From the NCBI GenBank assembly GCA_024220525.1, contig JAMYWO010000091.1, positions 85,131 to 125,130 of the forward strand: 40,000 bases of DNA, read 5' to 3'. The stretch's first letter is position 1; each line of letters begins with the position of its first letter. This document shows positions 1 through 40,000 of the stretch, piece by piece. The notes beneath the pieces are model-generated. The model was not told the origin of the DNA, ran no database searches, and saw only the letters and a program-made list of their open reading frames with translations. Both the position numbers and the translations under genes were made by a program. Origin of the DNA: Cochliopodium minus (lineage: Eukaryota > Discosea > Himatismenida > Cochliopodiidae).

Positions 1-39
1 TATATGTTGAATAATTTGTTAAAAAAAAGTCTTTTATGT

Positions 40-714
40 TTACTTGATATGCTTTCTCTTATTCTCACTATATTCCCCCTGTTCAACTACTGCTTGAATA
101 CCCGCGAAAGTTGTGGCTTGCTCCTCAGAACAAGGATATAATTCAGACAAGATACTCTGTTTACATTGTTCATACACAAGATGCAATTGACCAGGATCAT
201 ATTTGTCTATATCATCATCTGTGAGAAAATATTTTTTTCTCAATATAACACAATCATCAGAAGTGATGCTTTGCTCCCTTAAACCAATTTTAGGATTCAA
301 CCATTTAAATTTATCTTGAACCATATATCCCAATGAATATTCAGGAGAGTTGGGGATACCCAATTTGGAACATACATTATCCACTATTTCTTGAACACTG
401 AGACTTATATCTTGCAAATTTGTTTTCAGAGAATTATCCATCAATTTGATTTTCAATATCTGATGTTTTTTGAGATAATAGAGCTCATCCCCTGTTATGA
501 TTTCATAATATACCAATGCATTGTTTGGTTTTAGCCATATTCCTCCCGGTTTGTCTTTATAAAACTTAAAGATCCCATGATCTTGACCACCCCAAGCTGT
601 TTTCTTGACAACCTTCTTTATTACATCATACACTTGCGTTGTATTTGTGGTACGAAGATTGGTATAATTTTCTTTATTTTCCCCCAAAAATATCTTCAAT
701 GTTACGTTTGCCAT
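40..714 (-). CDS. Talin, N-terminal FERM exon (partial)
   Basis: First exon of a talin-type cytoskeletal linker, which couples membrane receptors to actin. The 220-odd residues cover F0 (about 1-85), F1 (about 86-165) and the start of F2. Segments GIWLKPNNALVYY and LKIKLMDNSLKT match the F0/F1 boundary of animal talin, and LREQSITSDDCVILRKKYF followed by DPGQLHLVYEQ matches the F1/F2 junction. The reading ends at KRKHI-K, where talins continue with KHKAGFL; a GTAAAC donor lies there, so the apparent stop is intronic and the gene runs off the left edge. The start ATG at 714 begins exactly where the talin family starts. Talin identity is very likely; the rod domain is not visible. A shorter FERM-only relative cannot be excluded. 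Confidence 0.9.
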   Translation of the reverse strand: MANVTLKIFLGENKENYTNLRTTNTTQVYDVIKKVVKKTAWGGQDHGIFKFYKDKPGGIWLKPNNALVYYEIITGDELYYLKKHQILKIKLMDNSLKTNLQDISLSVQEIVDNVCSKLGIPNSPEYSLGYMVQDKFKWLNPKIGLREQSITSDDCVILRKKYFLTDDDIDKYDPGQLHLVYEQCKQSILSELYPCSEEQATTFAGIQAVVEQGEYSENKRKHIK

Positions 715-1066
715 TTTTAATATTTGATTTGAATGACCTAAATATAAAGAATTTTCTTTTTATATTTATACCCTATTTTTATTTAATTTTTTTATTTTAT
801 GTGAATGCTTCTCTAAATTTAAAAAAAAATGGAAGAAATGTTGGAATATTGAAGCTTACACAAGTGATATCTCTTGTACAAAAATATTTCGAAACACCAT
901 AAATTTACAGAAATTTCAAATATAAAATTTTTTTTTTCGAATCTTTCAAATTAAGGAAAATAGAAAAAAAATTGAAAAAAAGTTTGAAGTATATAAAGAA
1001 TAATCAAATTTTTTTTTTCGATACATCAAAAGAATTTTTTTATATCTCAAACTTGTAAGAAATATA
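715..1066. other. Intergenic: talin upstream region
   Basis: AT-rich gap between the talin start and the 3' end of pantothenate kinase. It holds homopolymer A and T runs. I see no RNA gene or convincing exon. It presumably contains the talin promoter. Confidence 0.6.
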
Positions 1067-2392
1067 TCACAAAAGACAACCAAAAGAACCACAAAACTGA
1101 TCGTTTTCAACAAAAAAGGAAGAATAAAAGCCCTTCCCCTTGAAAAGGACGATGGAGTTACAATAATTATAAAAAGAAACGTTTTCGTTAGTCAAACCAC
1201 CAGTAAAAACCAAACTGGGAACGTTGTGGAGTTGAGCCAAAGAAAGAGAATAAAGACTGATGTGTTGACAAGAAACAAAAAGAAGAGAAGACAAGATGTC
1301 ACAGTCTTGAAGTTCACTAATCTCTTTTTTGTCTAAAGAAGAAGCCTTCCCGAATGAAGATGCAGTGAGAGACGAAGGGAGGTTGAGTGATGGGTAGTCG
1401 TTGCCGTAGATGTCTCCCACAGTGAGATCGACGTTGGATCTTTGCCCTTTTTTCTCGAGATCGAGAATTTCTTCGTAATTATACTTTCCCTTTGTCAAAA
1501 TTTTAGCAATACCCCAAAAATATCCTCCTCCTTTTAAAAAAAAAAAAATTGGTTTCAAATAATGAGGTAAATTCTCTTGATTATTGAATGCATAGTTGTG
1601 ATTTGAGTAGGAGATTGATATCTCTCCTTATATGATCGATTCTTATCAAGTCGATTTTATTAATGCTACAATTCCGAAAATAAATTGAAATTTACCCAAT
1701 GATGTTCCTCCCAAAGTTTCTTTTTCTCCATCTTTATTCTTTATAAGATGTATATTTACTCCCGAACCTATATTGACAAGGATATAAGGATAAATCTTGT
1801 CGTTCGAACTCAAATAGGTCTTTTCATTCTTCTCTGTATCCCATTTGAAGATCTTCTTTTCTTCAGTGTTGATAAGCATGTTCAATCCTGTCACTAAACT
1901 GATTATCTCATCTCTTTTTTCTACATCATAACCATATTGCTTAAATACGTTGTATAATCTGACAGATCCTCCTCCTATCAAGACTATTTTTCTATAATAA
2001 CTATCTAATCCCTTTTCTTTATATATTTGGTTAGAATATATCTTAATATAAAGATAATAGAATATTATTTGATAATCAAAAAGTATAACAGATTAAATTT
2101 CAGCTAGAATATGTTAATACCTTTAAACCAATTCAATAGCAATAAAATATCCTTTGTCAAAATCTTAATAAATAAAATTTTTGCTTATTTAAAGTTTAAA
2201 TTATAGATTAACAGTTTATAGAGGAGAATTACACTGTTTATCTCCTTGATAAATTATATTTGGGGCTGTTGCTTTTGATTCAGCTGTTATAAAAGAGGGA
2301 AAATCTAATTTATCCTTTGTAAATATCGAAATTTTAGAAAGTGTTCCTCCTATATCTATTGAAATGGGAAATTGGGTTGTTTTTTGTTTCAT
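1067..2392 (-). CDS. Pantothenate kinase (type II, eukaryotic)
   Basis: Phosphorylates pantothenate, the committed step of coenzyme A synthesis. Exon 1 starts at ATG 2392 and carries the ASKHA phosphate-1 motif ISIDIGGTLSK. Exon 2 (about 1991 down to 1704) begins KIVLIGGGSVRLYN, the counterpart of the family's TGGGAYKF segment, and ends GGTSLG. Exon 3 (1530-1067) resumes GGYFWGIAKILT, so the join recreates the conserved GGTSLGGGxFWG, proving the intron. Later ASSFGK and FTGGL match the family, and the C-terminus GSFGCLL matches its GAxGAxL ending. The stretch between exons 1 and 2 (about 1992-2240) probably hides one more short exon that I could not fix. The family is secure; the exon 1-2 junction is not. 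Confidence 0.9.
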
Positions 2393-2701
2393 TTTTTTTA
2401 TTTTTCATGTTCAAAAAACCCTCTATTCAATTTAGTTTTTACCTTCAGATTGATCCTTTAAGAAACATTTTAAATTGAAGAAAAAACCTATAAATCATTG
2501 ATCCTAATCTTAGTGTTTGGCAATGTTCCAATTTCCCTTCAAAATTTAGTTTGGTTATTTAAAAAATTTGAAAGAAATTAGTCAAAAATGTTGTTCCTTC
2601 ATAAGTCAGAGTAAACATTAATGAAAGTATTTTAATTGGTTCACTTTTTAGGAGTTGAAAATAGAAAAGAATGGATTGAATCATCGTGAAGATAAATCAA
2701 T
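2393..2701. other. Intergenic: pantothenate kinase upstream region
   Basis: About 310 bp of AT-rich DNA between the start of pantothenate kinase and the stop codon of the KH-PLD gene. I see no gene or structured repeat. It probably holds the promoter of the kinase gene and the 3' end of the next transcript. Confidence 0.5.
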
Positions 2702-4098
2702 TTACTTTTTATTTTTATTCTTTGCGAATTGTTTCCATAATTCCTCAAAATAGTTGGAAAAGCTGGTGATAAGCTTCTTGTTGTTGGTTACAATTATGTT
2801 TTCATTGTTACGAGTATTCGCAGTTGAAGTCCAATTATAAGATCCATTCAACAAAACAATACCATCAATGACTGCAAATTTGTTGTGCATGTGATATGGA
2901 GTAGAATCCATCTCAACAGGAATTCCAGCTTTGATGATGGTTTGGATATCAGAACCAGTGGACAAAGATTGGTCATCATCAGTGATAACTCTTACCTTGA
3001 CTCCTTTTTTGTGCAAATCAATCAAAATGTTAGCAACAGAATCATCAGTGATGGTGAATACACAAACTTCGAGGGTCTATTTCAAATAAAAGATGAGTAA
3101 GAGATCTAATATTAACTTTATTTTTAAACTGATTTCTAATTTTGATAGTATATTGATCAATATAGATTTATTTTTCAAATTTTCAAAAAAATTTATTATT
3201 ACCTTTTTTGGGGAAGAGAGATATTGAAGGAAGATCTCATAGTTGTTTCCATCAGTTTTATCAGTATCAGGGAAGAACAATGCTTCATTGAGATCTCCTT
3301 GGGTAGGATCCTTCAAGGTGGTAGTTGTCTTGAGATGGGTGATTTCGGTGCTGGATGAGACGACCTTTACATCTGCAATCAAATCTTCAATCAATTCTTG
3401 GAGATGGGACAATCCCTTGTTAGTACCTTCCAAGGTGACATGGGAAGTCTTTTCATCTCTTCCTGGGACGTTGATGTTGCATCCAGTCTTTTGTTCGAGA
3501 TCTCTAATGGTAGATCCTCCAGATCCAAGGATGATTCCGTGTTTATTTTTTGGGATATCCAATACCAATTGTCCAAATGGTTCCTCACCAATCTAAATTT
3601 ATGATCATAAAAAAATTGAAAAATTATGTGAATAAAAAATTTTTTAATGTTTTGTTGTCTTTATAAATATAAATTTTTAATTTTGATTTTGATTCTAACA
3701 AGATTTTGAAGATCAAATCAAGAGATATTAATTTTTATATTGAAGGATGATAATTTTTAAATTTGAACACGCAGATATATATTAAAAAAATTATTCAAAT
3801 AACAAATGGATTTCTCAATAAAAAATTCTTTTTTAATTATTTTAAAGTTTCTTACATCATATCCTAATTGATTTTCGATTTCATCTTTGCATGCAAGAAT
3901 ATCACTTTCCAAAGATCCAGTGACGGTGATTTGGGAAGAGTTATCTTCTTTTCTTGGGATATTAACTCTTACATTGAAGTCTTCTTGTAATCCTTTAACG
4001 TTAGATCCTCCTCTTCCAATCAAATTGAAATGAGATCTTTTTGGAACATAAAAGGTTTTGGAGATTTGGGTACTGCTGGTCTTTTTGGTGTTGGACAT
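2702..4098 (-). CDS. KH-KH-PLD fusion: RNA-binding Zucchini/PLD6-type nuclease
   Basis: Three exons (4098-3856, 3592-3203, 3076-2702), all phase 0, give 335 residues. KH domain 1 has the GRGG loop at about 28-31, and KH domain 2 has GSGG at about 104-107. The C-terminal 140 residues are a single-HKD phospholipase-D domain: H275-x-K277-x4-D282 followed by NGSYNW, preceded by LEVCVFTITDD and VKVRVITDDD. This order and spacing match animal PLD6/Zucchini and bacterial Nuc, which work as dimers because each chain supplies one HKD motif. PLD6 is a mitochondrial-surface endonuclease in piRNA maturation (a cardiolipin-hydrolase role is also reported). No N-terminal membrane anchor is visible here; the KH domains occupy that end. 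I infer an RNA endonuclease guided by its own KH domains; the substrate is unknown. Confidence 0.93.
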
Positions 4099-4538
4099 TT
4101 AGAGATTTTTTTTTTATATTTTATAATAATAAAAATATATTTATTTTTTATTTCAAATCACGTAATGATTTTGAAAAGTAATTCCAAAGAGTACAATAAA
4201 TATACTTGAATGAATAATGGATAAATATTGTCCAAATTTTTGCTTTCTAAAGATGTTTTTTAAATTTGAACTCAAAAATATTTATCCTTCACTCAAAAGC
4301 ACAGAACAAAGAATAAAAAAATAATGCTTTGGGTCAATGTCAAAATTGAGGAATATTAATTAAAAATAATCAAATAATTGAATGAAGAAAGATATAGAAA
4401 TCTTTTCTGATAAAATTTGAAACAACTTTGTTATTCCACCTCTTACAATCTTTTTGAATCAAATTTGAAAGAGAAAATAAAGGTTTGTAAATTGAATAAA
4501 TTGAACGAATTAAAGAGGAAAAATAAAACAAGTTAAAT
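4099..4538. other. Intergenic: KH-PLD upstream region
   Basis: 440 bp without a recognisable gene between the start of the KH-PLD gene and the 3' end of the Kelch gene. No long open frame or tRNA-like fold is seen. Confidence 0.5.
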
Positions 4539-6878
4539 TTATATCAAAGTCTTTAAAACATCTCTTCTTTCTATTAATTGATTTTTGTAGATCCTGTCAT
4601 CTTCCAAAGAATCGATGAAACCATTCTCGATTTTATCAAAGTAGATTGAATACAAATAGGAGATGATGATCAAGAGAGGAGGTTTGCCCAACATTTTGAT
4701 GTGATTGTTATATTTCCTTGCAAAGAAAAGATAGAGCACTATTTTTTTGAACTCGCATTTGGGATGAATGAATTTGTAACAACTTGTATCCCATGTTTGT
4801 CTACTGGGCACAAAACAATAAAAATCATTTTCTTCCTAAATTTTTTTAAAAAATTTATATGCAAATAATAAATGAAAATTTTTAAAGAAATAATTAAACT
4901 TACAGTATAATTGACCCATCCTATTATAAAAAAATAAATTTATTCATAAAAAAAAAAATAAAATAAAATTTGTTCGTTTTAATTACCTCCGTGAACATAA
5001 ATTGTTTTTCCGTCAGAACATACAGCGTGGGCAAGTCTTATTTTTAAAAAATAAAATAAAATGAAGAATAGGAAAAAGTTTAAAAAATAAAAATTACCTC
5101 GTGATGGGAGCGTAATTTAAATTTTTTATTTTCCATTCACTTGGCTCTTTTACGTTGCAATATTGAATAACACATTTGCCTTTTTTTTAAAAAATAAATA
5201 AATAAAAAAAATTTCCTTTTTTTTTTTTTTTTGTTTACCAGATTTGTCTGTAGTGTTATTAGGTACCAAATAAAGGATGTTGGAAATATTGACTAAATGG
5301 CCTGATGAAAAACATGAATAAAATTAAATGAATAAAATTAAATGAATAAAAAAAATTTGATAAATTTGAAAAAAATTAAAATAAAATTAAATAAATATTA
5401 AAAATTAAAATAAATTTAAATAAACTTAAATTTTAACATAAATTAAAATTAGAGAAATTTTACATTGACTTTCAAAAGGAGCGTCGCACAAAAATTGAAA
5501 AGAAGACAAAGTAGTGTTAAAATGATACATTTTTTTGTTTATGATAAAATAAGCAGAGCTTCCCACTGTAGCTACCACTCCGTCACAACTCGTGGGAGGG
5601 AAAATTCCTATTTTGAGTGGCACCTTCTCCCATGCTTCCAATTTCTCCATATTTATTCTCCATATATTTTTATCATCACCACTTACTTCACCTCCACAAA
5701 CATATCTTTTAAAAATTTATTTTAATTTTATTTTCACCAAATTTTTTTTCAAATTAAATTTTTTATTTATTTAATTTTTGAAAGGTCTTTATTTATTTTT
5801 TATTAATTGATTAATATTTATTTTCATTTATTTTTTAAGGGTTTTTTACGAAAAAATATTTTTTCATTTTGTATTTATTTCATAATATTTAAAATTAAAA
5901 AATTTTTAATTTTTTTTGTTTATCAAAAGTTTTATTTATTAATTTTTAGTTTTTTTGTTATATTTACCCGAATCTTTCTATGACAAAAAAGAAGTGTCCT
6001 GTTCTGGGAGAAGGACTTTCACCTTCAACTGAAACCTCTCTCCACTCACTTGTTTTAAAATTGAATTCCTTTCAAATCATAGTAAAAAAAATTAAATAAA
6101 ATTTTTTAAAAAAATTAAAAAAAATAAATTTAAAAATATAAAACAAAAATTAAAAAAAAATGGTAAAAAAAAAATGAATAAATTATAAATTTAAAAGAAA
6201 TAGAAAACAAAAGTTTTAGAACCCAAAAGTCATTTAAAGATGAAGTATTCCCAGTTCCTCCAAACAGGTACCATTTCCCTTTATAAACAACTTCTCTACA
6301 AGCAGTACGAGCTCTAGGCTAAATCAAAAAAATTTATTAACAACAATTCTTTATTTTTTTACATTTATTTTTATTTTTATCTTTTTTATTTTTTTTATTT
6401 TACAAAGGAGGGATGTTTAGGAATGATTTCCCAAGTGTTTTTATCAAGGCTGTATTTGTGCATCGTGTCAAATCTCACGTCATCGTCTCTTCCTCCGAAA
6501 ATATAAATGAATCCGTTATAAACACCTTCAAATATGTTGAATTTAAATTCGAAAAAAAGTAAAATCAAATTATTTAAAGATTATTTTCAAAAATTTGAAT
6601 ATTCAAAATTTCATTCAGTATAAAATTAATTTATTATCAATATTGTTTTGGTTTCTATCTTTTATAAATATTCTTTGTGATTCAAAAAAATTTTATATTT
6701 GTTTTTTTTTATTACACATATTGTGATAGTGTTTCTTCTCTGTTAATGTCCCATATTGGATCAATTGCACCCAATTATCGAATAGATCAGGAGCATTTTT
6801 GAAGGGGGTTGGAGGTTGTTTTTCAAGGTTAGATAATTTATCTTCTATCTGCATCAATTCATCCATATATTTGCTCAT
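4539..6878 (-). CDS. Kelch-repeat protein, ten exons
   Basis: Predicted beta-propeller protein. Exon 1 (6878-6716) is a short helical leader rich in E and K. Exon 2 (6525-6404) gives NGFIYIFGGRDDD, exon 3 gives PRARTACREVVYKGKWYLFGG, exon 4 gives SPSPRTGHFFF, exon 5 YVCGGE, and exon 8 RLAHAVCSDGKTIYVHGG; these are the paired-glycine and PR-x-H signatures of Kelch blades. Exon 9 is only 17 nt (4920-4904). The last exon (ending 4539) leaves the propeller with a hydrophobic helical tail, KKIVLYLFFARKYNN onward, that I do not recognise. Reading phase is consistent across the junctions checked. Kelch propellers bind proteins, but no partner domain such as BTB or F-box is evident, so the function is open. 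Confidence 0.85.
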
Positions 6879-7174
6879 TTTTGATTTTTTACACCAAACA
6901 ATTTTTTATTTATTCAAATAATATAATATAAAAGAAAAGTTTGGTAAATTAAAACTTTTGAGCAAAGTTAATTCTAAAATTCGAAAAAAAAAAATTATCA
7001 ATAGAAACATTTAAAGCTAGTTAAAAGCAATTTTGGTTGTGTTCTAAAAAAAATAATAATTAAAAAAAAAGGATTGAAAATTTTTTTGATGAAAATAAAA
7101 GAGAGGGGAAATGATACAACTTTTAATTCCTAGAAAATTTGTTTTTTTTTTTCAAAAAAGTGTGTTCCGTTCTC

Positions 7175-8686
7175 TCACCACATGATGTTATCGTCAGAAT
7201 CGAAAAACTTGGACTTCTCCTTATTATTAGAGGTGTTATTGAGCTTCTGCTTGATGTGTTGAACAATGAGGTCAATGGCAATGTTGTTCTCTGCACCCTT
7301 GGGAATGATGATATCGGCGTTCTTCTTGGTGGGAGCGATGTAATTGTCGAAAGCGGGTTTCACGAATCTCTCGTATTGGTTCAAAACTCCTTCTATATCT
7401 CTTCCACGTTCTTTGATGTCTCTTCTAACTAATAAATATATATACATAAATTTAGTTTTGTTTAAAAGCAAATTTTCTTATGAAATTTTTTTTTACTTCT
7501 TCTCAATAATCTAATATCATCGTCTGTCTCAACAAATAGCTGTTGGTAAAAAAAAAAATAATTATTTTTTTTTATGAATTTAATAATAAATTTTTTTAAA
7601 AATTATTTTTTAACAATTTCTTTTTTGTACCTTCATGTCCATTAGGTCAGTAATTTCTTTTTTGTAAAAAATGAGAATTCCCTCAATCAAAACTATTTCA
7701 GCTCCCAATATCTTTGTGGACTGTTTGCTTCTTTGGTGGTGGATGAAATCATAGATGGGGATGTCCACAGACTTGTTGTTTTTTAAATCTCTGAGCTGTT
7801 GTTCGAGCAACTCCCAATCTATAGAATCTTTTTTTTTTTTTATTATTAATTCAATTTAATTTATTTGATAAATTTGTAAAGAAACAAGAAGCATATTGAA
7901 TAAAAATTTATATTTAAAAACAAAAAATAAGGCGATTAGATTAAAGATGATTCTATGTTTTTCGAATTGAAATTTAGTAAACTCAAAAAGAGTATTTAAA
8001 GGATTTCCTTATAAAAAAAAAATCATTCTCTGAAAAGATTAAATGAATTTTCTAATAAATATATACACCAATGAAATAAACGTTTTATGTATCCAGAACT
8101 GGTATCTCATGTGATACATATTTTTACTCTTTTAATTTTCAGAGGAAAGTATGATTATTTTTTGTTATTAAATATTGGACCATGTTAAATATGTACATGG
8201 ATTGAATGTAAATAAAGAATATGGAGAAAATCATTTCAAAGAAAATATATATTTCTTCTTTCAAAATGAATATATCAAATTTATGAAATATTTGCCTTTT
8301 TATTTCAAATAGAAGATAAAAGTATCAGATTGAATTTTTGAATGTTACCAGGATGATCAAAATTATAATCCTTCACATTCTTCAGATCTTCATCTGAGAG
8401 ATTTTTATAATAACTATCTTGAGAGATGATCACCACTCTTTGATTTTCCGCCCTTTCTCCTATCATCTTGCATACAGATGTTTTTCCTGATGCTGTACCA
8501 CCTGCTACACCTATATAATTTTAGTGGGAAGTGGTCAATCGATAATCAGTACACAAAAAGATAGTAGTTTGTATTTATACCTATAAGAAAGGTCGATTTA
8601 GTTTTAGTTTTTGGGATTTCAAAATCCCACATTGATGGCAAAGATGATGCCAATGTATTCTTCTTTCTGGTATTTATATTATCCAT
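7175..8686 (-). CDS. Uridine kinase / uridine-cytidine kinase
   Basis: Salvage enzyme phosphorylating uridine and cytidine to UMP and CMP. Exon 1 starts at ATG 8686. Exon 2 begins with the Walker A loop GGTASGKT (residues about 39-46) and continues with SQDSYYK and FDHP, the family's nucleoside-binding signature. Exon 3 (about 7830-7630) carries [12 protein letters not shown] and the [10 protein letters not shown] strand. Exon 4 is short ([12 protein letters not shown]). Exon 5 gives [10 protein letters not shown], the lid motif, and [14 protein letters not shown]. The A-GT/AG-TT junction between exons 4 and 5 restores RLLRRIRRDI as in the family. The intron before exon 3 is about 520 nt, far longer than the others. 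The family call is very secure. Confidence 0.95.
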
Positions 8687-9023
8687 TTTTTTTTTCTTTG
8701 TTAAATTTCTTTTGAACCAATTGATTTAATGAAGATCCTTTAATAATGAATTTATGAAGAAGTATAGAAGATTTTTCATCTTTTCTACAAAACAAAAATA
8801 AATGATCAAGATCTTCTCAAAGGGAACTTTGAGAAATGAATTTCATTTTTTCCACCAAAGTTGGAAGCTAATAAAATCGAATCCATTTGGAGCTAAGTTA
8901 TAATTTTGAGAAGTTCTTTGTCAATATTATTGGGAATTTAATTTGTTCATTAAAAGAAATTGAAAGTTGATTTTATTTTATATTTGTTCTATTTTTCAAA
9001 CAAAATTAATATTCTTGAGAAGA
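8687..9023. other. Intergenic: uridine kinase upstream region
   Basis: AT-rich stretch with no supported gene. It separates the minus-strand uridine kinase from a possible plus-strand gene and may contain a divergent promoter. Confidence 0.4.
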
Positions 9024-9794
9024 ATGAATACATTGGAACAAATTATCAATCTAATGAAAAATAATTCACCTCGAAACGAGGATTTGATGATCAATTATAA
9101 TACTCAACAATATCTTTAAATATAGATAAAATCTTGAACATGCACTTATTCATGTTGATACCCATAATATTTATGTTTGATTTGATTCTGTTATTTAGCT
9201 CTATTTCGAAGAAAAATGTTTAATACAATTTTTTCTTATATTCTCATCAACATCAACTCTATTTACAACCACATCCTTGAATAAATAACATCCATTCATA
9301 AAACTTTTAAAAAAATAAAAAAAAATCCCAAATTAAATAGAATTTCTTTCAAATTTTTTTTTTTATTTTTTATTTTATTATATTTTGTTGATCTAAAGAT
9401 ATTAAAAAAAAAATTTGAACCTTTTCATTATAGGAACAAGTAAGAAAAAATTTTAGTTATTAGATTTAATACATAATTTTTCTAAACCAGAAGGAAACAA
9501 GTTCTTTTCTTCTTATCTTCTAGAACAAAATGTAAGAGTGAAGAACTTGCAAAGGGAATTGGTAAAAATAATCTCAAATTTTCGGCCAGAAAGAGCAACA
9601 GTTGAAGTAAGTAGATAAAATCAAAAAAAAAAAATCCTTCTTGACAAAGATGTAAGTCAAAGTTACTTTATTACGTCTTATTCCTATTATTTTAGACTTA
9701 TAGAAATTGGTTATTATTTATATTTCTAAATTTTTTTTTATTCTGTTATTCAATCTCAATTTTCTTAAATCTTGTTCAAAAAATTCATTTTTGA
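9024..9794 (+). CDS. Possible small C-terminally anchored membrane protein, tentative
   Basis: Not recognised. A 50-codon exon (9457-9606) sits between an AG acceptor and a GTAAGT donor and encodes a hydrophilic stretch including NFSKPEGNKFFSSYLLEQ and RPERATVE. After a 89-nt intron a second exon (9696-9794) continues in phase 0 and encodes a hydrophobic segment, WLLFIFLNFFLF onward, ending at a stop. Together this looks like a tail-anchored protein. The 5' end is uncertain: a 31-codon frame at 9024-9119 (MNTLEQIINLMKNN) could be the start, but it has no GT donor before its stop, so the link is unproven. Codon usage is ordinary for the window. The call rests only on open frames and splice signals. 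Confidence 0.3.
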
Positions 9795-9929
9795 AGAAAG
9801 AATAGAAATTCTATCCTTAAAACAAAAATTTATATTCTATTGACGTATTATTATTTCATATAAAACGTTATCTCTTTATAAAATATAATTTTTCAAATAG
9901 ATCAAAACAAAAAGGAATCATTAATCAAT

Positions 9930-10188
9930 ATGGGTGTGCCATTGAAGATTATTAAGGAAAATTTGGTAAAAAAATTTTTTTTTTGTGGATTAATAATGAT
10001 GAATGGTATTTGATTATCCAATCAAATAATTAAATTGTATCAAATAGAAAAATAAAAGGAGGATTATTAATGATGAAAAACATCATAAAGGTTTATATCA
10101 CTTGCCAGGTCTCAATGATAAATTGATTTTGATTGCAATTATTTTTTTTGGGCTGATTCTTGGAGAAATAATGACTGATATTCATTAA
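9930..10188 (+). CDS. Possible 58-residue single-membrane-span protein
   Basis: Two exons, 9930-9965 and 10048-10188, joined in phase 0 by an 82-nt GT-AG intron, give 58 residues: a basic N-terminal half (KNKRRIINDEKHHKG) and one membrane segment (KLILIAIIFFGLILGEIM). The size and the YHLPGLNDK stretch just before the membrane helix weakly recall cytochrome c oxidase subunit VIIa-type proteins, but this is not strong enough for a name. If true it would argue for an aerobic mitochondrion. It could also be another small organelle or ER protein, or a chance frame. Confidence 0.35.
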
Positions 10189-10488
10189 AGATAAATCATT
10201 ATCTCTATAATAAATAAATGTGTTCTTCTCCAGTACCATTCACAATTTTTTTTTAAGACAAACTATCCTATCTACTTCTTTCTTATTAATAAATAGTAGT
10301 TGTGCTTTGTGGTATTATCTTTTAACTTCTTCTCTGGTCCATTTCTTGGATTATTATAAAATTAGTTTAAATTATAAAATTAAATTGAATTTTTTACATT
10401 TCTTTTAAAATTTGAAATTTTTTTTTTTTATTATTTCAATCAATAATATGATATCTTTTTAAAATAAATATTTATTTCAAAAAAAAAA

Positions 10489-10719
10489 ATGAATGCATTT
10501 AAAATTGAATTTAATTCGGATGAACTATGCAAATACCTAGAAAGAAAACTCAATTTTGCCAACCAATATGCTGATCTTTTGAGGATAAACCATATTGATG
10601 GAAATTCTTTTCTCAAAATGGATCTCAAAAATTTAAAAGATACTGGAATTATCATCATTGGCCATAGGATCAGGTTCTACAGAATTATCTTGAAACAGAC
10701 TCAAAAGTTACACCATTGA
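10489..10719 (+). CDS. Single SAM-domain mini-protein (cluster member 1)
   Basis: 76 residues that are essentially one sterile-alpha-motif domain. ELCKYLERKL is helix 1, QYADLLRINHIDGNSFLKM matches the SAM core (Y..L..N.IDG..FL.L), and IIIIGHRIRFYRIIL matches the last helix, where many SAM domains have GxRxKI. There is no signal peptide, membrane span or other domain. The start is at the ATG after a run of A. It is closely similar to the gene at 12799, indicating recent duplication. SAM domains pair or polymerise and some bind RNA; a SAM-only protein can cap another SAM polymer. The specific role is unknown. Confidence 0.85.
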   Translation: MNAFKIEFNSDELCKYLERKLNFANQYADLLRINHIDGNSFLKMDLKNLKDTGIIIIGHRIRFYRIILKQTQKLHH

Positions 10720-12798
10720 GAAATTTTTCTTCAACGCAAATATAAAATAATTTTTTTATTCCAAACATCATTTGTTCTATTGATTGATATTTGATCAACA
10801 AATAAAATACATTTTGTAAATTACTTTATTCTTACTCTTTTATTTTTCAGTATATCTTTTAAATTTTATTTAATTTTTATTTGAATCATTTCCGTTTGCA
10901 GAAATCTTTAAATATAATTCTTTTTTCCAAAGTTGATTTTCCTAAAGCTTCATGATGCTAAATTATTCATCTTTTATAACCATTATTTTTTCCATTTGCT
11001 TTTTTTCTTTTATAATTTTGTGAGATAGGAGGGATTTAACAAATTTAAAGAATCTTCAAAATTGTATCAAATCAAAAAAAAAAGTTGTTGACAGATGATC
11101 TTTTTTTTTAAAGGTTGATGAGTTTCACTTTGAATGAATTAATTGAGTCAAAGCGAATTCATCAAAAATTTCAAGGAGAATTATATTAAAAAATAAAATC
11201 AAAATAAAAAAAATTGATCTCATCTATGCAAGAAATATAGAAATAATTAATCTACTTTTCATCTTTAAGAAGTTTACCAAAGTTTTTGGGAATACTTGAT
11301 TGGATTTTTTTTCAACGTATTCGTTCAAAAAATTGAGAAAAAGAAAAAATTAAGCAATATCGAAACATGTTACAAAGAACCTGAATTCATTGATGTAAAG
11401 AACCCACATTCGTGATAGAATGGACTCTTAGTTTTTTAAATAGTTACATTCGTAATACTCTAACAAAATTCATTTTTAAATCAACTTTTTTTTTTGTAAT
11501 AGGGCTATTATTGGGCATGCATTTGCCCAAAATAAATCGAAGATTAATATTTTTATCAATAATTGAAATCAAATATAAATTTATTATCTTATTTTAATTT
11601 ATTATTTAAAAATTTAAATTTAAATTTCTTTAAAATTTCAAAATTGATCTTCACAAAATTGAAACTGAACAAGTGAATGATTATGGATTGAATAAAAATT
11701 TGAAAATGTAATTAATAGATTAAAATAGAGGAATGGAATTACGTTCAATTAAAGTTGATGTTAGAAAAATTTTAATTTATTGGGTATCATATTTGAAAAC
11801 ATAATGAAGCACAACAAATTATAAAAAGATAATTAAGAAATGATTAAGAAAGATTTGAAAATATTTTAATGAAATTAGTTGATAAAACCTTCAATGATGA
11901 ATATGGAATCAATGAACTTGTAGATAGGATAAAAAAGGGAAAGTTTGATGGAATTTGATGAACAATAAAAATGGAACCTTTCAAATTACTTACATTTAAT
12001 AAATATGACTCAACAAAAAACCCAAGAGTATTACTTATGGAAGATATCATTCTTTGTGAGTATATTGGATTATTTTATTTGAATAACTTGTTAATATTTG
12101 AATGGGGACAAAGAATTTGGAGAAGGTTGATTTTGATTGAAAAAATATATATATATATATATTTCATCATTATCAATTTATTTTCTATGGAGATCATTTT
12201 TTTTTGTTCAATCCAATATTTTTCCATTATTGTACAACAGTAGATTTATTTAAAAGTTCATTTTTCAAATTTCTAAAAGATTTCCAATTTTGTGATCAAA
12301 ATCTTTTAATCTACCTATTTGGATTTATTTACTTTTCTTTATTTGATGTTAAAGATTAGTGTCACATTCAATTCAAAAACATTTTGATACTCTTTAATTT
12401 CTTTTGTGTTAAATTTTATTTATTCATCTTTCTGAAATATCCCCTTAAGCTGTTTGAATATTATTTTATTATTCGTGTGTCAGGAGTTTATATTATATAA
12501 AAATAAAAATAATATAATTTAAATTTAATTATATAATTTGAAATATATCAGGTAATAATCCATAAAAAATTTGCTCTTTTAAAAGGAAAATTGGTTATGT
12601 TTTTTTCGAATGGTACAAAAAATAAAATTGTTGAATTAATTCCTTCAATTATTTTTTCATTCTATATACTACATGAAATAAATCTTCTATCAATGATGTA
12701 GTAATTGGAAAAGAGGGTTTATGGGATTCATTTTAGACATTAAATTTTGGGATTTAATTGCTGAATCGTGTTTGTAAAAATTTATTAAAAAAAAAAAA
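10720..12798. other. 2.1-kb spacer between SAM genes with possible gene remnants
   Basis: Long AT-rich spacer. Around 11870-12245 there are two short plus-strand frames: one reads MKLVDKTFNDEYGINELV and stops early; the next, starting at 11971, reads MEPFKLLTFNKYDSTKN and becomes low-complexity. They have somewhat protein-like composition but match nothing I know and may be the decayed remains of a host gene. The rest is A/T-runs and a short TA repeat near 12150. No RNA gene is seen. Confidence 0.3.
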
Positions 12799-13029
12799 AT
12801 GAACGCATATAAGGTCGAATTTAATTCAGATGAGCTATGCGAATACCTGGAAAGAAAACTCCATTTTGCCAATCAATATTCTGATTTCTTCAGGATAAAC
12901 CATATTGATGGAAATTCCTTTCTTAAAATGGAGCTCAAAAATTTGAGGGACCTTGGGATTGTTATCATAGGACATAGAGTGAGGTTCTACAGGCTCATTT
13001 TAAAGCAGAATCAAAAGTTCTTCAACTAA
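12799..13029 (+). CDS. Single SAM-domain mini-protein (cluster member 2)
   Basis: 76 residues, one SAM domain, near-duplicate of the gene at 10489 with mainly conservative changes. Shared blocks include FNSDELC, RINHIDGNSFLKM and FYRLILKQ. The conservation of INHIDG and IIGHRVR against a fast-drifting AT-rich background suggests that the protein is maintained by selection. Its A-rich leader before the ATG also resembles that of member 1. Function unknown; likely a SAM oligomerisation partner of its neighbours. Confidence 0.85.
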   Translation: MNAYKVEFNSDELCEYLERKLHFANQYSDFFRINHIDGNSFLKMELKNLRDLGIVIIGHRVRFYRLILKQNQKFFN

Positions 13030-13972
13030 AAAAAAAAAAAAATATATAATTATTTTTAATTATAAAAAACAAACACCAAATTTTCCAAACAGAGAACAAT
13101 CAAAATAGGAAGTTTAATCACAAAATACAATAAAAGAGAATAAATTATTAAAAATTTTTTTTAAAAAACAGAAAATATTTTATATTCTTCTTTAAGATTT
13201 TTTTTTTTTTTTTAAAGATTTCTTCAATTAAATTCAATTTTTACTGTTGTTATCATTGCTATCTTCATTTGCCATATTGAGGCTTGGTATTGTTTCTTGA
13301 TGGAAATCGGGAATTTCTTCATAAATAAGAAATAATTTCGAATATTTATTTTCAAATTAAAAATAATAAATAATTTAATTAAATTCAAAATTAAAACATA
13401 AAAAATTTTGATTATATTTTGGCTTTTGAGAATAGAGAATAAGCTTTAAAGAATGTTACTAATAGAATCTTTTTCATTTTTTTTTTGAGAGGAGGAAGTT
13501 TTCTCAAAGTTGTTAAGATTATATTTTGGAAATGGTTTTGTTTGTTTTTTCTTTTTCTTTTAAAAGAAAATTAAAATGTTTTAAATGAAATTTCATTAGC
13601 AAATGTAAATTTTTCACATTAAATAAAAAACTCCATTTATTGTACGGATCTATTGATTTGAATCTAATTTCAAATCTTAATTTATTTTTTTATTTAACAA
13701 AAAACAAAATTGTCAAATCAACGAAAAAGATTTCAAAATCAATTTAAATAAAATGACTTTTGAATCTTCTAAAAATACTTCTTGTTAATTTCATTTATTA
13801 CATTCAGTGTTTTCTTTTGCGAATATATTTGAAATTTATATCATATTAAATTTATAAGTTTTCTCTGAAATAGTAAAAATTAAATATTTATTTATTTCAC
13901 AAAGTAAATAAAATAAAATTTATATAATAAAAAAATATAAAAAAAAAAATTCAAGAAATTTGAAGCTCAATA
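13030..13972. other. Spacer with a possible orphan minus-strand exon pair
   Basis: Mostly featureless AT-rich DNA. On the minus strand, 13316-13234 reads as a terminal exon, IPDFHQETIPSLNMANED onward, to a stop. About 140 nt upstream, roughly 13560-13460, is a lysine/serine-rich frame with a GTAACA donor in matching phase. Further upstream exons could not be found, so this is either the tail of an unrecognised gene or a remnant. See also the findings. Confidence 0.25.
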
Positions 13973-14200
13973 ATGAACAAATTTAGAGTTGATTTCACAG
14001 AGGAAGAACTTTGCAACTGGATAGATTTGAAATTACCTTGTGGATACCTTTACTTGGATCTCCTGAAAATAAATCACATGAACGGGATGAATTTTTTGAA
14101 ATGCTCACTTTCCATGTTGAAAGAAATTGGAATTGTTGTCATAGGGCATAGATTGAGCTTTTACAAAATTGTTTTAAAGAAAAAACATAAGCTGAATTAG
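13973..14200 (+). CDS. Single SAM-domain mini-protein (cluster member 3)
   Basis: 75 residues, one SAM domain, more diverged: FTEEELCNWIDLKL, LKINHMNGMNFLK and IVVIGHRLSFYKIVL. Tryptophan in helix 1 (CNW) is closer to canonical SAM domains (W..V..WL). It has no extra domains. It is in the same orientation as members 1, 2 and 4. Confidence 0.83.
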   Translation: MNKFRVDFTEEELCNWIDLKLPCGYLYLDLLKINHMNGMNFLKCSLSMLKEIGIVVIGHRLSFYKIVLKKKHKLN

Positions 14201-15083
14201 GGATTTATCTTGATGTACATAATTACTTTTTCTCTTTTTCAATACTTTCCTTCTTCTTAAATTTTCTTATTTGATGTATTTATGGACAAAATTCGTTGTA
14301 TAATTAAAAATTTTTTTTCAAATATAAATATATATCTCAATCACAATCACAATATGCCCTCATTGATCAATTTATTTTTTAACCCTTATCATTCCCTTTT
14401 TTTGAATCAACAATTTGAAGAAATAATTTCATTATTAATAAATTTAAATTGAAATTAATTTAATTTTCCAAAGAAATCCAAAGCTATATTTTTAATTAAA
14501 TTTAAAATTCTTTTATCAATTTTCACAAAATTTTAAAATTAAAAGTTTTTTGATTATGTAAATTCTCCTCTTTTTTAACAAATTGTTACCAAACAAAATT
14601 TTATCCAAGAGTAAAATAACTTTGTTTCAAAGTAAAATGTAGTTTTCATGCAATATTTACAAGAAACAATAATATTAACAAGTTATTATTGTTGAGGTTT
14701 ATCTTTCCAAAACTTGCATGTGAGTAACACATGTATTGGTAAAATCATATTAATTTTTAAAAAAGAATTTTTAAAGTGAAACAAAATTAAAAAAAAAAAA
14801 AGTAATTTCAGAATATTTCGTTTCAAGTATCTTTCATTTTGACAAAAATTTAGATGTGAAATGGATTTTTAAAAATTATGTTAACAATATTTAAAAATAA
14901 TTTGAAATATTTTAAAATTCTAAAGTGTGTAACTAATATTTGTGTTTGGTTCCACTTTTACGTTTTTTGGACTTTTAAAAAAATCTCCTTTTAAATAATT
15001 TTATAAAAAAAATTTGTTATCTATATTTGTTGGGTATTTTTTCAAACAAAAAAAGAAAGAAAATATAAAATTGAATTTGAATA
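14201..15083. other. Intergenic spacer upstream of the triple-SAM gene
   Basis: About 880 bp of AT-rich DNA in which I see no gene, repeat or RNA fold. Confidence 0.5.
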
Positions 15084-16037
15084 ATGAAAGAATTCATAAA
15101 GAGAACTGAAATGTTTATATCTTCAATAAAAGAATCACCATTAAAATGGAACAAGACAGATTTGATAGATTGGATGATAATATTACGGTATGAAGACTAT
15201 ATACCACTCATAAACAAAAAGAGGATGAGTGGAAGAAAATTCATAGAGATGTTGAATGATAAAGAAAAATTGAAGAGATTTGGAATTGTGAAGATAGGTC
15301 ATATCAGGCTAATGAGATTGCATATGTGCAAGTTGGGAATAAATTTTGAAAGACTCAAAAAAATTGAAAAGAAAACATACACCGAACCATTGAAGAATAA
15401 ATTTGAAGCACAATATGAGGTGATATCACCACGATCCAATTTAAAATTTGATACAATCACACCAATGTTTCTCAAAAAAATGAGCAAAAGCTTGGGACAT
15501 TTAAAAGAAAAAACAAAGAAGATTAAAAAAATTGGCAAAAAGGTTCTCTATTGGGATTATCTTGATATCACATCTTGGTTGAAGGTCATTGATTTGCAGG
15601 ATTATGTGCATTCATTCATTGCTAATTCTATAAGAGGAGATATCTTGTTGGATCTCAAAGAATCGCATCTGAAGGAGATGGGGATACATTCCATGGGAAC
15701 CATCAAAAGAATTTTAAAATCCATAAAGCAATTATATCCCTCTTATTTCAAGGAATTGAAACAAAAAGAAAAAGATCTGAAGATTCCCATCAATATGAGT
15801 GCATCTTCCAAACAATTAGAAGAATGGAATGTCTTTGATGTTTTAAAATGGTTAGATAAAATTGGCATGTCTGAATATAATTGCATCTTCATCAAGGAAA
15901 TGGTCGATGGCAAAGTTCTCTTCAGCCTCAATAAAAATGATCTCAAAGATCTTGGTATAACTGCAATTGGACATCAAAAAATTATATTGACAAACATTGA
16001 GAAAATGAATGAGAAAGAAAAGAATATTATGATTTGA
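15084..16037 (+). CDS. Triple SAM-domain protein (cluster member 4)
   Basis: 317 residues, no intron. Three SAM domains lie in tandem: residues about 18-87 (KWNKTDLIDWMIILRYEDY to FGIVKIGH), about 152-217 (YWDYLDITSWLKVIDLQDY to MGIHSMG) and about 240-305 (EEWNVFDVLKWLDKIGMSEY to LGITAIGH). Linkers are lysine-rich, with a basic stretch (KEKTKKIKKIGKK) before SAM 2. The canonical W..D...WL first helix is present in SAM 2 and SAM 3, so these look more like ordinary scaffold SAM domains than the mini-proteins do. It sits at the centre of the cluster and is a natural candidate for the polymer core that the single-SAM proteins bind. That partnership is inference. Confidence 0.88.
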   Translation: MKEFIKRTEMFISSIKESPLKWNKTDLIDWMIILRYEDYIPLINKKRMSGRKFIEMLNDKEKLKRFGIVKIGHIRLMRLHMCKLGINFERLKKIEKKTYTEPLKNKFEAQYEVISPRSNLKFDTITPMFLKKMSKSLGHLKEKTKKIKKIGKKVLYWDYLDITSWLKVIDLQDYVHSFIANSIRGDILLDLKESHLKEMGIHSMGTIKRILKSIKQLYPSYFKELKQKEKDLKIPINMSASSKQLEEWNVFDVLKWLDKIGMSEYNCIFIKEMVDGKVLFSLNKNDLKDLGITAIGHQKIILTNIEKMNEKEKNIMI

Positions 16038-16138
16038 ACTTTTAAAAAAAATTTAATTTTCCTTTGGGATGTTGTAAATAAATATTTTTGAATATAATTA
16101 TTTATATCAAATTATCACAACAATATTTTTTTTGTTTT

Positions 16139-16393
16139 TCATAGCTTTGAATCTATTTTGATATGTTTCAATTTCTTTTCAGCCAAGATCAATTCAAAAA
16201 TTTCTACACTAAATCCCATTGGAAAACCCATATCACAAAGTTTTGTTATATTCAAGTGCAAAAATTCTTTTCCATCTATCTTATTTTCTTTGAATATATG
16301 AAGATTCTCATTTAGTGTTGGTATTCTTGTCAAAATCCATTTACATAACTCTTCTTGTGTGAATTCTTTTCTAAAATACTCTTCTACTCTCAT
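16139..16393 (-). CDS. Single SAM-domain mini-protein (cluster member 5)
   Basis: 84 residues with the cluster's SAM pattern: FTQEELCKWILTRI, FKENKIDGKEFLHL and MGFPMGFSVEIFELIL. The usual GHR turn is replaced by GFS, so the last-helix binding face may differ. It is tail-to-tail with the triple-SAM gene, with stops only about 100 bp apart. Confidence 0.78.
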   Translation of the reverse strand: MRVEEYFRKEFTQEELCKWILTRIPTLNENLHIFKENKIDGKEFLHLNITKLCDMGFPMGFSVEIFELILAEKKLKHIKIDSKL

Positions 16394-16560
16394 TTTTTTT
16401 TTGACCTTTTTTCTTTTTATTAATCTTTTTTATGAAACAATTTTTATTTTTGACATATGAAATTTCACACAAAACAAATTAAAATTTTATTAAATTCTTT
16501 TAATTTTAATTAATTATTTTAATTTACACTCTAAAAATTCTTTCAAAAAAATCTTGTGTT

Positions 16561-16809
16561 CTAGTCATCCTGATTAAAAAAATTTGGATTTTTAACATTG
16601 TTATCAACTATCAGCTGATACAATAAAATTTTGTATCCTAAATCATTGATACCCATTTCACCCATCTTTTCAAAGTTTAGTTGAAGAAAATTCTTTCCTT
16701 CAATATGATTGCTTTTCAAATTATTTATCACTTGGATACCATTTAAAATTTTGGAAGATATCCATTGTTCAAAATCTTCAGAGTTACTTTCTTCTTTAAA
16801 ATCTGTCAT
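16561..16809 (-). CDS. Single SAM-domain mini-protein, most diverged (cluster member 6)
   Basis: 82 residues. SAM signature is weaker but present: EDFEQWISSKI, NNLKSNHIEGKNFLQLNF and MGINDLGYKILLYQLI. The position of GHR is GYK. The first ATG opens the frame after an A/T-rich leader. Assignment depends partly on its place in the cluster. Confidence 0.7.
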   Translation of the reverse strand: MTDFKEESNSEDFEQWISSKILNGIQVINNLKSNHIEGKNFLQLNFEKMGEMGINDLGYKILLYQLIVDNNVKNPNFFNQDD

Positions 16810-17244
16810 TCCTTTTCTTTTTATTTTTTATTTATTTTTCTAAAGAAATTTGAAATTTAAAAAAACATATCAAAATTTCATTTAAATTTTTATTTTAAAC
16901 TAAAGAAATTTCAATGAAATGAAAACCTTTTACGGAAAAAATGTTATTCAGTCAGATTTTTTCAACAAACAAAGAATGAACTTAAAAGTGATCTAATCAA
17001 TCTTCCACATTAAAATGTGGAAAAATAATTATTAGGAATATTTATTTTTCTTCATAATCACAATTTAAAATTGGTTTAAAAATAGATTGGCTAAGGAATA
17101 AGCGAATATAAATTGAAGGAAAGTGGATATCCTTGTATTTATGAATAATATAAATATTTTATTTAATCTTCCTAACAAATAATCTTTTTTCTTGTTCAAA
17201 GAAAACTATAAACTACAAAAAAACCATGTTTGAACCCTATCATT
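16810..17244. other. Intergenic spacer in SAM cluster
   Basis: 435 bp of AT-rich DNA with a short inverted repeat (CCACATTAAAATGTGG, near 17005-17020) and no recognisable gene. Confidence 0.4.
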
Positions 17245-17484
17245 TCACAAAGTAGAAATTTTACAGTCCAGTTTAAGATTATCAATGAGATTAGTAAATC
17301 TGAGTCTGTTTCCTATCGAAATGATACCAATGTTCTTTAAATCAGGGAGGGTTAGCATTATGAAAGAGTGTCCATTGATGTGATTTGCTCTCAAAATATT
17401 CAAGAATTCATCAGCAAAAGGAATGTTTCTTTGAAGCCATGAACATAATTGCTCAGAGTCGAAATCCAATATATAATCTTGCAT
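17245..17484 (-). CDS. Single SAM-domain mini-protein (cluster member 7, duplicated copy)
   Basis: 79 residues. SAM pattern: FDSEQLCSWLQRNIPFADEF, LRANHINGHSFIML and IGIISIGNRLRFTNLI. It is nearly identical in protein and in the 5' leader to the gene at 18807-19031, and belongs to the same tandem duplication that carries an orphan TRAF exon. It has a few extra C-terminal residues compared with its twin. GNR replaces GHR in both. Confidence 0.85.
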   Translation of the reverse strand: MQDYILDFDSEQLCSWLQRNIPFADEFLNILRANHINGHSFIMLTLPDLKNIGIISIGNRLRFTNLIDNLKLDCKISTL

Positions 17485-17828
17485 TTCTCAATTTTATTGC
17501 TCTAAAAATTTTTTTTATTTTTTTATTTTTTTTTTTTTATTATTTATAATAATATTTTTTAATCTTCGAATTTCACAAATTCTAAAACGAAAATAAATCA
17601 CTCAAACAAAACCTTATTCATGAGTATCACAAATAATAGGAGATTATTCAGATTTTAAAGTTCTCAAAATTTAATTTTTGAAAAAATTGTGCTTGTGGAT
17701 TATGATTTTTTATATCATCCTTAAGGATAAATTTTTGTTTATTTTGGATTTCCAAAAAGAAATTTCATTTCGAAGGTTTTTTAACAAAAAAAAAAAATTT
17801 CAAAAACTTTTAATTTCAAAAATTTGAA

Positions 17829-18060
17829 TGAAATGCTTTCGGAGAATAAATTCATAATTTTACGAGTGTTATACCAAGGAAATGAGAAGTTTTAAATAGT
17901 AGTCAAAACGGAGGTGTGGCATCCCATCATTAAAGAGTTTGCTCCATTTACTTCTTTATCGTAATTTTCTGTACATTGACAAGTGCTCCAGCATGAGTAA
18001 CAGTTATTTTCGTGTGTTAGGAGATTTTTGGTGGGGAAAGTGATTGTGCAGGTTCCAAAA
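17829..18060 (-). pseudogene. Orphan, decayed copy of the last exon of the RING-TRAF gene
   Basis: Closely matches 19349-19655 (the TRAF-type zinc-finger exon), including the 3' splice region, but it is shorter, lacking an internal stretch of about 45 bp that encodes part of the zinc-finger segment (near 19400-19445 in the intact copy), and its frame is not maintained. No RING exon is found upstream before the next SAM gene, so it cannot make the full protein. It arose by the tandem duplication of the adjacent SAM gene. Confidence 0.8.
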
Positions 18061-18110
18061 TCGTATCCATATCTTCAAAAAAAAATTTTTGTTTTACAAG
18101 AGTCAAAATT

Positions 18111-18806
18111 AAATATTGAAAAAAATGAACTATTTTCCCTAGAATTAAACAAAAAAATTGAAGTAAAATAATTTTATACAAAAAATTTCTCAGAAAATAT
18201 TTTTTTGAAAATCGAATAAAAAACATTAAAATAAATCTTTTATTTATTAATTCTTTTTATTACATATGAAAAAAAAAAATCTGTTAAAAAAACACTCCAA
18301 AAATTCTTTAAAAGAAAGTTTTGTTTGTTTTCTAGTAATCTTGATTACAAAATTTGAATTAATATCAATAAAATTTTGTTTCTCATTTCACCAATCATTA
18401 CAAAGATTAGTTTTTTCTTTCAAGATAAAGTCAAATTATTTATTTTTGAGATTATATGAAATTTTTTAATTCTTTTTGCAAAATCTATATTCCTTCTTTC
18501 CATTCTTTTGGTATCTTATTTTTTTTAATTCTATGAAAAGAGTTCAAATTCACAATATTTTTAATATTCCCTGAATAAATTTATTTAAATTTATTCAATA
18601 ATACAATATCGATTTCACAAATTTTCAATTACAACTTTGTCAAGTTGATTTTTTGTTCCGATTCTTGTTTGATCAAAGTTAATGAAAAACAATTTCAATC
18701 TTTAAACAAAATTTTTAAACAATAAAATATTTTTAATCTTCTGTTTCAAATAAGAAAACTATAAAACTACAATAATACAATTTGAGTTCCTAATTTTTCA
18801 CAAAAG
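18111..18806. other. Intergenic spacer in SAM cluster
   Basis: About 700 bp between the orphan exon and the next SAM gene. Only low-complexity AT-rich DNA; open frames here look random. Confidence 0.5.
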
Positions 18807-19031
18807 TCAAAATTCCGCTTTAAGATTATTGATGAGATTTATAAATCTGAGTCTGTTTCCAACAGAAATGATACCAATGTTCTTTAAATCAGAGAGGGTT
18901 AACCTTATGAAAGAGTGCCCGTTGACGTGATTTGCTCTCAAAATATTCAAGTATTCATCAGCAAATGGAATGTTTCTTTGAAGCCATGAACATAATTGCT
19001 CAGAGTTGAAATCCAGTTCATAATCTTGCAT
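18807..19031 (-). CDS. Single SAM-domain mini-protein (cluster member 8)
   Basis: 74 residues, one SAM domain: FNSEQLCSWLQRNIPFADEY, LRANHVNGHSFIRL and IGIISVGNRLRFINLI. Differences from member 7 are few and mostly conservative. It lies about 320 bp downstream of the RING-TRAF gene on the same strand, which is likely the parental arrangement copied to give member 7 and the orphan exon. Confidence 0.86.
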   Translation of the reverse strand: MQDYELDFNSEQLCSWLQRNIPFADEYLNILRANHVNGHSFIRLTLSDLKNIGIISVGNRLRFINLINNLKAEF

Positions 19032-19720
19032 TTCTCAATTTTATTGCTCTAAAAATTTTTATCTTTTTTTTTTTATTTTTTTATTATAATTTTTATTTTT
19101 TATTATATAAATAATATTTCATTTCACAAATTCGTTGATTCACACAATAAAAAACGCAAATAAATCAACAATTAAAATTTAATTTCATTTTCACATACAT
19201 CAAACAAGTTGAATTTCTCCATTTTTGTCTTCAAATTTCCTGTGCTTTTGGATTAATAATTTATTTTTAATTTCACAAAAATAATGAAATTTCAATGAAT
19301 GAAAATTAGAACAGAATACACTTTATTTAGAAAAATTAAAGGAGGATTTCATTTTTTAAGGGAGGAACAATGCTTTCGGAGATGAAGATCATAATTTTTA
19401 CGAGTGACATACAAAGGACAACCTTTATTGGTACATTTGACACGAACATATGGACAGCTTTCGAAATGAGAAGTTTTATCTGCAGTCAAAATGGAGGTAT
19501 GGCATCCCATCTTTAAAGAGTTTGCTCCATTTACTTCTTTATCGTTAATTTCTGTTCCTTGACAAGTGCTCCAGCATGAGTAACAGTTATCTTCGTGTGT
19601 TAGGAGATCTTTGGTGGGGAAAGTGATTGTGCAGGTTCCAAAATCGTATCCATATCTTCAAAAAAAAAAAAAAGAGATGAATATCAAGAGACAAAATTAA
19701 TTATTCTTTATAAATATTAT
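18807..19720. repeat. Tandem duplication, right (parental) copy
   Basis: Counterpart of 17245-18110. It includes SAM member 8, its leader and the complete last exon of the RING-TRAF gene with part of the intron. Confidence 0.75.
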
Positions 19721-20264
19721 CAATATCTTCTGTTGATATAAAAATTTCTTCATATTCTTTATATAAAAGTTGTAAAGTGATGATATTCAAAATAAAAAAT
19801 CATAATTCTTCCAATAATTAATACAATTTAAAGAGAATTGTTAAGATCATCAAATGATTTAGAATATAAATGAAGTTCATTGAATTATATAACTTATTTC
19901 AAAAAAAATATAATATTCTTTACCTGCATTTCATATTCATTTGTTCAATCCTCTTTTGAAGTTTGACATTCAATTTTTTCTCGATTATTTGTTTGCCACA
20001 AATTTTACAATTACTATCTTTGGATATACAGGCTTCGCAAAAAATATGTCCACAAGATAATGAAAAAGGATTGAGAAATAGAGTATCACATATCTTACAT
20101 TTCAACGTCTCATCAATCTTACCAATGATTAATTTCTCTTCCAATTTCAAATTCGTTTTATATACTTTCTTTAGAATAGGATATTCGTATTTATTTGTTC
20201 TTTTGGGTGGTTCAACATTATCTGAGCTCCTATCAGATGAAAAATTGATATTGAAGAATTTCAT
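19349..20264 (-). CDS. RING finger plus TRAF-type zinc-finger protein
   Basis: Two exons (20264-19924 and 19655-19349) joined within an Arg codon give about 215 residues. Residues about 57-95 form a C3HC4 [18 protein letters not shown] and CKIC, typical of E3 ubiquitin ligases. The second exon carries cysteine/histidine pairs of TRAF-type zinc fingers ([42 protein letters not shown]). There is no C-terminal MATH domain, so this is a RING-TRAF-zf protein like the many in amoebae, probably an E3 ligase. The last exon was copied downstream in the SAM cluster. Confidence 0.88.
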
Positions 20265-20524
20265 TGAGAGAATAAAATTTTATATATTTTTTAGGGTTAT
20301 GATATGTTGATATGTTTAAATAAATTTGAGAATGATATCTTTTGTCTCAGCTTGTATCAATTTTATTTAAATTTTTCAATATAAAATAAATATCATAACA
20401 TTCCAACCTTCTTTAATAAAAAAAATATTCCTTCTTGATTTGGATTTAAAAGCAATTTTAAACCGGAAGATCATTTAAACAAACGAAAATTTTTAATTCA
20501 CTATAAATATTTTTTTTCAAAAAA

Positions 20525-23500
20525 TCACATGAACACAGAGTAGTAATGACCGATCTTGGTGACATGTTTGGTGATGGTCTTCAAGATAGGAAAGAGATAA
20601 TTGGTGATCTTGTAGTTCCTGTAAACCCTGCTGTAGAGAGGGGAGTCTTCCTCCTGATAAAAATGACCGACAGCAGGAGGGAAGTCCAAAAGAAAAGTGA
20701 AAACAGAATGTAAAATAGAAGCGAGATCTTTAGAATCAACAAAAGGAAAAAGTTCCGCACATCGGTTAAGAGGAAAGGGGATAAACTGAGCAACACGCAA
20801 AATCTCAATTAAGTCGAGGGTCATGCTGTAATAAGGAGAAGATCTTTTTGGATCTTGAATTAATTGAGTGTGCCAATGACCAACTAAAAAAGCGAGGAGA
20901 GATTTCAAAACGGGGATGAATATGCAGAAGGGTTTGGGAGATTGAGCGGAGATTTTCAAAAGTTTCATCAAAACAGGGTTTTCAGTGAAAATTCTTTCAA
21001 CGAAATTGTCAAAAGCAAGTTTTTTGGGTTGTACAAACTCTCTGTACTCATCGTCTTTGAATTGAGAATAAAAAAAAGGAAAAACTCTTTCGAAAATTTT
21101 GGAGTTAAACAAGGTGAAGTAGTCGATTTTTTCTTTTTCGTTCATGCTCGAGACGGACATCTCGAAGAATTTGGCGATCTCTTCTACGTTTCGGGAGATG
21201 TTGGGGTTTAGTTTCTTGATCACTCGTTTCTTGTTTTGGAAGTGAGTAAAGTAGCGGTTTCCACTTTCAACACTATTTAAAGTTAATTTAATGAGATTAT
21301 TTAAATAATAGGGAAATTGAATTAATGTAGTAAAAAATTTTGTTAAAAATTTATTTTAAATTAAAAAAAATAAAAAGGAATTAAAAATTATTTTTAAAAA
21401 AATAATATTAAAAATTTTTTTTTGACCTATTTCCTGATATTACTAACTTTCTTTTTCTGTTTTGTTCAATCAACTCAGTGTTTTTACTGTCTCCCTCAAG
21501 GGATAATACAGTTTGATCAAGTATGCTTTGGGGAACGATGGTGTTGTTGGCGGGAATAGTGCTGGTGGTGACATCTTTCTTTGTGATGTTTTTGGAGTCC
21601 CCCGAAAAAGAAAAGTCCAAAATAATTTCTATGATTGTAGATTTTATTTTAGGAGATCTAGCTTGGAAAACGATCACTAACAAAAAAAAAGGTCAAATAA
21701 TGTACAAAAAGGGTCAAAATTTTTAAAAAACAAAATTTTCATAGAAAAAATATGAATGAATAAAATATCAAAATAAAGGGAATAAAATAATCAAAAAATT
21801 TTAAAAAATTTAAAAATAATAGTATTTAAAAAATTAAAAAATTAAAAGTGTAAAATAAAAAAATTTATTATACAAGTTTGTTTGACAAGGTGCAATTCAC
21901 TAAATTTGATCAACTCTTCATTATTGTTGTTGATGAGATTTTCACCATTAGGCTTGGAAAAATCAAGAATCTCCTCACCATCACTCAAAGCAGACAAAAA
22001 GCACTTCAAAAATTTGCGTGTGCACAAAACAAGCGAGCCCACCTCGCAAAACTTGGCGCAGTGATGCAACACACCATAAATAAGCTTTTGAACTTCCAAA
22101 TCGGATTTTTTGACGATCGAAACGAAGAAGGGGAGGTGAAGGGAGAGGGAATGAGCTATTTGTTGTTTGAATGGGTTTTGCTGCTCGTTGAGGAGGAGCA
22201 TGTTGGAGAGGAAGGTGAATAGTGTCATTGTTTCTTTGTTGCCACAGATTTTGAGAAACGGAATAATTTTTTCTGATATCAAAACCCTAATATGAAAATA
22301 ATTAAAAATAAAGTTTAAATAGGAATTAAAGTAAAATAAAAATAAAAATAAAAAAATTATCCATTATTATTTTTAAGTTGAGATTAAAAAAGAAAAAAAT
22401 AAATAAAGATAAATTAAAATTAAAAATGAATAAATTAAAATAAAAAATTCATCTATTATCATTAATTTAAAGTTATAATTAAAATTAAACTAAAATTTTT
22501 TTTACTTGAAATATTTTGAATATTGGTTTCCATAGTTCATGACTAAATACAAAAGCTGTTCATTCAAAGAAGAAAAGTTTTCTTGCTTAACTATTTGGAA
22601 AAGAATCTCCGCACAGATTTTTTCGCTGGAAAAAAGACTAGATAGAAATTTTAATAAGAAATTATTTTAAAAAAAAAATTTATATTTTAATTTAAACTTT
22701 AATTTTTAAAATGTTTTTACCCAATCCATTTCAACAATTTTATATTTAAATTTACTTCATCACTTTCGATGTTTGTCAAGTTTATTTCTTCTGTTTTCTT
22801 GGGGATGGACAATCTTTGGTCTTTGGAGAGATTGGCGATGTATTGGGTGTAGTGGGGGATGAGGGAGTTAAAGAAATCAGAAAAATGGCTTCTGTTTCCA
22901 TGTAAACAATATTTCATTGTGTTTTTTTCAAACTAAAATAACCAAACAAAAATTAAGAAAAAAATTGAAAATATTAAAATAAAAAAATAAAGAAATAATA
23001 ATTTGAAAATATTCTTACAAGATAAATACAATAAGAAAATATTTCTCTAAAAAAATCGTTGCCAGAACTTTCATAAGACATCAAAAGATCAACAAACAAA
23101 TAAGAACGAGAAACAAAAGCACCGAAATTCCTGACAATCAATTTCTCCAGAAGCTCCAAAAAGTCAGAGTCAAACTGAAAGTTGTCATGGTTGATATTTT
23201 TGATACCAAAATGAAAATTATTACGAAATTTACTTAAAAATATATTTAAGGAGGAAGAAAAAAGTTTTTCGCTGAAAGTAATAAGCGAAAACAAAAATTG
23301 ATAGTTTTTTTTTTGAGATTCATTTTTTTGGAAAAGCGCGTCGAGGGAAACTTCCATTTGGTTGTCGAAAGTGCTGTTGTTGTTGGATAGTATCTCTTCT
23401 ATAATTTTCACTTCTTTCCAATTGCAGTCCTTTGAAGATTCTAACATTTTTTTATGATCAAAGTTTGTGTTTTCCTATTCAAAATTAGGTAATCAAATAT

Positions 23501-24614
23501 TTTTTTAATTAATTGTTTTTATTTCTTATTTTATTGAATAAAAAATGAGAACAAACTAGTTATTCAGTTATATTCTAATAAAACTACATAATTTTATTTT
23601 ATTAATTTTTTTTGTTTGGTTCATCTTAATTGTTATTTAAATAAAAAAAAATATCTTGTTTAAAATTTTTCATTATACTAATTTTTTTAAATAAAAAAAT
23701 TCTAATGAGTTAGTACATTATGTTCTCTTTGTTTAACGTTAAAATTACGTATTTACTTTCATGAATTTATATCTTTGTTACCTTGATTTTTTGGAGGAGA
23801 GAATTTGTAAGAAGCTCAAAAATGATGTCAGATGTATCCGCAGTACACAAGGTGATAAGTAGAGAGTTGTTGCACTTTTCTTCCTTGATCTTCTCGAAGA
23901 GATGGAGGATCATCTTCTTTTTGTGTGAGGAATCGGTGTTGATAAACGATTTGAGGAAGATCAGGTGGGAGAATTTGGATATGTTGGATGATCTTTTGTT
24001 TTTGGATTCTATCATGTTTTCCATACTGAGCTATCATTTCAAAAAAATAATTATTTCTCTTTAAATTTCATTTAAGAAAGATATTTTGGTATATGATTCA
24101 CATACATATTCAATTTTTAATCTATATTTTGATTTATAAGAAATGATGAAAAATATATTCAAAATCACAATATTTATTCATCATCCAAAGATCATATTAT
24201 CATTTGTCAATATTTCATTTCACAAAAAAATTTGAATATAGTTTTTCTTCAAAGGTATTTTGATCCTCTGATAACAAGGTATTATGAATGATAATGATGA
24301 ATGTATGAAGATATATTTCTTTCCTTTCATATTCTTTCGAATGAGCTTTATGTATAATAATAAAGACATACCTTTGATATAAATTCAGAAAAAGAAGAAT
24401 CCTTATAATCCAATATTTGATTCATCTTACTTATCAACAAATCCAGATAATTCTCCAACAAAGATTCATCCTTGATTTCATTCTCACCAAAAGATTTGAA
24501 AAAGGAGGAAAGGATATTCTCCTCATTTTTATCGAAAGAAGTATTATCATTAGATTCAATATTATCCAATTCAAGGAGAAAATTCTCGAAATATTCATTT
24601 GTGAATAGTCCCAT
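20525..24614 (-). CDS. Large helical-repeat (HEAT-like) protein, unrecognised
   Basis: Eight exons: 24614-24372, 24030-23782, 23474-23019, 22932-22721, 22637-22506, 22286-21874, 21676-21427 and 21272-20525. Their summed length is a multiple of three and every phase agrees, giving 900 residues. The protein is leucine/phenylalanine-rich alternating helices (for example LPFFVSIVKKSDLEVQKLIYGV), typical of alpha-solenoids such as exportins or HEAT scaffolds, with a polar linker near residues 590-640. A stretch FVERIFTENPVLMKLL after FTLFNSKIF faintly recalls the N-terminal HEAT part of TRRAP/Tra1, but there is no FAT or kinase-like domain and the frame ends soon after. Identity remains open. The last intron before the terminal exon uses a weaker GTCAAA donor. 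Confidence 0.75.
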
Positions 24615-25205
24615 TTTTTTAATTTTAATGATTTAATCAATCAAAAGTTCTCTTAATTTTAGCTGATCAAACTAATATTATCACTGGAATTTATTCATCT
24701 ATGATCAGTACACCTCACTTTTTCTTAAAATGTTTAAAATATTTTTAACAATTAAAATTTCAATTTATAATGAGTCTCTATTATCATTTGAAAAGCTTTC
24801 TCAAAGTCTTGAATGAGAATAGAAATTATAATAAATAAGAAAATTAACTATATTTCTTCACCAATGAAGCAGGAACTTTCCAAAATTTCAAGATTTAATT
24901 CATGATCATGGACCAAGTCACATCTTCAAGAGAATGCAAGATTTGCAAGAAACTCAAGCGAAAAAGAGTAACATCAAGAAACTGTGGGTAATAACCACTA
25001 CTCGTATGAAAAATACTGATAAAAAAATCTTTACTTATACTAATCATTTGAAGAAACAACATTCAATTCAAAAAAACCTTGAATTAAAAAATAAAAAATA
25101 AAACTTTAAACTTTTTTTGAATTTTTTATTAAAAAAATTAAAAAAAATTTGAAAGAAATAAATTAAAAAGAGCAACCAACACGTGCTAAAAAAAAAATTC
25201 TCCTC
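24615..25205. other. Intergenic region with an unexplained plus-strand open frame
   Basis: Between the helical-repeat protein start and the PP5 stop. A plus-strand frame from about 24873 to 25101 stays open and encodes a basic stretch (FPKFQDLIHDHGPSHIFK, then KKLWVITTTRM). It follows an AG that could be an acceptor, but I found no upstream exon in matching phase. It very faintly recalls the RKLWI region of ribosomal protein bL20; I do not call it. Confidence 0.25.
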
Positions 25206-27582
25206 TCAAAAGCCCATTCCACTAAAACCAGTAGAATAAGCCATAGGCTTGATATTAGGATGAGGAACAGCCTCAAAAGTGACAAAGTTAGGCTTAAGAT
25301 CCTCCTTAAAGATAATGAAAGCACCCAAGTTACCAACACTGTCACAATAGTTAGGAGCGGAGAAAATAGTGATGCATTTTTCGTTGGGTTCGATATAGTA
25401 GCCTTTTTCTTTTACTTCGTGGGAACGGACGAGGAGATCGAGGTTATTGTCGTTGAGGAACTTTTCCACTACGTCGGGTCCGAAGGAGACACCTGTGCCT
25501 CTCTTGGAAGGTGATCTTCCCATTGTTTCTGAAGGATCAGACCTTAATTATAAAAAATATGAACATAAAAAAATTAATGAACATAAAATTAAACAAAAAT
25601 AAAAAAATAAAATTTAAAAATTGATAAAATAAATTAACTAGAAATTAAACTAAAAATAAATATAATTTTTTTTGAAATTATTACCACAAGATTTCGTTCA
25701 TTATACCACTTTCTGGGGGTTGGTTGAAACGATTAACTTTGTTAATGTCATCAACTTTGATTCCGTCCTTCTCAAACAAACCTCCATGACAAATGAAAAC
25801 TTTTTTATTGATTGTATGGGCAAGTGGAAGGGCATTGAAAATGGCAGTGAATAGATCATAAGATACATTCCCATATTTTTCTAAAAAAAAAATAAAAAAT
25901 TATAATTTAAAACAATAAATCAAATAAAAACATAATACAATAAAAAATAAAATTTTGAGAAAAATAAAAATTTAAAAATAATAAAATTGTGTCAAAAAAA
26001 TTTAAAATTATTTCAAAAAAAAAAATTTAAAAATCAAAATTAAAAATTAAAAAATTTTTTAGACCTCTTATTTCACCTTCAAATCCATACATTTTGTTCA
26101 TAGCTTTGGTCTCGTGATTTCCTCTGGACAAGAAGAAGTGATGTGGGAAAACGATTTTGAAGGCCAACAAGGTGATGACAGTCTCTGCAGAGAAAGAACC
26201 TCTGTCTACAAAGTCTCCGTTGAACAAGTAGGGATTTTCTTCGGAAGGTAAACCGTTGATTTTGAAGATGTTGGCAAGATCGTAAAATTGTCCGTGGGTA
26301 TCACCACAAACAGTAACTTGATCTAAAAAAAAAAGTCAAAAAATTTGGTTTTAAAAAAAGTAATGATTAAAAAAAACAAAACACGAAAAAGAAAAAATAA
26401 CAAAATTTACTTTAAAATTTAAATTTATTAAATAAAAAAAGGTTTTAAAAAAAAAAATTTGTTCTTACTTGCAATTCCATTCTCTCCAATGTTGATCTCA
26501 ACAACATTCTTTGCCTTGGTCAAAACCTCTCTGGCCTGGATCAAGATCAAAAACAAATACTTCAAGGGGATCTTCTTCTGGTTCTTGAACAACTCGATCA
26601 TCTCCACAACAAACTCGGAATCAATTCCGTTCTCCTTGATTCTAGGGCCTGCATAAGAAGAATCGATTTTCATGTTGTTGAGATCGATTTCTTTGAAGGG
26701 ATCCTCTTCTTCTTGTTCGATGGCTTTCTCGAAGAGAATTCTTTTGATCTCCTTTTGGCATTGATCATATCTGTCTCTTGCGTCTTTGTCTTTGGGTTGG
26801 AGTTGGACTACCTTGTGGAAGGATGCCTTTGCTTCTTTGTACTTCCTCAACGCAAACAATGCCTGTCCTTTTCTGTAATATCCTTTTTTCCAAAAAAAAA
26901 AAAAAAATCAATTTTAGAATGGGAATGATAGATTGATTGATCAAAGGATCAATATGACTCAATTGAAATTATATATCAAGAATCAATAGTAAGATGAAAT
27001 ATAATTTGGATGAGGAAATAAGAATGACCAAAATTAAGATTTATATTCAATGTGCTTTGTTTCTATATATTGAAACTGAGGAAAGAATGAATATATTTTA
27101 AGTTTATATTCTTTAATTCTTTTCAAATTTTTCACAATACAACAATTGTGGGTAATTTCTAAAATATCTTCACATTATTTCAAAGGAATATTAAATAATT
27201 TGTATTTTGGTATTGAATCCAAAAGAACAACGATTTTGAAAAAATATACCTTTAGCATATGTTCCATCTAATTTGATAGCCTCCTCTGAATCCATCTTTA
27301 TAGATCAATTTGTTAATATTTAGATTAATTTTAAAATGCATAATGGATAATTAAAGGATGAGACTTTAAATAAAATATTTAAATATTTTGTACCAATGCA
27401 CTACCAAAATTCTCCAATTTCAAGTTGCATAATGATCTATTTGACAAGATAATAGCTCCAAGATTCTTTTCATTTTCAGTCAAATTATTATGAGCTTCAT
27501 TATATTTTGATAGCGCAAAAGGGTATTTTCCTTCCCCAAATAATTTGTTGGCCTCGTTTTTAAACTGTTCTGCTTTGGACAT
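25206..27582 (-). CDS. Serine/threonine protein phosphatase 5 (TPR-PPP)
   Basis: Single-chain phosphatase with an N-terminal TPR domain that docks HSP90 and autoinhibits the enzyme. Exon 1 (27582-27394) starts [20 protein letters not shown], the first TPR; a 46-nt exon 2 (27295-27250) and exon 3 (about 26883 on) complete three TPRs with [13 protein letters not shown]. The catalytic part has all PPP metal motifs: [28 protein letters not shown] and [10 protein letters not shown]. The C-terminal PNYCDSVGN and [11 protein letters not shown] match animal PP5, including the end that forms the autoinhibitory contact. The intron between exons 2 and 3 is about 366 nt, long for this window. Identity is very secure. 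Confidence 0.97.
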
Positions 27583-28235
27583 TAAAGGATTTGTAATAAA
27601 TCAATCACTATTTTTTTTTATTTTTTTTTTTTTAATTATTTATTTTGAGTGAAGAAGAGATCAATTGACAATGTTTCAAAAGAGGGTATGAAATGACATC
27701 GAAAGGAATAGTGAATCACAGGATGATTATGAAGAAAAGGGATTAATTTGGACAAAATTTGAATGAAAGGGAAGATTCAATAAAAAGATGGGAAAGAAAG
27801 AAAAAACTTAAGTCTAAAAGGAGAAATCTCAAAGAACACAAATAAAATTTTTTTTTGAATGATTTTAATTAAAAAACAAACCTTCTTTGCCACATTATAA
27901 TGTAAACAATGAAAATGTATTTGGACATTAGTTTATTTGTTATTATTAGATGTTATAAGACAGTAAAGTATTTGGTTTAAAGGGGTATAAAATGTATTTA
28001 AAGTAAGGTATCAATTAAGTAATTAAAGAGTGTTTATTTAAATTTAAAAGATTTTTATTGAATTATCGTATTTTAATTTTCAATCATATAAGATATGTTA
28101 TTTATTTTAAATTAAATTTGTTGGTTTGATTAAGTTGTAAATTCTTGATTTATTATTTATCATTATCTATATTAAAAAAAAAAAAATAATTTATGTATAT
28201 AATGTATGAATTAAAAAAAAAAAAAAAAATTTACC
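27583..28235. other. Intergenic: PP5 upstream region
   Basis: 650 bp between the PP5 start and the stop of the RBP45-like gene on the same strand. Long T and A runs near the PP5 start and near 28180-28230. No gene or RNA fold seen. Confidence 0.5.
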
Positions 28236-29941
28236 TCAAAAATGCAAAGCTTGGTAACCATTTCTGGATGGAATGATTTGATTCAGATATTCTTGTTGGA
28301 TAGGGAAGTTGTTGGTGAAATTGTTATCAATGAAATATTGATTGTGGGATTGAACATCAAATGGCTCTTGGAAGTTTGGTTGTCTATGGATGGTAGGAAC
28401 AGGAATTTGGCTGATGGTTTTATCTTCCCTGTATCTCTTGAATCTAGGATTGCTAGATTTGCATTCAGCGGTACTGTTTCCCCAATTGATCACGATCTTC
28501 TTTCCATCCAGGACAGTTCCATCAAGTACAAAAGCCTTCTTTGCATCATCTCTTCTATAAAAATCAATGAATCCACAATCCTTGTTGTGAGACAATTTGA
28601 CAGCCCTAATTTCTCCATAAGCATTGAAAACTCGGAAAAGATCATCCTCGCTTGTTTCTCCACTCAAAGATCCAATGAAGAGGATGGTGGTGTTTTCATT
28701 TCCTTCTTTATTGAAGTTCAAGCTCATGTTATTGAAAGTCTTTTGCGAAGTGATTCCAGGAGTGGTTGTGATGTTGCCACTTGAATTGTTTTTTGGATCA
28801 CCAAATTTGAGATTGTTCTGGGTGAATTGTTGTTCAAGATGAGATTTCTCCTTCTTTGATGTATTAACTTTGATAGGTCTTGTACCCACAATAGTGCCAC
28901 CCATATGAGCCAAAGCATTATGATAATCATTTGCATCATTGAAACTGACGAATCCATACACTATAAATGAGTAAGAGAAAGGTTAATTGTTCTAAATATT
29001 ATGATAAAAATTAATTTTTACTTTTTGATACACTGGAAATAGGATCCAAAATTACTTTTGCAGTAGCAAGACTCTTATATTTTTGAAATGCATTTCTCAA
29101 CATGTAATCATTAACTTCTGGACCCAAATCTCCAACGAAAATTGAAAAATCACCCATCACTTCAGTATCTATGATATTCGGTTGAAAATTTCCAGTTGGG
29201 TTATGTGGTTGTTGATTGTATTTTCTATGTTTAAAAAAAACAAAATTAAAAAAAAAGTTTCAAAAAAGAAAAATTTTTTTACCTTTTTGCAGTATGTGTT
29301 TGCTGTTGATAAAATCCTTGGTTTTGCATATGATTTTGTTGCATTGGTTGATACATATTGTTGTGATTCATATGATGTGATTTTTGATGGTAATTTGTGT
29401 TCATTTGATTTTGTCTCATATTATAATTTGGATTTTGATTGTTGGGTCCTCTCATTTGTCTTGGATTATGCATTTGTGGTTGTTGATCATTTACTTGATT
29501 TGGAATATTTTTGGCCCAATTTAATCTATAAAATCTGCCAGTATATCCAACAGTAGTCCCATTCAAATTTAGGGCTATTGAAAATATAAATATAAAATTT
29601 TTATAAATTAAAACGTTCAAAAAAATAAAATTTTTTTTGTATTATTTTATTTTACCCATTTGGGCTTGATAAGGAGTAGCAAATTCTACAAATCCATAAC
29701 CAGTAGGTTGTTGTGTATTTTTATCTTTAATTAATTTAACTGATACCACTTCCCCTACATGTGAAAAAATAGATTTGACATAAATTTCATCGCAACCATG
29801 TAAATCTCCTGCCCAAATAGTTTTGCATCCTTCTGGTGGTGTAATTAATTTAGTGGGTGCTGTCCCATAATTTTGAAAATTTGGAGTATTATTTTGTTGA
29901 TGTTGTTGATGTTGATGTGGTTGTTGATAATTATTGTACAT
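28236..29941 (-). CDS. Triple-RRM RNA-binding protein, RBP45/47-Nam8 type
   Basis: Four exons starting at ATG 29941. The N-terminus is Q/N/H-rich. RRM1: KTIWAGDLHGCDEIYVKSIF with YGFVEFATPYQAQ. After a second Q/N/M-rich linker, RRM2: FSIFVGDLGPEVNDYMLRNA and, across an intron, MYGFVSFNDANDY. RRM3: TTILFIGSLSGETSEDDLF, CGFIDFYRRDDAKKA and IVINWG. This order and the IWAGDL/GDLGPEVND/CGFIDF signatures match plant RBP45/47, yeast Nam8 and metazoan TRNAU1AP/TIA-type proteins, which act in pre-mRNA splicing and poly(U) binding. The Q-rich low-complexity segments suggest granule formation. Divergent neighbour: SR protein gene. Confidence 0.92.
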
Positions 29942-30204
29942 CTTGCTTGTTTATTTTTCTTGAGTTTTTCTTTTACTTTTCCTTTACTTTTCAAAATAAT
30001 AAAAATTATGAAAGAGATATTTTTTTATTATTTTTATTTATAAAATTTATAAAAATAAATAAAAAATAAAACTAAAAAATAAATAATTTTTTTTGTGTAG
30101 AATTTTAAATTGATGTAAATAACTTGATTTTCCATCCTTATATATCCTATTTTTTTAATTTGATAAATTTTTTTTTTCTCTTTTAAATTTTTTTCTTTAA
30201 AAGA
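29942..30204. promoter_or_regulatory. Bidirectional promoter between two splicing-factor genes
   Basis: 263 bp separate the ATGs of the RBP45-like gene and the SR-protein gene on opposite strands. The DNA is AT-rich with several TATA-like runs. The shared region may co-regulate both genes, which is inference from arrangement. Confidence 0.45.
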
Positions 30205-31455
30205 ATGAGTGGTGGATATAGATTATTTATTGGTCAACTTGTAAAAGATGTCAGAAGAAGAGAATTGGAAGATGCTTTCGGTAAATATGGAGAAATTGTT
30301 AGAATTGATATCAAAAACGGTTTTGGATTTATTGTAAGAAATGAAAAAAAAAATTAATTGTCCTTTTAAATTTTTGATTAATTACTAATTTTTCAAAATA
30401 TAATTTTTATTATTTTTTTTTAAATAGGAATATGAACATTCAAGAGATGCTGAAGAAGCAGTAAGAAAGATGGATGGTAAAAAATTTTTTTAAAATAATC
30501 ATATTAATCAGAAAATATAGAAACATAAAATAAATGATCTTGATAATTCCATTTTTCATAAATATATTATGTGAATCAATCAATTTCATTAATTTTTATT
30601 TATTTTATAGGTGAAGATTTTTTGGGAAGAAGAATTATTGTAGAATATGCAAGAGGAAAAAAGAGAGAAAGAGATGACAGAAGGGATTATAGAAGAGGAG
30701 ATAATAATAACAGAAACAATGGACCAGAAAGAAGTGAATATAGAGTGGTGGTTGAAGGATTAGGAAGAGGAACCTCATGGCAAGATCTCAAAGATGCATT
30801 CAGATCAAGTGGAGATATTTTGTTCACTGATGTGAGAAGAGATAGATATGATGACTATTACGGAATTGTAGAATTTAGACGTAGAGATGATATCGACCAA
30901 GCTATCAGAAAGATGGAAGGTTCAGACATCAACGGTTATAAGATCAAAGTCAAAGAAGATAAGAAAAGAAAAAAATCCAGATCTCGCTCCGAAAAGAGAA
31001 GAAGAAGAACCAGATCCAGATCAAGTGATAGAAAGAAATCAGGTTCCAGAGATAGATCTCCAAAGAGAAGATCAAGCTCACCAAAAAGAAGATCAGGATC
31101 ACCAAAGAGAAGATCTGGATCACCAAAAAGAAGATCTGGATCACCAAAGAGAAGATCTGGATCAAGAGATACCTCTCCTAAGAGAAGATCTGGATCAAGA
31201 TCACCAAAAAGAAGATCTGGCTCAAGATCTCCTCGTGACAGATCACCTAAGAGAAGATCTGGATCAAGATCACCAAAGAGAAAATCTGGATCCAGATCTC
31301 CTCGTGACAGATCTCCAAAGAGAAAATCTGGATCAAGATCACCAAAGAGAAGATCCGGGTCAAGAGACTCCAAGCCTAGAGATGACCACAAGAGCGAAGA
31401 AAGAAATGACAACAACAAGGACAATGTAGAGGACAACGAACAAAGAGACAACTAA
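30205..31455 (+). CDS. SR splicing factor, SRSF1-like (two RRMs + RS tail)
   Basis: Three exons (30205-30333, 30428-30476, 30611-31455) with phases consistent, 340 residues. RRM1 (about 5-75): YRLFIGQLVKDVRRRELEDA, NGFGFIEYEHSRDAEEAV. RRM2 (about 105-180) is a pseudo-RRM carrying SWQDLKDAF, the invariant heptapeptide of SRSF1-type factors. The C-terminal RS tail is about 130 residues of RS/SP units with PKRRSGS repeats. Role: constitutive and alternative pre-mRNA splicing, with the RS tail phosphorylated by SRPK/CLK-type kinases. The C-terminal end changes to acidic DDHKSEERND. Family assignment is very strong. Confidence 0.95.
31041..31368 (+). repeat. Coding minisatellite of the RS tail (21-nt unit)
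   Basis: Imperfect tandem copies of a 21-nt unit such as CCAAAGAGAAGATCTGGATC encode PKRRSGS, in places interleaved with a longer unit adding SRSPRDRS. Differences are mostly synonymous or keep K/R and S. Confidence 0.9.
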
Positions 31456-32018
31456 ACAAAAAAAAAGATTGTTTTTTAACTAATTTTTAAAAATTATTTT
31501 ATAATTAACTTTTTACTCAACTCATTATCAGATAATCTCTTCTACTATTCTATTTGTTCTATTCTCTTCTGATATTTTGTTGGGAAGGAACTGGATTTCA
31601 GTAAAAAAAAAAAAAAAAAATTGCTGTGTGCTTTTGCTTTTTGGCGCTTATTTGTGCTTTTTGCTTATATGTGCTTTTATGTTTGCTTTTATTGGCGCTT
31701 ATTTGTGCTTTTTCCGCTTCATCTTTTTATGGAAGCTGGTATTATGCGCTTCGTCGTTAATGGAAGCTGGTATATTGAGTTATGTGTATCTTTTTGTCTA
31801 CTGAGTATTAACATTCACATCTGGTTAAAATAATAGATTTATTTTCACAAAAAAGGTAAACAAATAAAAATATTAATAATAAATAGTTCAAATTCTATAT
31901 TTACTATCATTATTCTCGATAAATATTCAATATCAAGGATACATCTTATAATTTTGAATATAATTTTGATTCACATTTTCCTTGATGCAAAGATATTTTT
32001 TTATATGTATCAAATCTT
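31456..32018. repeat. Intergenic island with a repeated GCTTTT-rich element
   Basis: Between the SR gene and the Sel1 gene. At about 31620-31800 the composition changes to G/T/C-rich. The 21-nt word GGCGCTTATTTGTGCTTTTT occurs twice about 50 bp apart, and ATGGAAGCTGGTAT occurs twice nearby. It lies just after a long A-run. No protein function is evident; open frames in it are low-complexity. Confidence 0.6.
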
Positions 32019-32945
32019 TTAATGATCCAAAAAGAATTTGATGAGTTCTTTTATTTTTTTGTTTTCCATCTCGCACATACGCTTTGTGATCATCAAAGCA
32101 ACCCCTTTAGCGAGAAAGCAGGTCTGTTTGTAATTGGATCTTTTCCTGTATTTAGAGATCAAAAGTAATGTGGAGATTTGCTTGTTTAAAAACAAGGATG
32201 AATTCCAGTAACGATGAATTGTTGGATTCCATTTTACATTTCCTTTTGAAACCAAATAGATCAATCTTTGTCTTAGTTGAAAGATGATCATTGAATGATT
32301 GTCTTTTATTTTCACTGAATTATTATAAAATTCGACCAATTTCAAAAGATATTTCACTGAAAGTTCATGTTTTGTTTTTTCTTTTGAATATATCCTTGAC
32401 AACTTGTCGTATGCAAAGATGTTCCCCATTTCTGCTGATTTTCTGAACATTTCCAACGATTTTGTTGTATCTTTTCCTATTCCCTTTCCTCTTTTAAACA
32501 TATATCCTAAATAATACATTGCCATACTATTGTTTAATTCAAATGCTTTGTGAAAGTATTCATATGCTTTTTTATAGTTTTTTTTGATTCCTATTTCCAT
32601 CTCGTAGCAGTTTCCTATTGACAACATGCAAAACGCCATCGTTTGCTTTTGGTTTTTCTCTTGATCATCCTTGTACATCTGATGATACTTCAAAAAGCAA
32701 ATGAAGCTAATCAATTCATTTCTTTTGCAATAAAACCCTTCATTGTGTTTCAATCCTACAGCCAAAAGATTTCCTTTTTTAACATGTTTCATGCAAATAT
32801 TTTTTGCCCTTTCTTCGTTTATTGATTTATTTATTCCATAACAAAACTCAAACAAAACCACCATCTCTTTTTCATCAGCATCACATTCTGTGCTTTTATC
32901 TTTATTTGTGAAATTTGATGGTAGAAGAATTCTATCCAACATCAT
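32019..32945 (-). CDS. Sel1-like repeat (SLR/TPR-family) protein
   Basis: 308 residues, no intron. Residues about 105-205 contain Sel1-like helical pairs: AFCMLSIGNCYEMEIGIKKN, KKAYEYFHKAFELNNSMAMY with LGYMFKRGKGIGKDTTKS, and LEMFRKSAEMGNIFAY with KLSRIY. These repeats are protein-binding scaffolds in kinase, ER-quality and signalling complexes. The flanks are helical and rich in K/N without a recognised domain; the C-terminal part is basic. No signal peptide or membrane span is seen. The partner is unknown. Confidence 0.85.
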   Translation of the reverse strand: MMLDRILLPSNFTNKDKSTECDADEKEMVVLFEFCYGINKSINEERAKNICMKHVKKGNLLAVGLKHNEGFYCKRNELISFICFLKYHQMYKDDQEKNQKQTMAFCMLSIGNCYEMEIGIKKNYKKAYEYFHKAFELNNSMAMYYLGYMFKRGKGIGKDTTKSLEMFRKSAEMGNIFAYDKLSRIYSKEKTKHELSVKYLLKLVEFYNNSVKIKDNHSMIIFQLRQRLIYLVSKGNVKWNPTIHRYWNSSLFLNKQISTLLLISKYRKRSNYKQTCFLAKGVALMITKRMCEMENKKIKELIKFFLDH

Positions 32946-33078
32946 TATTTTTTTTTTTTTTCAAATTTTTTTAATTTTAATAATTAGGATTTTTAATTGA
33001 TTCAAAAAAGCGAAAAAAATTTATTTTTTCGTTCCAAATAAAATTTTAAAACTAAATAGAAGAAAAATAAATTATTAT

Positions 33079-34629
33079 TCAAAAAGAGGTATCTTTTTTT
33101 TCAGAATAAGGATAATCATTGACCAACAGTTTGATAAATTGATCATTTTCACTTAAAATTCCACCTTTTTCTAATTTTTCGTTTAGAGAAAGAAAATTAT
33201 GTTTAGAATCCAAGTAGAGTTGAAGTCTTCTACATCCATATCCTCGATAATCAAAATCAATATCAGAGTTCATATACCTTATATTTAAATTTTTAGTAGA
33301 TTAGAATTAAATATAATTTAAATTAAAATTAAAAAAATGATAATTTTTACTGTAACTCACTCCAAATTGCCCAATACAAATCAACAACGAGAGAAAACAA
33401 ATTAATGAGTGAATATAAGTCGTCATTGAAATGAACATGATCACCAGGAGGAATATCTTTGTTGTATCTCTTCAAATAACCCTCTATGAACCTCTTTTGG
33501 GTTGAAAGGTCTGGGTATTTTTTCACGTCAAGTTCTAATCCCATTAGCTCGTTTAGTGTGTTGGCTAGCTCGTGTTCTGTGTAGTTGAAGCTTGCATATT
33601 CATAATCTATGAATGATATTTGATCTCCGTTGAAAATTACGTTTAATCTTTTTTAAAATAATAATTTTGAAAAAATAATTTTAAATTAAAAAATTTCAAA
33701 TAAAATAATAATTTAAATTTTTGGACCTCATTAAATCATTATGTGTGACGACGAGAGGGAATATTAGTTTCTTTTTTTGTATGATATTTTTGATGAGCTC
33801 TACTTCTCTTTTTATCTCTTCCAAGTTCATTCTCCAACCTCCAAAATTATTGTCATTGACCAAACTAAAAATATGATCGAATTTATCCCAAGTTGTTCCT
33901 TCAAAATTTTTTTTGAAATTTTTTTTTAATTATTATTTTTATTATTTTTATTATTATTTTTATTTTTTTATTATTTTTAAACCTTTTTCTTTGGGAAATC
34001 CGTCGATGTTTTGTTTGTGAAACTCACAGAGCATTTCTCCCACTTGGTCCAATTTATTCAGGTAAATTTCTTCTCCCAATACATCTCCTTCCATGAACTC
34101 ATAAACGATTCCGTTTCTAAAATTTGCATGTCTTTTTTAAAAAATAAATAAATAAAAATAAAAATTAAAGTCAGGTTAAAATTAAAATATGGTTTAAAAT
34201 TAAATAATTTTTTACAGCTTTGATATAAATTTAGTATGTCCTAATTTTTTCATTATTTGGTTCTCCTCTCTTCTATTTATATATTTTTCTGTTCCTTTTC
34301 CGTAGAGCCTCATCAAAACTTTCTTTGATTCGCAAGTGGCCTTGTATACTTTATAATTAAAATTTTGATTTAATTTTTAGCTGAAAAGATTTGAAAAATA
34401 TTGAACGTATGTTTGTTGATCCTCCAGTTAATTGATTCAATTTTATTTCCTTGTTTTTGAATTCATCGAATATTCTAATCAGCATATTTCTTTTGGAGAA
34501 AGATTTATTTTTGGTTAAATCTTAATAAAAAGAAAAAATGAGTGTTATTTGTTCATACTTGATATCTTTCTCCATATCATCTGATTCAATTGAAATGTAA
34601 TCTTCAAAGGTATAAACTTTATTCTTCAT
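33079..34629 (-). CDS. Choline/ethanolamine kinase
   Basis: First step of the CDP-choline/CDP-ethanolamine (Kennedy) pathway. Starts at ATG 34629 and has about seven exons. LTGGSTNI joined over an intron to LYKA is the nucleotide-loop strand (family LxGGxTNxLYK). Further on come VLMRLYGKGTEKYINRREE, IVYEFMEGDVL, then the Brenner motif THNDLMRLNVIF, whose two halves lie in different exons, and the choline-kinase motif ISFIDYEYASFNYTEHELAN. The C-terminal SDIDFDYRGYGCRRLQLYL matches the family's last helices and leans towards ethanolamine kinase. Catalytic Asp of HND and the DYEYA metal-binding Asp are present. Substrate preference cannot be decided from sequence. Confidence 0.93.
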
Positions 34630-34917
34630 TTTTATTTATATTTTCTCTTTTATAAAATTCTTTGTTTGGAACTATCAACATGATAATAAGAAAGAATTGC
34701 AAATATTCATTTTATTTGTGATTTTCAAACTTTGAATTATAAAATTTTCCTTAAGAATTTTTCTCTAACAAAAAAACTAGAATGATTTTCTGAGGAATGG
34801 AAAATTTTTGTTTTGAAGATAATTTTTTTGTGGAATTTTATGTGATCCAAAAATTTTCTTATCTCAAAGAAAATCAAAAGAAATATTAAAAAAAGTTGGA
34901 AAAGGAAATAAAAAAAA
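34630..34917. promoter_or_regulatory. Divergent promoter: ethanolamine kinase / ankyrin gene
   Basis: 288 bp between two opposite-strand ATGs, AT-rich with A/T runs immediately before each start. It must contain both promoters; no specific element is recognised. Confidence 0.4.
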
Positions 34918-37692
34918 ATGAGTAGAAGAAGAAGTCCAAATAAAAAAGAAGAAAATGAAGAAAAGAATAAAGAAATAAAAGATTTGGCTGTAGGGCCTAT
35001 TGATCATTATGAAACAAAAGAGTTGATATTGAACAACAAAAATTTAAAAACAGTTGGATACAGTGCTATTCACTTTCTTTGCATGAACCAAAATCTTAAC
35101 CTACAAAATTTGAAATTAATTTCTGAATTGCAAATCGACATAAATATTCTCTCAGTCAATAAGAATGAGTCCATTCTTCATTTGATCTCACAAAATCAAT
35201 CAAATATTCAGTTCTTTGAGTATGTGATTAAAAAAAACAAAAAAATGCTATCTTTTAAAGATACAAACGGTAATACACCTCTATTATATGCTTTAATCAA
35301 CCCTTCCATCTCTATCAACATTATAAAATATATGATAGAAAATAAATCAGAGATAAATTGCTTAAACTCAATAAATGAAACACCTTTATTATTTATGCTA
35401 TCTAATTTTAATTCTGATCAAAATTTTCGTTACTTTTTCCCAAAAATAAAAATATTGATTGAAAACAAAGCAGATTTGAATATTAGGAATGCAAATGACA
35501 AAACTATTATTCATTTAATATTGAAAGAAGACAAGAAAATAGATTTGGATGTAACGAAATATTTAATTGAAAGAATGGATTTAAATTTGAAAAATTCTTC
35601 AGAAGAAACAATCTTTTTTTCTTTAATAAAAAGAGAAAAGGGAAATATTCCCTTTGATATTATAAAACTCATGGTAGGGAACCAAACAGATTTGAACTCT
35701 ATCAACAAAAAAAATGAAAATATTCTACATTGTTTGTTTGGGGACAATCAATTTGGTTATTACAGCTCTATAGTAAATCTACTGATTGAAAATGATTTGG
35801 ATTTGAATCTTCAAGATAATGATAATAAATTTACACCTTCACATTTATGTTTTGGATCTGTCACAGTTTCCTTAGATATTGTTAAATTATTTCTTGAAAA
35901 AAAATGTGATCTGAACGTTACATCAAAAAATAAAGAAAATCCCTTTCACTTTCTTTGTAAAAATCAAAGTGTTGACCTTGAAATGATCAAATGCTGCGCC
36001 AATAATAATGATTCATTAGTTGATTCTCTAAATCTCTCAAATGAAACACCTCTCCTTATTCTTTCTTCAAACAAATGTGTATCGCTTGAAATTATCAAAT
36101 TTATGATTGAAATTAACTCTAAAATTGAACAAGTTGATAAATACCAGAATTCAGTGCTCCATAACGCAATCAAAAATAATTTATCATATGAAATAGTTGA
36201 TTATTTGATTAATAAGAAATGCAAAGTGAACAAAAAAAATCAAAATAATGACACTCCTTTTCACATTCTTTGTGAAGGAAAAGATGTTTCTTTCGATGTT
36301 TTTAGGTTGTTTGTTGAAACAAAGGGGAACGTAAACATTAAAAACAAACAAGATTTTTCTCCTCTTTCAAATTTGATAAAAAATAAAAGTTGTAATAATG
36401 ATCAGTTTCAATTTATTTTGGAAAATAGAAAAGTTGATAAAATAAAACTTCTTCACTCTTGTTGTATTGAAAATGATATTGAAAAAATAAAAATTTTGAT
36501 TGAAAATAAAGTGAAAGTAAATTGTGTTGACGAAAATAATGTTTCTCCACTTCACACTTGTTGTAAAATTGAAAAAATTGACATCAAAATCGTTAAATAT
36601 TTGATAGAAAAAAAGAGCAATCTAAACAACAAAGATGATTCAAATAATACTCCAATTTCTTTAATCATGACTAAAAAAGTTCCAGATTTTACTTTTGCAA
36701 AGTTGTTAATTGATAGTAAATGTGATGTAAATCAAAAAATTAAAAAATCAGGGGTACTTCTTCACCTTGCTTGTAAATTTTCAAATACTCCTATTGATCT
36801 TCTTTCTCTTCTTATTGAAAATACAAAAGAGATAAACTCCAAAAATTCAAATGGGATGACACCACTCCACATTGCTTCAAACACAAGAAAGCCAAACATA
36901 GAAATATTGATGTTATTGATTGAGAAAAAATGTAATGTCAATGAATTTACATCCAAGAATGAAACTCCTCTACATTTGTTTTGCAAAAAATCTCCTTCTG
37001 AAAAGGACATTAAGATGTTGCTTGAATGCAAATGCGATTTGAATCTACTAAATGCTAATAACGAATCTGCTCTCTTTGAAATTTCCAAAGCAACCAATAT
37101 TCAAATGATGAGATTTTTGGTTTGCTTGAAAGGTGATATTTCAATCAAAAACAAAAGTGGTATCTCTCCTTTTCAAAATTTTATTTTCAAAAATAAATTC
37201 TCCAACGATTATGAAATGTCAATAATTTATCTTCTTCAGAATGGTGGAGATTTGAATGAAGTTGTTGAGAAGACTGATCAAACAATATTGATGAAATTAT
37301 TTTCTTTTGATGATATAAAAGAAGATAATATGAAATTCTATATTTTTTCTGGTGGAGATTTTGATGTTATTTCGAAGAAATTTGTTGAATACAAAAAATA
37401 TTCTGAATCTTACCAGAGAGGTACTTTGTGGTCTTACCAGGACTTTAAATATCTACCCTTTTTCTTTCAATCCAGAATAATTACATACTTCATGTGCGTG
37501 AAATGCATGTCCAAAAATCTCAAGATTGTTTTCCCAAGACCTCTTCATTCAATCATCTTGAAATTCTCTGTTGATTTTTTTGTAAAGAGATCAAATCCTT
37601 TCAACTTTACAAATAACAAAAGAAAAACAACAGAGAAAGGCGAAATTGAAGTGATTCAAGAAAAAAACAAAAAACTCAAAACTAAAAAATAA
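34918..37692 (+). CDS. Ankyrin-repeat protein, 924 residues, intronless
   Basis: More than 20 degenerate ankyrin repeats of about 33-36 residues fill residues 50-800, with recurrent N-x-T-PLH/LL, IVKYLIEKKSNLN and LLIENK units (for example NGMTPLHIASNTRKPNIEIL). The N-terminus is charged. The last 120 residues differ: WSYQDFKYLPFFFQSRIITYF then KIVFPRPLHSIILKF, a C-terminal block with IPxPL-like features that I recognise only as common to ankyrin proteins of protists, and a basic, nuclear-localisation-like tail (RKTTEKGE to KKLKTKK). It is a scaffold; no catalytic domain. Absence of introns contrasts with most neighbours and could reflect a lineage-expanded or retroposed gene family. Confidence 0.9.
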   Translation: MSRRRSPNKKEENEEKNKEIKDLAVGPIDHYETKELILNNKNLKTVGYSAIHFLCMNQNLNLQNLKLISELQIDINILSVNKNESILHLISQNQSNIQFFEYVIKKNKKMLSFKDTNGNTPLLYALINPSISINIIKYMIENKSEINCLNSINETPLLFMLSNFNSDQNFRYFFPKIKILIENKADLNIRNANDKTIIHLILKEDKKIDLDVTKYLIERMDLNLKNSSEETIFFSLIKREKGNIPFDIIKLMVGNQTDLNSINKKNENILHCLFGDNQFGYYSSIVNLLIENDLDLNLQDNDNKFTPSHLCFGSVTVSLDIVKLFLEKKCDLNVTSKNKENPFHFLCKNQSVDLEMIKCCANNNDSLVDSLNLSNETPLLILSSNKCVSLEIIKFMIEINSKIEQVDKYQNSVLHNAIKNNLSYEIVDYLINKKCKVNKKNQNNDTPFHILCEGKDVSFDVFRLFVETKGNVNIKNKQDFSPLSNLIKNKSCNNDQFQFILENRKVDKIKLLHSCCIENDIEKIKILIENKVKVNCVDENNVSPLHTCCKIEKIDIKIVKYLIEKKSNLNNKDDSNNTPISLIMTKKVPDFTFAKLLIDSKCDVNQKIKKSGVLLHLACKFSNTPIDLLSLLIENTKEINSKNSNGMTPLHIASNTRKPNIEILMLLIEKKCNVNEFTSKNETPLHLFCKKSPSEKDIKMLLECKCDLNLLNANNESALFEISKATNIQMMRFLVCLKGDISIKNKSGISPFQNFIFKNKFSNDYEMSIIYLLQNGGDLNEVVEKTDQTILMKLFSFDDIKEDNMKFYIFSGGDFDVISKKFVEYKKYSESYQRGTLWSYQDFKYLPFFFQSRIITYFMCVKCMSKNLKIVFPRPLHSIILKFSVDFFVKRSNPFNFTNNKRKTTEKGEIEVIQEKNKKLKTKK

Positions 37693-38895
37693 AGATAACA
37701 AGTACGTGAATACTGAATAAGATTAATTTATTAAAGAATACTTTACAGGATTTATTATTTTGGAAATAAAATTCTTCATTTTTTCATATCTTTTTTGCCT
37801 TGTGGTGTTCTTCATCAATCTTCAAAAAAAAAAAAAAGGTATTTAACTGCTATTTTTTAATAAATAAATAAAAAAAAATCTGTTTAATTTTATTGATAAA
37901 CTTCTTCCTTTATAAATTAATCAATAGAATAAATTAACAAACTCAAAATACCAAAATATACTCTTATTCGAGATATAAATAATTGTAAATAAAATTTTTT
38001 ATTATTTAAAACCCCTTTCAAATATAAAAATTTTTGAAAAATTTCTTTTAAAAACGATTTTTAAACAGTTATTATTTTAGAGCCTGCAAATGCCTTCTAA
38101 ATTGGATTTTAGAGATAGAAATTGATTTGTGTGAGGGACATTCAAAGTGGGTGTGGTATGTGGATTTGGCCGTTCATTACTGAACCCATAATATTTGATG
38201 TCATCAACACCTTGCCAAATTAAATTCGTTTGATGTAAAAAGTCAGTCTCAAAATCTCGTTGGAGGGCTCAGTGAACATTTTCTTCAACTTCAAAGAAAC
38301 TTCCATTTGTTAATAGCACTACGATTGTTTCCTTTCATAGTTTGGAGACAGTCTTGTGTTGTGACAAGAAGTGAAAGTTTCTTTATTGATGCTGAATATT
38401 TGCTTTCTGAAAAGTTAGTGAAAATTTATCTTCAAGATTATTTCAAGTATGAAATGAGAAATTACAATTCCTCGACCTCTTCGGAGGTTCATCGAGACTA
38501 TGAGATGCTTCAGTTTATGAAGCATTGAATTGTTTCAACTGGGTTTACCTTCGGTATGCCTCATCAAGGAAATGTTCGCGCTATCAGGCCATTTTTTTTA
38601 ATTGTGCAAAGAAGGAAGAAATTTTTAAATAAGAGAGTTCTGAGAATAATTTTTTTCTCAATTTAGACCAGTTTTTTAACTTTATTTCTTGTAAACAATC
38701 CTACTTTCGATTCATAGCTCCCAAATGTTAATCTTACTTTTGAAGTAACATTTTTACTACTGTTAACATAAAATGAAGCAGTTTGCTCAAATTGAAATGT
38801 TTTTTTTTCAGTTATCTAAAACCTCGAAATACATTAATTCAATCAGCATCTGATTTGCTATTCAAATAATAATTTGTAAAAAAAAATAAAAAAAA
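37693..38895. other. Intergenic region containing an element fossil
   Basis: 1.2 kb between the ankyrin and protease-inhibitor genes. AT-rich apart from about 38080-38600, which is more GC-rich and holds the integrase-like fossil listed separately. Confidence 0.5.
38080..38600 (+). mobile_element. Fossil of an integrase-bearing element (LTR-retrotransposon-like), broken
   Basis: A segment with base composition unlike its surroundings whose plus-strand coding traces include HSKWVWYVDLAVHY, recalling the C-terminal half of the integrase catalytic core in Ty3/gypsy-like retroelements. It is broken, with a few breaks over 500 bp, and no terminal repeats, gag or reverse transcriptase are seen nearby, so only a fragment survives. 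The integrase family (LTR retroelement versus another capsid-bearing element) cannot be decided. Moderate decay suggests an insertion that is old but not ancient. Confidence 0.4.
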
Positions 38896-39568
38896 ATGAA
38901 AAAACAAATCTTTGTCTTAATTTTATTAATTGCATTTGCTCTTGCAGTAAAAATGCATCTTCCATTCAATAAATTCTTCTCCCAAAATAAGAAAATTCCA
39001 GGTAATTAATTCATTTAAGAATATTCGCCTAATTAAAGAATTTTTTAAAATCTTCATTCATTGACACGTATTATCCTATTTATATTTAGCAAAACCTTGC
39101 ATTTGGCCTCAATTGTTTGGAACAGATGTGGAAAAGGCAAAACAATACATCGAAAATGAAAGCCCACATTTGCATATACAAGTGGTAGATAGCAAAACTC
39201 CATTGAATAGGTAATTCAAATCAATATATTTAAAGAATACAACAAAAATACAATACAATTAACTCTTTAAATTAATTCTTTTCAAATAAATATTAAAGCA
39301 TTTATTTCATATTTGCATCTATTCTCAAAATTATATTTTTGGAATTTAAATATTATATAATCCACACCCCTTATATCCAAATATAATGAAATAATAGAAT
39401 TCATTAAAGAAAAAAAAGAATTTGTTTCTTAATAAGATTTTAAACATTTTTTTTCTCTTAAATTTGTGACTCATTTTCTATTTATTCAGAGATTACAACA
39501 TGAACAGAGTTAGATTGGTTGTTGATAGCAAGACTAACAAAGTTGTTGCAGTACCATCATGTGGATAG
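38896..39568 (+). CDS. Secreted potato-inhibitor-I family serine-protease inhibitor
   Basis: Three exons (38896-39001, 39090-39210, 39490-39568), phases consistent, 101 residues. A signal peptide (KKQIFVLILLIAFALA) precedes a short spacer and a single PI-1 domain: KPCIWPQLFGTDVEKAKQYI, IQVVDSKTPLN and RVRLVVDSKTNKVVAVPSCG. Alignment with chymotrypsin inhibitor 2 puts P1 at R76 and P1' at D77, and the supporting arginines R82 and R84 of the reactive loop are kept, so a trypsin-like target is predicted. C39 and C100 could form the disulfide found in some plant members. Likely acts outside the cell or in the endomembrane system. The intron splits the P1 Arg codon. Confidence 0.92.
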
Positions 39569-39651
39569 ACTAATATATAAATGAAATTTTGAAATTAAAA
39601 TAAATCAAATAAAAAAAAAAATTTTTTCTTTTTTTTTTTAAAAAATTATTT

Positions 39652-40000
39652 TTATTTCTTTTTAATCATGAAAACAATCGTTTTGAAATCAGGCCTGTCC
39701 TCCTTCTCCCAAGAAGTGCAAATTTTCATCAGGTTTTTGAACAAAGAAGGGATCTCTTCGTCATCAGGTATTGTCAGCTCTATTTCTCTATTTTTGAACT
39801 TCTCCATGAATTCCAGTATGTAGTTTATATTAGTGTCCTTGAAAGGTTTCTCTCCTGTGAAAAGTTCAATAAGTAAAAGTCCGTAAGAATAAACATCCGA
39901 TTTTTCGTCACATATTCCCTTTATCCAAACTGTTTTCAAAAAATTATTTTTTTATTTTTATTTTTTATTTTTTTTATTTTTGTTTTTTTATTTGTATTTT
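39652..40000 (-). CDS. Protein kinase, C-terminal lobe (partial, runs off right edge)
   Basis: The last exon (about 39929-39652) encodes IKGICDEKSDVYSYGLLLIE and LFTGEKPF (subdomain IX), then EEIPSLFKNLMKICTSWEKE and DRPDFKTIVFMIKKK (subdomain XI arginine). An AG acceptor precedes it. The phrasing DVYSYGLLLIEL and the C-terminal RPDF are typical of tyrosine-kinase-like (TKL) kinases. The catalytic HRD and DFG motifs lie beyond the window, so activity cannot be judged. Confidence 0.88.

Follow-up and report, generated by a model that had tools for sequence, protein, structure and literature searches.

A family of SAM-only genes, produced by local duplication and constrained at least in its members A1, A2, C1 and C2, occupies positions 10489–19031 (8.5 kb) of the window, the 40,000-nt stretch of Cochliopodium minus DNA that was analysed. 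This conclusion follows from the SAM genes recovered, from selection in close pairs and from a dead TRAF/RING fragment lying beside an open C1 frame. The explanation we prefer, held at about an even chance, is that the proteins are stand-alone SAM adaptors that arose by local gene duplication and would each dock one face onto a larger partner.

Gene set and SAM fold

The locus holds eight complete SAM genes with ten SAM domains, four genes on the plus strand followed by four on the minus strand, each a single open reading frame (ORF) from ATG to stop. Seven of the eight encode SAM-only proteins of 74–84 residues (minis), and the remaining gene, T, encodes a triple-SAM protein of 317 residues. 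The first-pass annotation had claimed this layout, including strands, sizes and the lone triple-SAM gene, and the ORFs bear it out at the following positions:

10489..10719, plus strand: A1, SAM-only gene, 76 residues (ORF; Pfam SAM_2, E = 2.4e-07; AlphaFold2 pLDDT 95.4)
12799..13029, plus strand: A2, SAM-only gene, 76 residues, twin of A1 (78% protein identity, dN/dS 0.10)
13973..14200, plus strand: A3, SAM-only gene, 75 residues (Pfam below cut-off, E = 0.0032; leave-one-out E = 3.4e-22)
15084..16037, plus strand: T, triple-SAM gene, 317 residues in one ORF (three SAM_1 stretches, E = 7e-42)
16139..16393, minus strand: B1, divergent SAM-only gene, 84 residues (leave-one-out E = 2.9e-15; AlphaFold2 pLDDT 87.4; Foldseek matches to SAM folds; basic end-helix residues lost)
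16561..16809, minus strand: B2, divergent SAM-only gene, 82 residues (Pfam SAM_2, E = 2.4e-04, above cut-off; leave-one-out E = 1.9e-14)
17245..17484, minus strand: C1, SAM-only gene, 79 residues, twin of C2 (84% protein identity, dN/dS 0.35)
17485..17550, minus strand: 5' leader of C1, still resembling the C2 leader (alignment)
17832..18085, minus strand: dead partial copy of a TRAF zinc-finger exon from the neighbouring gene (in-frame stop; alignment gap of 46 bases)
18807..19031, minus strand: C2, SAM-only gene, 74 residues (Pfam SAM_2, E = 6.3e-12)
19349..20264, minus strand: neighbouring RING/TRAF zinc-finger gene from which the dead copy derives (interpreted as two exons separated by an intron)

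The region of the cluster is AT-rich. Searched with the family profile, the window yielded no further SAM gene above the inclusion threshold (best remaining fragment, E = 0.13); an intron-split SAM domain could escape this search. No 7- or 8-mer with at least two G/C bases was shared by four or more of the eight upstream regions. Two 6-mers, TGTTTG and TTTGTG, each occur upstream of five of the eight genes (p = 0.001–0.002 before correction for 666 6-mers).

Pfam SAM_1 or SAM_2 exceeded its curated cut-off in six of the eight genes; A3 fell below it, and B1, with the E limit set at 10, gave no SAM hit in a search whose HMMER filters discard most matches above ~0.1. Leave-one-out profiles, from which the tested member and any close twin had been omitted, were searched against 1,648 six-frame fragments and recovered all seven minis at E = 2e-14 to 1e-23, with the best non-SAM fragment at E of at least 0.063. 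B1 scored 52.8 bits in this search, against 12.1 bits for the best of 2,000 B1 shuffles. Coding potential was uninformative: the SAM ORFs scored 0.09–0.29 per codon, not separable from the median of 0.21 in 39 control ORFs, but one of the ten training stretches contained eight stops and some controls are real exons.

Structure prediction, suggested earlier as a check on the SAM fold, bore it out in the two of seven minis that were modelled. AlphaFold2 models of A1 (pLDDT 95.4, five helices) and B1 (pLDDT 87.4, six helices by DSSP) both present a compact helical SAM fold with a long last helix. Foldseek placed A1 closest to Scm and to HYP/Aveugle chains, the latter identified by chain length and PDB profile search (top-ten TM 0.74–0.80, probability 1.00), and B1 closest to L3MBTL3 and Scm (top-ten TM 0.70–0.76), at modest E-values of 1.8e-03 and 2.3e-03 at best and none at or below 0.001 for either model. 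The PDB profile search was led by Scm, ZAK, SAMD12 and CNK2, with SAMD12 ranking fourth. In alignment, the minis share a helix 1–2 loop about two residues longer than that of T or DGK-delta. The three SAM domains of T split from the seven minis in a tree, a Pointed-type (SAM_PNT) Pfam match occurs in T and in none of the minis, and T has no non-SAM domain above Pfam cut-off.

Selection and local copying

Both close pairs evolve conservatively, A1–A2 with dS 1.12, dN 0.11 and dN/dS 0.10 (Fisher p = 5e-10) and C1–C2 with dS 0.24, dN 0.08 and dN/dS 0.35 (p = 0.024), counts being rounded in both tests. Among 2,000 neutral simulations per pair, the frame stayed open in 164 (A) and 499 (C), and the observed protein identity was reached by none of the former and six of the latter. 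Coding identity between A1 and A2 is 80.5%, against 48.2% and 55.7% in their 300-base flanks, values inside the range of 30 unrelated spacer pairs (44.5–58.1%). C1 and C2 are 88.9% identical in coding sequence, 49.0% downstream and 63.5% upstream.

Protein identity between non-twin minis is 24–48%. As dS is saturated in 16 other pairs, selection figures are limited to the close pairs and three distant pairs with B2, for which dN/dS is 0.44 (A3–B2), 0.68 (B2–C2) and 0.99 (B2–C1) at dS of 0.85–1.70, near saturation. Of 21 pairs, 20 have pN lower than pS; in the remaining pair, B2–C1, the two are nearly the same (0.506 versus 0.509). The selection proposed in the first-pass annotation therefore stands as purifying selection in A1/A2, where neutrality is excluded, and in C1/C2, where it is disfavoured, whereas the distant B2 pairs settle nothing. 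Its statement that spacers have diverged completely holds between distant members and across most intergenic DNA, but not for the twins (78% identity in A1/A2, 84% in C1/C2) or the partly alike leaders of C1 and C2.

These leaders agree at 69 of 80 aligned bases, the aligned block extending into the start of the coding sequence. The dead TRAF/RING fragment lies beside C1, whose SAM frame stays open; local copying also carried part of the neighbouring gene, which then died. That gene has RING matches above Pfam cut-off and TRAF-like zinc-finger matches below it, and a GT donor and AG acceptor are visible between its two putative exons.

Docking faces and rival readings

The surfaces of SAM polymer-formers comprise a hydrophobic end helix with a basic ring and an acidic mid-loop, according to PMC4105859. 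In C1, C2 and T3, the position equivalent to the DGK-delta mid-loop residue is still Asp and the end helix is still basic; the other seven of the ten SAM domains lack this full marker set. The basic end-helix signature (GHR/GNR) is kept in groups A and C; A1–A3 retain GHR without the mid-loop marker acid, B1 has neither the mid-loop marker nor the basic end-helix residues, and the end-helix signature of B2 is changed. These residues hint that members may differ in the docking face that survives, but the rule behind the hint fails on known SAM domains. It breaks down on the solved references Scm and SAMD12, in which the mid-loop marker position is Met and Lys, respectively. The mid-loop segment has a net charge of +1 in C1, +2 in C2 and +1 in DGK-delta, none of them acidic, and this charge does not separate the groups.

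As adaptors, the mini-proteins would each use either the mid-loop or the end-helix face to dock on a SAM domain in some larger partner, a mechanism suggested by the precedents of HYP/Aveugle and SAMD12 on CNK and of Mae on Yan (PMC3355116). The nearest candidate partner would be the adjoining triple-SAM protein T. Groups A and C could dock through the basic end-helix signature; since this signature is lost in B1 and altered in B2, these two would use another face or not dock at all.

Ordinary birth-and-death evolution is a possible but somewhat unlikely account, under which the members would be copies of a single housekeeping adaptor that vary in dose or expression, without a special toolkit or separate docking faces, and some, such as B2, may be drifting. 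This account fits the conservative evolution of the close pairs, the plain duplication evident where local copying took along a fragment that died and the B2–C1 ratio of 0.99, which allows relaxed constraint on B2; however, the strong differences between groups, at 24–48% identity, may mean more than dosage, as may the departures of B1 and B2 at otherwise shared end-helix residues. The same ratio, though near saturation, and the presence of diverged paralogues in a local array would suit a family that diversifies under positive selection for self/non-self or target recognition. That idea, also raised in the first-pass annotation, found no support in the close pairs and is very improbable, given purifying selection in both close pairs (0.10 and 0.35) and pN below pS in every pair except the nearly equal B2–C1. 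It is scarcely credible that the genes are an artefact, whether chance ORFs, pseudogenes or isolated exons belonging to larger genes: the ORFs are short, their surroundings AT-rich and the C block contains one real pseudogene fragment, but chance ORFs are rejected by the leave-one-out profiles, the shuffles and selection in two pairs, and pseudogene status is rejected for A1, A2, C1 and C2 by selection and by coding versus flank identity. Moreover, the open frame upstream of the A1 and A2 ATG (from 10468 and 12778) contains no AG, so that no upstream exon can join these genes through an ordinary GT-AG intron.

A polymer/capper toolkit, in which C and T3 would co-polymerise head to tail and members that had lost a face would cap the ends (A by its end helix), is consistent with both marker faces being kept in C1, C2 and T3, the end helix only in A1–A3 and neither in B1; Mae, minus one face, caps Yan (PMC3355116). 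We consider this toolkit unlikely: the residue rule does not hold for Scm or SAMD12, mid-loop charge does not split the groups, no large SAM-bearing polymer-former, T possibly excepted, was found among 30 ORFs scanned, and HYP, the closest fold, makes a discrete dimer with CNK, going by a title cited in PMC11257983. An even bolder and quite improbable version is a one-locus assembly kit in which T would act as seed, C as two-faced subunit and A and B as one-faced or altered terminators, with copy number and expression setting polymer length. The seven-mini array with T would make a natural panel for the gain and loss of docking faces and for the tuning of larger SAM scaffolds by small SAM proteins; if the minis reflect plain dosage duplication, their value lies mainly in annotation, where genes of ~75 residues are easily missed.

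Comparison with known SAM systems

Searches that reach mainly close relatives, in prokaryote, viral and phage collections without eukaryotes, returned no close relatives in viral contigs (queries: the seven-mini alignment, A2, T and a five-member alignment), prokaryote genome contigs (C2 and the five-member alignment) or phages (A2 only). Among the titles listed by limited open-literature searches, none describes such a SAM-only gene layout.

The SAM domains of Scm, L3MBTL3 and Ph/PHC3 are structurally very similar to the A1 and B1 models, but they are domains within larger chromatin proteins, whereas the minis are whole proteins; Scm is a polymer-former. RNA-binding SAM domains (Vts1/Smaug) carry a conserved basic RNA-binding motif in helix 5. 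Like the multi-SAM scaffolds Caskin, liprin and SARM1, which are among its PDB sequence matches, T has three SAM domains in one chain, but it differs in having no non-SAM domain above Pfam cut-off.

Fly Mae, a monomeric SAM protein with one of its docking faces lost, caps Yan; it keeps the mid-loop and lacks the end-helix face (PMC3355116). A1–A3 show the reverse pattern, with the end helix kept and the mid-loop marker absent, B1 seems weak on both, and no mini has a SAM_PNT match. Fly HYP/Aveugle and human SAMD12 are SAM adaptors of CNK, with docking precedents in PMC11257983 and PMC10272126, and HYP–CNK is a discrete dimer by the title of a paper cited in the former. HYP also contacts the CRIC domain of CNK through its helix 5. 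HYP/Aveugle is a SAM-only adaptor and the top Foldseek match to A1, although identity to A1 is ~24%, Scm is about equally near and no CNK-type match was found among the 30 ORFs scanned. Mae and HYP/Aveugle, the SAM-only comparators, have been described singly; here, seven minis are clustered in an array beside a triple-SAM gene.

Layout of the SAM gene cluster and its surroundings

The DNA of the window is rich in A+T, with 17.9-33.1% G+C in each kb, and a Pfam scan of 30 ORFs or ORF pieces gave matches that include talin head, Fumble (pantothenate kinase), KH, PLD, Integrator subunit 5, PPP5 region, RRM, choline kinase, ankyrin and Sel1 repeats and protein kinase; judged by these domains, it is eukaryotic DNA. 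A talin FERM head with an F0 domain match, for which the top PDB sequence matches are Talin-1, lies at 40-759 (-) and may point to a host that is amoebozoan or related to animals. At 2702-4098 (-), a PLD-like domain ORF comes after two KH-domain ORFs, and the three possibly form one multi-exon KH-KH-PLD gene; an ankyrin-repeat ORF of 926 residues runs without a stop through 34912-37692 (+).

The layout described in the first-pass annotation, four plus-strand and then four minus-strand SAM genes, was recovered as eight ORFs, each running from ATG to stop.

10489-19031, (+) then (-): SAM-only minis A1, A2 and A3 (76, 76 and 75 residues) and triple-SAM gene T (317 residues, domains T1-T3) on (+); SAM-only minis B1, B2, C1 and C2 (84, 82, 79 and 74 residues) on (-)
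17832-18085, beside C1: partial copy of the second exon (TRAF zinc-finger) of the RING/TRAF gene, 95% identity over 185 bases
19349-20264 (-): RING/TRAF gene, read as two exons and one intron

The most frequent 9-mer with at least two G/C in the window, TTTCACAAA, has 13 copies on the two strands together, where 200 simulated runs gave 3.85 on average and 10 at most. Eight of the 13 are on the plus strand at 13895-19271, of which six fall within the cluster and two a little past its end; with one mismatch allowed, 10-20 kb holds 29 (+) and 7 (-) copies, compared with 20 (+) and 28 (-) elsewhere in the window. This enrichment was noticed post hoc and so may reflect chance.

SAM identity and selection on the minis

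Six of the eight genes passed the Pfam SAM cut-off; A3 fell under it (E 0.0032), and B1 matched no Pfam SAM model with E values allowed up to 10. Leave-one-out profiles, each of which omitted the gene under test along with any twin (A1/A2 or C1/C2), were searched against 1,648 six-frame fragments and recovered all seven minis (E 2e-14 to 1e-23), while no unrelated fragment did better than E 0.063; B1 scored 52.8 bits versus 12.1 for the best of 2,000 shuffles of itself. AlphaFold2, given alignments of the seven paralogues only, was applied to two of the seven minis, A1 (pLDDT 95.4, five helices) and B1 (pLDDT 87.4, six helices by DSSP). The 50 best Foldseek matches listed for each model were SAM-holding chains, with top-ten TM scores of 0.74-0.80 (A1) and 0.70-0.76 (B1) and modest best E values (1.8e-03 and 2.3e-03; none ≤0.001). 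Structure prediction yields a SAM-type fold in both minis modelled.

Selection, suggested earlier for the cluster as a whole, is supported for the twins. Between A1 and A2, 44 of 228 bases differ, yet only 22% of residues do (dN 0.11, dS 1.12, ratio 0.10, Fisher p 5e-10); for C1 and C2, dN is 0.08, dS 0.24 and the ratio 0.35 (p 0.024). Neutral simulations left the A1/A2 frame open in 164 of 2,000 runs, none of which attained the observed protein identity, and the C1/C2 frame in 499 of 2,000, of which six did. A1/A2 identity is 80.5% in the coding part versus 48.2% and 55.7% in the flanks, which resemble unrelated spacers (44.5-58.1%, 30 pairs); for C1/C2, the coding part is 88.9% identical, the upstream flank, with about 65 bases of conserved leader, 63.5%, and the downstream flank 49.0%. 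A codon-based coding score on the SAM ORFs was uninformative. In 16 of the 19 remaining mini pairs dS was saturated, and the three with an estimate, A3-B2 (0.44), B2-C2 (0.68) and B2-C1 (0.99; dS 0.85-1.70 across the three), neither support constraint on B2 nor prove it absent.

Origin by local duplication

The cluster arose through local duplication, of which the RING/TRAF exon copy adjoining C1 is the clearest trace. This copy carries a stop in frame and a 46-base gap and is dead; the C1 frame is still open. The copy differs from its source by about 5%, even though the DNA around it cannot be aligned, against 20% at C1/C2 synonymous sites, and appears younger than the C1/C2 split. Because of these divergences, and because the DNA in between is not alignable, a single duplication event fits poorly; gene conversion or two events may lie behind the copy and the C1/C2 pair. 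In a tree, one split (98/98) separates the three T domains from the seven minis, on long branches for which the program warns that joins may be false.

Docking faces and known relatives

We aligned the ten SAM domains with five solved SAM fragments. At the DGK-delta mid-loop reference position, which we take to be D43, the residue is Asp in C1, C2 and T3, Asn in A1 and A2, Met in A3, Lys in B1, B2 and T1, and His in T2. A1-A3, C1 and C2 carry the GHR/GNR signature of the end helix, where B1 reads GFS and B2 GYK, and net charge over the end-helix segment is +3 (A1, A2), +2 (A3, C1, C2), +1 (B2) or -2 (B1). Such residue differences would fit members having different usable docking faces. These markers do not decide, since the solved references Scm and SAMD12 have Met and Lys at the same position and the mid-loop segment is non-acidic in C1, C2 and DGK-delta.

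The first-pass annotation had proposed that the cluster is a polymer/capper toolkit or a diversifying recognition family. In published work, an aspartate disables the end helix of Mae, so that this monomeric SAM protein caps Yan (PMC3355116). ANKS3 SAM docking works through the mid-loop, which is acidic, and the end helix, which bears a basic ring (PMC4105859), and a review of multi-SAM proteins employs these two faces as well (PMC10252437). Given the undecisive markers, we assign the polymer/capper version a low probability and prefer to explain the minis as stand-alone SAM adaptors, duplicated locally, with fold and selection supported and the adaptor role proposed.

Among the literature titles listed, from open-access papers, none described a comparable SAM cluster, and the viral, prokaryote-genome and phage collections searched held no relatives of the SAM genes. 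SAM-only proteins and tandem duplicates are each already a known kind. A PDB profile search placed Scm, ZAK, SAMD12 and CNK2 at the top, and the best Foldseek neighbours of the A1 model were HYP/Aveugle chains and Scm; HYP is described as an adaptor with one SAM, which docks head-to-tail on CNK (PMC11257983; PMC10272126).
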